Below, piece by piece: positions 1 through 51,322 of a DNA stretch of 51,322 nt (position 1 is its first letter; each line of letters begins with the position of its first letter). The notes beneath the pieces are model-generated. The model did no database searches and had not been told where the DNA came from. It saw only the letters and a program-made list of their open reading frames with translations. Made by a program: the position numbers and the translations under genes. This DNA comes from a virus, in the IMG/VR virus record IMGVR_UViG_3300030098_002568, positions 1 through 51,322 of that record; one strand, written 5' to 3'.

Positions 1-1048
1 CCGCATAACCCACTGCTGTTGATCCATCACCGCTGGATGGAGCATAGGCTTGTAGTGCTGCTGAACCAATAGCTGTATTCTGCGCTGTGACCGCAACTGT
101 CAGAGCATTAAAGCCAACTGCTGTATTGTCATTCACCGTTGCTATAGCATCTCCAGCACCAGATCCTACAACTGTATTTGAATCGCCAGTAGTAATTGCT
201 GTCCCTGCTGTTGCACCAATCGCTGTATTATGCGTACCGCCAGCTTCTACAGAATCTAATGCTGTATCTCCTAACGCTACGTTTGATGTACCTGTTGGGT
301 AGTTGCCATCAAGTTTGATTGTTCCGCTAGATACATCTAAATTGCCACCGCCTGTAATATTACCACTTATATCAACCGCACCATTAATATCTATTGTGGT
401 TGCGTTGATTTCTATTTCTGTATCTGATACTAGGTCAAGAACCCCATCAGCACTTTGGTGAATAAACGTGCCACTATCCCCAAACATAAGTTTGTTTGTA
501 GAATTTAACGTCAAACCACTTCCGTCAGTGTGTGTAAGAGTTGTGTCTGTATCTGCACCAAAACCTAAAACCGCACTATCACTGTTGAGAGTTAAATCAT
601 CTCCGACAAGAACATCACTGCCAAAAGTTACTGTGCTAGCAAAAAGACTTGAGACTGCCGCACCGCTACCCGCACCATCAGCAAATATAATATCGGCACC
701 ACCGTTTGGTATTGTTACGTTTGCGCCTGTCCCCTGACTGAACACAGCGGATTGACCACTAGCGTTTGTCACAAAATATAATTTATCCTGGTCATTAGGG
801 CTGATAGTGATGGTATTCGTTCCAGTGGGAGATCCTGCCAAAGACAAGACTTTAAACATACCATCTGTGAGTGAACCGTCAGTTGTTGTTAAAGTATGTG
901 AAGTTCCAGAGAGAGTGATACTTCCCACACCATTTAAGGCACGATCTATAATGTCAAAGTTCGTGTTGGTGGTTTCACCCCACGTCCCCGACTGATCACC
1001 TGTTTCAATTTTTTCAATGCCATTGTTAGCTGTATATGTAGAAGTCAT
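1..1048 (-). CDS. Tail fibre / adhesin, N-terminal part (cut by window edge)
   Basis: Reads leftward from an ATG at 1048 and is still open at base 1, so about 349 residues are visible. It begins TSTYTANNGIEKIETGDQSG, a start common in marine phage fibres, followed by a Gly/Thr/Ser-rich region that is probably beta-structured. From about residue 255 come repeats of the type NTAIGxxAG and NTVVGSGAG, as in trimeric adhesin heads. The broken codon at base 1 is completed in phase by bases 51322-51321, and the frame continues to the S74-type end at 50136. The joined protein would be 744 aa. Role inferred: receptor-binding fibre of the virion. It is the promoter-distal end of the left minus-strand block. 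Confidence 0.85.
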   Translation of the reverse strand, partial: MTSTYTANNGIEKIETGDQSGTWGETTNTNFDIIDRALNGVGSITLSGTSHTLTTTDGSLTDGMFKVLSLAGSPTGTNTITISPNDQDKLYFVTNASGQSAVFSQGTGANVTIPNGGADIIFADGAGSGAAVSSLFASTVTFGSDVLVGDDLTLNSDSAVLGFGADTDTTLTHTDGSGLTLNSTNKLMFGDSGTFIHQSADGVLDLVSDTEIEINATTIDINGAVDISGNITGGGNLDVSSGTIKLDGNYPTGTSNVALGDTALDSVEAGGTHNTAIGATAGTAITTGDSNTVVGSGAGDAIATVNDNTAVGFNALTVAVTAQNTAIGSAALQAYAPSSGDGSTAVGYA

Positions 1049-1059
1049 GATCTATCTCA

Positions 1060-1911
1060 CTATGCGGCTTTACGTTTTGTTTCTTGCCAATTAGGTGTTT
1101 GACTAGGTGTTAAAGAACTCCAACTAGGTGTTTGACTAGGTGTTATAGCTGACCAACTAGGTGTTTGACTAGGTGTTATACTTGACCAACTAGGTGTTTG
1201 ACTAGGTGTTAAAGAGACCCAACTAGGTGTTTGACTAGGTGTTATTGCCCCCCACACATTCACATTCGATGTTTCTCCTGTAGCAGAAACACCACTAACT
1301 AAAGCATTAGCATCACTTGATACTGTGACATCACCAACAGAGCCAGTGCCTGCCACTCCTGTTGCTTCTGCCACTATACTAAGGGCAATCGTAACAGACC
1401 CTAACCCAGAGGTGCCCGATACCCCTGTAACTGCTATATTAGCATCGCTTGATATTGTAACACTACCAACAGAACCAGTGCTATCAACACCAGTAAGTGT
1501 AAATGTAACACCCTGTCCCTCAACGACTGTGACACTACCAACAGAACCAGTGCCTGCCACTCCTGTGGCATCAACATTAGCGTCAGCCGATACAGTAACA
1601 CTACCTAATCCAGAGGTGCCCGATACTCCTGTAGCATCAACATTAGCATCTCCTGTGGCAACAACTGTTCCTAAAGCGGATGTTCCAGCGACTCCTGTAA
1701 CATCGACATTAGCGTCAGCCGATATTGTAACAGAGCCAACAGAACCAGTGCCTGCCAATCCTGTAACAGCTGCGTTAGCGTCAGCCGATACAGTAACACT
1801 ACCTAATCCAGATGTAGCACCAGGGACAGCAACATTCTCTCCCCATCCAGCAGACCCCCAAGCCTGCGTTGAGGAGTTCCATCCCTCAAATGCTACGATT
1901 ATGTTGGCCAT
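1060..1911 (-). CDS. Repeat-rich virion-region protein, 283 aa
   Basis: Function unknown. After an N-terminal stretch (MANIIVAFEGWNSS) come about nine imperfect 22-residue repeats of the form TGVAGTGSVGSVTISADANV, roughly residues 28-215. Five 11-residue repeats of ITPSQTPSWSS follow, then a short basic tail (TKRKAA). The first array looks beta-rich, the second Pro/Trp-rich. Position between the fibre and other structural genes suggests a surface or fibre-associated virion protein. Start chosen at ATG 1911, which overlaps the TAA of the upstream gene by one base. The C-terminus of the 99-aa protein at 47546-47845 carries one copy of the same motif (GTSAVGSVTVTI). Confidence 0.8.
   Translation of the reverse strand: MANIIVAFEGWNSSTQAWGSAGWGENVAVPGATSGLGSVTVSADANAAVTGLAGTGSVGSVTISADANVDVTGVAGTSALGTVVATGDANVDATGVSGTSGLGSVTVSADANVDATGVAGTGSVGSVTVVEGQGVTFTLTGVDSTGSVGSVTISSDANIAVTGVSGTSGLGSVTIALSIVAEATGVAGTGSVGDVTVSSDANALVSGVSATGETSNVNVWGAITPSQTPSWVSLTPSQTPSWSSITPSQTPSWSAITPSQTPSWSSLTPSQTPNWQETKRKAA
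1081..1250 (-). repeat. 33-bp tandem repeats, five copies, coding
   Basis: Five copies of a 33-bp unit with the core aactaggtgtttgactagg (plus strand), nearly identical at the DNA level. They encode the TPSQTPSW array at the C-terminus of the 283-aa protein. The high DNA identity between units suggests recent expansion by slippage or recombination. Confidence 0.85.
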
Positions 1912-2342
1912 TAAGCTATTCTAATTATTGCCGCCGTTGCACTAGCAGTTGGAAACTGAACAGTAAAGTCTCCAGAAGAACTCGTTTTATCGCCTCCAAA
2001 ATCAAGGACACAAACCGAGGTATCACCAGTGGCATCTTCGTTAAAAATTAAAGCACCTCTCGCGGTTATCGAAGAACTGCTAAAAGTTGTATCGGCAAAA
2101 TCGGTTAACGCTGTAGTGCCGCTGGTAGATGGGTCAACACGAGTTAATGTATTCCCTTTTGCTGAATAACCAGTTCCAGAAACCTCGTTGCTTGTGGTAT
2201 AAGCAGTGGTTGTGGCATCAAGTGATGCACTGCTTGTATATAAAGCTAACTTAAAAGTGCTTCCGCCAGAGTTTAAAAAATTATGCTTTGCCTCAAGAAG
2301 TTCTTTCTTAAAACTTGTGCACATCGCTTGCGTAATTGACAT
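1911..2342 (-). CDS. Putative virion protein, 143 aa
   Basis: Not assigned to a family with certainty. The N-terminus (MSITQAMCTSFKKELLEAKHNF) looks helical; the rest is rich in Thr, Ser, Ala and Gly with alternating hydrophobic residues, as in beta-sandwich coat or tail proteins. The segment around FKLALYTSSASL resembles many small phage structural proteins. It lies in an unbroken minus-strand run between adaptor genes and fibre genes. The ATG at 2342 follows the stop of the upstream gene by one base. Structural role is inferred from composition and position. Confidence 0.75.
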   Translation of the reverse strand: MSITQAMCTSFKKELLEAKHNFLNSGGSTFKLALYTSSASLDATTTAYTTSNEVSGTGYSAKGNTLTRVDPSTSGTTALTDFADTTFSSSSITARGALIFNEDATGDTSVCVLDFGGDKTSSSGDFTVQFPTASATAAIIRIA

Positions 2343-2343
2343 C

Positions 2344-2637
2344 TTATAACCTCCTGATAGCCTCTGCCAGATCGGGATATCCAGCGTTCTTGATTGCGTT
2401 AAAAATAGTTGTTCTGTCTGATTTTATAGCCTCTCTCATATATAAAGCTATAGTTTTTTCAATATCGCTTTTAAAAGCCTCTGCTTGATCACGTATTACA
2501 GGTGGTGCATTTTCTGAAACTTCTACAAGTTTATTTGCACAACGATGAGCTACTTCTTCAGGAGTCCACCCTCGATTTGTTGTAGTTCCAACCTCAACCT
2601 TAAAATCGTCAGACATATTTATGCTAACATCAAACAT
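2344..2637 (-). CDS. Conserved hypothetical phage protein, 97 aa
   Basis: Small acidic, mostly helical protein without a recognisable catalytic motif. It sits between an adaptor-like gene (2637-3284) and a putative coat or tail gene. Its ATG at 2637 overlaps the last base of the preceding gene's stop codon, so translational coupling is likely. Could be a tail assembly or accessory protein; no function can be claimed. Confidence 0.7.
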   Translation of the reverse strand: MFDVSINMSDDFKVEVGTTTNRGWTPEEVAHRCANKLVEVSENAPPVIRDQAEAFKSDIEKTIALYMREAIKSDRTTIFNAIKNAGYPDLAEAIRRL

Positions 2638-3284
2638 TAGGTTCTAGCCCTTCTAGGTAGACCAATTCTGTATGCATCACTATTCTCACGAGCTTCTCCC
2701 AAATCTTTAAGCCTCTGTAAAGACTCACTAAACCTAGAATTATACTGCGTTAGTAATGCATTTTCTCCTTTCATAAAAGTGTATGCCTCAACTAAAGATC
2801 CGTAAAGCATTGTGTTAGGAGCGTTTGTACTTAGCCAGGTAGTTCCGCTATCAGATCCAGCAGTTAAACTTGTTGGCTCAAAAAAATAATGAAGCTCGCT
2901 ACTATAGTTAGCATCAGGTGTTGGTGCTATTATAAAATTATCAACGTCAAAAATAGCGTAGTATATTGGCTCTCCTGTTGTAGCACTATTAGGGTTGTAC
3001 TCTTGGATAAAGTTTACATCTTTCTGAAGTAAAAATACTTTACTGCTAGATACCTCTATAGAAAGAGAAAAGGAAGCGAGATAATCATCTGGAACAGCCA
3101 AGAACCTATCACCACTTGTCATCGTTCCAGACACGTTTTTTCTAAAATACTCTAGATCAACAAGACTAAGTATGCGGCGTTCAGCAGCTCTAATAAACAC
3201 AGGTAAGTTATTAACAAAAGAAGTCTCTGTATTTTCTGTAAAATCTTGTATTGCTGTTTTAAGCTGTGCAAATGTAAAACTCAT
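2637..3284 (-). CDS. Head-tail adaptor-like protein, 215 aa
   Basis: The N-terminal half is helical (FTFAQLKTAIQDFTENTETS, then AAERRILSLVDLEYFR), followed by a beta-rich middle (VPDDYLASFSLSI) and a C-terminal helix. This plan is typical of phage adaptor or connector proteins that bind beneath the portal. The gene lies one small gene away from the gp4-like protein at 3588-4253, consistent with a connector module. It overlaps the upstream gene by 4 bases (ATGA type), implying translational coupling. The exact family is uncertain. Confidence 0.7.
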   Translation of the reverse strand: MSFTFAQLKTAIQDFTENTETSFVNNLPVFIRAAERRILSLVDLEYFRKNVSGTMTSGDRFLAVPDDYLASFSLSIEVSSSKVFLLQKDVNFIQEYNPNSATTGEPIYYAIFDVDNFIIAPTPDANYSSELHYFFEPTSLTAGSDSGTTWLSTNAPNTMLYGSLVEAYTFMKGENALLTQYNSRFSESLQRLKDLGEARENSDAYRIGLPRRART

Positions 3285-3586
3285 GAGATACTTACCTCTA
3301 CTTGACCAACAGCTGCTATCATAGGACCAACTGAATCAACAGGTGGGAAAACAGTATTTCCCACTGAAACATTCACATCACCAGAAGTAACATTAGGTCT
3401 TGGGTTTCTTAAAGCCTGGGGATCAGAAATATTTTTAGGTGACTCTAATTGAGGATGTTTTTTTTCAAACTCATCAGGTCCAACAAGCGAACCATTCCAC
3501 TCCTTTTTCATTTCACGTAAAAGATATACAAAACCAGAACGATCTGAAACTCCTAACGCTTTTCTTCCTGATGCATATCGAGCCAT
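3281..3586 (-). CDS. Small connector-module protein, 101 aa
   Basis: Unknown function. Begins MARYASGRKALGVSDRSGF and contains a probable helix (REMKKEWNGSLVGPDEFEKKHPQ). The Pro/Asn-rich C-terminal half ends in short hydrophobic beta stretches (VSVGNTVFPPVDSVG). Proteins with the KALGxSDRSG start are common next to connector genes in marine phages. Overlaps the downstream adaptor by 4 bases and begins two bases after the stop of the gp4-like gene, so all three are probably co-translated. Confidence 0.7.
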   Translation of the reverse strand: MARYASGRKALGVSDRSGFVYLLREMKKEWNGSLVGPDEFEKKHPQLESPKNISDPQALRNPRPNVTSGDVNVSVGNTVFPPVDSVGPMIAAVGQVEVSIS

Positions 3587-3587
3587 A

Positions 3588-4253
3588 TCAGTACCTCAAA
3601 TACTGAATAGAGGGAACAAGAGTAAGACCAGTCCTTTCTTGATCTTCACTAAGGGCTCTTTGAAACTCTTCTTCATATAAAGTCTTTAACACTTGAATCC
3701 TGTCTGGAGCTTTCTTCAATGAAATATAATAAGCAAGACCAGCAACCATGCATGGTAGGAATCTAAAAGGCATATCAGAAGTATTCTTTAATGTATCAAA
3801 ATCCTCCATGCGTTTCATGAAATAATATACAATTTGATCGGAAGAACTATCTGGTGTTGGCCATAAATTAATCTCTGGAACAGTAAGACGGCTATAGTAA
3901 AACTGAGATGGTCTGCCTGTCGTGGTCTTGTTTGGAATAGACAGATACTCACCACGGCTAATCAACTGAAGATCAAAATCTGTATTGTCTCTACGAATAA
4001 CAGCTTCTAGAACGCTAACAACATCAGCAGTCAAAGTTAATGTAGCCGTGCCTGCGGTCAAAGTTGTCGTTTGTTGTCTAACAGTCCAAAGATTAACTCC
4101 TCGATTAGCCCATTCAGCCAACATAATGTTCATGGATCGTCTAGCTGTTCTAGCATCGTATCCTGTTCGCATCTCAAGACCGCACCGCTCATAGGCTTCT
4201 TCAATAATCTCAGCAGCATCAAGGTCAAAGTCAACGGATCCAGAGGTAGTCAT
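3588..4253 (-). CDS. P22 gp4-like tail accessory / connector protein, 221 aa
   Basis: Residues 8-50 read AEIIEEAYERCGLEMRTGYD, then a helix ending LAEWANRGVNLW. This is the pattern of the P22 gp4 tail-accessory family: paired helices with a conserved EWA-x-G turn that plug into the portal after packaging. A beta-rich part (TAGTATLTLTADVVSVLEAVI) and a C-terminal helix with YEEEFQRALSEDQER follow. Length is in the family range. The family assignment rests on reading the pattern, not on a search. Overlaps the next gene upstream by 4 bases. Confidence 0.75.
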   Translation of the reverse strand: MTTSGSVDFDLDAAEIIEEAYERCGLEMRTGYDARTARRSMNIMLAEWANRGVNLWTVRQQTTTLTAGTATLTLTADVVSVLEAVIRRDNTDFDLQLISRGEYLSIPNKTTTGRPSQFYYSRLTVPEINLWPTPDSSSDQIVYYFMKRMEDFDTLKNTSDMPFRFLPCMVAGLAYYISLKKAPDRIQVLKTLYEEEFQRALSEDQERTGLTLVPSIQYLRY

Positions 4254-4585
4254 TTACGTTTTTTCCTTCTTGTAGAAGTTTTCCTTTTAACAGGAGTCTT
4301 TCTTTTAGTGGAAACCTTTTTACTAGACTTTTTAACAAAAGTCTTGACATTAGTTGGTTTTCCTCCAACTCCCTGCGCTTTAGCTCTTTTCCTAGCAACT
4401 GCACTTTTAATTTGACTTTTTGTCATGCGCTTTGCTGTCGCCCTTGGCACACATTTCGGATACTTTCGTTTACTCCCTTTAGCAGACTTACGTCCACAGG
4501 CTTGGAACTTACCGTCCTTCTTAGGGGCACCTATGTCCACCCAATCTCCTTTAGGACCTTTTCCAAACCATTCTTTCAGACTCAT
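4250..4585 (-). CDS. Basic DUF5872-like protein with histone-like tail, 111 aa
   Basis: The N-terminal part has the order WFGKGPKGDWVDIGAPKKDG, then KFQACGRK and YPKCVPRATA with two conserved cysteines, resembling the DUF5872-type small phage proteins. From about residue 80 the protein is almost all Lys, Arg, Thr and Ser (KRKTPVKRKTSTRRKKRK), like a histone tail. First of a run of seven small Lys-rich proteins (4250-6516). Nucleic-acid binding is inferred from charge; a packaged, DNA-condensing or ejected protein is possible. ATGA overlap with the upstream 58-aa gene. Confidence 0.75.
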   Translation of the reverse strand: MSLKEWFGKGPKGDWVDIGAPKKDGKFQACGRKSAKGSKRKYPKCVPRATAKRMTKSQIKSAVARKRAKAQGVGGKPTNVKTFVKKSSKKVSTKRKTPVKRKTSTRRKKRK

Positions 4586-4758
4586 TTGTAAGTCCCGCCT
4601 CGTTTCTTATACGTCCTAACTAACCACGCATTAGCATATGCGGAAGGATACACCTTGAACTTACGTTTAGCTTCTGATTTAACCCTTGAATAAAGTTTAG
4701 GGTTAGCAGGAGTGGGAGAACCCTTTTTACGCTTTGGCTTTGGTTTTTTTGCTGGCAT
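4582..4758 (-). CDS. Small basic conserved protein, 58 aa
   Basis: Starts at ATG 4758 (MPAKKPKPKRKKGSPTPANP) and ends KRGGTYK at 4582. The segment KSEAKRKFKVYPSAYANAWL followed by VRTYKKRGG is a highly recognisable motif of small phage and algal-virus proteins of unknown role. Theoretical charge is strongly positive. Overlaps the gene above by 32 bases and the gene below by 4, so it belongs to a tightly coupled translation unit. Probably nucleic-acid or peptidoglycan associated, but that is only inference. Confidence 0.8.
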   Translation of the reverse strand: MPAKKPKPKRKKGSPTPANPKLYSRVKSEAKRKFKVYPSAYANAWLVRTYKKRGGTYK

Positions 4759-5083
4759 TTCGTATAGCCTCCTTACCTCTTTTCGCTATCTTAACAACTT
4801 CTTTTTTACCCATTACCTTTGCTCTCTGTTCCATGACAGTAAGGATTTGTATTTTTCTTGCAAGAGGTTTCTTGATTCTTTTAACTTTTGCCACGGTTGC
4901 TCGTGCATCTGATGGTGTAGCAAATTTTATGCTAACTGTATCCTTAGGGTTTTCATCTGTGTAAAGCCTTCTACCACTGCCCTTTGGCTTTTTACCTGTA
5001 CCAACTTTCGGGTCTCTTTTCTTTCTCCTCTTTGATGGAGATTTAGTTATTTGTTGGGGTATGCTTGACCTAGAAATTGTCAT
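4727..5083 (-). CDS. Small basic conserved protein, 118 aa
   Basis: About 30% Lys/Arg. The core GKKPKGSGRRLYTDENPKDT, then VSIKFATPSDARATVAKVKR and KPLARKIQILTVMEQRAKVM, is a recognisable conserved block in marine phage small proteins; no biochemical role is known to me. The C-terminus is again Lys-rich (NASKKTKAKA). Member of the basic-protein cluster, overlapping the 58-aa gene by 32 bases. Possible roles are virion DNA-binding or host chromosome binding. Confidence 0.8.
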   Translation of the reverse strand: MTISRSSIPQQITKSPSKRRKKRDPKVGTGKKPKGSGRRLYTDENPKDTVSIKFATPSDARATVAKVKRIKKPLARKIQILTVMEQRAKVMGKKEVVKIAKRGKEAIRNASKKTKAKA

Positions 5084-5098
5084 TAGTAACCTCGTTAA

Positions 5099-5236
5099 TT
5101 ACTTTTTCTTTTTACGAGATTTAGATTTATTTTTTACAATACTACTTAAAATTTTAGCTTGTTTTGCATGTAGTTTTGAACCCTTTTTTAAACCACCAAT
5201 AACTTTTTTTATCTTTTTTTTATTTTTATTTTGCAT
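5099..5236 (-). CDS. Small lysine-rich protein, 45 aa
   Basis: ATG at 5236, stop TAA at 5099-5101. The 45 residues hold about 20 Lys/Arg; the central GGLKKGSKLHAKQAKILSSI motif is shared in type with other marine phage micro-proteins. Overlaps the 80-aa membrane gene upstream by 11 bases. Base composition is very AT-rich, as expected for Lys (AAA) codons. Fourth member of the basic cluster; function unknown. Confidence 0.7.
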   Translation of the reverse strand: MQNKNKKKIKKVIGGLKKGSKLHAKQAKILSSIVKNKSKSRKKKK

Positions 5237-5468
5237 TATGTTTATCTCCAGAATAATCCCAAGTTATGGCGTTATCATCTAAAACACTCTTTAAAACTAA
5301 ATTAATATATTCCTGGTTTTTCTTTATCTGTTTATTGCTCTCTTCTACTTTTAAAGAAATTATCGTAGTCTTCTTGTCTAAATCAACGAGCGTTGAACAT
5401 ATCCAAACCACTGCTCCCACCGATAAAGCTATAGATACTCCTGTAAACCATTGACTTTTATCTAGCAT
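5226..5468 (-). CDS. Single-pass membrane protein with coiled coil, 80 aa
   Basis: From ATG 5468 the N-terminus (MLDKSQWFTGVSIALSVGAV followed by VWICSTLVDL) holds one transmembrane helix at about residues 9-28. A charged heptad-like helix (KVEESNKQIKKNQEYINLVL) follows. A TTG two codons upstream is possible but less likely. The topology resembles small phage lysis accessories such as Rz-like or pinholin-like proteins, or a virion membrane-contact protein. No cysteine lipobox is seen. Function not assignable. Confidence 0.7.
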   Translation of the reverse strand: MLDKSQWFTGVSIALSVGAVVWICSTLVDLDKKTTIISLKVEESNKQIKKNQEYINLVLKSVLDDNAITWDYSGDKHNAK

Positions 5469-5761
5469 CTCCAACGCCTTCTTGCCTGCCGTAAACGGCT
5501 ATTTGGATTCTTTGCTGCCTTCGGAAACTTTTTCATCTGACCAGCTGATCGAGCACAAAAGGACTTTCTCCTCGCGGCTCTCTTGCCTTTAGGATTCTTT
5601 TCTGTAACAGCAGTTTTTAACTTAGAGCCAGGGTTTTCACGTCTATAACGTGCTACCCCAGCCTTAGTCATTCCAGCCCCCGACTTCGTAGAACGAAAAT
5701 ACTTTTTCGTCTTAGGAGGTTGTTTATCTCTCTTACGAGTTGTTTTCTTCTTCGGTGCCAT
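5462..5761 (-). CDS. DUF6321-type basic protein, 99 aa
   Basis: Carries the characteristic string GAGMTKAGVARYRRENPGSK, then LKTAVTEKNPKGKRAARRKS with FCARSAGQMKKFPKAAKNP, ending in RLRQARRRWRC. This matches my memory of the DUF6321 family, seen in phages and some aquatic bacteria; its biochemical role is not known to me. Strongly basic with two cysteines. Overlaps the membrane gene below by 7 bases and abuts the structural gene above (5761). Likely DNA-binding by composition. Confidence 0.85.
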   Translation of the reverse strand: MAPKKKTTRKRDKQPPKTKKYFRSTKSGAGMTKAGVARYRRENPGSKLKTAVTEKNPKGKRAARRKSFCARSAGQMKKFPKAAKNPNSRLRQARRRWRC

Positions 5762-6375
5762 TACGCATGAAAGGCTGTCAATGTACCAAACGTGGCAACA
5801 GTATACTGAACATATATTCCATCAGTGAAGAGTAAACCCTCGTCAGGAATTGTAATGTCTCTTGTAGCCGTTGCAGAAGCGACAGTTCCAACTTTAAAAA
5901 TACTTGAGCCAGTAGCAGAAGTAGTTCTAAAATCCAAAGTTCCAGCCGTTGCAGAACAAACGATATTTAAACCCTGCAAACGAGATCTTCCTGCGAAAAC
6001 AACATCAGCTGCACCCGCCGCATGACCCAAAGAAACATTAGCCGCCGGTTGTGTGCTAGCACTAGCCGCAGTAACTGTTTTAAAAAACTTTGTCCCAGAG
6101 GTGGTGGTTGCTGATCCTGGAAGAGTTATCGTTTCTGTTTGAGCATCACCATTAACATCTGTGCCTGTGATGGTAACGGTTTTTCCGCTATCGCCTGTGC
6201 CTGCCGTTGTTGCTGTAACAATCCTTCCTGCGTCAAAAGTTGCGACTCCGCCAGAAGTATCCGTGCCCCCAATTGTAAAATCGGTATTAGGACGCTCATT
6301 AGCAGAAATAGAAGCATTATCAGCGGCATTAGTGTCAGCAGTTATAAAGACTGCTACTACATCAGATCCTGACAT
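5761..6375 (-). CDS. Putative coat or decoration protein, 204 aa
   Basis: Low-charge, Thr/Ala/Gly/Ser-rich with repeated beta-like segments (TVTITGTDVNGDAQTETITL; SIFKVGTVASATATRDITIP). Typical of phage decoration, head-fibre or tail-sheath surface proteins. It ends in TLTAFHA. Lies between two members of the basic-protein cluster downstream of the capsid gene. No enzymatic motif is visible. Its last base overlaps the A of the next ATG. Structural role inferred. Confidence 0.75.
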   Translation of the reverse strand: MSGSDVVAVFITADTNAADNASISANERPNTDFTIGGTDTSGGVATFDAGRIVTATTAGTGDSGKTVTITGTDVNGDAQTETITLPGSATTTSGTKFFKTVTAASASTQPAANVSLGHAAGAADVVFAGRSRLQGLNIVCSATAGTLDFRTTSATGSSIFKVGTVASATATRDITIPDEGLLFTDGIYVQYTVATFGTLTAFHA

Positions 6376-6378
6376 AAT

Positions 6379-6516
6379 CTACTCCTTTATATCACCCCGC
6401 AGAATCAGTGCCTTACGCTTCGCGCTTCCAACAGGAGGTAAGTCCTTTTTAGAAACCTTCTTCGCGGTAGCCTTCTTCGCGGTGGCTTTAGGTTTAGTCT
6501 TGGAGGAAGTAGTCAT
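6379..6516 (-). CDS. Histone H1-like micro-protein, 45 aa
   Basis: ATG at 6516, stop TAG at 6379-6381. Sequence MTTSSKTKPKATAKKATAKK then VSKKDLPPVG; the ATAKKATAKK repeat is like the tail of bacterial histone-H1-type proteins. A ribosome-binding purine run (AAGGAG type) precedes the start on the minus strand. Member of the basic cluster, placed between two coat-like genes. DNA compaction in the virion is a reasonable but unproven role. Confidence 0.7.
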   Translation of the reverse strand: MTTSSKTKPKATAKKATAKKVSKKDLPPVGSAKRKALILRGDIKE

Positions 6517-6526
6517 ACCTTACTCC

Positions 6527-7243
6527 TTAACGGTTTTGCGCGGCGAAGAGATAATCAACATTCATTGACTTAGTTCCGGTGGCAGAACCAGACAACTCCA
6601 TAGCTCCAATCGCTAAGTTCTCATTGTCAGGAAGATTAGTTGTATGCGTAGCAACTAAATTTCTGTTGACAAAAAACTCAACAGAACCTGTGCCTTTAAC
6701 ATGAAAACCTAATGTCACAGCTGTGCCACTGGCAATATCCACGCCACTATCAGTGGTTGTTGCGGTTCCATCTTTTTCTGTAACACAATCAATATTGCTA
6801 TCACCATCATCTACTTGAAAAACAATACGATCTGCTGCTGTGAGCATTGCTTCAGGGTTAGTAGCAAAGTTAACTGTAAGGCCAACACAGATTTCTATTG
6901 CATTACCTTCTGCATCCGTTGGGGTCAACTTTGTTTCAAACCAAACATCACGAGTCGTGGACAATGCAAAAATCTCATTACCCTGAATAGAGGCACCATC
7001 GTTATCGGTGGTTGCTTGTGAGCTTAGAGTTATCGCACCATTTACAACATCGGCGGCAATATCAGCGGAAGCACTGCTATCTTTGATAACAGTCCAATCA
7101 TCTGTGTCATCAAGAGATACACCTGTGAAGTCATCCATGTAGACTAAGTAATCAGGGTTTTTGTCAACGGGTAAATTTTCAAACCATTTGCGCTGGCCGT
7201 CCTTGCCAGCAAAAAGTACGGGACCAGTAAAATGAACAGCCAT
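6527..7243 (-). CDS. Putative LamG-like structural protein, 238 aa
   Basis: Starts MAVHFTGPVLFAGKDGQRKW. The middle (DDFTGVSLDDTDDWTVIKDS; VWFETKLTPTDAEGNAIEIC; VTLGFHVKGTGSVEFFVNRN) follows a concanavalin/LamG-like beta-sandwich pattern with an FFVNRN turn. Proteins of this type are encoded just after the capsid gene in several marine phages and are likely head or tail surface proteins. An RBS (CAGGAG) lies 6 nt before the ATG. The terminator at 7312-7347 separates it from the capsid gene. Confidence 0.8.
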   Translation of the reverse strand: MAVHFTGPVLFAGKDGQRKWFENLPVDKNPDYLVYMDDFTGVSLDDTDDWTVIKDSSASADIAADVVNGAITLSSQATTDNDGASIQGNEIFALSTTRDVWFETKLTPTDAEGNAIEICVGLTVNFATNPEAMLTAADRIVFQVDDGDSNIDCVTEKDGTATTTDSGVDIASGTAVTLGFHVKGTGSVEFFVNRNLVATHTTNLPDNENLAIGAMELSGSATGTKSMNVDYLFAAQNR

Positions 7244-7311
7244 GTTATTCTCCTGTCTTGGCTAATGTCGATCACACAATGCAATCGTCAGGAATGTTTA
7301 ATACTATAATG

Positions 7312-7347
7312 AAAAAAAGGGAGCGGTTCAATAGGTTCCGCTCCCTT
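7312..7347 (-). terminator. Strong intrinsic terminator after the capsid gene
   Basis: Stem AAGGGAGCGG / CCGCTCCCTT (10 bp, plus A-T extension) with a 10-base loop, followed on the minus strand by a run of seven T (plus-strand A run 7312-7318). It lies 20 bases after the capsid stop codon, so capsid transcripts can end here and downstream genes would depend on read-through or another promoter. Confidence 0.9.
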
Positions 7348-7366
7348 AGTTTCACACGCGAACCTT

Positions 7367-8275
7367 CTAAGCTCCAGGAGACCCAAAAACACAACGAGGA
7401 TCAGAAAAACCGAAGCTGTATCTTTCTCTCGCTTTGTAACGCATGTTACCTGTGTCAAAATCACCTTCCATTTGTGTGGAAAGTGGGGTTCTCTCGAAGT
7501 GAATAAAGCCACGAGGCGTATCCGAAAGGACAAAGAATGCATCTGTGTCCGTCAAGAAGTCATTCACAACATATCCCTCAGGAAGCATACCCATAGAACG
7601 CATCGCGTTGATGTCGTTATCGGCAGTTCCAGAGCGAAGATTTGAAGCCATAATTCTTTCAGCTACAAACTGTAGTTGTCTAGGAACGATTAATTTTACA
7701 CCTCTAAGAGCCACCCTAAGACCTCTTTCGTCAACGAATGCAGAGATATTAATTAAAGCATCCTCAAGGGAAGTTTCATTAAGATCCGCTGCTGTGGATG
7801 GTTCGTTAGCAAACGTGCTACCGTTAGTTAATGGATGCGCGGTAGAACAAAGTTCAACCCCATCTCCACCTTTTACAGTGCTGTCAAAAGCACTGTTTAA
7901 CACTGCGGCAGCTTTAACTTGTTTAGTATGAGCCATGGAGCGAGCCAAAGCACGAGTGTACCGTGAACCAAGACGATCATAAAGATTGTCTTCTACTGCT
8001 TCTTCTGTAATGGAGAAAGCAAGAGCTATGGTTTCATGGTTGTACCGTGCAGTGTATGCCTCATTAGCATCATCGAATGCTACTGCGGAACCTTCACTCT
8101 TAGTTGGCGCGGTTCCAAAACCTGACAACATTACCTCCTCTTCAAATGCTCGATCTGAAGTTTCGGTTGTGAAGATTTCAGCATGCTGGTTTTCGTATCT
8201 ATCGTACTCTAAACCAAAAAGAGCATTAAGACCTGGCTCAAGCTCTTTTGCGAGTTGTGCGCGAGAAATAGCCAT
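7367..8275 (-). CDS. Major capsid protein
   Basis: 302 aa. The segment LCSTAHPLTNGSTFANEPST with AADLNETSLEDALINISAFV, then DERGLRVALRGVKLIVPRQL and RIMASNLRSGTADNDINAMR, is the signature of the HK97-fold major capsid proteins seen in many environmental phages (Mu-type head protein group). The N-terminus is helical (LEPGLNALFGLEYDRYENQH). No Gly/Ala-rich cleavage-site region is obvious, so a separate scaffold (9424-10335) fits. Followed at once by a strong terminator, as expected for the most abundant virion protein. RBS (GGAGGG type) is visible 5' of ATG 8275. Confidence 0.93.
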   Translation of the reverse strand: MAISRAQLAKELEPGLNALFGLEYDRYENQHAEIFTTETSDRAFEEEVMLSGFGTAPTKSEGSAVAFDDANEAYTARYNHETIALAFSITEEAVEDNLYDRLGSRYTRALARSMAHTKQVKAAAVLNSAFDSTVKGGDGVELCSTAHPLTNGSTFANEPSTAADLNETSLEDALINISAFVDERGLRVALRGVKLIVPRQLQFVAERIMASNLRSGTADNDINAMRSMGMLPEGYVVNDFLTDTDAFFVLSDTPRGFIHFERTPLSTQMEGDFDTGNMRYKARERYSFGFSDPRCVFGSPGA

Positions 8276-8289
8276 TATCTATACCCTCC

Positions 8290-8934
8290 TTACACGCCGG
8301 TCGTAGAAACAGTTCCACCAGCAATAGCACCGTTTGGACTATTGAAGTGGTTGTTTAAACGAACAATTACAGGAATACCAGCAGCAGCAAAATCCTGATT
8401 CTCAGCATCTTCCTGCCAACCCATGATACGTAGGTTGAGTGTATTGGTGGTGTTGATTGTGCTTACAGCTAAAGCACCAGAGGATTTACCTGTTGTAGTA
8501 GACCCACTTGCGCCACTTGAGAAGTTAGCGTTAGCAAACACATGACCACGCAAAGTTGCTTCACTGGTAACAGACGCATCCGTTGCAATTGAATATAATT
8601 GCATTGGATCATCATAAACGAACGCCTTAACCGGATGGTTAGAGTCTGCACCAGACCCAGGCCAATAGTTGGAAAAGACTTTTTCACCGGTAGTTGAGGA
8701 TACGTATTCGCAACCGTTGAATGCACCCAAAAGACCAACAGTTCCACCAGCTGCCGCACCTACTATGTCTATGAAACCAGTAGAAAGCGGTATGACCGGT
8801 GAACCCTGAAAGATTGAATTTGAGTTATCACTTGCAATCTCGTATTGCGTATACCCTGAAAAACCAGTGGAGTTGGTGTTCTGACCTACCTTACCGATAG
8901 CTCGAAGACCGAAAGCACCATTAGCATTTGCCAT
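8290..8934 (-). CDS. Conserved head protein next to capsid, 214 aa
   Basis: Begins MANANGAFGLRAIGKVGQNT, followed by a beta-rich, Gly/Ser/Thr-rich body (TQYEIASDNSNSIFQGSPVI; YSNYWPG-like segments). Proteins with the NxxGFRPxG-type start that sit immediately upstream of this capsid class are common in environmental phages. They probably decorate or stabilise the head; this is inferred from neighbourhood. An internal frame on the same strand (8469-8759) is a shadow. RBS GGAGAG precedes ATG 8934. Confidence 0.85.
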   Translation of the reverse strand: MANANGAFGLRAIGKVGQNTNSTGFSGYTQYEIASDNSNSIFQGSPVIPLSTGFIDIVGAAAGGTVGLLGAFNGCEYVSSTTGEKVFSNYWPGSGADSNHPVKAFVYDDPMQLYSIATDASVTSEATLRGHVFANANFSSGASGSTTTGKSSGALAVSTINTTNTLNLRIMGWQEDAENQDFAAAGIPVIVRLNNHFNSPNGAIAGGTVSTTGV

Positions 8935-8956
8935 TGGATTTCTCTCCTAGTTTAAA

Positions 8957-9415
8957 TTAACTCTGATCGCTTGCGCGACCTCCAAATGATACACGACTTT
9001 GCCGTTCATTTTTGATCGGCATTGAGGGATGTTGTTCCCTCATCAGGTCCTGGTCAACAGCTACCATCTGATCACGGGTCCGATCCCGATAGTATTCGGT
9101 GCGTTGGTCAACTGTCTCTTCAGGTATACGGGCTAAAACTAACCCGCCTACGCCAATGACTCCAGCATGCTTGCCTTCATCTATGGTTGGTGCGTCAAAA
9201 TCAGGATGCTCTTCTGCTCGAACTAATTCCCATCCCTCACGTAAACGTGCATGCATGTTCATTTTATCGTCCTCGCCACGAATAGCAGTCCTAATCCAAC
9301 GATGTACATACCCTGGAGGTGGCTCTGGAGCATCTAGCTTCTGAGGTGGTGTCCAAGGTTTAGGTCGTGCAGTTCCTGCACGAGTTCTTGCCGCTCTAGG
9401 TGTTCTTTCCGTCAT
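8957..9415 (-). CDS. Conserved head-module protein, 152 aa
   Basis: ATG 9415 was preferred over the upstream alternative at 9427 because GAGGAG lies 6 bases before it. The protein has a Pro/Arg-rich N-terminus (TPRAARTRAGTARPKPWTPP), then PPPGYVHRWIRTAIRGEDDK and LREGWELVRAEEHP. This order is typical of a small protein found between scaffold and capsid in phages with this capsid class. No enzymatic motif. Possibly a head-assembly factor. Confidence 0.8.
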   Translation of the reverse strand: MTERTPRAARTRAGTARPKPWTPPQKLDAPEPPPGYVHRWIRTAIRGEDDKMNMHARLREGWELVRAEEHPDFDAPTIDEGKHAGVIGVGGLVLARIPEETVDQRTEYYRDRTRDQMVAVDQDLMREQHPSMPIKNERQSRVSFGGRASDQS

Positions 9416-9423
9416 GATTCTCC

Positions 9424-10335
9424 TCACTTTACATGTTTTGCATAGTCTTCAAGAGAAACACCAAGTTTTTTTGCTATCGCAACTTGTGACGGTGTTAACT
9501 TGACGGCTCTGCGCCCCTTCTTAGTGCTGCGGGAAGCGGAACTATCAGCAGAAGCGACTCTGGCAGTTCCCCCGTTGGTTGTATTATTCTCAAATTTTTG
9601 AGGAAATTCAACCCTTAATCTTTTATCTAGCTCAGAATAGTAATCATCTGATGTTAAGTCAAACCCCTCGTTAGCCAAATCTTCGTGTATTGCATAAGCT
9701 CCAACTGTCATAACACGATCATTTCCAAACCAATCATTACGATCAGCCCATGCTTTGGCCTTTGGATCAGGATTTGCTGCTGGTTGTTGTTGCTCTTGCG
9801 GTCTTTGTTGAACAGCCGCTTCGTTTCTTTCTTCACGAGCTTTGATCACTCGTAACCTTTCCTCGTCAAGTGTGATACGAGCAATAGCTTGATTTGCCGC
9901 AACGATAGCATCAGAGTCTCCGCTATCATAAGCATCTTTAAATGCTTTTTTAGCTTGTTCTAGTTGAGACCCAACTCTTCCCTCGTATTGAGCATTATAC
10001 CCTTTACTAAGAGTTGTATTTCTTTCTTTTAACTCTTCGTTTTCTTTGCGAAGAGCTTCAGCGTATCGAACAGCCTCTTCTTTATCTCTTTCCTCTTGCC
10101 TTCGTGCTGTGACCAGTTTTTTAATTCTGTTTTGAACAGATTTACTGTACTGATCTATCTCCTCTTCAGAGTTTTCTTGAGTTTCAACTTCATTAGTTGA
10201 AACTTTTTTTTCACTTTCTTGCAAAGTATCTTGATCTTTGCTTTCAATATCAACAGTCTCTGACGTAGAGCTGTTGTCGTCCAAAATAATCTCAACATCC
10301 TCGTCAACCTCTTGCTTGATTGCTTCTTCAGCCAT
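9424..10335 (-). CDS. Putative scaffolding protein, 303 aa
   Basis: N-terminal 80 residues are very acidic (VDEDVEIILDDNSS...EEEIDQYSK). A long charged coiled coil (RRQEERDKEEAVRYAEALRK...) follows, then a Gln/Pro linker (RPQEQQQPAA). A conserved segment (AWADRNDWFGNDRVMTVGAY) precedes a Lys/Arg-rich C-terminus (RSTKKGRRAVKLTPSQ) ending in a small helical domain. Acidic N-end, coiled coil and basic C-end just upstream of the capsid gene is the standard scaffolding plan. No protease domain is present. Confidence 0.85.
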   Translation of the reverse strand: MAEEAIKQEVDEDVEIILDDNSSTSETVDIESKDQDTLQESEKKVSTNEVETQENSEEEIDQYSKSVQNRIKKLVTARRQEERDKEEAVRYAEALRKENEELKERNTTLSKGYNAQYEGRVGSQLEQAKKAFKDAYDSGDSDAIVAANQAIARITLDEERLRVIKAREERNEAAVQQRPQEQQQPAANPDPKAKAWADRNDWFGNDRVMTVGAYAIHEDLANEGFDLTSDDYYSELDKRLRVEFPQKFENNTTNGGTARVASADSSASRSTKKGRRAVKLTPSQVAIAKKLGVSLEDYAKHVK

Positions 10336-10345
10336 AATAACCTCC

Positions 10346-10804
10346 TTAGATATGCTTTATGTCATCTGGATCTAAAATAGTAGCGATAACCTCATCATCA
10401 TTAATAATGCGAACCTCTCCGCCATCAATAGTAAAACGAGCCCCCGCGTATCTACCTATACAAACCCAGTCACCTTTTTTACACCACGGTTTTGCTTTAG
10501 ATCCAAATTTGGATTCATCAACATACGCTAGCGGTCCAACCGCTAGTACGTAACACACAACCGTAGCAACAGCCTCCCTTTCAACAATCTGATCGGGAAG
10601 ATAAATACCTCCGTCTGTTTTAGCTTTTCCTTTGTAGGGCATAACTAAAACCCGCCAACCTGTTGGTTGTGGAAGTCTTTGTACAAGTGATTTATCTAGG
10701 AGTGACGGATCTAAAACTCGATCCTTTTCTTCAATATATGCAACTTTTGCTGTGGGTTTATTCTTTTCTGCGACCTCATTAGGTACGTAAAGTGTCTTCG
10801 ACAT
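10346..10804 (-). CDS. GroES-like co-chaperonin
   Basis: ATG 10804 chosen (MSKTLYVPNEVAEKN); it overlaps the upstream gene by 26 bases. Residues 45-150 follow the Cpn10 pattern: PTGWRVLVMPYKGKAKTDGG with IYLPDQ, VLAVGPLAY, WCKKGDWVCIGRYAGARF and NDDEVIATI. The mobile-loop region would be KGKAKTDGGIYLP. Known role of the family: caps GroEL for folding; phage versions such as T4 gp31 replace GroES for capsid folding. Its place three genes before the capsid gene supports that. Length (152 aa) exceeds bacterial GroES because of an extended N-terminus. Confidence 0.85.
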   Translation of the reverse strand: MSKTLYVPNEVAEKNKPTAKVAYIEEKDRVLDPSLLDKSLVQRLPQPTGWRVLVMPYKGKAKTDGGIYLPDQIVEREAVATVVCYVLAVGPLAYVDESKFGSKAKPWCKKGDWVCIGRYAGARFTIDGGEVRIINDDEVIATILDPDDIKHI

Positions 10805-10991
10805 CTTCTTCTGTTTTCTCCAGCAGGGACTTAATTTCATCTCTAGCAAAGCGAAGGCCCTGTACTTCACCTACTAGCTGGCGGTATTGCGACATGTCTT
10901 GCACCATACCGTTTGTCAGAAGAGAGGAGATATCCTCCTCTCTTCCTTGATACACCTTATACAGGTGTCTACACAAATCAACAACATCCAC
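10779..10991 (-). CDS. Conserved phage hypothetical protein, 70 aa
   Basis: Helical protein (MDVVDLCRHLYKVYQGREED; YRQLVGEVQGLRFARDEIKS; LLEKTEEDVEDTL). The VGEVQGL-x-ARDEI string recurs in small proteins of marine phages near GroES-like or portal genes. A helical hairpin or coiled coil is likely. It overlaps the GroES-like gene by 26 bases. Function unknown. Confidence 0.75.
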   Translation of the reverse strand: MDVVDLCRHLYKVYQGREEDISSLLTNGMVQDMSQYRQLVGEVQGLRFARDEIKSLLEKTEEDVEDTLRT

Positions 10992-10995
10992 GTTT

Positions 10996-11145
10996 TTAAC
11001 GCTTCTTTACCATTCCACCACCTCGCATGCCCATTTTCTTGGGAACCATTCCACCACCTCGCATACCTGTTTTCTTTTTAGCTGTTTTCTTTCCAGTCAT
11101 TTTCTTGGCTTTTTTAGCCATACCTTTTCCTCTTACACCTGGCAT
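10996..11145 (-). CDS. Basic Gly/Met-rich micro-protein, 49 aa
   Basis: ATG 11145 to stop at 10996. MPGVRGKGMAKKAKKMTGKK, then two copies of GMRGGGMV separated by PKKM, ending KKR. The duplicated GMRGGGMV motif occurs in small proteins of many marine phages. At the DNA level the two copies share ccattccaccacctcgcat. Overlaps the end of the 183-aa gene by 13 bases. Charge suggests nucleic-acid binding; role unknown. Confidence 0.75.
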   Translation of the reverse strand: MPGVRGKGMAKKAKKMTGKKTAKKKTGMRGGGMVPKKMGMRGGGMVKKR

Positions 11146-11684
11146 TTTAACATTCTCCTATAAGCACGTTTTCTTTCACGAAAATAAGGATTACTAATAT
11201 ACTCTTTTAAGTTTTCATAGTATCCTCGCATCGACAACTTGTCGGACGCTTCTTGCAGTTTTGATAACCTTTGAACAAAAATCATAGTATATGATCTATC
11301 AACAATAGGTTCAAAACCTACATCTTCACTATCAACTTCATCATAAGGATGATACCCCATCAACCAAATATCTTTCCTCCAAAGATTTTTATTGTATTCC
11401 TCAATACATCCATGGAATATTTTTGTATCCTCACTAAAACAAAGATCTACAATAATTTCAACATCGTAAGAGTCATCAAAGTCATCAATAGTTTTATTTA
11501 AGAGAGCCAACCTGTTTTGCTCTATGTTTTGCACATGAATTTTTACCCTTCCACTGTCCCAAGCATTTTTTGCAAAAGGACACACAGGTAAGTTATCAAG
11601 AGTTTCATCTGGCGTTTCTAAAGATACTTTAGACCAAAGACGAATCTCTTCCTTAACAGCATCGGATAAAAAAATGCTATCCAT
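11133..11684 (-). CDS. Conserved hypothetical protein, 183 aa
   Basis: Begins MDSIFLSDAVKEEIRLWSKV. Recognisable elements are LPVCPFAKNAWDSGRVKIHV, DDSYDVEIIVDLCFSED and WLMGYHPYDEVD, followed by a C-terminal helical region (YENLKEYISNPYFRERKRAY). Similar proteins are frequent in cyanophages and marine myoviruses but have no defined role that I know. The CPFAKNAW motif suggests a small enzyme-like fold, yet no catalytic set can be named. It sits 3 bases from the repeat protein above. Confidence 0.75.
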   Translation of the reverse strand: MDSIFLSDAVKEEIRLWSKVSLETPDETLDNLPVCPFAKNAWDSGRVKIHVQNIEQNRLALLNKTIDDFDDSYDVEIIVDLCFSEDTKIFHGCIEEYNKNLWRKDIWLMGYHPYDEVDSEDVGFEPIVDRSYTMIFVQRLSKLQEASDKLSMRGYYENLKEYISNPYFRERKRAYRRMLKCQV

Positions 11685-11687
11685 GTT

Positions 11688-12137
11688 TTAATACGTACCA
11701 GAAAACTTAGTGCCTTTGATAGCAGCACCTGTTCCACGTGAAACATTCTGACTAGGTGCCTCAACTTCACCACCATGCATAAACTCAGCGGCCAAATCTG
11801 TATCTATTTTATTTTGAACCGATTCAGGCAACATATTGAAGCCCTTCTTTTCTGAAGGGATCATTCCACCTTCACTAAAAGAGCGTCTATCTCTAATTCG
11901 TTTTTTGTCTTTTTCGATATCTTCAAGACGCTGCAATTGTTCCTGTTCAATCCTTCGATTGAGATCCTTTAACGATTCTACTCGTCCAGACTCACGAGGA
12001 GCCATTGGAATCTCTACTCGTCCAGACTCACGAGGAGCCATTGGAATCTCTACTCGTCCAGACTCACGAGGAGCCTTTGAAATTTTTACTCGTCCAGACT
12101 CACGAGGAGCCATTCTAGATTTCTTTTTTCTTGACAT
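11688..12137 (-). CDS. Protein with four APRESGRV repeats, 149 aa
   Basis: ATG 12137; the GTG one codon upstream is unlikely because AAGGAGAAAG is spaced for the ATG. A basic start (MSRKKKSR) is followed by four 12-residue repeats of APRESGRVEIPM (about residues 9-55). A helical charged segment (LNRRIEQEQLQRLEDIEKDK) and a conserved-looking C-terminal half (FSEGGMIPSEKKGFNMLPES; AAEFMHGGEVE) follow. Repeats are encoded by near-perfect 36-bp units. Function unknown; possibly a virion-associated linker. Confidence 0.75.
   Translation of the reverse strand: MSRKKKSRMAPRESGRVKISKAPRESGRVEIPMAPRESGRVEIPMAPRESGRVESLKDLNRRIEQEQLQRLEDIEKDKKRIRDRRSFSEGGMIPSEKKGFNMLPESVQNKIDTDLAAEFMHGGEVEAPSQNVSRGTGAAIKGTKFSGTY
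11978..12115 (-). repeat. 36-bp tandem repeat, four copies, coding
   Basis: Copies start at 11978, 12014, 12050 and 12086 (plus-strand core ctcgtccagactcacgagga). The first two are identical; the fourth is degenerate at its end. The unit length is a multiple of three and encodes APRESGRVEIPM. There are no spacers, so it is not a CRISPR array. Confidence 0.9.
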
Positions 12138-12277
12138 CACTTTCTCCTTGACTTGCGTTTAGCACCTTTAATTACACCCTTGTTAACAGAGGCATAAAAA
12201 ACTTTTTCACCCTTCTTAGACCCATATGTTTTCTTCATGGATCGTTTAATCTTAGAACCTTTTTTTGTTAATGGCAT
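12137..12277 (-). CDS. Small basic conserved protein, 46 aa
   Basis: ATG 12277. MPLTKKGSKIKRSMKKTYGS, then KKGEKVFYASVNKGVIKG: a very common micro-protein motif (MPLxxKG-x-KI-x-x-SM-x-x-x-YGxKKGxxVFYAxxNKG) in environmental phages. Strongly positive, about 40% Lys/Arg. Lies between the holin gene and the repeat protein. Unknown role; DNA binding plausible. Confidence 0.85.
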   Translation of the reverse strand: MPLTKKGSKIKRSMKKTYGSKKGEKVFYASVNKGVIKGAKRKSRRK

Positions 12278-12278
12278 C

Positions 12279-12686
12279 TTATTTCGATATTTTCTTATAC
12301 TTTTCGAAGGAACGTAAGCCCCCCAATCCGAGCATACCAAGTAACACGGGCATCATTTCAGATAGATCCAGTGTCGGCAAGTCTACAAGATTACCTGTTT
12401 GTGCCAGTATAAAAACAGTGATTGGTTGAATTATGTACGCATAGCACATGGCAAATCCGCACGACCATCCAATAAAGGGCCTCCAGCCCGCGACAAAAAT
12501 ATTTCTGTGAGCCGCCTCCTGCTTATTGATTTCCAATTGAGCAATATCAATTTTGGCGAGGTGCGTTGCGAGTTGCTTTTCTATTTCTCTTTCAGCCGCC
12601 GCCCTTTTTTCTTTATCCTCTGGTAAGAACCGACCAATGACATTAGTAACTGTAGGTAATATTGAAGGTAAAAGTGCCTGTATCAT
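12279..12686 (-). CDS. Holin, 3-TM superfamily
   Basis: 135 aa. The N-terminus has LLPSILPTVTNVIGRFLPED followed by an amphipathic charged helix (AAEREIEKQLATHLAKIDIA). The conserved block EINKQEAAHRNIFVAGWRPF, then IGWSCGFAMCYAYIIQPIT, and a last hydrophobic segment (MMPVLLGMLGLGGLRSFEK) complete it. The QxEA-x-HxSxFVAGWRPxIGW-type string is the hallmark of the 3TM holin family found in gene-transfer-agent and phage holins. Role: forms lesions in the inner membrane to let the lysozyme (38726-39148) reach the wall. Overlaps the small gene above by 4 bases. Confidence 0.88.
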   Translation of the reverse strand: MIQALLPSILPTVTNVIGRFLPEDKEKRAAAEREIEKQLATHLAKIDIAQLEINKQEAAHRNIFVAGWRPFIGWSCGFAMCYAYIIQPITVFILAQTGNLVDLPTLDLSEMMPVLLGMLGLGGLRSFEKYKKISK

Positions 12687-12889
12687 TCTACATTCCTATA
12701 TGAGTAACGTGTGCCCTCCAGAGTATTATCAAACTCTCTCTCTTCAATTTCTTTGATGCGGCGTTTCAAGACACCTATTGTTGTCCAGAAGTGACCCATA
12801 CCACTACCTTCTTGTTCTGCTCTCGCTTTTAATGTTTCAATCTCATCTTTAAGAATACCAATCTTATTCAAATCAACACTTGACATCAT
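12683..12889 (-). CDS. Small coiled-coil protein, 68 aa
   Basis: Begins MMSSVDLNKIGILKDEIETL and continues with charged helices (KARAEQEGSGMGHFWTTIGV; LKRRIKEIEEREFDN). No family is recognised with certainty. Located between the EF-hand membrane protein and the holin with 4-base overlaps on both sides, so it is probably co-translated with lysis genes. Could be a holin regulator; evidence is positional only. Confidence 0.7.
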   Translation of the reverse strand: MMSSVDLNKIGILKDEIETLKARAEQEGSGMGHFWTTIGVLKRRIKEIEEREFDNTLEGTRYSYRNVE

Positions 12890-13191
12890 TTTCTTGAAGC
12901 TCCCATAGCTTGAAATCCGAAGAACGCACTGATGATGCCTGCGCCTGAAATATAAAATAAATTACTGAGATCAGTCAAAACAGATATACGAGACTCAGGT
13001 AATAGAAACATAGCAACTGTAAAAACCAGCATTGATATAGCCGTTCCAATGGTTATCCGTTCTTGAGTTTTATACTTTCTGTGAGCATCATGAGCTTGCA
13101 CGATAGAAAGTTCATGGTCTGATACCGTCCCATCTCCATCAACGTCTAAATCATTAAATTGTGATTTCTCTTCAAACTTCTTTGGTGCCAT
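12886..13191 (-). CDS. Membrane protein with one EF-hand loop, 101 aa
   Basis: Residues 16-27 (DVDGDGTVSDHE) form a canonical 12-residue EF-hand calcium loop with acidic residues at positions 1, 3, 5 and 12. Two hydrophobic segments follow (about residues 46-63, IGTAISMLVFTVAMFLL, and 73-93, LSNLFYISGAGIISAFFGFQ). Calcium-binding membrane proteins of this plan occur beside lysis genes in marine phages. A role in sensing Ca2+ or controlling holin timing is a guess. Stop/start overlap of 4 bases with the next gene. Confidence 0.8.
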   Translation of the reverse strand: MAPKKFEEKSQFNDLDVDGDGTVSDHELSIVQAHDAHRKYKTQERITIGTAISMLVFTVAMFLLPESRISVLTDLSNLFYISGAGIISAFFGFQAMGASRK

Positions 13192-13194
13192 GAT

Positions 13195-15663
13195 TTAACC
13201 CCTTTGTCTTTGTGCGTTAATCCTCTCACGGTTTACATCAGCACGAAGTTGAGCAATGTCTTCTTGACTTTCTATCCTAGCCGCGTCCGAAAGAGCTCGT
13301 TGCTGTAGTTTTTGTTGTTCTAACTGAAGATCAAGTTGATCTGCCTGTGCTTTGCGCTGTGTGTCAGCCGCTTTGATAGCCAATTCTTGCTGTCTAATTT
13401 GTACAAGAGGATCTGGTGCCTGCCCTTGTGGTGTGATAGCAGCGGCAAACTCTGCAGTAAATTGCGCTTCTAACTCTGCAACACGTCTTTCAAGATCCTC
13501 AGGTGTAATAGCCGCCGCCTGATCTAAAGGCATTGACCGTTGCATCTGTGTCTGTTCTTGTGTTTGTCCAGGTATTGCAAAGCCTTGATCACTATAGACT
13601 TGAGCAACAGCAGACTGTTCTACCGCCTGCTGCTGTACTTGTTGTAATTCTTGTGTAGCGATAGCTCTGGCTTTCAATGATATATGCTCCTGTATGTGTC
13701 CTATTAAAATACCCTGTATAGGGGGAGAGGCCACCACGATGGGCATCTGTAAAAACACGATGTGTGTTTGAATATGTGCGTCATGATCTTGTCCTTCAAA
13801 AGCCTGTAACAGGTTACCAGCCAATGCACGAGCGTTTTCAATAGACGGGTCTGTTGGAACTGGCTCTTGTGGTGGTGGCAATATCTCATCAATATTCTGC
13901 ACCTCCAAAGCCTGATACATGCGTTTCATCGCCTGATACATATTGTGCATATCTGGAGAGGATTGAGCAAGCTGTAACTGTGTCTGCGCTAATGCAACAC
14001 GTTGTGCCATCGAGAAGATATTAGGATCACTAACAGGAAGCACATCAATTCGGCCATCAAAGTCTTGTTGAAAGATCTGACTTGGTGCGCCAACAGGTTC
14101 ATACGGATACACCGCATTCTCAGAGAATATTCTTGCTAAAAGTCTAAACTCATTTCTTTGTGCATAGTGTAGACGTTTATGTATAGCTGACATTACTTTC
14201 ATGCCACGTTCAAGCATGGCAACAGTAGTGCCAACAGGTGTTTCTTGATTCATATTACTGATCTGTTGATCAGCGATAGAAACAAATCTACGTCCCGCAT
14301 CAATCAAAGATCCCAGTAACTGAGTAAGTGTAGCTGATGGTTCTTTAAAAGGCAGTGGTATTAACGAAGCTCTAATATCCCCACCAGGGGCATCTATATC
14401 TCTAAACTCACCAGGATTAAGAGGTTCATCATCGTTACGTATTCGAATACCTCTAGCTTTGAACCCTGCCGGTAAGTTGGCAAGTGTGCCAGCATCCATA
14501 AGCTGTCTTAGTATTCCTGTGACAGCGCGACCTAATCCACCAATCATGTGGATTAAACCAAAACCGTAAAAACCTAACCCTGGTAAAAATTTATAATGAA
14601 CAAAGTATTGCCGCTTTCTTTTTAGCGGGTCACCTTCGTCATAGTTCCTTGTAATCGACAGAACCTGTCCTGATCCATGGTCTAACGTAACAATGTAAGG
14701 CAACTTAATACCTGTCTCTTCGCCATCCGCGCTTCTGTCTTCGAAACCCTCTATGTCAAGATCTGTATGTATTTCAAGGATTGTGTACTCGTCATCCATA
14801 TTATTAGGACTGACACCCTCAATCTCAGAGGTCTTCTCTCGAACCATATCTTCATATTCGTTACTATCAGGAGATAGGTCTATATCCCTATAAATCCCTG
14901 CAACCTGTAACTTACGAATAGAGTTCTCCGACATCCTAAGAACATGTGTAATGCGACTGCTAGTCGCTAAATCTGTGCAAGAGTATGGGACAACCAAGTC
15001 TTGCGCCTGCACAAAACGCGACACGCCTCGCCCTAAAGCAGCATCGTAATACACTTTCTTAAACGCTGAACCTGATAAAGGCAGATAGAAAAGCAATTGA
15101 TCCAGATCAGGATCGAACTCTTCCATGACCTCTGTGATCATATAGTTCATGTAATTCTTAACACGAGAAGCCTGCGCTTCTGTTTCTGTGTTAGATACAC
15201 CTATGACCTGTGTTCTAACTGGACCACCAGCAGGCAATAACTCTTTGTACGCCTGCGCTTGGAACTGTGTAACAGATTCTGAAATTAAAGGATGGGTAAC
15301 ACCTGAAGCTCCCTGAAAAGGCTCTGCTCGTTCTTCTTGACGTATACCTAGAAGATCAAGACCTCTGGTATACGCTTCTTCCCACTCTGATCGTGAACTA
15401 AGGTCTTCTTCATATATTGATGTTAGTTGAGATGATATCTCTCCTAACTCTTGGTCTTCAATCAGTTCAGCTAAATTAGCGTCATGAGGAACTTCAGCTA
15501 TAGTAACTTCTGTTTCGGTGACGGATTGAACAACCGCTCCCCCATCATCGTCCATAGTAACTTCAGCACCACCCTCAAAATCTGGAGCCTCTTCAACTTC
15601 AACGACTTCTCCAGGCACAGATTCTATGCCACTATCAATTAAAGATCCTATATTTGTCGCCAT
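13195..15663 (-). CDS. Portal protein
   Basis: 822 aa, encoded 9 bases after the large terminase as is usual. The acidic N-terminus (EVEEAPDFEGGAEVTMDDDG) leads to a helical domain with EWEEAYTRGLDLLGI and ASGVTHPLISESVTQFQAQA. The core contains FYLPLSGSAFKKVYYD, LPYIVTLDHGSGQVLSITRN and RQYFVHYKFLPGLGFYGFGL, then the Gln-rich coiled C-terminus. This matches the large (>700 aa) portals of environmental podoviruses. Role: dodecameric ring through which DNA is packaged. The long C-terminal Gln/Ala helix may form the barrel. Confidence 0.9.
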   Translation of the reverse strand: MATNIGSLIDSGIESVPGEVVEVEEAPDFEGGAEVTMDDDGGAVVQSVTETEVTIAEVPHDANLAELIEDQELGEISSQLTSIYEEDLSSRSEWEEAYTRGLDLLGIRQEERAEPFQGASGVTHPLISESVTQFQAQAYKELLPAGGPVRTQVIGVSNTETEAQASRVKNYMNYMITEVMEEFDPDLDQLLFYLPLSGSAFKKVYYDAALGRGVSRFVQAQDLVVPYSCTDLATSSRITHVLRMSENSIRKLQVAGIYRDIDLSPDSNEYEDMVREKTSEIEGVSPNNMDDEYTILEIHTDLDIEGFEDRSADGEETGIKLPYIVTLDHGSGQVLSITRNYDEGDPLKRKRQYFVHYKFLPGLGFYGFGLIHMIGGLGRAVTGILRQLMDAGTLANLPAGFKARGIRIRNDDEPLNPGEFRDIDAPGGDIRASLIPLPFKEPSATLTQLLGSLIDAGRRFVSIADQQISNMNQETPVGTTVAMLERGMKVMSAIHKRLHYAQRNEFRLLARIFSENAVYPYEPVGAPSQIFQQDFDGRIDVLPVSDPNIFSMAQRVALAQTQLQLAQSSPDMHNMYQAMKRMYQALEVQNIDEILPPPQEPVPTDPSIENARALAGNLLQAFEGQDHDAHIQTHIVFLQMPIVVASPPIQGILIGHIQEHISLKARAIATQELQQVQQQAVEQSAVAQVYSDQGFAIPGQTQEQTQMQRSMPLDQAAAITPEDLERRVAELEAQFTAEFAAAITPQGQAPDPLVQIRQQELAIKAADTQRKAQADQLDLQLEQQKLQQRALSDAARIESQEDIAQLRADVNRERINAQRQRG

Positions 15664-15672
15664 AATCTATAC

Positions 15673-17136
15673 CTATCCGTAATAAATTCGCTGACGCGGT
15701 TCATACGTATCATCAGCCTCATCAGAGTCAAGAGTTAAAAACCCACCTCGCCTAAAACGAATTAAAGCCATGGTCATGCTATCACAAAAGTCGTCATGTT
15801 CACCATGGGGAAAAGCTGCACACTCCTCAATTAGTTCATCCGCAAACTTTTTTTCTGGAGCCCACACCATACCTGATTCAAAAACAGGAGCAACCATATG
15901 CATCCTCGTAAATTTATCTCTACCTTTTGATGGAGTGTAGTTCATTACAGGTATGCCTGTCGATCTTAATTCGTCAGTAAGTGGTGTACCCGAAGCCTTG
16001 GCCTCAACAATAACCATATCAGGATCCCAATATTCGTATTCCTCATACGCTACCTGTTTAAGTTCTGGAAAATTCCAACGTCCTCGTCTGGCATCCATAA
16101 GAATAATGTTATCAGGACCACCGTCCTCTGGTTTAAAGACACCCCATGTGGTGATAGCAGAGTAGTCTGCTGTTTCTTTCTTACTAAATGCTGTGTCATA
16201 ACTTTGTATGATATAGGAAACAGGTGGAATTTCTTTAGCCTTCCATGTTTGCCACCATTCTTTTTTAATAATCGCACCCTCTTCGGCAACAGGATGCTGT
16301 TGCCATTGTGCATTCCATTTCGACACTGGCAACGAAGCCTTAACCTTTAACAGATCATCTTTGTTCCAAAACTCTGGCCACAACGGTTTGCCAGAAGGCA
16401 TAATGGCTGGAAACTCTACGACTTCCCATTCATCCGCCATGACATCCTGACCTGATGCTTTTAATAACTTGCCGGTCAGGTCTGTCAGTCCCCATCGTGT
16501 CATAACAACAATAATCGCACCACCAGGCTGTAGTCGTTGTCGAGGACCGGACGTGTACCATTCAAATGCCTGATCAAGAGCATTGTCCGACATAGCATCC
16601 TGTTCTGAATGCGGATCGTCAATAATAAACAAGTCTGCACCACGACCTGTAACCGCCGCACCAACACCAGCGGCAAAGTATTCACCACCGCTTGACGTTC
16701 CCCAACGCCCCGCCGCCTTGTCGTCAGCCTTTAGCCCCGTGTCTGGAAATATATCAATATACTGATCAGAGTTAATTAAATCCCGCACCTTACGACCAAA
16801 GCGCACGGCAAGTTCTGTGTTGTGCGTTGCTTGGATAATCTTGAGCTTTGGGTTACGTCCCAAGAACCATGCAGGCATAAGATAGCTAGCAAATTCTGAT
16901 TTACTATGACGCGGCGGCATATTAACAATCAACCGTTTCAAATCACCCCGCGCCACTCGCTCTAACTTCTCTGCAATAAGCCTGTGGTGATATCCCTCGA
17001 TAAATCCGTCATAGACGTGATGCACAAACGACATAAAATTATCTTGCGCTTTATCCCGTAAATCTATTCTTTTCTTAGCCTCAACAAGATTAAGAATTTC
17101 TTTCAGTGCTTCTTCTGGTAAAGTTTCAAGTTGCAC
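15673..17136 (-). CDS. terL: Terminase large subunit
   Basis: 487 aa. ATPase domain: Walker-A-like PPRHSKSE at residues 74-81 and Walker B LFIIDDPH at 169-176 (acidic pair D173/D174), followed by the motor-type motif VVMTRWGLTDL. RNase-H-like nuclease domain: SYDTAF (D314), MVIVEAKASG (E378) and HGEHDDFCDS (D448/D449). Role: ATP-driven DNA packaging and genome cutting at the portal. Its usual partner, the small subunit, is not adjacent but at 24093-24674 on the same strand. Start codon lies 2 bases after the stop of the 65-aa gene. Confidence 0.95.
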   Translation of the reverse strand: MQLETLPEEALKEILNLVEAKKRIDLRDKAQDNFMSFVHHVYDGFIEGYHHRLIAEKLERVARGDLKRLIVNMPPRHSKSEFASYLMPAWFLGRNPKLKIIQATHNTELAVRFGRKVRDLINSDQYIDIFPDTGLKADDKAAGRWGTSSGGEYFAAGVGAAVTGRGADLFIIDDPHSEQDAMSDNALDQAFEWYTSGPRQRLQPGGAIIVVMTRWGLTDLTGKLLKASGQDVMADEWEVVEFPAIMPSGKPLWPEFWNKDDLLKVKASLPVSKWNAQWQQHPVAEEGAIIKKEWWQTWKAKEIPPVSYIIQSYDTAFSKKETADYSAITTWGVFKPEDGGPDNIILMDARRGRWNFPELKQVAYEEYEYWDPDMVIVEAKASGTPLTDELRSTGIPVMNYTPSKGRDKFTRMHMVAPVFESGMVWAPEKKFADELIEECAAFPHGEHDDFCDSMTMALIRFRRGGFLTLDSDEADDTYEPRQRIYYG

Positions 17137-17138
17137 GG

Positions 17139-17336
17139 TTATTTCTTCTCTATTTTAGGTTCTTCGGCAACGAATGTTTTTATCGTTGAATCCACAAGTT
17201 TAGGCATACATGAAGCTATATATGGCAAATTAACTAACCGCGCCATAATTCTACAGTCCTCCATGGTTCGATACGGCACCTCACTTAACGTGTGGTTAAA
17301 CGATGAAAGAACGACAAGCATAAACACAAGTTTCAA
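17139..17336 (-). CDS. Small secreted or membrane-anchored protein, 65 aa
   Basis: The N-terminus MKLVFMLVVLSSFNHTLS looks like a Sec signal peptide. The mature part has two cysteines (MEDCRIMARLVNLPYIASCM) that could form a disulfide. Directly upstream of terL with only 2 bases between. Along with the 80-aa gene at 17365-17607 it forms a pair of small exported Cys-containing proteins. Superinfection exclusion or periplasmic inhibitor roles are possible; nothing is proven. Confidence 0.6.
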   Translation of the reverse strand: MKLVFMLVVLSSFNHTLSEVPYRTMEDCRIMARLVNLPYIASCMPKLVDSTIKTFVAEEPKIEKK

Positions 17337-17364
17337 TTGTTTGCGCTGTTAACTAAAACAGATT

Positions 17365-17607
17365 TCATGTATTAATCTCCTTAACAGGAATACAAGACAC
17401 TTGAGTTATAATCCCTTTGCTTCCAGGATAAACAAAATCAATAAGATCATGAAGAGCCCCATAGTTATTGGTAGCATGTTCAAAGCATTCCTGCATCTCA
17501 TTAAAAAACAAAGGTTTTCCGTTCAACGACATAACTTTAATGGCATTAGTAGAATCTGGAGGCACTGGAGTAACAAACAAAAAAGTGATGACAAGAAAAA
17601 ATTTCAT
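17365..17607 (-). CDS. Small exported protein with paired cysteines, 80 aa
   Basis: MKFFLVITFLFVTPVPPDSTNA appears to be a signal peptide. The body contains MQECFEHATNNYGALHDLID and ITQVSCIPVKE, two Cys far apart. Shared style with the neighbouring 65-aa protein suggests related function in the periplasm. Its ATG overlaps the upstream membrane gene by 4 bases. No family recognised. Confidence 0.65.
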   Translation of the reverse strand: MKFFLVITFLFVTPVPPDSTNAIKVMSLNGKPLFFNEMQECFEHATNNYGALHDLIDFVYPGSKGIITQVSCIPVKEINT

Positions 17608-18086
17608 ACGTTCCCCTCCGTTATAACCAGATAAAGCATAAAACCAATAAAGGAAAACACTCCTGCTATAAATAAAACAATCAAGCCTGCTATAATTATA
17701 TCTCGTTTTTTCTTTTGCTTTTTCTCAACGTCATCTCGTTCCTTCTTTGCCTGAAGTCGATACTCCCTTTCAAGTTGAATAAACTGATCCCAAGATCCAG
17801 GACGACCATATAACTGCAAAAACTCTCGCAGCTCATCTCTCTGTCTTTGAATAGTTTGCATATGTACAAGTGTTTCAACAGCCCTCTCACTTGCACTGCC
17901 GCCAAGACGCGATGTTTTCTGAGAGTGCTCTTTCTGCACAGCATTACATCCGGCAACCCACTTGCTTAAAGCTGAAGCACAGTCGGTAACTTCTCTACCA
18001 TTTTGTATCGCTTGTTTGATAACACCAAACGCACTGTTAGCCATCTTGATGCCAGCAATAGCACCAGTAATTGTTAAAGGGTCCAT
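17604..18086 (-). CDS. Membrane protein with helical domain, 160 aa
   Basis: The first 40 residues (MDPLTITGAIAGIKMANSAF) are typical of a family of small proteins in marine phages. A helical middle (SASERAVETLVHMQTIQRQR; LREFLQLYGRPGSWDQFIQL) and a charged Lys-rich stretch lead to one strong transmembrane helix near the C-terminus (IIIAGLIVLFIAGVFSFIGF). Topology: cytoplasmic N-domain anchored by a tail helix. Unknown role; similar proteins sit near terminase genes in other phages. 4-base overlap with the next gene. Confidence 0.75.
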   Translation of the reverse strand: MDPLTITGAIAGIKMANSAFGVIKQAIQNGREVTDCASALSKWVAGCNAVQKEHSQKTSRLGGSASERAVETLVHMQTIQRQRDELREFLQLYGRPGSWDQFIQLEREYRLQAKKERDDVEKKQKKKRDIIIAGLIVLFIAGVFSFIGFMLYLVITEGNV

Positions 18087-18098
18087 GGTTCACACCCC

Positions 18099-19670
18099 TT
18101 AGGTGAAGAGTCTCCGATTCAGTATCGCCAACTGTCGCTGAAGGTCAGCTATACCACCTGGTCTTGTATACTCCAAGTTTCTGGTAAAAGGAACAACCTG
18201 ACCAAACTGAGTAGAAGGTGTAAATGGTGTCGATGCGGCAAAAGGCAAGATCTCAAAAGGACGCGGTGTTATTTGTTCAACCGGATCTGTTGGCGTTTTT
18301 TCTTCCTCCGGCTTTATAACAACAGGGGTCTGTTCACTTTCTTCCTCCTCTATCAAACCTCCCAATAGATCGACATCTTCCGCTAGCAGATTGTCTGCTC
18401 CACTGCTCATAGCTATTGGATCAGAAATACCACTTGCAATTCCAAATGATCTTGCTGATGGTTCGGCATCCGCCTTTTCTCGTTCCGCAGCAGTTTGTGT
18501 AGAAAGAGGAGAAACTACCTCTTGATCAATTTCTTCTTGCTGTCTTGCAAAATCTTGTCTTTGAAGTTCATTAAAAAGATCTGTTTGAGCAATGGCATCT
18601 CTTTCAGCTCTTTCCATTGTCACTTCATTAATTAGATCTTGTACCTCAGGACTGACGAGATCAGTAACGGTGACTTCGGGTCTAGCATCTGCCTGTGTCA
18701 CAGTTACAAGACCAAGATTATCTGCCTGACCCATAACGGCAGGACCGGCACCTTGCCTCTCGCTCAAAGCCGCCTGCGTTGCTGTCGTGGCTAGATCCTT
18801 CGGTGCTAAATCCAAACCAAGATCAAAAATATCTGGGTTTAAAGCCGACATCGCCAGTCCTGTGGGAGTTGCTATACCTCCCACGGTTGAAAGCCCTTGA
18901 GCCACTTGACTTCCCGCAACAGCCGCTACATCAGCAAGAGTGCCTGTCGGACCAGGCGTGTAGCTAAACTGACCTTGTGCATCTACACTGACATTTACAT
19001 CACGGCCTTGAGCTTTAGCGTTATCTTGTATCGCTTTGGCTATAGCTTGATCTGCTCTTTGGATGTCGTCTTCTTTTCTATCGAAGTAACTCTCTTGTTT
19101 GGGTCCAAACTCTATTCCAAAACCATCTTCATCCTTGAAACCCGCTAGGTCGTTGTAACCAATGCTGACTTCACCTACCTCATTTAACTGATCAATCGCT
19201 TCATCCACAGCGGCTGTGTCAAACCCGCTCAAATCAGCCACGTTACCCGAAACACTAGCTGCCGCTATATCAGTGGCGGCTTGTGCCGCATCTGCAGTCG
19301 AGTAATCAGATAGATCTCCAACGGCACTAAAAGAGGCTTCTGCTTGTTCAGCCGTTAGACCAGGAGCGTCCGTACTGAGAGCATCAAAGTCATCAGTTAT
19401 ACCAGCGGCTGCGGCAGCATCAGCACGATCAGCTGCCGCTTGATTAGACTCAGGATCATCAGCAGTTCTGCCTTGTAGATCCGTGTTAGGGTTGAAATCA
19501 CCTTCTCTCTCTACATCATCAACAGCATCATTCCCATCATCACCGTCACCATTAAAACACCAACGGCCAAGACGTGCTTCCATCGCTGTCATGCCAAACT
19601 GCTCATGCAACGGTGTCGGAGAATCCGTCCACATAGGACGATCCCAAGGATGTATTGAAATGTTACGCAT
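18099..19670 (-). CDS. Large acidic protein of unknown function, 523 aa
   Basis: Low-complexity, Ala/Asp/Gln-rich (pI clearly acidic) with many short helices (ADRADAAAAAGITDDFDALS; TAEQAEASFSAVGDLSDYST). A compact conserved-looking C-terminus follows (RPFEILPFAASTPFTPST; IADLQRQLAILNRRLF). No catalytic motif. Second gene of the late transcript, overlapped by 8 bases by the HlyC-like gene, which makes it a candidate substrate of that acyltransferase. Could be a virion or ejected protein. Confidence 0.75.
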   Translation of the reverse strand: MRNISIHPWDRPMWTDSPTPLHEQFGMTAMEARLGRWCFNGDGDDGNDAVDDVEREGDFNPNTDLQGRTADDPESNQAAADRADAAAAAGITDDFDALSTDAPGLTAEQAEASFSAVGDLSDYSTADAAQAATDIAAASVSGNVADLSGFDTAAVDEAIDQLNEVGEVSIGYNDLAGFKDEDGFGIEFGPKQESYFDRKEDDIQRADQAIAKAIQDNAKAQGRDVNVSVDAQGQFSYTPGPTGTLADVAAVAGSQVAQGLSTVGGIATPTGLAMSALNPDIFDLGLDLAPKDLATTATQAALSERQGAGPAVMGQADNLGLVTVTQADARPEVTVTDLVSPEVQDLINEVTMERAERDAIAQTDLFNELQRQDFARQQEEIDQEVVSPLSTQTAAEREKADAEPSARSFGIASGISDPIAMSSGADNLLAEDVDLLGGLIEEEESEQTPVVIKPEEEKTPTDPVEQITPRPFEILPFAASTPFTPSTQFGQVVPFTRNLEYTRPGGIADLQRQLAILNRRLFT

Positions 19671-20076
19671 GCTTTAACCTCTTAAACGATCTGCGGTGAC
19701 CACCCTTCGCACCACGGCGAAAATACGCAATGTCATGATCAGAGAACTCATCCGCCAATTCCTTATACAACTCACGTGCTATACTATACGCATCTCCAAA
19801 AGGTGCAATAAAATCTACCACCCATAATGAACCACGGTTCGAGAACCAATCTTCAGGTTGCAACTTCCTCGTACCAGCCATATACCCATCCTCTACCGCA
19901 CTCTCCATCAGCATACAACTGTAAAGGCAACGAGGAGAACTGTCACGATAAATAATCCTGGCACGGCCAGCCTTAAAAGCAGGAACCGTTAACCGATAAA
20001 AATGATCTATGCGTATCGAACAATGAACCGAAGACTGTGTCCAAAGATACACCGCATCTGCAATGAATTTATCCAT
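19663..20076 (-). CDS. HlyC/RtxC-like protein lysine acyltransferase, 137 aa
   Basis: Aligns by eye along its length with E. coli HlyC: SSVHCSIRIDHFYRLTVPAF (HlyC SPLHRNWPVSLFAINVLPAI), then RDSSPRCLYSCMLM, and EDWFSNRGSLWVVDFIAPFG (HlyC EDWTSGDRKWFIDWIAPFG). The catalytic pair known in HlyC, His23 and Asp92, corresponds to H18 and D88 here. Known family reaction: transfer of a fatty acyl chain from acyl-ACP to a lysine of a toxin. No RTX toxin is present in the window, so the substrate is unknown. First gene of the late operon, with a promoter 6 nt before its ATG. Confidence 0.85.
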   Translation of the reverse strand: MDKFIADAVYLWTQSSVHCSIRIDHFYRLTVPAFKAGRARIIYRDSSPRCLYSCMLMESAVEDGYMAGTRKLQPEDWFSNRGSLWVVDFIAPFGDAYSIARELYKELADEFSDHDIAYFRRGAKGGHRRSFKRLKHA

Positions 20077-20082
20077 AAATAA

Positions 20083-20111
20083 ATTTTAGCGGCTTGGGAC
20101 TCCTAAGGCAA
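20083..20111 (-). promoter_or_regulatory. Late promoter, probably leaderless
   Basis: On the minus strand, -35 TTGCCT (20111-20106), 17-bp spacer and -10 TAAAAT (20088-20083, 5 of 6 consensus bases). Only 6 nt separate the -10 from ATG 20076, so transcription would begin at or within a base of the start codon. No Shine-Dalgarno is present. It would drive the whole minus-strand late block. Confidence 0.65.
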
Positions 20112-20112
20112 G

Positions 20113-20141
20113 TTGTAAGTAACATGGGGGTGTGGTATATT
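20113..20141 (+). promoter_or_regulatory. Divergent promoter for the methyltransferase, probably leaderless
   Basis: -35 TTGTAA (20113-20118), 17-bp spacer, -10 TATATT (20136-20141, 5 of 6). The ATG at 20148 follows after 6 nt, the same geometry as the divergent minus-strand promoter. No Shine-Dalgarno precedes the ATG. The two -35 boxes are adjacent, back to back. Confidence 0.6.
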
Positions 20142-20147
20142 AAAAAG

Positions 20148-20693
20148 ATGGAGAGAGCCCTACAAATTGTCGGCTTTAACAGTCGTAACGACCGCCAGAA
20201 AGACGACTACTACGCAACACCCACTGAAGCCACACAAGCATTGCTCGCCGTGGAAACTTTTGAAGGTTCAATCTGGGAGCCGTGTTGTGGAGAAGGACAC
20301 ATATCCAAAGTGTTACTCGAAAATGGTTACAAGGTTCACAGCACAGATTTAGTTGACAGAGGATACGGTATTCCGCGCATCGATGCACTTATGGAAAGAC
20401 AACATAGCACCAGCATCATAACAAACCCACCCTACAAAAACGCATTAGAATTTGCTGAACATTTTACAGACTACGCCGACAAAACAGCCCTGCTACTTAA
20501 ATTAAACTTTCTTGAAGGCGTGAAGCGTAAAGAGTTTTTTCAACATAAACCTCCCGTGCGTGTACACGTGTTCTCCGCCAGACAAGCGTTGATGAAAAAT
20601 GGACACCGGTACAAGGGCGGTGGAATGATGGCCTTGGCCTGGTTTGTTTGGGAGAAGGACAGTTGTGAGTTGCCCACAATTAGTTGGATCTAG
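20148..20693 (+). CDS. SAM-dependent (adenine-type) methyltransferase, 181 aa
   Basis: SAM-binding motif I EPCCGEGH at residues 44-51 and catalytic NPPY at 93-96, as in N6-adenine or N4-cytosine DNA methyltransferases; DDYYATPTEA at 19-28 is typical of the phage group. No target-recognition domain is evident and the length is short, so substrate (DNA versus other) is uncertain. ATG 20148 is preferred over ATG 20124 and TTG 20094 because a -10 box ends 6 nt before it. Possible role: protecting phage DNA from host restriction. It is the only plus-strand gene between the late promoter and the origin-like region. Confidence 0.8.
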   Translation: MERALQIVGFNSRNDRQKDDYYATPTEATQALLAVETFEGSIWEPCCGEGHISKVLLENGYKVHSTDLVDRGYGIPRIDALMERQHSTSIITNPPYKNALEFAEHFTDYADKTALLLKLNFLEGVKRKEFFQHKPPVRVHVFSARQALMKNGHRYKGGGMMALAWFVWEKDSCELPTISWI

Positions 20694-20840
20694 GATTATG
20701 GAACGGAAATACATGGAAATAAATTTACGAAACTAACATATATAGAACACATAGCACGACATGTACCCCTGAATCTTACCCCTGCCCCATGCCGCGCCGC
20801 GCTCGCATAAAAAGAAAAGCGGCCAAGTAACCCCCTAACA

Positions 20841-20874
20841 GACACCGACCGACACCGACCGACACCGACCGACA
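20841..20874 (+). repeat. 10-bp iterons, three and a half copies
   Basis: Three exact head-to-tail copies of gacaccgacc at 20841, 20851 and 20861, followed by a partial gaca at 20871. The period of about one helical turn places every copy on the same DNA face, as in initiator-binding iterons. Ends six bases before a DnaA box. Confidence 0.85.
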
Positions 20875-20879
20875 AAAAG

Positions 20880-20888
20880 TTATCCACA
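20880..20888 (+). other. DnaA box
   Basis: TTATCCACA, a perfect match to the bacterial DnaA consensus. It lies 6 bases after the iterons and directly before an AT-rich tract (20889-20936) that could melt. A single 9-mer can occur by chance, but the surroundings support a real site. Confidence 0.65.
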
Positions 20889-20936
20889 AGGAATGAATTA
20901 TTTTGTATTTTATTGTGTTTTGTTGTGTTGTGTTGG

Positions 20937-20966
20937 TTGACATTGTATAAAGTTGCATGGTAAGAC
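20937..20966 (+). promoter_or_regulatory. Early promoter (sigma-70 type)
   Basis: Exact -35 TTGACA at 20937-20942; 18-bp spacer; extended -10 TGG-TAAGAC (TG at 20958-20959, TAAGAC at 20961-20966). The -10 matches 3 of 6 bases, partly compensated by the TG. It would drive the genes from 21010. The -10 lies within the 18-bp palindrome 20961-20978, so binding there would block it. Confidence 0.55.
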
Positions 20967-20978
20967 ATATATGTCTTA
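20961..20978. promoter_or_regulatory. 18-bp perfect palindrome, candidate operator
   Basis: TAAGACATATATGTCTTA is its own reverse complement over all 18 bases. It covers the -10 box of the early promoter and lies 31 bases before ATG 21010. Size and symmetry fit a dimeric HTH or RHH repressor; candidates in this window are the XRE (28626-28832) and RHH (28842-29003) proteins. Confidence 0.7.
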
Positions 20979-21009
20979 AACGACACAACAAACAGAAAGG
21001 TGAAAAACA

Positions 21010-21333
21010 ATGGCATATCAATTAAAAACAGATCACATTAAGAACAGTAAGATAAAAGAAGCTGTTCAGGATTTACACCTAGAATTTCAAAAACTGAGAA
21101 CACCCCTAAAGAATAGGTATTGGGATCTGCATCGGCAGATTGAAATCCTTAAGGCTTATAGAGAGGGAATTAAGGAAGAACTACACGCTAGCGGTCAAGC
21201 GCATTATGAAATACGGCGCGGCGACAAGTGGATGTCTTCTAGGGAACTGAGTCCAGTATTGCGAGAGATAGCGTTACGCTATGGACTGTTACAAGAAGAC
21301 GTTGTAACCCGTTATCTCGTAGTGAACAAGTAA
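21010..21333 (+). CDS. Early hypothetical protein, 107 aa
   Basis: First gene after the early promoter. Mostly helical and basic (HLEFQKLRTPLKNRYWDLHR; IEILKAYREGIKEEL), then a beta-like part (HYEIRRGDKWMSS) and a helix (PVLREIALRYGLL). The C-terminus could be a small DNA-binding fold, but no family is recognised. RBS agaaaggtg is well placed. As the first early gene it may act on host transcription or defence; this is positional inference only. Confidence 0.75.
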   Translation: MAYQLKTDHIKNSKIKEAVQDLHLEFQKLRTPLKNRYWDLHRQIEILKAYREGIKEELHASGQAHYEIRRGDKWMSSRELSPVLREIALRYGLLQEDVVTRYLVVNK

Positions 21334-21340
21334 CCAACTA

Positions 21341-21360
21341 GGGGAAGCTTCGGCTTCCCC
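21341..21360 (+). terminator. UUCG-loop hairpin after the first early gene
   Basis: GGGGAAGC, loop TTCG, GCTTCCCC: an 8-bp perfect stem with the extra-stable UUCG tetraloop, 8 bases after the stop codon. No T run follows, so it is more likely an mRNA-stabilising or pausing element than a strong terminator. Confidence 0.7.
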
Positions 21361-21380
21361 ACAAATCAAAAGGTGAAACA

Positions 21381-21560
21381 ATGAAAAACTTCGGAATATT
21401 ATTCTTACTTGCATCTGGACTACTAAGCTTAGTCGTTGGGATGGAACGATTGTGGGGAATTGCCGCGCCGATAGACATGCTACTCGTGATCATAGGAAAT
21501 TGTGTAGTTGTGTATGTATTATGCGAGATTTTTGGGAAGGGTGAAGAAAATGAGAGATAA
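21381..21560 (+). CDS. Small two-helix membrane protein, 59 aa
   Basis: MKNFGILFLLASGLLSLVVG then MERLWGIAAPIDMLLVIIGN with CVVVYVLCEIFG: two transmembrane helices (about 3-20 and 30-51) and a short charged tail (KGEENER). RBS aaaaggtgaaaca directly precedes the ATG. Overlaps the next gene by 11 bases. Early membrane micro-proteins often alter the host envelope or exclude other phages, but no homology is claimed. Confidence 0.65.
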   Translation: MKNFGILFLLASGLLSLVVGMERLWGIAAPIDMLLVIIGNCVVVYVLCEIFGKGEENER

Positions 21561-21828
21561 AGATATTTTAACATGCTCGGCAATACGAACACGTTATCAC
21601 GGTGCAACTAATTACACAGGTGCCAGAATAAGCGCAACGGATGGCGTTAAAAGAATATTTGTCCCATACAATTACAGTTTAAACGTTAATGAAAACCATT
21701 GCGCCGCCGCACAAACCTTTTTTGATAAAGATGAAAGGTTTAATATTGAAGTTAAGAAGGGAAGCGGGCTGTGTTTCAAAAATGATTATTATTGGACATG
21801 GGATATTTTAGGTGAAAAGGAAAACTAA
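21550..21828 (+). CDS. Early hypothetical protein, 92 aa
   Basis: ATG 21550 chosen because gggaagg lies 11 bases upstream; the upstream in-phase start at 21508 lies within the preceding gene. Sequence MRDKDILTCSAIRTRYHGAT, then GARISATDGVKRIFVPYNYS and NENHCAAAQTFFDKDERFN. The alternating beta/alpha pattern resembles the small phage family with RTKYLGPTNTRGARI-type starts. Function unknown. Confidence 0.75.
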   Translation: MRDKDILTCSAIRTRYHGATNYTGARISATDGVKRIFVPYNYSLNVNENHCAAAQTFFDKDERFNIEVKKGSGLCFKNDYYWTWDILGEKEN

Positions 21829-21840
21829 CATTAATTAATT

Positions 21841-21878
21841 GTATATCGTGGCAGGGTGTTGTATCCTGCCACAATATA
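21841..21878 (+). other. 15-bp imperfect hairpin between early genes
   Basis: GTATAT-c-GTGGCAGG (21841-21855), 9-base loop, CCTGCCAC-a-ATATAC (21865-21878 region): a stem of about 15 bp with one C/A mismatch. No T run follows. It sits 18 bases before ATG 21896 and could be an attenuator, RNase III site or mRNA stabiliser. Confidence 0.55.
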
Positions 21879-21895
21879 CTTGGAAAGGTGGAACA

Positions 21896-22051
21896 ATGTT
21901 TAAATTTTTACAAAGTATTATTATCTGTGCCGCGCTTGTCTTATCGGCAAGCGTAGTGGCAGACACGTTACCTTTATTTATTGAGTTGTGTATTTTAGGT
22001 ATTGCGGTTTTGGCAGCATATGCCGCTTATAAGTTGGAGGATGTAAAATGA
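21896..22051 (+). CDS. Small membrane protein, 51 aa
   Basis: ATG 21896 with RBS ggaaaggtgg. MFKFLQSIIICAALVLSASV then VADTLPLFIELCILGIAVLA with AYAAYKLEDVK: two hydrophobic helices, or a signal peptide (possible cleavage after SVVA) plus one helix. The longer frame from 21839 reads through the hairpin and lacks an RBS. Shares its last four bases with the next gene (ATGA). Confidence 0.65.
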   Translation: MFKFLQSIIICAALVLSASVVADTLPLFIELCILGIAVLAAYAAYKLEDVK

Positions 22052-22260
22052 GCGTTAGCTTCGATATCACCATTCCCGCAGCCTGTACTGAAAACAAGCT
22101 CGAACTTCGGTTGGAGGTTACTGAACAATACGAAGCCGACAAGTATCACGTAGTCGTGTTCGAAGATCGAGGACCGAATGAACCTGGCGAATACTACGAG
22201 ACTCGCGGGTTCGATAGCGGCAACGAACTTCTTAATTATATAAGGACGCTGAACGAGTGA
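22048..22260 (+). CDS. Early hypothetical protein, 70 aa
   Basis: MSVSFDITIPAACTENKLEL followed by RLEVTEQYEADKYHVVVFED and a C-terminal helix (NELLNYIRTLNE). A small acidic alpha/beta protein. Coupled to the membrane protein by an ATGA overlap. A good intrinsic terminator follows directly, closing this early unit. No family recognised. Confidence 0.7.
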   Translation: MSVSFDITIPAACTENKLELRLEVTEQYEADKYHVVVFEDRGPNEPGEYYETRGFDSGNELLNYIRTLNE

Positions 22261-22263
22261 GGG

Positions 22264-22290
22264 GAAAGGGCTCCGGCCCTTTTCTTTTCT
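22264..22290 (+). terminator. Intrinsic terminator of the first early unit
   Basis: GAAAGGGC, loop TCCG, GCCCTTTTC, then a T-rich tail (ttttcttttct). Stem of 7-8 bp starting 4 bases after the stop codon at 22260. Confidence 0.85.
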
Positions 22291-22311
22291 GAAGCTGGTG
22301 CGCTCGAACCA

Positions 22312-22404
22312 GGACGCAAGGATTCTCTCTCTTATAAAAAAAAGTAAAAGGACGCAAGGACGCAAGGATTCTCTCTCTTATAAAAAAAAGTAAAAGGACG
22401 CAAA
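22312..22404. repeat. 46-bp direct repeat with ggacgcaag units, non-coding
   Basis: A 38-bp unit (ggacgcaaggattctctctc..., ending aaaaaaaagtaaaa) occurs at 22312-22349 and, identically, at 22358-22395. Further ggacgcaa units stand at 22350 and 22396. A low-complexity CCAAAC-type stretch follows (22410-22446). No gene is visible. The CGCAAGG core recurs in the non-coding stretch at 23740-23830. Confidence 0.85.
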
Positions 22405-22470
22405 GCCACCAGCAAACCAACCAAACAAACAACCAAACAACCAATCCATGAATAAATATTATTGTTGCAT

Positions 22471-22486
22471 TATGTTTTAAAACATA
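22471..22486. promoter_or_regulatory. 16-bp palindrome upstream of the GP88 gene
   Basis: TATGTTTTAAAACATA, perfectly self-complementary, 37 bases before ATG 22523 in a very AT-rich region. It differs in sequence from the palindrome at 20961, so a different regulator or an AT-rich chance symmetry are both possible. Confidence 0.4.
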
Positions 22487-22522
22487 GTATTTTAATTATG
22501 TTAAACAATGAAAGGCAAACTA

Positions 22523-23281
22523 ATGAAAAACAAACTACTGTCCACAACCGCTATATACTTTTCAAAATTCTTTTCGGTTGATAGTGCCAAAGCCGCTAAA
22601 GGAAAATCTTTTGGTGCACTCAATGGGATTAACTATATGGCACCAGAAAAGCGCAACGGGCTAGGCGTTAACTTGTGCGCCGGATCTAGTGCGGGTTGTC
22701 GCGCTTTATGCCTAGGCCATTATAGTGGCCAAGCGGCAATGGTTTCCGATATTGAGAACGACACCAATAGCGTCCGATTATCGCGCCAACGCAAAGCACG
22801 TTACTGGATAGAAAACCCAACCGCGTTCTTGGCGGAAGCCGAATATCATATTGATAAACTAGTAAACAAAGCGCGGAACATGAATCTTGAACCGGTTATA
22901 AGAATGAATGGTTCAACCGATATCGCGTTCGAAGATCATGGATTAATTCAAAACTTTCCAGATGTTCAATTCGTAGACTACACGAAGCTATACAAACGTT
23001 TTAAGAATAAGCCGAACAATCTATCCCTTACATTCTCACGTTCCGAGACTAACGAAGCTACAGCCCGTAAACTGTTAGAACGTGGCGAGAATATAGCGGT
23101 TGTGTTTCTTGGAAAGTTTCCAGATGAATATCTAGGTGCGCCGGTTATATCCGGTGATGAGCACGATTTACGACACAGAGATCCGCGCCGCGATGGTGGT
23201 TATATCATTGGACTAACACCCAAAGGTCGAAAAGCTAAACGTGGTGACGTGTTTGGCTTTATTGTAAAAGAGGTAGCGTGA
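22523..23281 (+). CDS. GP88-family protein, 252 aa
   Basis: Matches the mycobacteriophage gene product 88 pattern: GVNLCAGSSAGCRALCLGHY (Cys cluster), RQRKARYWIENPTAFLAEAE, PVIRMNGSTDIAFED, FPDVQFVDYTKLYKRF, NLSLTFSRSETNEATARKLL, AVVFLGKFPDEYLGAPVISG-D and GYIIGLTPKGRKAKRGDVFG. The conserved C-x7-C-x3-C set suggests metal or Fe-S binding. Biochemical role is not established. ATG 22523 preferred to 22508 because gaaaggc lies 6 bases before it. Followed with 1-base overlap by two small paralog-like genes. Confidence 0.85.
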   Translation: MKNKLLSTTAIYFSKFFSVDSAKAAKGKSFGALNGINYMAPEKRNGLGVNLCAGSSAGCRALCLGHYSGQAAMVSDIENDTNSVRLSRQRKARYWIENPTAFLAEAEYHIDKLVNKARNMNLEPVIRMNGSTDIAFEDHGLIQNFPDVQFVDYTKLYKRFKNKPNNLSLTFSRSETNEATARKLLERGENIAVVFLGKFPDEYLGAPVISGDEHDLRHRDPRRDGGYIIGLTPKGRKAKRGDVFGFIVKEVA

Positions 23282-23488
23282 TGTTGTTTAAAGATCTAAC
23301 AGAAAACGAAAGAGAACTATACGCTCTATCATTACTGAATCCATCCAACCCATTATTCTACATTGTAGGTAAAAGAGGATTGAATGAGATTCTTGGTGAT
23401 GATTACGATTGCTACGAAAAAACTATTGAACAGATAGAAAACGATATAAGAGAGAGGGCGTGATGTTGTTTAAAGATCTAACAGAAAA
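23276..23488 (+). repeat. 31-bp direct repeat spanning two gene starts
   Basis: The sequence starting gcgtgatgttgtttaaagat and ending ctaacagaaaa occurs at 23276-23306 and 23458-23488. It covers the stop codon of the preceding gene and the first eight codons of each small gene. Confidence 0.9.
23281..23463 (+). CDS. Small acidic protein, 60 aa, duplicated start
   Basis: ATG 23281 overlaps the GP88 stop (TGATG). MLFKDLTENERELYALSLLN, then SNPLFYIVGKRGLNEILGDD and a C-terminal helix. The first eight codons and the surrounding 31 bases are repeated exactly at the start of the next gene. Unknown function. Confidence 0.7.
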   Translation: MLFKDLTENERELYALSLLNPSNPLFYIVGKRGLNEILGDDYDCYEKTIEQIENDIRERA

Positions 23489-23615
23489 ACAAGGTAATGA
23501 ATTATTATATTTGATTGCAGATATGGGTTGGGATTATGATCGGTTTTCTATATCTGGACAAGAGACATATGACAAGATATGTGAAATCGTAGATTGGAAC
23601 TCTCTTAAAGATTAA
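23463..23615 (+). CDS. Small acidic protein, 50 aa, duplicated start
   Basis: MLFKDLTEKQGNELLYLIAD then MGWDYDRFSISGQETYDKIC. Starts with the same MLFKDLTE as the gene before it and in the same TGATG overlap, then diverges, while keeping a similar length and pattern (helix, YxxYD-type middle, helix). Probably a diverged tandem duplicate. Followed by two hairpins. Confidence 0.65.
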   Translation: MLFKDLTEKQGNELLYLIADMGWDYDRFSISGQETYDKICEIVDWNSLKD

Positions 23616-23622
23616 CAAACAT

Positions 23623-23689
23623 CGAGTGAGACTGGACTAGATCCAGTCTCATTCGATAATAAATGAAAGCTGGCGGCCAGCTACTTTTT
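23623..23689. terminator. Convergent terminator pair
   Basis: A 14-bp stem with one G-T pair (CGAGTGAGACTGGA, 23623-23636, against TCCAGTCTCATTCG, 23642-23655), then a second hairpin AGCTGGCGGCCAGCT (23668-23682) followed by TTTTT (23685-23689). The second is a plus-strand intrinsic terminator. Placed between plus-strand genes and the convergent minus-strand nuclease gene. Confidence 0.75.
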
Positions 23690-23776
23690 ATGGTAGAGTT
23701 AAGTCCTGGTGCTGATTTATTCGCCTTTCTCGGCATTAGGCCGCAAGGCCGCAGAGCCGCAAGGTTTCATTGTTCC

Positions 23777-24172
23777 TTAGGTTCTGCGGTCTTTCTCTTT
23801 TAAAAAAGAGAATAGAGCCGCAAGGTCTTGTCCAGACCAAATGCAAGGGGTCGCAAGACCCGAATCACGGACCTCGGTTGCAGAACTACCCTCAAATAAA
23901 AATAAACAACGGTCCTTGGACCTCTTAACCAAGATGAAAGATTGTCCACCACAGCGATTAAAACCAACGTGCCACGCTACTTGATTAGCAGAAATCAAAA
24001 CCTTGTTGGATTTTGCTACCTTTAATTCTATCCAATAAACAAAACCATCTTGAGCAATGTGAACATCAGGAATGCCACCACCATGTTTGTTTTCAATCCT
24101 TGTCGCGTGTGTCTTCTTCGGTAGTTTCTTCCTGAGAGATTGCCAAAACCTCGCCTCTGGTCCCTGTGCCAT
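23777..24172 (-). CDS. VRR-NUC-like PD-(D/E)XK nuclease, 131 aa
   Basis: Catalytic pattern of the VRR-NUC/Holliday-junction-resolvase-like group: E27 in TRIENKHGG, GGIPDVHI (D36), YWIELKVAK (E49, K51) and a following helix Q (ANQVAWH, Q64). Length is normal for stand-alone phage forms. Known family role: Mg-dependent cleavage of branched or single-stranded DNA, useful for resolving replication intermediates before packaging. Its start lies 80 bases inside the small terminase gene, so the two are co-translated and probably work together. Confidence 0.8.
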   Translation of the reverse strand: MAQGPEARFWQSLRKKLPKKTHATRIENKHGGGIPDVHIAQDGFVYWIELKVAKSNKVLISANQVAWHVGFNRCGGQSFILVKRSKDRCLFLFEGSSATEVRDSGLATPCIWSGQDLAALFSFLKEKDRRT

Positions 24173-24674
24173 CGTCTGTTACATCCTCGTATTGACCTTC
24201 AATAAATGCTTGTGGAAACTGTTCTCGCAATTGAGCCAGACGGCTGACGATTTCTTCACGTGACATGTCATCCACCCTGTGCGTTGTCTCTCGTCTATCA
24301 ACAGTCAACCCACCTAGACTAGACCGGATCTTCTCAGCATTGATCGCGGCGGAAAACTGGCCGGCCTCCTCCGCTCCGGTTGACAGCTCTGACAGTCTTT
24401 GGAGCTGGCCAATCATTGTGACACCATAACGGCGTTCTCGTTCTTCCCTAAGTTCTTTTACATACTCAGCAACATGCGGATAGTCTCTGCCGTTCAACAG
24501 TTTAGATGCATACACGTTTGATTTGATCTTACTAAACCCTGCACGTCTAGCACATTCAGATCCAGAATAGATCCCTTCAACATATAGTTTTGCAAACTCG
24601 CGCTGCCTGTTGGTCAAAGTTCGATTGTGATTATCTTCGATGTCAGCAATTTTTCTTGCAATTGATTTAGTCAT
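24093..24674 (-). CDS. terS: Terminase small subunit
   Basis: 193 aa from ATG 24674 (MTKSIARKIADIEDN), preceded by aaaagg. The DNA-binding N-domain reads LTNRQREFAKLYVEGIYSGS, then ECARRAGFSKIKSNVYASKL: the phage small-terminase HTH pattern (Terminase_2-like). The middle is helical (QLQRLSELSTGAEEAGQFSA), likely oligomerisation; the acidic C-terminus may contact the large subunit. Known role: recognises the packaging site. Unusually it is about 7 kb from terL. An iteron array lies just upstream of its start. Confidence 0.83.
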   Translation of the reverse strand: MTKSIARKIADIEDNHNRTLTNRQREFAKLYVEGIYSGSECARRAGFSKIKSNVYASKLLNGRDYPHVAEYVKELREERERRYGVTMIGQLQRLSELSTGAEEAGQFSAAINAEKIRSSLGGLTVDRRETTHRVDDMSREEIVSRLAQLREQFPQAFIEGQYEDVTDDGTGTRGEVLAISQEETTEEDTRDKD

Positions 24675-24753
24675 AATACCTTTTCTCGCAACCTTTTCAC
24701 ATAACATACAGTATCAAATTTTCCTGTGTATAGCTAATTTCTGGACCCACTTA

Positions 24754-25003
24754 GTGGACAGTAAACCCACTAAAACCCAGTGCAAAACACAACCTGTTGA
24801 GTGCTGTCTATATACTGTGCATAACCTCAACAGTACAGAAGTGGGTCTGCTGTCCCCTAGCTGTCCACAAATTAATTTTTTTATCTTTGTTTTTCAATAG
24901 CTTATTAAGTGGTGGACAGAAACCCACGGTGGACAGGGCGAGATTTTTTTTTTTTTTTTTTTTTTTTTCGCTGGCCTATTATAAAAGTGGGTCTGCTGTC
25001 CAC
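24754..25003. repeat. GTGGACAG-n-ACCCAC iterons in both orientations
   Basis: Plus orientation: 24754-24770 (GTGGACAGTAAACCCAC) and 24912-24927 (GTGGACAGAAACCCAC). Reverse orientation: 24841-24856 (GTGGGTCTGCTGTCCC, one base off) and 24987-25003 (GTGGGTCTGCTGTCCAC). Extra half-sites GTGGACAG at 24929-24936 and CTGTCCAC at 24861-24868, and ACCCAC at 24745-24750. Confidence 0.85.
24944..24968 (+). other. Run of 25 thymines
   Basis: An uninterrupted T tract flanked by ggcgaga and cgctggcc. It lies between iteron copies. A rigid, strand-asymmetric tract of this length is unusual in a compact phage genome; exact length may be affected by sequencing. Confidence 0.9.
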
Positions 25004-25014
25004 TAAAATAATTG

Positions 25015-25043
25015 TTGACATATGCTTGTGTGTAGTTCATAAC
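25015..25043 (+). promoter_or_regulatory. Early promoter for the 25079 operon
   Basis: -35 TTGACA at 25015-25020, 17-bp spacer, -10 CATAAC at 25038-25043 (4 of 6). Starts about 35 bases before the first gene and 12 bases after the last iteron. Confidence 0.6.
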
Positions 25044-25078
25044 TGTCATATTGTTTTATTTTGTAGAAAGGCGAACTC

Positions 25079-25273
25079 ATGGAAGAAGAGATTAATTTAA
25101 AGATCACGGTTCGTGGTTCACAGTCTGACATCCAACAGCAATGCCCTGACTGTTTTGGTCGTGGGTTTGTTCCGACAGAGACTGACATTACAGACTGTCC
25201 ACGTTGCGGCGGTTCACAGTTTATAAAATCAACTACTGATTTCTTTAATATGTTAACAGGGAGAACACGATGA
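25079..25273 (+). CDS. Zinc-ribbon (DnaJ-central-like) protein, 64 aa
   Basis: Two Cys pairs, CPDCFGRGFV and CPRCGGSQFI, follow the CxxCxGxG pattern of the DnaJ cysteine-rich domain and would bind one zinc ion. No J-domain is present. Preceded by gaaaggcg. Possibly a DNA- or protein-binding adaptor; function unknown. First gene of the accessory operon and overlapped by 4 bases by the next gene. Confidence 0.75.
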   Translation: MEEEINLKITVRGSQSDIQQQCPDCFGRGFVPTETDITDCPRCGGSQFIKSTTDFFNMLTGRTR

Positions 25274-25509
25274 AAATAACCAAATTTAAAAGCGGTTGGC
25301 GTATTAACATAACTGATACAGAGATGGACATATTGCTAAAACAACTTAAGACTGACAGATGGTCTAGTGACTATAAGAATGACAGATGGACTGGGATTAA
25401 GACTGACAGATGGTCTGGGATGAAGACCGCGTTCGCGCAAGTTCCAAGTATTCGCAGATACTGTAGGGACTGCAATGGAATGATTAAACGGTACGAATTA
25501 GAGAGGTAA
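25270..25509 (+). CDS. Small protein with K-T-DRW repeats, 79 aa
   Basis: Contains LKTDRWSSDYKNDRWTGIKT followed by DRWSGMKT: three copies of a (K)TDRW(S/T) unit about 8-11 residues apart. The underlying gactgacagatgg DNA repeats are partly identical, so this is a recent tandem expansion. A CRDC pair near the C-terminus (YCRDCNGMIK) hints at metal binding. ATG 25270 overlaps the zinc-ribbon gene by 4 bases. Function unknown. Confidence 0.65.
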   Translation: MKITKFKSGWRINITDTEMDILLKQLKTDRWSSDYKNDRWTGIKTDRWSGMKTAFAQVPSIRRYCRDCNGMIKRYELER

Positions 25510-25514
25510 ACGTA

Positions 25515-25859
25515 ATGATTAAATATTCTTCGAATGGATGGACATCATTGATTGGGGGGCCGGATCCCTATTTGAGAGATAGAGTAAACAATTTCTTTGA
25601 CGAATGCACAGCCGACATCACAATGCCTGAGGGTTGGAAGGATAGCACATGGGGAAATGATGCGTGTTCCTCATGGTCACATAACGGCTATCAAGTTTTT
25701 ATTGACCACCCTGATCCAAACGAACGTGAACTTGGTCCAGATATTCAACGTTTCAGAATTATTTTAGAAAAAGAATATGGAGATGATCACACATGGGTGC
25801 ATGACTGTGACACGTGGGAAGAGGTTTTAGACACCATTAAAAAAAGGGAGAAGATTTAA
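25515..25859 (+). CDS. Accessory hypothetical protein, 114 aa
   Basis: Acidic and aromatic-rich: MIKYSSNGWTSLIGGPDPYL, then WGNDACSSWSHNGYQVFIDH with PDPNERELGPDIQRFRIILE, and a C-terminal DHTWVHDCDTWEEVLDTIKK. No family recognised. Shares its last base with the next ATG. Compact negatively charged accessory proteins like this one are often DNA mimics or inhibitors, but there is no direct evidence here. Confidence 0.7.
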   Translation: MIKYSSNGWTSLIGGPDPYLRDRVNNFFDECTADITMPEGWKDSTWGNDACSSWSHNGYQVFIDHPDPNERELGPDIQRFRIILEKEYGDDHTWVHDCDTWEEVLDTIKKREKI

Positions 25860-26149
25860 TGTACACCAGAGAATATGTAACGAACCTGAGAGACTACTAC
25901 TCTAACGAACTTGTAAGTGGTTATGTTTACAGGGACATGGATTATGCATTGTCTGAGGAAGAGCAAACGTATCTTCAAGCGAACATTCACATTCAAGATA
26001 AAAGATCTGAGGGAGATGGTTGGCTATTACCTATGGATCGTTCTGCAATCAACAGTCACAATTTTTATTTTCTTGAGACACGTTTAATTGAGTGGGCAAA
26101 AGCTGAGTACGATGAAGATTTTCCAAACAGTTTTGAGGGAGAGAAATGA
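25859..26149 (+). CDS. Accessory hypothetical protein, 96 aa
   Basis: MYTREYVTNLRDYYSNELVS, then YALSEEEQTYLQANIHIQDK and a C-terminal HNFYFLETRLIEWAKAEYDE. Acidic, mainly helical. No recognisable domain. Overlaps neighbours by 1 and 4 bases, so it is translated as part of the chain. Confidence 0.7.
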   Translation: MYTREYVTNLRDYYSNELVSGYVYRDMDYALSEEEQTYLQANIHIQDKRSEGDGWLLPMDRSAINSHNFYFLETRLIEWAKAEYDEDFPNSFEGEK

Positions 26150-26571
26150 TGCCAAATTGGACAAGCAATAAGTTAGAGATTTTTGGTTCTAAGGAAGAAG
26201 TTGCAAGGTTCGTGGAACACGTTGGTCAGAACATGGATTTTGAGAAGATCATACCGCCACCAGCAAACATGTTTCGTGGAAACTTAGGTGAGGAAGAGAA
26301 GAGGGAATGCAAGAAAAAAGGAATCCCCAATTGGTACGATTGGCAAAGTGAAAACTGGGGAACCAAGTGGAATGCAAATCAAGATAAGCCTGTTGAAGTA
26401 TGGGAGACACCAGATTTTATGGTTGCTACTTACGAATTTGATACAGCGTGGGCAACACCAGAACCTGTCATTCGCAGGATCATAAAAGACTGGCCAGAGT
26501 TAGAAGTAACAGGCGGATGGGTAGACGAATGCTACGAAGGTTGCGGATCATTTCAACAGTTTTGGGAGTAG
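26146..26571 (+). CDS. Api92/DUF1281-like ferredoxin-fold protein, 141 aa
   Basis: PNWTSNKLEIFGSKEEVARF, then FEKIIPPPANM, NWYDWQSENWGTKWN and TAWATPEPVIRRIIKDWPEL. This is the conserved layout of the Api92-like phage/plasmid family (MANWCxN start, P-P segment, NWYxWxxxxWGTKW, F-x-TAWxPP). The family has a ferredoxin-like fold and no settled function. Two start codons are in tandem (26146 and 26149); the MPNW start at 26149 fits the family equally well. Confidence 0.82.
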   Translation: MMPNWTSNKLEIFGSKEEVARFVEHVGQNMDFEKIIPPPANMFRGNLGEEEKRECKKKGIPNWYDWQSENWGTKWNANQDKPVEVWETPDFMVATYEFDTAWATPEPVIRRIIKDWPELEVTGGWVDECYEGCGSFQQFWE

Positions 26572-26576
26572 AGACA

Positions 26577-26738
26577 ATGGATAAATATGTGAGACATGCG
26601 GAAAGAATTTTTGACGAGAACACTCAGTCCTACGCGATTATACATGTAGAGCCTGACGCTAAAGTAGACGTTATTGAAGATGGATCTGGAGCGTGGGTAC
26701 AGGCGTGGGTTTGGATAAGCAAAGCGGAGATTGTGTGA
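26577..26738 (+). CDS. Accessory small protein, 53 aa
   Basis: ATG 26577 (MDKYVRHAERIFDENTQSYA then IHVEPDAKVDVIEDG) is preferred; a longer in-phase frame from 26448 runs inside the previous gene. Ends WVQAWVWISKAEIV. Acidic beta-like protein, no family known. TGATG overlap with the next gene. Confidence 0.65.
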   Translation: MDKYVRHAERIFDENTQSYAIIHVEPDAKVDVIEDGSGAWVQAWVWISKAEIV

Positions 26739-27001
26739 TGGAAAGACATATTGCTGTACTTAAAGATACTAAAATTTATTTACCCTCAGAAGTTTGGGTT
26801 TCCCTGTACACTGAACTTGCTGAGAGGAGACTCTTAGCGTTCAGCTTTGCTGAATACTCACAGGATGGAGAGACAGGGATTCTTGATGAATCAGAAGAGC
26901 GTTACAGCGACTGGGCGCAGGAAGAGTTTAATGGAGAAGGTGACATCATAGAATCTATTCTTAATAGTCACGGTTTATATAGATGGGAGGAGCAGGACTA
27001 A
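26738..27001 (+). CDS. Accessory hypothetical protein, 87 aa
   Basis: MERHIAVLKDTKIYLPSEVW, then LYTELAERRLLAFSFAEYSQ and an acidic second half (DESEERYSDWAQEEFNGEGD). Net charge strongly negative. Starts at ATG 26738 inside the stop codon of the gene before. Function unknown. Confidence 0.68.
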   Translation: MERHIAVLKDTKIYLPSEVWVSLYTELAERRLLAFSFAEYSQDGETGILDESEERYSDWAQEEFNGEGDIIESILNSHGLYRWEEQD

Positions 27002-27282
27002 TGGCTTTTACATTTCATGAAGACGATGCACATGGTTGGTTGGAAGTACCTCTCTTCGCATTGGTAAACATGGGCATGCGTATGAATAGTATCACACCGT
27101 TTAGCTATATCGACAGGAACAAGGACTACATGCCGATATACCTGGAAGAAGATGTTGACATGCAGAGGTTCGTGAAACACTACGAAGAGTATCATGGCAA
27201 GAGGTTGGAGATTGGCAACACCGTGACGTATGCTGGCTCTGCACCGATCCGCGAACTACCAAGCGTTAATGAGGAGGATTAA
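27001..27282 (+). CDS. Accessory hypothetical protein, 93 aa
   Basis: ATG 27001 shares its A with the previous stop; a longer frame from 26983 has no RBS advantage. MAFTFHEDDAHGWLEVPLFA, then VNMGMRMNSITPFSYIDRNK and LEEDVDMQRFVKHYEEYHGK. Resembles small plasmid and phage proteins with a HEDxxHGWxxV start that I cannot name. Function unknown. Confidence 0.7.
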   Translation: MAFTFHEDDAHGWLEVPLFALVNMGMRMNSITPFSYIDRNKDYMPIYLEEDVDMQRFVKHYEEYHGKRLEIGNTVTYAGSAPIRELPSVNEED

Positions 27283-27284
27283 AG

Positions 27285-27533
27285 ATGTCAGAAGTTAAAA
27301 CAATTTTTATTGATGCAGTGGAAGGTGCGAAAGTCGCTGTGTTCAAAGGTGCTAGTAATCAGATTGGTGCGGCTAGTACTCCTGAGATGCTTGCGTACAT
27401 TCTAAAAACCCACAAGATATTTGGTGAGGTTATGTTCTGTAGCGCAATGGATTTTGCGACCGAAGCGGGTTTCGATGATGATGGGGACGCAAGAAAAATG
27501 TTTCATGACGCAGTTGCATTGATCGAGAAATAA
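27285..27533 (+). CDS. Accessory hypothetical protein, 82 aa
   Basis: RBS gaggaggat is strong. MSEVKTIFIDAVEGAKVAVF, then KTHKIFGEVMFCSAMDFATE and an acidic GFDDDGDARKMFHDA. Alpha/beta pattern. No family recognised. Precedes the 2OG oxygenase by 14 bases. Confidence 0.7.
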   Translation: MSEVKTIFIDAVEGAKVAVFKGASNQIGAASTPEMLAYILKTHKIFGEVMFCSAMDFATEAGFDDDGDARKMFHDAVALIEK

Positions 27534-27547
27534 AAGGAGTAAAGAAC

Positions 27548-28315
27548 ATGACCAAAGACATTGAGGTTAAGGTCAGGAACCATCCGGTCTTCGACTTCCT
27601 TGTCATGGAAGCAGTTGTTCCTTTGGACTTTGTTCAATCCTTGGATGCAGAAGTTGACAAAGTATTTAGTCGCAAAGTTAAGGACGATGACTTCTCGGAC
27701 AAGTTAGTAGGTCAGATTAAAACAGGCGCACAACTCAAACTAAACAGAGAGGAGTCAGAAGTCTTCGAACAGTTTCATGGGATCGTGGAATCCTTTGCCA
27801 TGAAGTATGCAAAGTTCTTCGAGGAAAGCATATCGTCAAGCAATCAAGAACTGCATGCCGCAGCACACTGCAATGAGATGTGGTCTGTTCATAGTTTCGC
27901 TAACGACTACAACCCTCTACATGATCACGGTAAACTAAGGCCAGACACTGGTGCTATGTCGTTTGTTTTATGGACAAAGATTCCTGAGAACATGCGAAAC
28001 GAAAAGGCTACCAGCATGAAAGGTGCATCAGGTATGCTTGATGGTGCGATTAGTTTTGTTAATGGACCCATGGGGCAAGGTTTTGATTTAGAGCTACGAC
28101 CAACCAAGGTACTATCGATAGAGCCAAAGGTAGGACGCATGGTTATCTTTCCTAGCTGGCTTAACCACATGGTCTATCCTTTCCGATGCGAGGGCGAAAG
28201 ACGATCTCTCGCTGGAAACATTGCTTTATTTTCAAAGGAGCATTTGAGTCATGAAAAGATACAAGGTGATGGTTTACAACCGCAAGAGTCCAATACCAGT
28301 GGTGAGCCTAATTGA
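27548..28315 (+). CDS. 2OG-Fe(II) oxygenase (TIGR02466-like), 255 aa
   Basis: The double-stranded beta-helix ligand pattern is clear: FANDYNPLHDHGK (H125, H127 region), GRMVIFPSWLNHMVYPF (H207) and ERRSLAGNIAL (R219, which would bind 2-oxoglutarate). FPSWLNH-x-V-x-P is the hallmark of the TIGR02466 group found in many marine phages. Known reaction class: Fe(II)/2OG-dependent hydroxylation; the substrate (protein, nucleic acid or metabolite) is not known. The N-terminal ~100 residues are an extra helical domain. RBS aaaggag at 27533-27540. Confidence 0.82.
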   Translation: MTKDIEVKVRNHPVFDFLVMEAVVPLDFVQSLDAEVDKVFSRKVKDDDFSDKLVGQIKTGAQLKLNREESEVFEQFHGIVESFAMKYAKFFEESISSSNQELHAAAHCNEMWSVHSFANDYNPLHDHGKLRPDTGAMSFVLWTKIPENMRNEKATSMKGASGMLDGAISFVNGPMGQGFDLELRPTKVLSIEPKVGRMVIFPSWLNHMVYPFRCEGERRSLAGNIALFSKEHLSHEKIQGDGLQPQESNTSGEPN

Positions 28316-28427
28316 AAGCCGTACCCTGGCTATCTCTTACGCAAGAAAAGAAGTCAAGAAAAATAACTTTGTCGTTGTTATGAATGAAAAAGACAAGATG
28401 ATTTATCAGGAGAGCAAAGATGGATAA
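28251..28427 (+). CDS. Small basic protein overlapping the oxygenase end, 58 aa
   Basis: ATG 28251 in a different frame from the oxygenase, overlapping it by 65 bases; aaaggag lies 11 bases upstream. MKRYKVMVYNRKSPIPVVSL, then IESRTLAISYARKEVKKNNF and VVVMNEKDKMIYQ. This is a sensible beta-alpha-beta protein pattern. Overlaps the next gene by 8 bases. Function unknown. Confidence 0.65.
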   Translation: MKRYKVMVYNRKSPIPVVSLIESRTLAISYARKEVKKNNFVVVMNEKDKMIYQESKDG

Positions 28428-28626
28428 GGATAACGTGGTTAAGTTTCCCATTATTAAAAAAGATGTAGAGCCTGTCGATAGAGAGAGTATAAGTACGTTG
28501 GTATTTACATGTGGACATTCCACAGCCCACTTGTTAGAAACAGGTGAAGTGGTTTGTTCTGTGTGTCTTAATCGATTAGTTGGCGTGGAATGGTACATGG
28601 ATGAAGATTCACCGGAGAATTATTGA
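28420..28626 (+). CDS. Small zinc-ribbon-like protein, 68 aa
   Basis: One possible zinc site: FTCGHSTAHL (C and H) with VVCSVCLNRL (CxxC). The N-terminus (MDKDNVVKFPIIKKDVEPVD) is extended; the C-terminus is acidic. Could be a RING/treble-clef-like micro-domain or a transcription-factor fragment. Overlaps neighbours by 8 and 1 bases. Confidence 0.7.
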   Translation: MDKDNVVKFPIIKKDVEPVDRESISTLVFTCGHSTAHLLETGEVVCSVCLNRLVGVEWYMDEDSPENY

Positions 28627-28832
28627 TGATAAAAAGTCATTGGATAGGATCTTTAATTAAAGAAGAAAGAGTAAAATTAAAGCTGACTCAAAAAGAATTA
28701 TCAAGACAAACTGGTATAGGAGTGAACACTCTTAGTTCTATTGAACAAGGTTTTAGTGGGGTTGCATTAGAAAAGATTGAAAAGGTTTTATCGGAGTTGG
28801 GTTGGGAACTTGATGCCCATCCATATGATTAG
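28626..28832 (+). CDS. XRE-family HTH regulator, 68 aa
   Basis: MIKSHWIGSLIKEERVKLKL, then TQKELSRQTGIGVNTLSSIE with QGFSGVALEKIEKVLSELGW: a complete Cro/C1-type five-helix HTH with recognition helix around GVNTLSSIEQG. Length is typical for stand-alone phage Cro-like repressors. ATG 28626 overlaps the previous stop by one base; a TTG three bases upstream is less likely. Candidate binder of the palindromes at 20961 or 31913. Confidence 0.85.
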   Translation: MIKSHWIGSLIKEERVKLKLTQKELSRQTGIGVNTLSSIEQGFSGVALEKIEKVLSELGWELDAHPYD

Positions 28833-28841
28833 GAGAGTAAG

Positions 28842-29003
28842 ATGCAGAAACAGAAAGTAGATTTAATTAACGTGGCTTTGCCACGACAAGCACACAAGCT
28901 ATTGAATATTCTTGCGGAAGAGGACAGAAGATCTCTTGCAAACGAACTAGCATTTCTCATCGAGAAAGAAGAAGAACGCAGGGCAAACGCTGAAGCACAC
29001 TAG
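28842..29003 (+). CDS. Ribbon-helix-helix protein, 53 aa
   Basis: Begins MQKQKVDLINVALPRQAHKL and continues LNILAEEDRRSLANELAFLI: one beta strand (VDLINVAL) followed by two helices with a turn at DRRSL, the plan of Arc/CopG/MetJ-type DNA-binding dimers. Preceded by aggagag. Last gene of the accessory operon; its end overlaps the convergent XF1762 gene by 4 bases. Such proteins bind short inverted repeats as dimers of dimers. Confidence 0.75.
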   Translation: MQKQKVDLINVALPRQAHKLLNILAEEDRRSLANELAFLIEKEEERRANAEAH

Positions 29004-29452
29004 GCATTAGCTTCCCAACGAAACTTTAGCTGTCCGTAGATCGGCTGCCAATCTCGTTTCCTGTCTTTACGATCCCAAGTATCAGGCTTTGTCTCACCAA
29101 TAATCTTCCAACCCGCACCTCGGAGCGAGGATCCAGACTCCTCTTGCAAAGTGTAGGTGACCATGCGTTTACCGCCCATCTGTTGCCAGATACGCCAGCA
29201 TCGACCATACAAAAAACTGCATGTGTTTTTGGGTGCGTGACCTACGACACAAACTCTGGTAACCTCGGCTGTCATACTGTCTTGCAGAGTTGCCGATACA
29301 GGACGACCCACGATAGCCACCCCGACAAGACCTTCTTCGACAGATGCACCTATGGCAAACCGTCCACCTTGCGTTGGCTTGTTGTGCCTGTGAAAGTTAG
29401 CAACAAATTCGTTGGCTTCACGAATTGTTACAGGAATTATTTCAAGTGACAT
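29000..29452 (-). CDS. XF1762-family protein (GNAT-like), 150 aa
   Basis: Clear pattern of the XF1762 family: IPVTIREANEFVANFHRHNK, FAIGASVEEGLVGVAIVGRP, AEVTRVCVVGHAPKNTCSFL-YG and TYTLQEESGSSLRGAGWKII, then the basic end (WDRKDRKRDWQPI). The fold is thought to be acetyltransferase-like, but no acceptor is established. Starts directly after the stop of the PAPS-reductase-like gene; in phages the two types are often neighbours, suggesting one pathway. Confidence 0.85.
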   Translation of the reverse strand: MSLEIIPVTIREANEFVANFHRHNKPTQGGRFAIGASVEEGLVGVAIVGRPVSATLQDSMTAEVTRVCVVGHAPKNTCSFLYGRCWRIWQQMGGKRMVTYTLQEESGSSLRGAGWKIIGETKPDTWDRKDRKRDWQPIYGQLKFRWEANA

Positions 29453-30250
29453 CTAAACACCACACATCCCCTCGCATTCGTTGTTGAATAGATTAAGCTG
29501 GCCCAAGTCTTCAAGGCTTCTAAAGTCTACTTCATCAAGGGGTTTACAAGATCGATGAACATACTGTCTTCCATTATTACGACCCTTATTACGAATGGCT
29601 TTATCAAACTCAACTGCTTCATTGAAAGATTGTGGGTCATCTTTTTTCATGTCACGCCACATCAGATCGTTATGAAATGGGCAAGCAATACAAGCACTCT
29701 TGGCAAGAGTTCTTCCAGGGTATCTTTTGTCGAACCATTTAATACAGTCTTGCCTTGACATTCTTGAGTCGATCAATGGCCATGTGTTCTCAACCCAGAG
29801 ATCTCTTGATGGTTTCATTCTCATGGCTTCATCAGTGCTTATACCTAGCCATTGTCTTACGGCTGTTTCCTTTGGGGCTCGTTGTCGGGGCTTCAATCCT
29901 AAAAGGTCACGCAACTTCTTACGGATCGGATCAATTTTATAGTTTGAGGTGCATTGTCTTCTGCCCAACCCACCCTTCTCTGTGTAAAAAGGTATTGTTG
30001 AAAAAGCATTGTTACTTCTAGTTCCTATCCCCTTGAGGTGATGATCCTTTATATCCCCCGCTGACACACGATAGACCGGATAAGGAACCTGTTTTTCTAA
30101 CCAGTTTAGATGGTCGTACACACCTTGAGGTTCGAACATTGTGTCAGCAAAAATAGCACAGGCAGGCATGGGGCTGAGTTCACCTTCCGCTGCCATCAAG
30201 GCCATGACTGTTGACTGAACACCCGCGCCCAAAGATATAACTTCAATCAC
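29453..30250 (-). CDS. PAPS-reductase-like ATP pyrophosphatase with Cys cluster, 265 aa
   Basis: P-loop-like start VISLGAGVQSTVMALMAA (SxGxxS loop of the adenine-nucleotide alpha-hydrolase superfamily). Conserved RRQCTSNYKIDPIRK, GISTDEAMRMK and the Cys motif SACIACPF, plus a C-terminal CEGMC. The extra Cys residues suggest a metal or Fe-S cluster. Family members adenylate or reduce sulphur compounds or modify nucleic acids (DndC-type). With no sulphate pathway genes here, nucleotide or DNA/RNA modification is more plausible, though unproven. Confidence 0.82.
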   Translation of the reverse strand: MIEVISLGAGVQSTVMALMAAEGELSPMPACAIFADTMFEPQGVYDHLNWLEKQVPYPVYRVSAGDIKDHHLKGIGTRSNNAFSTIPFYTEKGGLGRRQCTSNYKIDPIRKKLRDLLGLKPRQRAPKETAVRQWLGISTDEAMRMKPSRDLWVENTWPLIDSRMSRQDCIKWFDKRYPGRTLAKSACIACPFHNDLMWRDMKKDDPQSFNEAVEFDKAIRNKGRNNGRQYVHRSCKPLDEVDFRSLEDLGQLNLFNNECEGMCGV

Positions 30251-30452
30251 TTTCCCACCACCTACTTCTGTTCTTTTTACCTGCTGTCATAGGTAGTTTG
30301 GTTGGGTCAACACCGACCAATAAGGCTCGTGCTATCCCTACATGTAAGCCTGTTCTTTTGGCCAATTTCTTTGCCGCCTCTGACTTTGGCATCTTATAAC
30401 GCTTAAAGTCTGTCATCAATTGACTTATTTCTTCGGGCTTAGTTCGAGCCAT
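30243..30452 (-). CDS. Small basic helical protein, 69 aa
   Basis: MARTKPEEISQLMTDFKRYK, then MPKSEAAKKLAKRTGLHVGI with ARALLVGVD. SEAAKKLAKRTGLHVGIARALL has the length and spacing of a helix-turn-helix. Overlaps the SNF2 gene by 28 bases and the PAPS-like gene by 8, so it is co-translated. A DNA-binding or adaptor role is possible. Confidence 0.68.
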   Translation of the reverse strand: MARTKPEEISQLMTDFKRYKMPKSEAAKKLAKRTGLHVGIARALLVGVDPTKLPMTAGKKNRSRWWESD

Positions 30453-31891
30453 TCTTTACGCTCCTCTTTTAAAACCTTTGCACTTAAATCTAATTTGTTC
30501 TGCAACGCTTTGACAATGCGTTCATCAATTGTACCTTGTGCTATTAAATCAACATACGTCACTGGATTGTTCTGCCCTATTCTGTGACAACGATCCTCAC
30601 TCTGAATCCGTGTTTCGAGGTTAAAGTCATTTGAATAATACACTACAGTGTTAGCGGCGGTAAGAGTTAAACCAAGGCCAGCGGTCTGTGGATTACCAAC
30701 AAAGAATCTTAGCGCCGAGTCTTTGTCTTGGAAGCTGTCAATAATTTGTTGTCTGTCTGCATCAGATGTGTCTCCGTAATATGAACGAGCACAACCTCGA
30801 CCATAGGCTTTGTTCAATGTTTCAGTAATCTTTTGTATGTCATATCGAAAGCGTGACCAGATTAAAACCTTGCCTTCGATCTCACTAATCGTGTCAAGTA
30901 AAGCATCAATCCGTTTGTTGGGTATCTCAATTAATTCACCATCGTCCGTGCGAACATGACCCGACAGCACCTGTTGCAGCCGAAGCATCTGGGTTATGAC
31001 CTGAGGGGCTGATACCAAGTCATCTTCCAGGATGATCATGGCTTCTCGTTTCAGATCCATGTACATTTTTATTTGTTCCGTGGACAGTGGTACATGCCTG
31101 ACGGTGTACGTTTTGGGCGGAAGATCCAGACAGTCTTTTTTCAACACACGAAAGCTGAAGTTCTTGATCTTGTCTGATAGTTCATCAAGGTTTCGATAGC
31201 CAAGTATCTGCTGGTATGTATGGCTTTGGCCTGAAACTTTTTGCAACCAAGCGTATCTGTTTTGAAAAGTATAGAAGTTATTACACCCTAGAATCTTTTG
31301 TGACAGTAGATGAAACTGACTGTAAAGATCCATGGGATTGTTTGTTACTGGAGAACCAGTCAGGATCCTACGATAGAAAAACTTGTGTGCTATTTTTATG
31401 AGGTTCTTGGTTCGCTTGGCCTTGTGGTTCTTGACTGTGGTGCTTTCGTCCACCGCAATCATACCTCTGTTGCCTCGCATCGAGGCCACGGTTAGGGCAA
31501 AGTCGTTACCTTTCTTAGTGGAAAACGCCTCTACATTCATAACAAAGATAACAAGATGTTCAGATTTAATATTACCAAGAGAATTTAATTTTTCCTTTTG
31601 TTTTTTATTTGGACTTGGAACCCATCGAATCACTTCTCTTTTAATGTCATTGGATAAATGTGCAGGGATCTCTGCGTTAACCCAGTTTTGATACACACCT
31701 TTTGGTGCTACAACCATGAGAAAATTTATTTCTCCACGGGCGTATAAAATTCCTGCGTCATCAAGCAAACATTTGGATTTTCCTGTGCCCATCTCCATCA
31801 AATAAGCAAACGCCGTTTTACGATCAGCTTCTTTAACTGCATCTAACTGATGCTGATATGGTTTAGTTTTAAAATTGTAGTTGACAGTCAT
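30425..31891 (-). CDS. SNF2-type (SF2) helicase, 488 aa
   Basis: Motif I MEMGTGKSK (residues 32-40), Ia VVAPKGVYQNW, motif II DEST (148-151, variant of DEAH), motif III LTGSPVTNNP, motif V GLGLTLTAANTVVYYSNDFN and motif VI DRCHRIGQNNPVTYVDLIA. HRIGQ is typical of SNF2-like ATPases. Known role of phage members: DNA translocation or remodelling, often during replication or recombination. First gene of a four-gene minus-strand unit starting from the control region at 31881-31946. Confidence 0.9.
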   Translation of the reverse strand: MTVNYNFKTKPYQHQLDAVKEADRKTAFAYLMEMGTGKSKCLLDDAGILYARGEINFLMVVAPKGVYQNWVNAEIPAHLSNDIKREVIRWVPSPNKKQKEKLNSLGNIKSEHLVIFVMNVEAFSTKKGNDFALTVASMRGNRGMIAVDESTTVKNHKAKRTKNLIKIAHKFFYRRILTGSPVTNNPMDLYSQFHLLSQKILGCNNFYTFQNRYAWLQKVSGQSHTYQQILGYRNLDELSDKIKNFSFRVLKKDCLDLPPKTYTVRHVPLSTEQIKMYMDLKREAMIILEDDLVSAPQVITQMLRLQQVLSGHVRTDDGELIEIPNKRIDALLDTISEIEGKVLIWSRFRYDIQKITETLNKAYGRGCARSYYGDTSDADRQQIIDSFQDKDSALRFFVGNPQTAGLGLTLTAANTVVYYSNDFNLETRIQSEDRCHRIGQNNPVTYVDLIAQGTIDERIVKALQNKLDLSAKVLKEERKEWLELSPKK

Positions 31892-31946
31892 AGCATTCTA
31901 CCTTAAAAAATAATCTGTTATTGCATAATGCTGTAACAGATGTCAA
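31881..31946. promoter_or_regulatory. Bidirectional control region with co-centred dyads
   Basis: Plus strand: TTGACA (31881-31886), 17 bp, TAAAAA (31904-31909). Minus strand: TTGACA (31946-31941), 18 bp, AATAAC (31922-31917). Between them ATCTGTTA (31913-31920) pairs with TAACAGAT (31934-31941), and GCAT/ATGC (31923-31931) lies inside; both dyads centre on base 31927. A protein bound here could switch the divergent helicase and replication operons together. Confidence 0.6.
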
Positions 31947-31985
31947 CCAGAAAGCCGAAGGGCATGTACTTATAACGAGGTGAAA

Positions 31986-32543
31986 ATGAAAAACTTATTT
32001 GAAGAAATGGTAGCAGATGCTGATGAGTTTAAGAATATAACGGATGAGGGTGGGTCAACGCTGACCAACCTGGTTCAACAAACACAAAGGCTCGATGCTG
32101 ATATTACACAAGCAGAAGAGGCTGTCAAAAGTCTTAAAGCAGAGAAACGAAAACTAACGGAAGAACTTATTCCCATGAAAATGGGTGAGATGGGAGTTGA
32201 AAAATTTGAAACGGCAAACGCCGTGGTGAGCATCAAACCAGTGGTGCATGCATCTATTCCAAAAGATAAACAGGAACAAGCGTTTGCGGAACTCAGAGCC
32301 AACGGTGACGGAGACCTCATTAAGAACGAAGTGCGAATTAATTTTGGCATGGGTCAGGACAACGAAGCTGGTGCGGTTATGGACAACCTCAGACAACAGG
32401 GGTTGGAACCCACACAAAAAACATTTGTGCATCCAAGCAGCTTAAAAGCCTACATCAAAGATAAGGTTCAAAGTGGGGATCCAATTAACTTAGACAACTA
32501 TGGTGCATACGTTGCACAAACAGCTTTCGTAAAGGGGAAATAA
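31986..32543 (+). CDS. Coiled-coil replication-operon protein, 185 aa
   Basis: ATG 31986 with cgaggtg just before; the GTG at 31980 is less likely. The N-terminal half is a long coiled coil (LVQQTQRLDADITQAEEAVK; SLKAEKRKLTEELIPMKMGE). The C-terminal half is an alpha/beta domain with INFGMGQDNEAGAVMDNLRQ and FVHPSSLKAYIKDKVQSG. Proteins with this order often precede an SSB-like gene in marine phages; Gam-like nuclease inhibitor is one idea, but no function is established. Confidence 0.78.
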   Translation: MKNLFEEMVADADEFKNITDEGGSTLTNLVQQTQRLDADITQAEEAVKSLKAEKRKLTEELIPMKMGEMGVEKFETANAVVSIKPVVHASIPKDKQEQAFAELRANGDGDLIKNEVRINFGMGQDNEAGAVMDNLRQQGLEPTQKTFVHPSSLKAYIKDKVQSGDPINLDNYGAYVAQTAFVKGK

Positions 32544-32544
32544 A

Positions 32545-33333
32545 ATGGCTACAAAAATTACAAAAAAAGAATCTAATCTTCCAGCCGCTTTAATGGAAGA
32601 CATGTTAGCAGATGCTGGTGATGGTGTAGATTACAACACAGATGAGCTAACAATACCACGCATTCAATTAGTGCAGGCTTTATCACCAGAGCTAAAAAAG
32701 ACAGACCCTAAATTTATCGAGGGCATATCTGCGGGTGATATATTTAACACCGTAACACGTGAACGATATGCAGCAGAGGATGGTGTCAATGTCGTTGTTG
32801 GGTATCAATCCACTAAATATAACGAATGGATACCTCGTGACCAGGGTGGTGGTTTTGTTCAAGAACTTAGCGCAGACAGTCAAGATGTTAAACAGGCAAC
32901 TAGAGAGGGTGCTCGTGAAACACTACCTAACGGTAATGAACTCGTTAAAACAGACGAGAGTTATGTGTTAGTTCAAACAGAAAGCGGTTGGGCTCCAGCT
33001 ATTATTAGCATGGTAAAAACTCAACTAAAGGTTAGCCGCCGTTGGAAAACACAAATTCTTATGCAGACAGTAAAAATGAAGGGTGAAAGCAAACGTCTTC
33101 CTTTGTATGGGACTATATGGAAATTAAAATCTGTAGAGGAGACCAACAAAAACAACGAGTCATATTACAACTGGACTGTTGAAAAAGTTGGTATTGTGGA
33201 AGATCCTGCTTTATATAATGAAGTGAAGACCTTCCGTCAAAGTGTATCTGATGGGGAGGTAAAAACAGCACCAGATCAGGATCCTGGAGTTGCTCCCGAC
33301 TCTAGTGTCAATGACGATAGCATACCGTTCTGA
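32545..33333 (+). CDS. Putative single-strand DNA-binding protein with SSB-type tip, 262 aa
   Basis: The beta-rich middle (YNTDELTIPRIQLVQALSPE; GVNVVVGYQSTKYNEWIPRD; KQTRE-type loops; KSVEETNKNNESYYNWTVEK) looks like an OB-fold. The C-terminus is Asp-rich and ends VNDDSIPF, very close to the DDDIPF tip by which bacterial SSB recruits partner proteins. The IPRI-x-LVQ and NGE-type segments are typical of a phage protein group placed beside primase genes. Followed by an intrinsic terminator, allowing higher expression than the genes beyond. Confidence 0.75.
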   Translation: MATKITKKESNLPAALMEDMLADAGDGVDYNTDELTIPRIQLVQALSPELKKTDPKFIEGISAGDIFNTVTRERYAAEDGVNVVVGYQSTKYNEWIPRDQGGGFVQELSADSQDVKQATREGARETLPNGNELVKTDESYVLVQTESGWAPAIISMVKTQLKVSRRWKTQILMQTVKMKGESKRLPLYGTIWKLKSVEETNKNNESYYNWTVEKVGIVEDPALYNEVKTFRQSVSDGEVKTAPDQDPGVAPDSSVNDDSIPF

Positions 33334-33343
33334 TCGTGGTGCA

Positions 33344-33380
33344 GCGAGGTCACCGTGTAGCCGGTGGCCTCGCACTTTTT
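33344..33380 (+). terminator. Intrinsic terminator between ssb-like and primase genes
   Basis: GCGAGGTCACC (33344-33354) pairs with GGTGGCCTCGC (33363-33373; one G-T pair), loop of 8 bases, then ACTTTTT. It ends 14 bases before the TTG start of the primase. Probably partial, lowering primase relative to the SSB-like protein. Confidence 0.85.
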
Positions 33381-33393
33381 CGGGAGAAAGTAA

Positions 33394-34947
33394 TTGTCGA
33401 ATGCAGAGAGATTCCGACAATTGTTTCTTGGATCTTCTATTGCCCACGGTCACACAGAACTTGGACCAAGAGGACGTAATGGAAAACAAGAAGCAAAGAG
33501 TCGAGTAAGACAGGGTGCACTGGACAATGATATGATTCAACAGCATCTTGATGGAACGCTAGGAGTTGGAGCGATACCAATTGACGTGGATAGTCTATGT
33601 TCTTTTGGTGTAATAGATATTGATACATATCCATTGGATCTAGTTGCCTTAAATAAAAAAATAATAAAACTAAAGATGCCACTGACAATTTGTAGATCAA
33701 AGTCGGGGGGCGCACATCTGTATGTTTTCTTAAAAGAACGCACTGAAGCTACTTTAATCCGTGAGGCTCTTGAAGAAATGGCTTCAATACTAGGTCATGC
33801 TAGTGCAGAGATATTTCCAAAACAAACTACGATACAAGTTGATCGAGGAGAGACAGGCAACTTTATAAACTTACCTTACTTCGATCACTCAGAAACAATG
33901 AGATACGGTCTAGATAAAACTGGAAACGCTTTTAGTCTTAGAGATTTTTTAGACCATGGTGAATCCAACAAGGTGGATAAGCATACTCTTATGCATCAAG
34001 ACTTTGGTGTATTTGAAGATGGGTTTAGTGACTGTCCTCCCTGTATGCAATCACTAATACGTGAGGGTGTTGGAGAGGGTAACCGTAATACTTTTATGTT
34101 TAACGCTTGTACCCAAGAGAAAAAACGTAACCCAGACAAGTGGAAGAAAGAAGTGGAGAAGATAAACATACAGGCATGTACTCCACCTTTGTCTTCACGT
34201 GAATTGTTACAGCTACAAAAGCAGCAGGAAAAGAAAGACTATCAATATCAGTGCAACCAGCACCCATTAAAATCATTTTGTAACCGTGAGATATGCAAGA
34301 AAAGAAAGCACGGTATTGACGGTGGTCCGGTGCTCACGATCAATGGTCTAAGTGTACTGGAATCTGACCCTCGTGTCTGGTTCGTTAGTATTGATGGCAG
34401 GACTGTAGAACTATCGACAGAACAACTACAAGTTCCGCTACAGTTTCAACGAGCATGCATGGAACAACTACATTTTATGCCACCAATACCGAAACAAGCG
34501 GATTGGACTAATGCTCTTAACACATTGATGCAGACAGCTTCTGTTATCGAGGTGTCAGAAGAAGACACAGAGCGCGGCCAGTTTAAAGATTTCGTTATTG
34601 AATACTGCACTGGCAGGCTAACAGCCCAGGATCCGTCAGAGGTAACGATAGGCAAGGCATGGACGGATGAGGATCAAAACGTGATCTATTTTAAACCAGA
34701 GGGTCTTGAAAGATTCTTAGAACAAAAAGGTTTTATTAAGTATCGCAACAAGCGCGGTATTCTCATGACGCGATTATCTGAACTGGGAGGAGAAAAGAGT
34801 GCTCGTTTATCTTGGAAGGACACATACACAGGTAAAAAAATGAGAGTGAGGTGTTGGAAGATTCCAACCTTTGATGAACAGGACGTTCCTACTGAAGTAA
34901 AACTACCAACAATGGAGAATATTAAAAATGACGACATCCCCTTCTAA
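33394..34947 (+). CDS. Archaeo-eukaryotic-type primase (AEP), 517 aa
   Basis: TTG start with ggagaaag 4 bases upstream. Motif I FGVIDIDTYP (D75, D77), motif II SKSGGAHLY (H108) and motif III near QVDRGETGNFINLPYF: the AEP primase/polymerase catalytic set. Next comes CPPCMQSLIREGVGEGNRNT, as in TOTE-type and phage primases, then a probable zinc site C287, H290, C296, C301. The C-terminal ~200 residues form an unassigned domain, and the end reads KNDDIPF like an SSB tip. Role: primer synthesis. No DnaB-type helicase domain is fused or nearby. Confidence 0.85.
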   Translation: MSNAERFRQLFLGSSIAHGHTELGPRGRNGKQEAKSRVRQGALDNDMIQQHLDGTLGVGAIPIDVDSLCSFGVIDIDTYPLDLVALNKKIIKLKMPLTICRSKSGGAHLYVFLKERTEATLIREALEEMASILGHASAEIFPKQTTIQVDRGETGNFINLPYFDHSETMRYGLDKTGNAFSLRDFLDHGESNKVDKHTLMHQDFGVFEDGFSDCPPCMQSLIREGVGEGNRNTFMFNACTQEKKRNPDKWKKEVEKINIQACTPPLSSRELLQLQKQQEKKDYQYQCNQHPLKSFCNREICKKRKHGIDGGPVLTINGLSVLESDPRVWFVSIDGRTVELSTEQLQVPLQFQRACMEQLHFMPPIPKQADWTNALNTLMQTASVIEVSEEDTERGQFKDFVIEYCTGRLTAQDPSEVTIGKAWTDEDQNVIYFKPEGLERFLEQKGFIKYRNKRGILMTRLSELGGEKSARLSWKDTYTGKKMRVRCWKIPTFDEQDVPTEVKLPTMENIKNDDIPF

Positions 34948-35176
34948 TTTTTTAAAGATAGATGAAGTGGCTAAAATTTTACAAGTCGATAGGACAACAA
35001 TCTATCGCTGGCTGAAGGAGGGTACATTTCCAGACCCTACTCGTATTGGCCCTGCTTTTAAGATGGAGAATGGTAAGAAGAAACCAAAGAGACAAGGTAT
35101 ACGTTGGGAGGAAGACCTCATTCGTGCTTGGATGAAAGACAACGCATGGCAAGGTTTAGTTAATGCGGAAGATTGA
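34928..35176 (+). CDS. AlpA/excisionase-like HTH protein, 82 aa
   Basis: FLKIDEVAKILQVDRTTIYR then WLKEGTFPDPTRIGPAFKME, and IRWEEDLIRAWMKDNAW: the AlpA/MerR-type winged HTH with the typical R-W-x-x-x-x-I-x-x-W end. Overlaps the primase by 20 bases and the helicase by 14, so it is embedded in the replication operon. Known members regulate transcription or help excision; here binding to the origin or autoregulation is a plausible role. There is no integrase. Confidence 0.83.
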   Translation: MTTSPSNFLKIDEVAKILQVDRTTIYRWLKEGTFPDPTRIGPAFKMENGKKKPKRQGIRWEEDLIRAWMKDNAWQGLVNAED

Positions 35177-36695
35177 ACAGCTTTACTTTGGGCCACCAGG
35201 GTGCGGTAAAACATATACTCTGATGCAAGTTATCAGGGATTTGATGGGCGAGGATGGTATACCTCCCCACCAGATAGCGTTTTGCTCCTTCTCTCGTAAA
35301 GCAATTCAAGAGGCTAGAGAGAGAGCTGGCTCAGATCTTTCATTAAGTAAGGAAGAGACACCGCATTTTAGAACGCTTCACTCAACTTGTTACCATGCTC
35401 TTGGTCTTTCCTCTAGCCAGGTTATGGGATCAGAGGACTATAAAGAGATTGGTAGAGGTATGCACCACAACCTTAACTTTGATGCAGAGGTTGATGATTC
35501 TACAGGTTTGACAACAACAAGTAATCCATACCTTCGTTGTATTGAACTGTCTCGTGCTCGACAGACCAGTTTAGAAAGCGAGTTTAAACGCATAAACAAT
35601 CCAACAATGCATTGGACTTTACAAGAACAGATAGATGCAAATATAAAAATATACAAACAAGAAAAAGAAAAGTTTGATTTTGCTGATATGCTATCTCTTT
35701 TTGCTAAAGGGCAAGGCTCTGCTCCAGAGATAGAAGCGTTAATAGTAGACGAGGCACAGGACTTAACCGCATTACAGTGGGCCGTGGTTCGTAGACTTAA
35801 ACAAACAGCTAGTCATGTTTTCTATGCAGGAGATGATGACCAAGCTATCCATCGATGGGCTGGCGTAGAAGTCTCAAGGTTTACTGGATGCACGGAAAAT
35901 AAAATAGTTTTAGATCAAAGTTATCGTGTTCCACGTAAGGTTCACGCTCTTGCAGAGTCTATTGTTTGTCGGATTAAAAACAGATATCAGAAGACCTGGA
36001 GGCCAACAAATCAAGACGGAAATATATCATTCAATCTTAATGTCTGGGACTTAAATTTAGATCATGGATCTTGGACGATTATGGGCAGAACCAATAGATT
36101 GTTGGTTCCTATCATGCAAGAGTTAAGTGAAAATGGATACTTGTACGAGGACAGCAACGGTAACACAAACATATCACAGAGAATCTTAACAGCTAAAGTT
36201 ACATGGGAGAACTTAGCTAGTGGTGGTCAGGTGGATCTCAATTCGATTAGAAGTTTGTATGAACAGATGCCCAAGAACAACAAGATCTTAAAAAGAGGAG
36301 CGTCTTCTTTTCTTGACACATTAGATCCAGAAATACCTCACACAATAACAGCGTTACAAGAGAGCGATAAGTTTTTAGCCACCAACAACATGCCGTGGTT
36401 CGAGGTTATCAAAGGTGTGAACGATAGCACTCGTGCAAAGTTTGATGCGGTTTTGCGTAGAGAAGGATCTAAAGGTTTATCCAATCCAAGAATTAAAGTT
36501 TCCACAATACATCGTATGAAAGGTGGTGAAGACGATAATATAATTTTATTGAGTGATACATCTTATGCCGCGAATAAGTACGGTGATATCGATGATGAAA
36601 GGCGTGTGTTTTATACTGGTGTTACCAGAGCTAAACAGAAACTTCACATTATAGAACCTCAAACAAAAACATATTTCCAGGAGTTAATGCTATGA
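35163..36695 (+). CDS. UvrD/PcrA-like SF1 helicase, 510 aa
   Basis: Motif I GPPGCGKT (residues 10-17), motif II VDEAQD (195-200), motif III YAGDDDQAIHRWAG (221-234), motif IV QSYRVP, motif V STIHRMKGGE (447-456) and motif VI YTGVTRAK (484-491). Shorter than UvrD because the 1B/2B domains are reduced. Known role: 3'-5' unwinding of DNA. In this operon it is the best candidate for the replicative helicase, working with the AEP primase and PolA. Confidence 0.92.
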   Translation: MRKIEQLYFGPPGCGKTYTLMQVIRDLMGEDGIPPHQIAFCSFSRKAIQEARERAGSDLSLSKEETPHFRTLHSTCYHALGLSSSQVMGSEDYKEIGRGMHHNLNFDAEVDDSTGLTTTSNPYLRCIELSRARQTSLESEFKRINNPTMHWTLQEQIDANIKIYKQEKEKFDFADMLSLFAKGQGSAPEIEALIVDEAQDLTALQWAVVRRLKQTASHVFYAGDDDQAIHRWAGVEVSRFTGCTENKIVLDQSYRVPRKVHALAESIVCRIKNRYQKTWRPTNQDGNISFNLNVWDLNLDHGSWTIMGRTNRLLVPIMQELSENGYLYEDSNGNTNISQRILTAKVTWENLASGGQVDLNSIRSLYEQMPKNNKILKRGASSFLDTLDPEIPHTITALQESDKFLATNNMPWFEVIKGVNDSTRAKFDAVLRREGSKGLSNPRIKVSTIHRMKGGEDDNIILLSDTSYAANKYGDIDDERRVFYTGVTRAKQKLHIIEPQTKTYFQELML

Positions 36696-36865
36696 AAACC
36701 ATCTTGGTTTATCCAACAAACGAAACTCTTAATATAGTTATTGATGGAAAGGCTTATAAAAAAGACATGACTGCACCTGATATGGTTAGATTAGCTAATG
36801 AACTTCTAACAAGAGCATCTGACATGATGTACTTTGAAAAATGGAATAAGAAAAATGACAGCTAA
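36692..36865 (+). CDS. Small protein between helicase and polymerase, 57 aa
   Basis: ATG 36692 overlaps the helicase stop by 4 bases; ends at 36865, inside the polymerase start (11-base overlap). MKTILVYPTNETLNIVIDGK, then AYKKDMTAPDMVRLANELLT and a helical end. One beta hairpin and one helix. Possibly a polymerase accessory; no family known. Confidence 0.7.
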   Translation: MKTILVYPTNETLNIVIDGKAYKKDMTAPDMVRLANELLTRASDMMYFEKWNKKNDS

Positions 36866-38729
36866 CTACGAGTTTAATTACGTCTACGATACGACATGGC
36901 AACCGCCTGATGTTTTTCCTGACTTAACCAACAGCAAAAACATGGCCATAGATCTTGAGACTTGTGATCCAAACATCAAGACACGTGGTCCTGGTTGGCC
37001 ATACAAGGATGGCTACATCGTAGGATTTGCTATCGCTGCCGGTGACTTTGCAGGATACTACCCTATCGCTCATGCTGGTGGTGGTAACATAGATAAGAAC
37101 ATCGTTCTGCGGTGGGTTAAAAAACAGCTTGCTACTCCTGACATACCCAAGATTATGCACAACGCTATGTATGATGCGGGTTGGTTACAGACAGAGGGTA
37201 TCGAGGTTCAAGGTAAAATTATCGATACGATGATTGCCGCGCCTCTTGTAGACGAGAACAGATTTTCATATTCGTTAGATGCCCTTGGCAAGCATTACCT
37301 TGATATGCGTAAAGACGAAAGGACACTAAAAGAAAGAGCGGCTGAGTTTGGGTTCGATGCTAAAGCCGATCTATGGCGTATGCCATCACAGTTTGTTGGG
37401 GAATATGCTGAGATGGATGCCGTACTAACACTACGTTTGTGGGAACATTTAAGTGCGATAATCAACAAAGAAGAACTGACCTCAGTCTTTGAATTAGAGA
37501 CAGGACTGATCCCTGTCGTATTAGAGATGCGCCGTCGGGGGGTACGTGTTGATCTGGATATCGCAGAACAGGCAAAAGAAAAACTAAACTCTTCCTACAA
37601 CAGCTTATGGCAGAAAATATATAAAGAAACGAACGTGGAACTTGAACCGTGGGCAGCGGCTTCGGTTGCACAGGTCTTTGACAGTATGGACTTGCACTAC
37701 AACAAAACTAAAACAGACCAACCTTCTTTTACAAAACAGTTTTTAAATGAACATTCACATCCGATTGCTAAGAAGATTGTGCGTTTAAGAGAGTTGGATA
37801 AAGCTAAGAGTACTTTTATTGAGACAATTCTAAACTACGAACACAAAGGCAGAATACATGCAGAGTTTCATGCCTTGAGATCAGACGATGGGGGGACAGT
37901 TACTGGCCGATTCTCGTCATCTCACCCCAATCTACAACAGATGCCAGCACGTGATCCTGAGATTAAGAAACTTATACGAGGGTTGTTCTTGCCCGAAGAG
38001 GGAGAGAAGTGGGGTAGCTTTGACTACTCGTCCCAGGAGCCACGGTTGTTGGTGCACTTTTGTGGATCTTTGCCAGACAAGTTTCGCCATCCCAAGATAG
38101 AGGGTGTTATACAAGAATACAACGAGGGTGACCCCGACTTTCACCAGATGGTGGCAGACATGGCCGACATAAGCCGTAAGGATGCCAAGACAGTCAACCT
38201 TGGAATTATGTATGGCATGGGTCAGAAAAAGCTAGCTGGCGTTCTAGGGGTCAGTATAGACGAAGCAAAGGAGCTTCTTGGACAGTACCATGTCAAGGTG
38301 CCTTTTGTTAAGGACATTGCCGATATCGCCATGAAACAGGGACAGGATGCCGGTCAGGTGAGAACTATACTTGGCAGGCGTTGTCGGTTTGATATGTGGG
38401 AGCCAAAGTCCTACCAGTACAACAAGCCTATGAACTTTGATAACGCAATTAAAAACTATGGCGGTAAGGGTATGATTAGACGTGCCTTTACATACAAGGC
38501 ATTAAACAGGTTGATACAGGGGTCAGCAGCTGACCAGACCAAGAAAGCCATGCTTGAATGCTACAAGGCTGGATATCAGCCATTGTTACAGGTGCATGAC
38601 GAACTATGCTTTAGTATTAAAGAAGGTGAAGAAAAGGATATTGCCGAAATCATGGAGACTTGTGTGGATTTATTAGTTCCGTCCAAGGTTGATGTGGCTA
38701 TAGCCGATAACTGGGGGGATGTAGATTAG
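36855..38729 (+). CDS. Family A DNA polymerase with 3'-5' exonuclease, 624 aa
   Basis: Exonuclease: AIDLET (D33, E35), HNAMYDAGW (D108) and YAEMDAV (Y184, D188), all intact. Polymerase: motif A SFDYSSQEPR (D390), motif B RKDAKTVNLGIMYG (R441, K445, Y453) and motif C QVHDEL (H581, D582). T7-like in length and layout. No DnaJ-type zinc insertion is present. ATG 36855 chosen over 36834 because of the family start and the ggaataag upstream. Its end overlaps the convergent lysozyme gene by 4 bases with no terminator between them. Confidence 0.95.
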   Translation: MTANYEFNYVYDTTWQPPDVFPDLTNSKNMAIDLETCDPNIKTRGPGWPYKDGYIVGFAIAAGDFAGYYPIAHAGGGNIDKNIVLRWVKKQLATPDIPKIMHNAMYDAGWLQTEGIEVQGKIIDTMIAAPLVDENRFSYSLDALGKHYLDMRKDERTLKERAAEFGFDAKADLWRMPSQFVGEYAEMDAVLTLRLWEHLSAIINKEELTSVFELETGLIPVVLEMRRRGVRVDLDIAEQAKEKLNSSYNSLWQKIYKETNVELEPWAAASVAQVFDSMDLHYNKTKTDQPSFTKQFLNEHSHPIAKKIVRLRELDKAKSTFIETILNYEHKGRIHAEFHALRSDDGGTVTGRFSSSHPNLQQMPARDPEIKKLIRGLFLPEEGEKWGSFDYSSQEPRLLVHFCGSLPDKFRHPKIEGVIQEYNEGDPDFHQMVADMADISRKDAKTVNLGIMYGMGQKKLAGVLGVSIDEAKELLGQYHVKVPFVKDIADIAMKQGQDAGQVRTILGRRCRFDMWEPKSYQYNKPMNFDNAIKNYGGKGMIRRAFTYKALNRLIQGSAADQTKKAMLECYKAGYQPLLQVHDELCFSIKEGEEKDIAEIMETCVDLLVPSKVDVAIADNWGDVD

Positions 38730-39148
38730 AAATCGTTGCCAGTACGCATCATTTCACTAAGTCTTTCAGCCCGTTTGCCTACCTGACGAGCCCACTTGGA
38801 ATCTAAAAGCTCATCTGCTGCTTGATCCCACATCTGTTGTTTCATGTACGAGATGGACTTCTTGAATCCAGAGAACCGTGGCATACCCAGATTAAACACA
38901 AGGTCACACAACACACGTTGCCGCACCTCATCAAGGTCTTTCCACCAGGGCATTACATTATCAAGTTCTCTGACAACGATGTCGATATCGTTACTTAACA
39001 GGTAGTCTATTTCATCGTCTGAAAGACCACGATCACGTAGGTTACGTCCCACTCCAATGGTGGGTATCCCCTCGCTGTCATCATATACGGTTTTTTCAAC
39101 TCCTTCATGGAGGCGAAGTTGATCTATTAGTCTATCTCTATTCATCAT
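38726..39148 (-). CDS. Endolysin, T4-lysozyme type (GH24)
   Basis: 140 aa. LHEGVEKTVYDDSEGIPTIG carries the GH24 catalytic triad E15, D24 and T30 with the same spacing as T4 lysozyme (E11, D20, T26). Later conserved FNLGMPRFSGFKKS also fits. Reaction: cleaves the MurNAc-GlcNAc bond of peptidoglycan. No signal peptide or SAR helix, so export depends on a holin; the 3TM holin is far away in the window (12279-12686). ATG 39148 or 39145 are both possible, overlapping the internal virion gene. Confidence 0.93.
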   Translation of the reverse strand: MMNRDRLIDQLRLHEGVEKTVYDDSEGIPTIGVGRNLRDRGLSDDEIDYLLSNDIDIVVRELDNVMPWWKDLDEVRQRVLCDLVFNLGMPRFSGFKKSISYMKQQMWDQAADELLDSKWARQVGKRAERLSEMMRTGNDF

Positions 39149-42100
39149 TGCTGTCCAAAAGTGCCACGTGTAACAGGGTTAGGCACCAGTATAGGGTTGA
39201 CATTGGTCCGTGAACCAGGTGGTGGTGGTGGTTGTGTTTGAATCGGAACCGGTGGTGGTTGGGGTGGTGGCATTCTAGTGCGGTTATTAGGAAGTATCCT
39301 AGTGCGGATAGCCTCTAAAATTTCTTCGTTTGTCATGCTACTAGGAAACCTAACAACCCCGACATTTGGTATTTCCACAGAGGTAAACTGTTCTTGAGGA
39401 GTCTCAACCGCTTGTTGTTCAGATGGTCTTAGTGACTTACCGGTAAAAATATTCTGTATTTCAAATAACTCACTGGGTAACTGATTAGTTACACGTTGTC
39501 TTGTCGGATCAAGGCTTTCTCTAGCAATCCTGTCAAACTTTTGTCTACTTAAAGCCACAGGTTTAAACTGACCTGAAAGTATCATACTACCTTCAGCACT
39601 GCCTATATTATTTTCTTTCATAATTCTAAGGATGTCTGCTTCACTTGTGCCAAGATCAGCAGCGTCCTGAAGAATTTTACTTAATCCGCTTTGCACTTTG
39701 TATAGGTCGTTATTTGCTTTCGTGTAGCCATCGATTATGTCTTGAGGGGTAGATGCTCGATTATTAATCGCGGCGTTAAAAGCACCGCTGGCGGCTGTCC
39801 TTGCTGTTCTATACTCACCTAAAGCAAAACGAAGGCTGTTAGGGACATCAACAATGTTTCGTCTTAAACCTGTAAACATTGTTAGTAGTTCTTCTTGAGG
39901 GGTGTATACCTCTCCACCACGAGTTGGTTCTCCCGTTATAGCTTTAACAAATCTACCTGACTCTAAAGTGCCCCTGTTCTCGCGCACAATAGGATCCAAA
40001 AATCCTGGTGAAAAACCACCTAAAACATGCAACATTGACTTAGATAGCACGTCCCCTAAATTTTCTCCTCCTAGATTTTCTCCACCAGGACGGTAAATAG
40101 TGGCACCGGTAGACGTTTTACCTCCACGTCCAAAAGGAGCTACATCGAATATTCTCTCTGCTACCAAAGATTCACTGGCAAAAGGTTCTATTAAACGAGT
40201 AAAAGCACTCCATGCACCATCGCTTACTTTTGCAACCTCTGAATCTGTAAGAAAACCTTTTTCTTTGTATGCTCTTAAAGCCGTTCTTGCTGTGCCCAAC
40301 AAGTAGTCATAAGGCATCATATAACTTAGGTCGATGTAATCAATCTTACCGTCTTTAGGATTTGATAAAGGGACGATGATATTATTTCTGTGATATTCTG
40401 GAAGAAAAGATTTCAACTTTTCTAGTTCTTCCTCGGTCATGTTGTTCAATTCAAGCGCGGCCAGTTGAACACCTTTCGGCACCATAATGCCGGAAGCCAC
40501 ATAACTAGAAGCTCTTTGCGCTCCGATTGCCCTTATCTCCCTTTCAAGGTCTTTAGCTCTCTTTGCACCAATCCTTTCGATTAAATCTTTACTGGCCTTG
40601 AAGCCCATCTCTCTAACAGATTGCTCCATTATGTTGGCTGTATTACGAATAATCTCCGCAGGAAAAGCCATAAAGTTACCGACAACAGGAACACGTCTAA
40701 TAATATTAACTATCTCAGGAACACGAGAGTAGGTAGGCATTGTTCGATTGACAATTTCTCCTGCAAAAGCAGTAAGGGGATCTATCTCTCTGCCCGTCAT
40801 TGTGGTTCTTCTCAGACCTGTTTGTGAAAGACCTGAGGACAATATATCGTCTGCTATGTCATTAAAATTTAGACCAGCCTTTTTAAGGGCTCCTGCATAT
40901 TTGGCCTTTTCACCCATCATCCCAGAGACTTTCCAAAAAGTATCTGTGCCCGAATAAACCTTTTGCAGTTGTTTAAAGATAGGAGCTTCATTAACAAAAT
41001 TACTGATTCGTTGGCTAGTCTTAGAAGCCACCCCACCGCCAGCATTCTCTTGTATTAATTTCTTAAACTCATTAACAGTAAGGTTTTGGTCTCGTATATT
41101 CAGAGCCCCTAAATCCTCATAAAGTTCTCTAAATTCTTTTCCTGATAAGTTGCCTATCTTTCCTACGGTTAAAGCAAAAGATTCACTTAAATCCATATCA
41201 CGAGCAATATTACCATTTGCACCTAAGAAAAAACTACCAGATAGAGCGTTTCTCACTTGCGCCAGTGGGTTTAACACAGTCTTTGCTATTTGCGATAGAC
41301 CCTTTGCTTGTAAGGACAAAGCTAACGCAGTGTTCATGGCAGTGTTAGAATTAACTTCATTGGTAATAATTTTATAAAACTCAGGAGACACGTAAGATCC
41401 TGTCAACTCCCCAAACTGTCCCTTGGTAACATCCTCCGAAACCAGTTCATCGTTGACTATTTTTTCACGTCTTGCACCGCCAACTCTTTTATAGCCGCGA
41501 GATTTTAAAAGTTCTTCTGCTTGTTTTATTTCAATGTCGCCAAAATCTTCTGGTATTTGTTTACTTGCACTATCACCGAAGAATGGAGTCATTGTGTCAT
41601 TAGCCTTTTTTTCTGCTGTAGTAGGCACACGAACAATAAACGGCCTAGCGGTGCCACTATCGATAGCTCGTATAAGATTTTCATCAAACAAATCTACAGC
41701 AAAATCAGAGTTGTTTCTTAGTTCTCGATAGAACTTAGAGGCAGCAAGATTTTCTGTCATCTTACCAATTGTAGTTAAATATGCTTCTTGGGCATTGGCT
41801 CTTCCACCACGTCTTTCACCCATCAACTTTCTTAGGTTGGGAGAGTCATCGATAAGTTTTTTTCTTTCGGTAAAGATACCCTCACTTAAATTAAATAAAG
41901 GTTTTTCACCACCACCTTTATTTCTGAATTGCTTTTTGTTTTTTTGAAAATTAAGAAATTGTTTTAAACCATCTTCAATGGCTTCATCATCTCTTCCTTT
42001 GATTTTGAAGTCTCTTGTTAGTATGGAAAATACTGTGTTCTTTGCCTCTTGTCGTAACTCAGCATCGGTTAATGTGCCGTACTTTTGAGCATCAAGAAGT

Positions 42101-43497
42101 CTAAGATTGCTCATGACCTCATCAACAGCAGCTTTGCCTTCTGTCGTATTTAACATGCCAGGCGTAATTCTTTTTTCTGGCTGAAGAAAAACATCGTATG
42201 TTCTATGAATATATTTAGTCACGTTGTCTTTAAAAGTTTGTATTAACGCATTTTTTTGTCCGGTAGGGAGAGTTGATTTCTTTAGTTCTTCTATAAAGGA
42301 ATTTGATAACCCGTCAATTTCTTGCCGCATAGTAAGAGCAGCGTTAGAAACCTTTTCGTTGTACCTCTCTGACATGGATTTCACGGCACCCTTTTCTCCG
42401 TCCAACACTCTCCAAAGGTAGTCGTAGCCCTCTTGAACATCCGACTTCGAGGGCTTAGATCCTAATGTCTGTTTTATCGTAGACTTTAAGGCATTATCAA
42501 AATCAGAAAACTGTTTTGATGCAATCTTTGTTGCAGTTTCAAGAGCACCTTCAGTCTCTATAATCCGTTCATTAATCTCTTTAGGTCTAAGACCACCAGA
42601 TGCAAACCACTTTTGTAGCGTTCCACCCGCGAGTTTTTCTTTAGCTATATCTATACCTTCGCCAATCAAACGAGCCGTCTGAGGAACACCAGGCACAGCC
42701 GAAGCAGCTTTTACGGTAGCTCCAAGAGCGGGAAAGGCGGCTTCAAAAGCTCCCCCTATCGCTGTTCCTTCAACACCAACTTTAAGTTTATTGATAAGTC
42801 TCCGACCCGCTTCTTCTCTTCCTGATAGTGTGGTATCGGTCTCTTCTGTCTGTAAAAGAGGTAAGACATCAAAAGAATCTGAAAGAGTTCTAGTGCCATC
42901 AGGAGATACAAAAGCATCTGAAACACCAGCGGCTAACGAAGTGGTTACAGCCTGTCTTGGTCTAGTGCCAAGAGCGGCTTGCCCAATCTTAGATGATCCA
43001 AACTGTTCAGCTTTACGACCTAAAGCCGTAGTAGCCTTGAGAGAACGTCCAATATCGGTGCCTGCTTTTGCGGCTTTAGCGACTTGTCCAGCCCTTCCAA
43101 GCCACCCAACAACAGGAATAAACGCACCAGCAAAGTTAGTTATACCCTCCGCCGCTTTACCCGCACCGGTTTGTGGATCAAGTCCCAAGTATTCTTTAAA
43201 GTCTTCAAAGGTTTTTGTGACAGCACGAGAGGTATCTGTGTCAGCTATCAAATCAATGCCTGCCGCACCAAGCTCTGCGATACCTTGTGGAATACCAATA
43301 AGACCCGCTCCAACACCCTCTGCTATATCAGTAAAAGTGCCTTGCTCTTGCTCTTCTTGCTCTGGTGCAGGAGCCGTGGTCTGTTGTTGCTGCGCCTGTG
43401 GAATGATTTTTGTCTTGATAGCATCAACAATCTCCTCTTGAGACATGCTATCAGGGAAATCTACAGTCCCCACTCCTTTTATTTCAACAGTGGTCAT
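39145..43497 (-). CDS. Giant internal virion protein, 1450 aa
   Basis: Largest gene. The N-terminus (VEIKGVGTVDFPDSMSQEEI, about residues 4-37) is repeated near the C-terminus as VEIPNVGVVRFPSSMTNEEI (about 1385-1418), after which a Pro-rich tail follows (RMPPPQPPPVPIQTQPPPPP). Between them lie a Gly/Ala-rich hydrophobic stretch (GVGAGLIGIPQGIAELGAAG) and long helical regions. No lytic transglycosylase motif is visible. Size and position fit T7 gp16-like proteins ejected into the host envelope; this is inferred. Confidence 0.8.
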   Translation of the reverse strand: MTTVEIKGVGTVDFPDSMSQEEIVDAIKTKIIPQAQQQQTTAPAPEQEEQEQGTFTDIAEGVGAGLIGIPQGIAELGAAGIDLIADTDTSRAVTKTFEDFKEYLGLDPQTGAGKAAEGITNFAGAFIPVVGWLGRAGQVAKAAKAGTDIGRSLKATTALGRKAEQFGSSKIGQAALGTRPRQAVTTSLAAGVSDAFVSPDGTRTLSDSFDVLPLLQTEETDTTLSGREEAGRRLINKLKVGVEGTAIGGAFEAAFPALGATVKAASAVPGVPQTARLIGEGIDIAKEKLAGGTLQKWFASGGLRPKEINERIIETEGALETATKIASKQFSDFDNALKSTIKQTLGSKPSKSDVQEGYDYLWRVLDGEKGAVKSMSERYNEKVSNAALTMRQEIDGLSNSFIEELKKSTLPTGQKNALIQTFKDNVTKYIHRTYDVFLQPEKRITPGMLNTTEGKAAVDEVMSNLRLLDAQKYGTLTDAELRQEAKNTVFSILTRDFKIKGRDDEAIEDGLKQFLNFQKNKKQFRNKGGGEKPLFNLSEGIFTERKKLIDDSPNLRKLMGERRGGRANAQEAYLTTIGKMTENLAASKFYRELRNNSDFAVDLFDENLIRAIDSGTARPFIVRVPTTAEKKANDTMTPFFGDSASKQIPEDFGDIEIKQAEELLKSRGYKRVGGARREKIVNDELVSEDVTKGQFGELTGSYVSPEFYKIITNEVNSNTAMNTALALSLQAKGLSQIAKTVLNPLAQVRNALSGSFFLGANGNIARDMDLSESFALTVGKIGNLSGKEFRELYEDLGALNIRDQNLTVNEFKKLIQENAGGGVASKTSQRISNFVNEAPIFKQLQKVYSGTDTFWKVSGMMGEKAKYAGALKKAGLNFNDIADDILSSGLSQTGLRRTTMTGREIDPLTAFAGEIVNRTMPTYSRVPEIVNIIRRVPVVGNFMAFPAEIIRNTANIMEQSVREMGFKASKDLIERIGAKRAKDLEREIRAIGAQRASSYVASGIMVPKGVQLAALELNNMTEEELEKLKSFLPEYHRNNIIVPLSNPKDGKIDYIDLSYMMPYDYLLGTARTALRAYKEKGFLTDSEVAKVSDGAWSAFTRLIEPFASESLVAERIFDVAPFGRGGKTSTGATIYRPGGENLGGENLGDVLSKSMLHVLGGFSPGFLDPIVRENRGTLESGRFVKAITGEPTRGGEVYTPQEELLTMFTGLRRNIVDVPNSLRFALGEYRTARTAASGAFNAAINNRASTPQDIIDGYTKANNDLYKVQSGLSKILQDAADLGTSEADILRIMKENNIGSAEGSMILSGQFKPVALSRQKFDRIARESLDPTRQRVTNQLPSELFEIQNIFTGKSLRPSEQQAVETPQEQFTSVEIPNVGVVRFPSSMTNEEILEAIRTRILPNNRTRMPPPQPPPVPIQTQPPPPPGSRTNVNPILVPNPVTRGTFGQQ

Positions 43498-43500
43498 TTT

Positions 43501-45711
43501 TTATTTCAATTTTCCAGTTTTATCATCATAGACGAAGCTAGGAGTTCCAGTTGTTGGCCTAGGAGTTGATCCTCCACTTGAGGCTTCGAATATAGATCGA
43601 ATTTGATCGGCTATAAATGGAGCAAGATCCTTGTCACCCACAGTTTTAACCCCAGGGTTTTGTTTCTTATATGCAGCGATAAATTGTGCCTTCTTTGACG
43701 GATCATTTATTGCGTTAAATACTAAAGTCTTTAGGTTAGTTCTTTTAAGTGATTTCCCGTCTAGGTGTTGGTTAACCAATTCACTAAATTTTGAACCGTG
43801 TTCATCGGTGCCTTTTTCTAACTCAGGATACAGTCTCCCTATTACAGCATCAGCGAACCGTACGGATGAAGGTGTACCTTGAAGCTGCACTTGTAATTTT
43901 GTAATTTTGTTTCTTGCGGCAGCAATGTTCTCTGCACTTTCACGACGATTGTTTGCTATTTTTTCTTGACTAGCTATTTGGTCTCGTATGTTTCCGGCTC
44001 TAGTAACCATCTGTGCTATGGCTATTCTCTCGTTAGAGAATATACCAGCGAACCGAGCTTGAAGTTTTCGTTCTTGAAGTTGGAAATCTTGAGCAAATTT
44101 CTTCCTTGCTTCATCGTCTTTTAAGAATTTCTGAAGACCAAATTCTTTAGCTTTTCTTTCTCTGGCTTGTCTCTTTTCTTCGGTGTCATTAAACTTTTTG
44201 ACTCCTTTTAACAAACCATCAGCGATATTTGATAATGCATTCGGAGACCGACCTGACGCTATAGCAAAACCAAGAAAAGCCAGATTATATCCATCTATTG
44301 TTTTGTCTTTTCCAGGATCCTCTTTGAATATTTTTTTGTATAACTCCATGTTTTTGTTAACTTCTTCTTCTGGAGTCATCTTTTTGCCAGTTTCAACACC
44401 TAAGGCAGAAAGTATGCTTTTGTTAAGTGACGAGTCGCTGATAAGATCTTTTCTGTTCAAATCTAAAAAATCTGTGGCAGCTCTTGCGACAGCCTCTCCT
44501 TTTTCTTTCCGAGAGGCGTTTTTTCTAGCTTCAGTAACAACTTTAGTTTTTGCGTCATCACGCCGTTTTTGTTTAATCTCGTTTGGATCCGCTCCAGGTG
44601 CAAAGTATGGATCTATCGGATCTTCACTTTCATTACGAATTTTTTCAGCTATTTTTGTTGCATCATTACCTGATATGATGGATCTCGCTTGCGGTATAGC
44701 TTTTGTAGTTTCGCCTGCCTCTGCAACAGCTTTGGTATCTATTACTGATACGTTCCCTCTCTCAGCTGCTATTGCATCATCAGGTGAAATGTTATTTGTT
44801 TGTGCTGTTCTTCTATTATCAAGTTCTTCTAATGTAGGAAGATCAACACCGGTAAAATATTCTAAGGCTCCTCTGCCCCCTCCGTATATTGCCCTACTTG
44901 CCTCACCAAGTGCTTGTCTGGTCGGATCACCAACATATTTCTTGACATCTTGTAGGAAAGGAACTCTAGCTGTTAAATCTCTATCTATTTGTCTGGCTCT
45001 CTCAAGAATAGATTTATCAGATGACTCAGAGAGAGGAGCTGTTGTAGACTCGTCTGCCTCTGCCTCAGCTTTGGGATCTATTACTGTTACGACATCTCCT
45101 TTAGGAAGATTACTAGTAATAAGAGTGTCATACTCATCTCTTCGTGAAGGATTAAGAGCCCTCTCTAAGTTTGTAAAAATAGCAGGACGATCATAAGGGC
45201 CTTGAGTTTCATCCGCTAAACCGAACTGTTCAAAGTCTTTTCTTTGCGCCGACAATCTGTCTGGTCTTCCCGCTCTTCCCACATTTGGCAGAGGTATAAA
45301 TCTTTCTGTTTCATCCGCTAAACCAAACTGGTCAAAGTCTGTTGAAGACAATACATTGCCTGCATCAGCTTGTATGTTAACAAGTCGAGCGGCTGTGGAT
45401 TTAGGTAAACCTCCAAGATTAACTAATCGACTCAAAGCCTGTTGAGCACTTAATATCCCACCACCTTGTTGAAACCTTTGCACCGGATCACCATTAGCCA
45501 TGGCCATCGCTGTCTGTTGTAGTTCTGGACTAGAAGCAAGGATACCGCCTATGTTACTTGGTGGAGCAGGAAGCGTTTCTGCTTGAGCCATCATGTTCTG
45601 GCCCATTGCTGCCGCTTGGTTGTTTAACTCTTCTCGTCTTACACCAGCAGCAACTTCAAGCTGTCTACGAGCCGCATCGTTACGTATATTTCCTATTCCA
45701 TTTCTAATCAT
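43501..45711 (-). CDS. Coiled-coil virion protein, 736 aa
   Basis: N-terminal helices (RRQLEVAAGVRREELNNQAA) and a repeated FDQFGLADETERF / FEQFGLADETQGP motif (about residues 120-160). Charged linkers follow, then a long C-terminal coiled coil (KKFAQDFQLQERKLQARFAG; RESAENIAAARNKITKLQVQ). No catalytic motif seen. Between the giant internal protein and another internal protein, so probably part of the ejected core. The large plus-strand frame at 44183-45196 is its antisense shadow. Confidence 0.78.
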   Translation of the reverse strand: MIRNGIGNIRNDAARRQLEVAAGVRREELNNQAAAMGQNMMAQAETLPAPPSNIGGILASSPELQQTAMAMANGDPVQRFQQGGGILSAQQALSRLVNLGGLPKSTAARLVNIQADAGNVLSSTDFDQFGLADETERFIPLPNVGRAGRPDRLSAQRKDFEQFGLADETQGPYDRPAIFTNLERALNPSRRDEYDTLITSNLPKGDVVTVIDPKAEAEADESTTAPLSESSDKSILERARQIDRDLTARVPFLQDVKKYVGDPTRQALGEASRAIYGGGRGALEYFTGVDLPTLEELDNRRTAQTNNISPDDAIAAERGNVSVIDTKAVAEAGETTKAIPQARSIISGNDATKIAEKIRNESEDPIDPYFAPGADPNEIKQKRRDDAKTKVVTEARKNASRKEKGEAVARAATDFLDLNRKDLISDSSLNKSILSALGVETGKKMTPEEEVNKNMELYKKIFKEDPGKDKTIDGYNLAFLGFAIASGRSPNALSNIADGLLKGVKKFNDTEEKRQARERKAKEFGLQKFLKDDEARKKFAQDFQLQERKLQARFAGIFSNERIAIAQMVTRAGNIRDQIASQEKIANNRRESAENIAAARNKITKLQVQLQGTPSSVRFADAVIGRLYPELEKGTDEHGSKFSELVNQHLDGKSLKRTNLKTLVFNAINDPSKKAQFIAAYKKQNPGVKTVGDKDLAPFIADQIRSIFEASSGGSTPRPTTGTPSFVYDDKTGKLK

Positions 45712-46709
45712 GGTGATTTGCCCCCAAATAAACCGCCAAGCAACGGTGTCTGACTTAACCCGTATAAACCAAGACCGAGACCAGCAACCTGAGATGCCGT
45801 GCTAGGTGACGGTGACTGTTCTGTGGTTATTCGCTGTTGCGTGGACGGCACACCACGGAATATGTCCGACTGGAACGATAATCGAGAGAATGGCTCTTGG
45901 AACTGTGCCATCTGGTTTCTAAAGTTTGCATCAAGTTCTGCTTGCCGTTGTGCCTGTTCAGCCCTGCCGACATTGCCAAGTGCCGTTATATCACGTAAAG
46001 CGGAACTTTGTGCGGTCTCACCAAGTGCTGCCTGTTGTAAACCAAGCCTGCCGATACCTTGTCCTAATTGACCTATCCCTTGACCCAACTGACCGAAGAT
46101 CTGCGCTCCACGTTGCTGTCTGTTTAACGCATCCTCAAAAGCCTTTTGAGATCGAGTAGCGGCTGCTTCAAAACCCTGTCTTCTTAAACTAGCTGTTGTT
46201 CTGCTTAACTGGTCAAGCAAGTTTCTGTCTTGTTCTGTCTGAGCAACAGCGGCTCGTGATCCACCAAAAGCCCCTCTTCCCGCAGCTTGTGCCCCTAACT
46301 GTGTGCCAAGTATAGCACTGGCTCGTCTTGCATCTTCCTGTGCCTGTTGAACAACAGCATCTTCAAAAGGATTCATAAACTGTTGTACTTGTGACGGATC
46401 AAACTGTGCGCTAGTTCCTGCGAGAGAACCGATACCTTGTCCAAAAGCCCCAAGCCCCGTTCCAAAAGCACTAATCCCCTGTGCTGTAGTATCAGCGGCA
46501 TCTCTAATAAAAGGATCAGCGATACCCACATTGGTTCTTGTCAAATCAAAAGCCTGTTGTGTCGTAGGCGAAAGCCCTGCAACAGCCCTGTCTGGTAAAT
46601 CAGTAGCAGTTTCTCCTAATCTGCCTGTAGACGCTAACAGGTCTTTAAGAAAAGTTTCTTGATACTCAGGAAGTACCGTTAATTCTTCGCGGCGAACTGT
46701 TTCAACCAT
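45708..46709 (-). CDS. Internal virion protein, gp14-like position, 333 aa
   Basis: Begins MVETVRREELTVLPEYQETF. Central Gly/Gln repeats GIGSLAGTSAQFD and GQLGQGIGQLGQGIGRLG, plus the conserved FMNPFEDAVVQQAQEDARRA and GAFGGSRAAVAQTEQDRNLL. The NPF-x-x-x-V and GAFGGSR motifs recur in a widespread phage protein family coded next to large internal virion proteins. Hydrophobic C-terminus (VAGLGLGLYGLSQTPLLGGL) could insert in a membrane. Overlaps neighbours by 4 and 1 bases. Confidence 0.78.
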   Translation of the reverse strand: MVETVRREELTVLPEYQETFLKDLLASTGRLGETATDLPDRAVAGLSPTTQQAFDLTRTNVGIADPFIRDAADTTAQGISAFGTGLGAFGQGIGSLAGTSAQFDPSQVQQFMNPFEDAVVQQAQEDARRASAILGTQLGAQAAGRGAFGGSRAAVAQTEQDRNLLDQLSRTTASLRRQGFEAAATRSQKAFEDALNRQQRGAQIFGQLGQGIGQLGQGIGRLGLQQAALGETAQSSALRDITALGNVGRAEQAQRQAELDANFRNQMAQFQEPFSRLSFQSDIFRGVPSTQQRITTEQSPSPSTASQVAGLGLGLYGLSQTPLLGGLFGGKSP

Positions 46710-47536
46710 TATGCTACCCTGTTCTCAAATTCTTTCATCATTTTATACATGGCAGCAGGACCACCACTTCCTTCAACAGCATCTGCTGTCATAACAAACT
46801 CACCATCAGACAACAAAGCCTGCTGAACTGGTTTACCATTTTGCGTTATCATCGCAGGAATCATATCATCCTTAGGTCCACCAGGACCTGTTATAAACCC
46901 ACCCTCTTTGGCTGTCATGACACTTTCTGACTGTGGGTTAGCGATTTGTTGCGACTCCATCAGGTCTTGCTGCTGTAAACGTGCTAGCTCCTCAGGTGTA
47001 CTGAAAGATACACGTCTTCCATCAGACCCAAATACATAGACATCACCTTCGATTCTGCCTGAGGCTTTCGGACTACCTTTATAGCCTGGAAGTCCTTCAC
47101 CTCCACCAACATTTGTTATACCACCTGTCGGAACGGGTTCAGGCTTAGAAAGAGCCGCTAACGCTACACCAGGAAGAAGTAAATCTTTTATACCAAAACC
47201 ACCTGCTTTTTTCGCGGCTTCACCCGCCGCCGCCGCCGTTGTCGCTTTGCCTGCAATGGCTGCTCCAAGTTTTTCACCAATACCGCCAATGCCAGGATTA
47301 CCTGACGCTGTCGTTGAGAGACCAATCTTACTACCAAGAGCGGCTCCTGTTGCTCCAGGCTTAAACCCTCTTCCTCCAAGTAAAAAAGAAGTGCCTCCAG
47401 CTAAACCAGCACTAATCAACGCATCCTTAGGTTTTTTTCCTTCAACCAAAGAACCAATGCCTGCACCCGCACCCGCACCAATAGGACCGCCTATTATGCC
47501 ACCTAAGATACCGCCTATCGTTGATAAAAAACCCAT
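46709..47536 (-). CDS. Gly/Ala-rich membrane-interacting virion protein, 275 aa
   Basis: N-terminus MGFLSTIGGILGGIIGGPIG, then AGAGAGIGSLVEGKKPKDAL: hydrophobic glycine-rich segments like those of phage membrane-penetrating proteins. The C-terminal domain has the common phage tag GPGGPKDDMIPAMITQNGKP and ALLSDGEFVMTADAVEGSGG, seen in many internal virion or tail proteins. No enzyme motif. The acid of SDGEFVMTADAV is conserved but its role is unknown. Confidence 0.78.
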   Translation of the reverse strand: MGFLSTIGGILGGIIGGPIGAGAGAGIGSLVEGKKPKDALISAGLAGGTSFLLGGRGFKPGATGAALGSKIGLSTTASGNPGIGGIGEKLGAAIAGKATTAAAAGEAAKKAGGFGIKDLLLPGVALAALSKPEPVPTGGITNVGGGEGLPGYKGSPKASGRIEGDVYVFGSDGRRVSFSTPEELARLQQQDLMESQQIANPQSESVMTAKEGGFITGPGGPKDDMIPAMITQNGKPVQQALLSDGEFVMTADAVEGSGGPAAMYKMMKEFENRVA

Positions 47537-47545
47537 AGCTACCCC

Positions 47546-47845
47546 TTACGTGATAGTCACTGTAACAGAACCTACAGCACTTGTTCCAACATTTCCAGAG
47601 ACATGAGGATTATTTGCTCTAGATATCTTTAAAAACCCATCAACTTCAAACACAGATCCAATTTCAAGACCCACGTCATTCGAACTAAGGTTGGTGAAAA
47701 CCATAGTCGTGTGTCTGCCTTCGCCTGGTTGTTGCTGTTGATTAACAAAAAGCGATAGACCTCTAACCAAATCATTAAAGTATGATACCTGATATGACTC
47801 TGGTGGTACAGAAAATATTGGAGGAACAAGAGACCTACTACTCAT
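47546..47845 (-). CDS. Small virion-region protein, 99 aa
   Basis: ATG 47845 is chosen because it forms an ATGA overlap with the stop of the 605-aa gene; the longer frame from 47893 lies inside that gene. MSSRSLVPPIFSVPPESYQV, then LSLFVNQQQQPGEGRHTTMV and an ending GTSAVGSVTVTIT. The last 15 residues match the 22-residue repeat of the 283-aa protein (1060-1911), so the two may share a binding partner or fold. Function unknown. Confidence 0.72.
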   Translation of the reverse strand: MSSRSLVPPIFSVPPESYQVSYFNDLVRGLSLFVNQQQQPGEGRHTTMVFTNLSSNDVGLEIGSVFEVDGFLKISRANNPHVSGNVGTSAVGSVTVTIT

Positions 47846-49659
47846 CGCCTGCCATCCGGTTGTATTTCCACACGTGAAGTACCTAAACGCCAAGTCACAC
47901 CTTGGTTCGAGGTTTCTATACGAACGCCAACTGATCGACCTCGTAGGCGCACATGGTTTTGTGTAGCTTCATTGCTTACAGTAAATGCCGTTGTCCTTAC
48001 AAATCCTTTACCAGGAAAGTCCTCTGCCTTCAATGTAAATGTCGCTGACCTATCAGCTGTGGAAGGAGAGTCAAGAAAGTCTATATCAGGCACCAAACGG
48101 CGTATAAAAGAAAACTGTTCTCCATCCCCTAGCTCAACAGGACTAGATTCAATGAAAGCTGAAAGTGCAGAACCGTCATCATCCTGACCATTTTCATGGT
48201 TAAACAGCAGATTTGTTGTACCAGCAGCGATAGGAAACTCGTTAATGCCACGATCTATCCAAGCTGTTCTAGCTAAAGCACCGAAATACCAGACTTTTTC
48301 ATCGTAGTTGTAGATTACATACTTATCATTAATGCTAGCACTTGCTGATGGGTAGAACCAGAAGATCTCACCAAACTCGCTATTGACACCAGCAACTACC
48401 TGTTCACCCTGTGTATAATTAAAGTCATCAAAGACCGTATCTCTAACAGTGCAAGCAAGAGGTTTAAGAGAACCATCATAAAGATAAAACCGTCCATTGC
48501 CCATCCAAAACACTGCATCGTTAACAGCAACTGCCGCATTTGGACCTATGATCGTGCTACCTAGAGAGATCTGAGTTAAACCAAATATAAAAGGTGGCCC
48601 TACAAACTGTAGCGAATGAACGGATGTATCTGTTAAAACAATAATCTCTCGCCTTGTTTCTATAGCTGCTACAATTTCAGATCCAGTTCCAACTAGAAGA
48701 TCTCCCGCAGTATTTGTAGCAGTAGGATTCCAATCAAATGGGTTCTCCTGAGTGGAGAATCTAATTAACAGTTTGTCTTGTGTTGAAGATCCAATCGCGT
48801 TAGTGCCAAAAGCAAGAACGTGACGGTCACGATCAGAGACTATAATTTTTCGTGCAATCGTGGGAGCATTTGTATCAAGTGTTGAAAGCTCCACAGCCCG
48901 TGTTGTTATACCGTTTGTTCTATCCCAATAATAAATAGATCCATCACGAACATTAAATATTAAATCTTCACCAAAATTATCTTGACCAAACACACGTATG
49001 CTACCACCACCCGCAACAGAAGTTGCCGCCGAACCCCAAGTGCCACGACCCCAAGTGCCTGCGCCCCAACCTGTGCCTGGTACGACAGTATCTATACCCA
49101 CATTGATTTGATACTTTGCGACAACGCTTCCTCCACCATTACCTGAATCAGAAGCATTAGCAGCAACAGACGTTGTTATCGTATAAGTATTTGCCGTTGG
49201 CACAGTAACTATCTCGTACTCTATATTTAAAACAGCCGCAGTTATATTGCCACCTAACGTAGCGGCACCACTGAAAGTTACAAAGTCTCCTACAATAGCT
49301 CCGTGTCCACTATCCGTAACAGTGACGGTGGTTGATCCATTAGTAGCGGCAAAAGTAGCGGCATTAGTTGTTGTTTTACGAAGCGGAGTTACATCATTAA
49401 AAGAACCGCCTTCTTCAATGTAAAACTTCTTGTGTGTTCCTACACCTAAAAACTTTGAACCGTCTAACGCAACCCAAGCGTGTAGCGCCCTACAAGTGCC
49501 TAAAAATGTTTTTAAAGAAAACTTAATCCACCCACCAAGTTTTTCGGGGAAGCCAAATCTAAACCTAACCTTATCACAGTCTTTCCATCCACCCTCATTA
49601 GCGTAGGACGTAAATTCTGTGTTAACCCCAGGCTTAAATGTTAGTTTCGATAGAGGCAT
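47842..49659 (-). CDS. Tail/hub structural protein, 605 aa
   Basis: Starts MPLSKLTFKPGVNTEFTSYA, then DKVRFRFGFPEKLGGWIKFS, a start seen in many podovirus tail proteins. The rest is beta-rich with repeating blades (VHSLQFVGPPFIFGLTQISL; VFWMGNGRFYLYDGSLKPLA; WFYPSASASINDKYVIYNYD), consistent with a beta-propeller like T7 gp12 or P22 gp10. A Gly/Trp segment GWGAGTWGRGTWG lies near residue 205. Placed between internal proteins and the fibre, so tail nozzle or hub is likely. Confidence 0.8.
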   Translation of the reverse strand: MPLSKLTFKPGVNTEFTSYANEGGWKDCDKVRFRFGFPEKLGGWIKFSLKTFLGTCRALHAWVALDGSKFLGVGTHKKFYIEEGGSFNDVTPLRKTTTNAATFAATNGSTTVTVTDSGHGAIVGDFVTFSGAATLGGNITAAVLNIEYEIVTVPTANTYTITTSVAANASDSGNGGGSVVAKYQINVGIDTVVPGTGWGAGTWGRGTWGSAATSVAGGGSIRVFGQDNFGEDLIFNVRDGSIYYWDRTNGITTRAVELSTLDTNAPTIARKIIVSDRDRHVLAFGTNAIGSSTQDKLLIRFSTQENPFDWNPTATNTAGDLLVGTGSEIVAAIETRREIIVLTDTSVHSLQFVGPPFIFGLTQISLGSTIIGPNAAVAVNDAVFWMGNGRFYLYDGSLKPLACTVRDTVFDDFNYTQGEQVVAGVNSEFGEIFWFYPSASASINDKYVIYNYDEKVWYFGALARTAWIDRGINEFPIAAGTTNLLFNHENGQDDDGSALSAFIESSPVELGDGEQFSFIRRLVPDIDFLDSPSTADRSATFTLKAEDFPGKGFVRTTAFTVSNEATQNHVRLRGRSVGVRIETSNQGVTWRLGTSRVEIQPDGRR

Positions 49660-49853
49660 TAATCTTTTTTTACACTTTCAATTAAAGCATTTGTCATTGT
49701 AGACAAAGCTGCATCAACTTGATCTATTTTAAATTTTATTTGTGATCTCTGTGCTTGAAGATCTTTAATCTGAGCAATCAAATACTTGCTTTGATCGTGA
49801 AGTTCTTCTTCCTTATACTCAACATTATTTATGGTGATTACGTTGTTTTCCAT
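49659..49853 (-). CDS. Small DUF6447-like coiled-coil protein, 64 aa
   Basis: MENNVITINNVEYKEEELHD, then SKYLIAQIKDLQAQRSQIKF and DQVDAALSTMTNALIES. Beta strand followed by a two-helix coiled coil, as in the small cyanophage proteins with an I-x-V-D-G-x-x-Y-x-x-x-x-L start (DUF6447-like). Located among fibre genes. Role unknown, perhaps fibre assembly. Confidence 0.78.
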   Translation of the reverse strand: MENNVITINNVEYKEEELHDQSKYLIAQIKDLQAQRSQIKFKIDQVDAALSTMTNALIESVKKD

Positions 49854-49861
49854 TTTTACCC

Positions 49862-50143
49862 CTATGCAATAAACGCCTTACCATCTGTGACTGCTTTATT
49901 GACAGAAGTCATATCTTCTGTCGTCCAGTAAGATTGCTTTACCATCATCTCTAAATGATCAACATTATTACTCACAATTTTTTTTCTAAACTCATCAGTC
50001 CAACCCGCGCCATTTGCGTTTGCAACCAAAGGGTCAGAATCTTCCCAAAGTTTTTTGACTGCAAGATTTTCAATCATTGTGACGCAGTCAAGCATTCCTT
50101 TGTATTTTTTAGCAATTTCATCTGCTGTAAATTCATCAGCCAT
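49862..50143 (-). CDS. Small conserved protein next to the fibre, 93 aa
   Basis: MADEFTADEIAKKYKGMLDC, then VTMIENLAVKKLWEDSD and FRKKIVSNNVDHLEMMVKQS. Contains a conserved-looking WTDEFRKKI-x-x-N-x-x-HLE and TTEDMTSVNKAV. Similar proteins accompany fibre genes in cyanophages; they have no known role. Overlaps the fibre stop by 8 bases. Confidence 0.75.
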   Translation of the reverse strand: MADEFTADEIAKKYKGMLDCVTMIENLAVKKLWEDSDPLVANANGAGWTDEFRKKIVSNNVDHLEMMVKQSYWTTEDMTSVNKAVTDGKAFIA

Positions 50144-51322
50144 CTAATTTAGCCTCCAATTCTTCAACTTTTTTGGTCAATTCTTGTACTGCTTTAATTA
50201 AAGGAATGATAAACATTTCCCTAGATATATTTTGTGATCCATCAGAGTTTTCTAGCCATCCAGTAAAATCTGAACTTCCATGATTATCCATTGCTTCTTT
50301 AACTTGTTGAGCAAGCATTCCCCACATTTTGACTTCAGTATCTTTTTGATTTTCTTCAGAATAGTGACTTGTCAATTCTTCTGGCACTTGATTGGATGGC
50401 AACCAGTTATAAGTTTTTGTTTTGAGATCATTTATAAAATCAAGCCCAAGGTCATTATCTTCTATATTAGTTTTTAATCTTTGATCCGAAGACTGACTAA
50501 AGTTTGCATTTGAGGTAAAAGTATTTGTGACTTGGCTTCCACTTTTACCAAACGTAAAAGTATTATTTCCTTGTCCAACTGCTTGGAATGATCCGAGAAC
50601 AATTTGATGTTGAGCATTTGACGCGGAAGCCATTGATTGCATTCCAATTAACGTATTGTAAAACCCATCTACAACAGCCGCACCTCCCGAGCCAGCCGTT
50701 CCAGCTTGATGGCCAAGTACAGTTTGACCCTCTGCTGTTGTTAAACTTTGTAATGTATTGGAGCCAACGGCAGTGTTTTGCTGTCCCGCACCCGCGATTG
50801 CAGTCATACTCAAATAACCCACTGCTGTATTGCTATTACCTGTGGGTGCTGAAGAAGCACTGCCTTTCATAGCTTGGTATCCCACCGCAGAATTAGTTGT
50901 AGGCGATGTACCGTAGTATCCAGCTTGAAAGCCAATATATGTTAAAGTTCCACCATTTGAAGTGTATCCAGCTTGACTTCCAATAAATGTATTTTGACTT
51001 TTTGTGTTCTGTGTAAACCCTGCCCCATGCCCCACCAAAGTATTATCTGAGCCTGTAGTTTCATTTTGGCCTGCTGCATTTCCAATCGCTATGTTCTGAG
51101 ATCCTGAGTTAATTGCTGGCCCAGCCGACTGTCCCATACAATTATTGTTATCGCCTGTGGTTATCGCTTGTCCAGCACCATGACCGACCGCGACATTGTT
51201 AGTTCCTCCTGTAGCTAATGCGGTAAGAGCATTATCACCTACCCCTGTATTGCTTGCCGCAGTTGATGCTCCTGTGCCTTTGCCAGTTGATGAACCGACA
51301 AAAGTATTTGATGCTCCTGTTT
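50136..51322 (-). CDS. Tail fibre, C-terminal part with S74 chaperone (cut by window edge)
   Basis: Still open at base 51322; an ATG at 51137 is internal. Repeats such as NTAVGYLSM, NTLVGHGAG, NTFIGSQAG and NTAVGSNTL continue those of the part at 1-1048. The C-terminal ~110 residues begin SDQRLKTNI, the autocleavage motif (between S and D) of intramolecular chaperone (Peptidase_S74) domains. Then MWGMLAQQVKEAMDNHG and a closing coiled coil (LIKAVQELTKKVEELEAKLD). Known role: helps trimerise the fibre, then cuts itself off. Confidence 0.9.
   Translation of the reverse strand, partial: TGASNTFVGSSTGKGTGASTAASNTGVGDNALTALATGGTNNVAVGHGAGQAITTGDNNNCMGQSAGPAINSGSQNIAIGNAAGQNETTGSDNTLVGHGAGFTQNTKSQNTFIGSQAGYTSNGGTLTYIGFQAGYYGTSPTTNSAVGYQAMKGSASSAPTGNSNTAVGYLSMTAIAGAGQQNTAVGSNTLQSLTTAEGQTVLGHQAGTAGSGGAAVVDGFYNTLIGMQSMASASNAQHQIVLGSFQAVGQGNNTFTFGKSGSQVTNTFTSNANFSQSSDQRLKTNIEDNDLGLDFINDLKTKTYNWLPSNQVPEELTSHYSEENQKDTEVKMWGMLAQQVKEAMDNHGSSDFTGWLENSDGSQNISREMFIIPLIKAVQELTKKVEELEAKLDG

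Follow-up and report, generated by a model that had tools for sequence, protein, structure and literature searches.

In this virus an AEP primase and a gp34-like protein (gp34), which are unrelated and encoded by neighbouring genes, end in matching residues, and these ends are, judging from their conservation, under selection. In the window, that is the whole 51,322-base stretch of IMG/VR record IMGVR_UViG_3300030098_002568, gp34 ends in NDDSIPF and the primase in KNDDIPF, the tip peptides of the module being PDSSVNDDSIPF and ENIKNDDIPF. The tip of bacterial SSB is DDDIPF. The paired tips are the strongest signal in the analysis and were missed in the initial annotation of this DNA; they are also its new point, the module itself having been described in part.

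The genes were obtained from the ORF listing and from profile searches (Pfam, PHROGs) of the 51,322-base IMG/VR record. The replication module spans 30425-38729 of the window and is composed as follows:

30425-31891 (-): SF2 helicase of the SNF2 type, divergent to the rest of the module (Pfam SNF2-rel_dom, E=9e-20; phrog_62 DNA helicase, 2e-123)
31980-32543 (+): gp33-like (Pam3 gp33-like) protein with a coiled-coil N-terminus (PF23984, 2e-24)
32545-33333 (+): gp34-like protein, probable OB-fold ssDNA binder with a disordered acidic tail and the end NDDSIPF (PF23977, 7e-59)
33394-34947 (+): AEP primase with Prim-Pol fold, Cx8Cx4C cluster, C-terminal domain and tip KNDDIPF (Pfam AEP-TOTE PF22548, 6e-15; phrog_21866 'primase', 1e-83)
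34928-35176 (+): 82-aa HTH_17/AlpA-like protein, an optional part, its gene overlapping those of the primase and UvrD (HTH_17, 6e-10)
35163-36695 (+): compact UvrD-like SF1A helicase of 510 aa (UvrD-helicase, E=4e-27)
36834-38729 (+): family-A DNA polymerase (PolA) with Leu762, motif NLGIMYG (DNA_pol_A, 1e-65; 3'-5' exonuclease, 3e-15)

The start first proposed for the module, 31986, falls inside the gp33-like gene. The HTH_17/AlpA-like gene was present in only 4 of the 93 loci searched (the window, L001, L004 and L013), some of them distant. Upstream of the module, a gene for a Mom-like DNA modification protein (29000-29452, minus strand; PF25680, phrog_1384) adjoins one for a PAPS-reductase-like protein (29453-30250, minus strand; phrog_424), and the pair possibly forms a two-gene DNA modification system. 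A GP88-family protein (PF17338) is encoded at 22508-23281 (+) and a 2OG-Fe(II) oxygenase, a probable auxiliary metabolic gene, at 27548-28315 (+).

The initial annotation had named an AEP-type primase with a zinc cluster, a UvrD-like SF1 helicase, an SNF2-like SF2 helicase and a T7-like polymerase, and the first three identities held in the profile searches listed above. In the primase, whose AEP domain has the DxD and SxH motifs, the DxD (D75, D77) and SxxH (H108) residues as well as cysteines C287, C296 and C301 were invariant among 54 aligned relatives. The label itself is not new, as the protein is already called a primase in GenBank and PHROGs. Its predicted structure matched the CAPP Prim-Pol 7nqf (Foldseek, E=2e-10), and the likeness to CAPP and AEP-TOTE proteins in the Prim-Pol fold was also seen at profile level (E=5e-14). 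In contrast to those systems, the phage module is without CRISPR or conflict genes, and the primase has a C-terminal domain of its own and an SSB-like tip; in all loci with flanks its neighbours were genes for replication, which is not the neighbourhood of a TOTE conflict system. The UvrD-like helicase retains GPPGCGKT, DEAQ, GDDDQ and YTGVTRA, that is, motifs I, II, III and VI of the UvrD/Rep/PcrA SF1A group are intact, and its sequence matches in the PDB were PcrA, UvrD and Rep. In the main clade, most UvrD-like helicases have a conserved YRYx(I/L) as their last residues after motif VI, with Tyr at position -3 in 60 of 70 (e.g. L014:12540-12566), and this could be a second docking end. The polymerase does belong to family A and has the exonuclease domain, but its proposed likeness to T7 did not stand: it is Klenow/Pol I-like with Leu762 and not T7 gp5-like, its PDB matches were of the Klenow/Taq type, and the motif, read in 54 sequences, had leucine at position 762 in every one.

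Relatives of the module were collected by scanning IMG/VR with primases of different clades, with at most 80 loci kept from each; three of the scans confirmed 589-599 relatives before this limit was applied. In the four clades used for neighbour counts, where only loci with long enough flank were considered and those of one clade, being closely related, are not phylogenetically independent, gp34 was upstream of the primase in 186/186 loci, gp33 adjoined gp34 upstream of the primase in 152/152, UvrD and PolA were downstream of it in 175/175 and 60/60, respectively, and the SF2 helicase was upstream on the opposite strand in 97/97. Genomes of the Acinetobacter, enterobacterial and ct3 phages and of Nanhaivirus have these genes too, in other arrangements. 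Nanhaivirus was considered as a natural case of PolA loss and dropped, since PolA is encoded elsewhere in its genome and it is therefore uninformative on this point. The gp33-gp34-primase-UvrD-PolA module is shared with HTVC027P, HTVC023P, Phage DSL-LC04 and 023Pt_psg01; the pelagiphages HTVC027P and HTVC023P differ from the window in that the HTH gene is absent, both HTVC027P tips end in IV and the HTVC023P primase is tipless. Among phage records there were no close relatives of the window at the DNA level.

The replisome had been presented as unusual in the initial annotation. It is instead a fixed and very common module of the virioplankton, described in part by Nasko 2018 (PMC6302109), who found PolA genes of the Leu762 Group II together with UvrD (68%) and SNF2 (45%) helicases, the UvrD plus SNF2 pair accounting for 16.4% of the PolA-contig reads from an estuary sample, and ring helicases accompanying the other PolA types. 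The window has Leu762 (NLGIMYG) and both helicases. It thus resembles that arrangement in a Leu762 PolA beside UvrD-like and SNF2-like helicases, ring helicases being absent from that PolA group; the passages of that paper considered here, however, define the arrangement by PolA and helicases, without AEP primase, gp33/gp34 or C-terminal tips (PMC6302109). Since Leu762 PolA, UvrD and SNF2 were reported there, the arrangement was already known, and what the present analysis adds to it is the AEP primase, gp33 and gp34.

Tip counts for the main clade cover the complete sequences of the window and of the 79 IMG/VR relatives nearest to it. A Pro-Phe end, usually as (D/E)(I/V)PF, was found on 77/77 primases and on 73/75 gp34 proteins, while none of the UvrD (0/70) or gp33 (0/69) proteins in the same loci ended in PF. 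Entropy at tip positions -1 and -2 was 0-0.2 bits, and gp34 positions -7 to -16 were near random at 3.3-3.9 bits. Chance as the source of the tips was ruled out by these counts, given that among some 5,760 other six-frame ORFs just 6 had such an end, one of them being the tail of a frameshifted gp34. Within the main clade, changes at residue -3 fell on two branches of the tree shared by the gp34 and primase tips against 0.55 expected; this covariation is weak and gives no clear signal. The matching of tips is a pattern between clades.

In some of the other clades both tips are of another type and yet match. In 65 loci of HTVC027P-like phages gp34 ends in DIV and the primase in NIV or similar, and in three IMG/VR relatives as well as the phages of Acinetobacter, Klebsiella, Salmonella and Providencia the two tips are acidic followed by F, L, M or Y (EF/EL/EM). 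The ends in ct3Et533 are DIPFA on gp34 and PPFV on the primase, and 023Pt-like phages have STPY and an acidic tail with a final F. HTVC023P-like phages and Nanhaivirus have a tip on gp34 and none on the primase, and the primase tip is therefore not essential to the module everywhere. The SSBs of SAR11 end in PF, as DD(E/D)IPF, in 9/9 genomes related to the HTVC027P host. It follows that the IV tips of HTVC027P are not copies of the host SSB, and the idea that the tip is a host-SSB copy in every clade was ruled out on this basis. In addition, the two Acinetobacter/enterobacterial relatives that were checked have a separate small SSB ending in DDDIPF or DDDLPF.

The gp34 protein is a probable OB-fold ssDNA-binding protein, its predicted fold leaning towards those of SSB and RPA. 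The AlphaFold core had a pLDDT of about 96, and residues 240-262 were of low pLDDT, giving a disordered acidic C-terminal tail with a hydrophobic end. Fold matches in the PDB were mostly to OB-folds of RPA and SsbA/SsbB and were weak (best E=0.014, none below 0.001, low TM-scores); the viral fold matches were to uncharacterised proteins. The gp34-like family was matched in 503 phage records and is without function in PHROGs. In phiVC8, YuA, PB1, Bordetella FP1 and Wifcevirus WFH (L181-L185), the order is helicase, gp33-like, gp34-like, also with other polymerase types, and the gp34 tails of these five lineages are acidic with F or M last. This suggests that helicase-gp33-gp34 is an older sub-module for recombination or replication. 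As phiVC8, DMU1 and PMBT28 encode another SSB-like protein separate from gp34, the latter may bind ssDNA in a specialised role as a second such protein. In its (D/E)(I/V)PF end after a disordered linker gp34 is like the bacterial SSB C-terminus; unlike there, the tip is found on a primase too, and on a candidate ssDNA binder that is not homologous to SSB. Neither a phage primase with an SSB-like tip nor the pairing of the tips was found in the open-access literature searched.

The reading we favour, tentatively and at slightly less than even confidence, is a phage replication module without a ring helicase in which the tips of gp34 and the primase dock on one shared partner and exchange there. 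Gp34 would coat ssDNA, the AEP primase would lay primers on the gp34-coated strand and PolA would extend them, while the 3'-5' UvrD-type motor and strand displacement by PolA would open the fork. The initial annotation had offered a 3'-5' SF1 motor and recruited host DnaB as alternatives, and either may run the fork. The acidic disordered tails of gp34 and primase, carrying the same type of tip, would dock on one common partner, and at this shared site ssDNA-bound gp34 would be exchanged for the primase. Tip exchange is here modelled on T7, whose gp2.5 and gp4 have acidic tails with DF at the end (DEDGDF and SNDTDF, respectively). The gp4 tails bind the T7 polymerase (PMC8472574), and the gp2.5 tail has been implicated in binding both the polymerase and the primase-helicase (PMC5686142). 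The module resembles the T7 replisome in having a family-A polymerase and a putative SSB and a primase with acidic C-terminal tails ending in Phe; it differs in that T7 has a non-AEP primase joined to a ring helicase, and the T7 polymerase is not Leu762 Klenow-like. The IV/IV and EF/EF matching of the tips makes a common partner encoded by the phage (PolA, UvrD or the SF2 helicase) more likely than an SSB-binding protein of the host. Host partners are possible in the PF clades, since the tip there equals that of the host SSB.

Recruitment of host DnaB through SSB-binding proteins is a live rival for the PF clades, one that we consider unlikely. The (D/E)(I/V)PF tips would copy the host SSB tip and dock PriA, PriC, HolC or RecQ, whereby host DnaB would be loaded and unwind the phage forks, leaving UvrD for repair or displacement. 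The agreement of the window-clade tip with DDDIPF and with the DD(E/D)IPF of SAR11 SSBs, and the lack of a phage ring helicase, would both fit such a scheme, and many proteins of the host are known to be bound by the SSB C-terminus (PMC10018359). A pure mimic should nevertheless keep PF, and for this reason the IV tips on both HTVC027P-clade proteins, in a host group whose SSB ends in PF, and the EF-like tips on both Acinetobacter/enterobacterial proteins, beside a separate small SSB with DDD(I/L)PF, count against pure host mimicry.

Replication without a ring helicase might also proceed without any exchange of tips, which we hold to be improbable. PolA strand displacement and UvrD would then suffice, and the tails of gp34 and primase would have separate roles, such as autoinhibition of DNA binding, and be alike by convergence. 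Acidic tails do regulate DNA binding in phage SSBs, e.g. in Enc34 ORF6 (PMC5686142), the primase tip is absent in two clades and the covariation of the tips on a fine scale is weak. Against convergence stand the identical last residues on two unrelated folds of one operon and the differences that are matched in other clades.

Searches for a ring helicase encoded by the phage itself were negative. The DnaB_C domain had no match in the window record, in a search that was positive in 14/14 control genomes, and RepA-type AAA_25, DUF5906 and phrog_19 had no match there either. None of the other window proteins of at least 200 aa was a helicase in a PHROGs scan of all of them and a Pfam scan of some; those with an annotated function were structural or packaging proteins, and the remainder belonged to no known family. 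These results bear out the earlier claim that no DnaB/RepA-type helicase is present. The C-terminus of the 517-aa primase (about 315-490), where a RecA-fold was to be looked for as evidence to the contrary, does not form a RecA-fold helicase in the structural model (pLDDT 90.6). Matches of the primase to folds other than Prim-Pol were weak, the best being a winged-helix-like relaxosome accessory protein at an E of about 0.26. As the window record is linear and without terminal repeats it is perhaps incomplete, and the DnaB_C search was therefore repeated on 29 related records. DnaB_C, and with it a T7-type ring primase-helicase (gp4), was absent from all 29, with sub-threshold P-loop matches only, in three relatives; PolA was present in 27 of them. 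Twelve of the records were deposited as complete phage genomes, namely Phage DSL-LC04, HTVC027P, HTVC023P, 023Pt_psg01, ct3Et533, Acinetobacter DMU1 and Barton, Klebsiella VLCpiS6a, Salmonella PMBT28, Providencia Kokobel2, Pan1 and R26L. That a ring helicase is missing merely because the record is a fragment, as its linear form without terminal repeats might imply, is highly improbable given DnaB_C in 0/12 of these module-carrying genomes and in 14/14 controls.

Among the PolA types of the virioplankton, that of the module is one of the commonest, with 16.4% of the PolA-contig reads from an estuary sample (PMC6302109). With more reserve than for the shared-partner reading itself, it may be proposed that a large phage lineage, marine and otherwise, uses a non-ring 3'-5' SF1A motor at the fork and an AEP primase that is brought to SSB-coated DNA by a tip shared with, and exchanged against, the non-homologous gp34, an arrangement that would have arisen independently of T7. 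The matching tips on two unrelated proteins offer a precise, cheap and testable entry to this question, consisting of a short peptide and four candidate partners. If true, the proposal would give the gp34-like family, matched in 503 phage records, a likely function.
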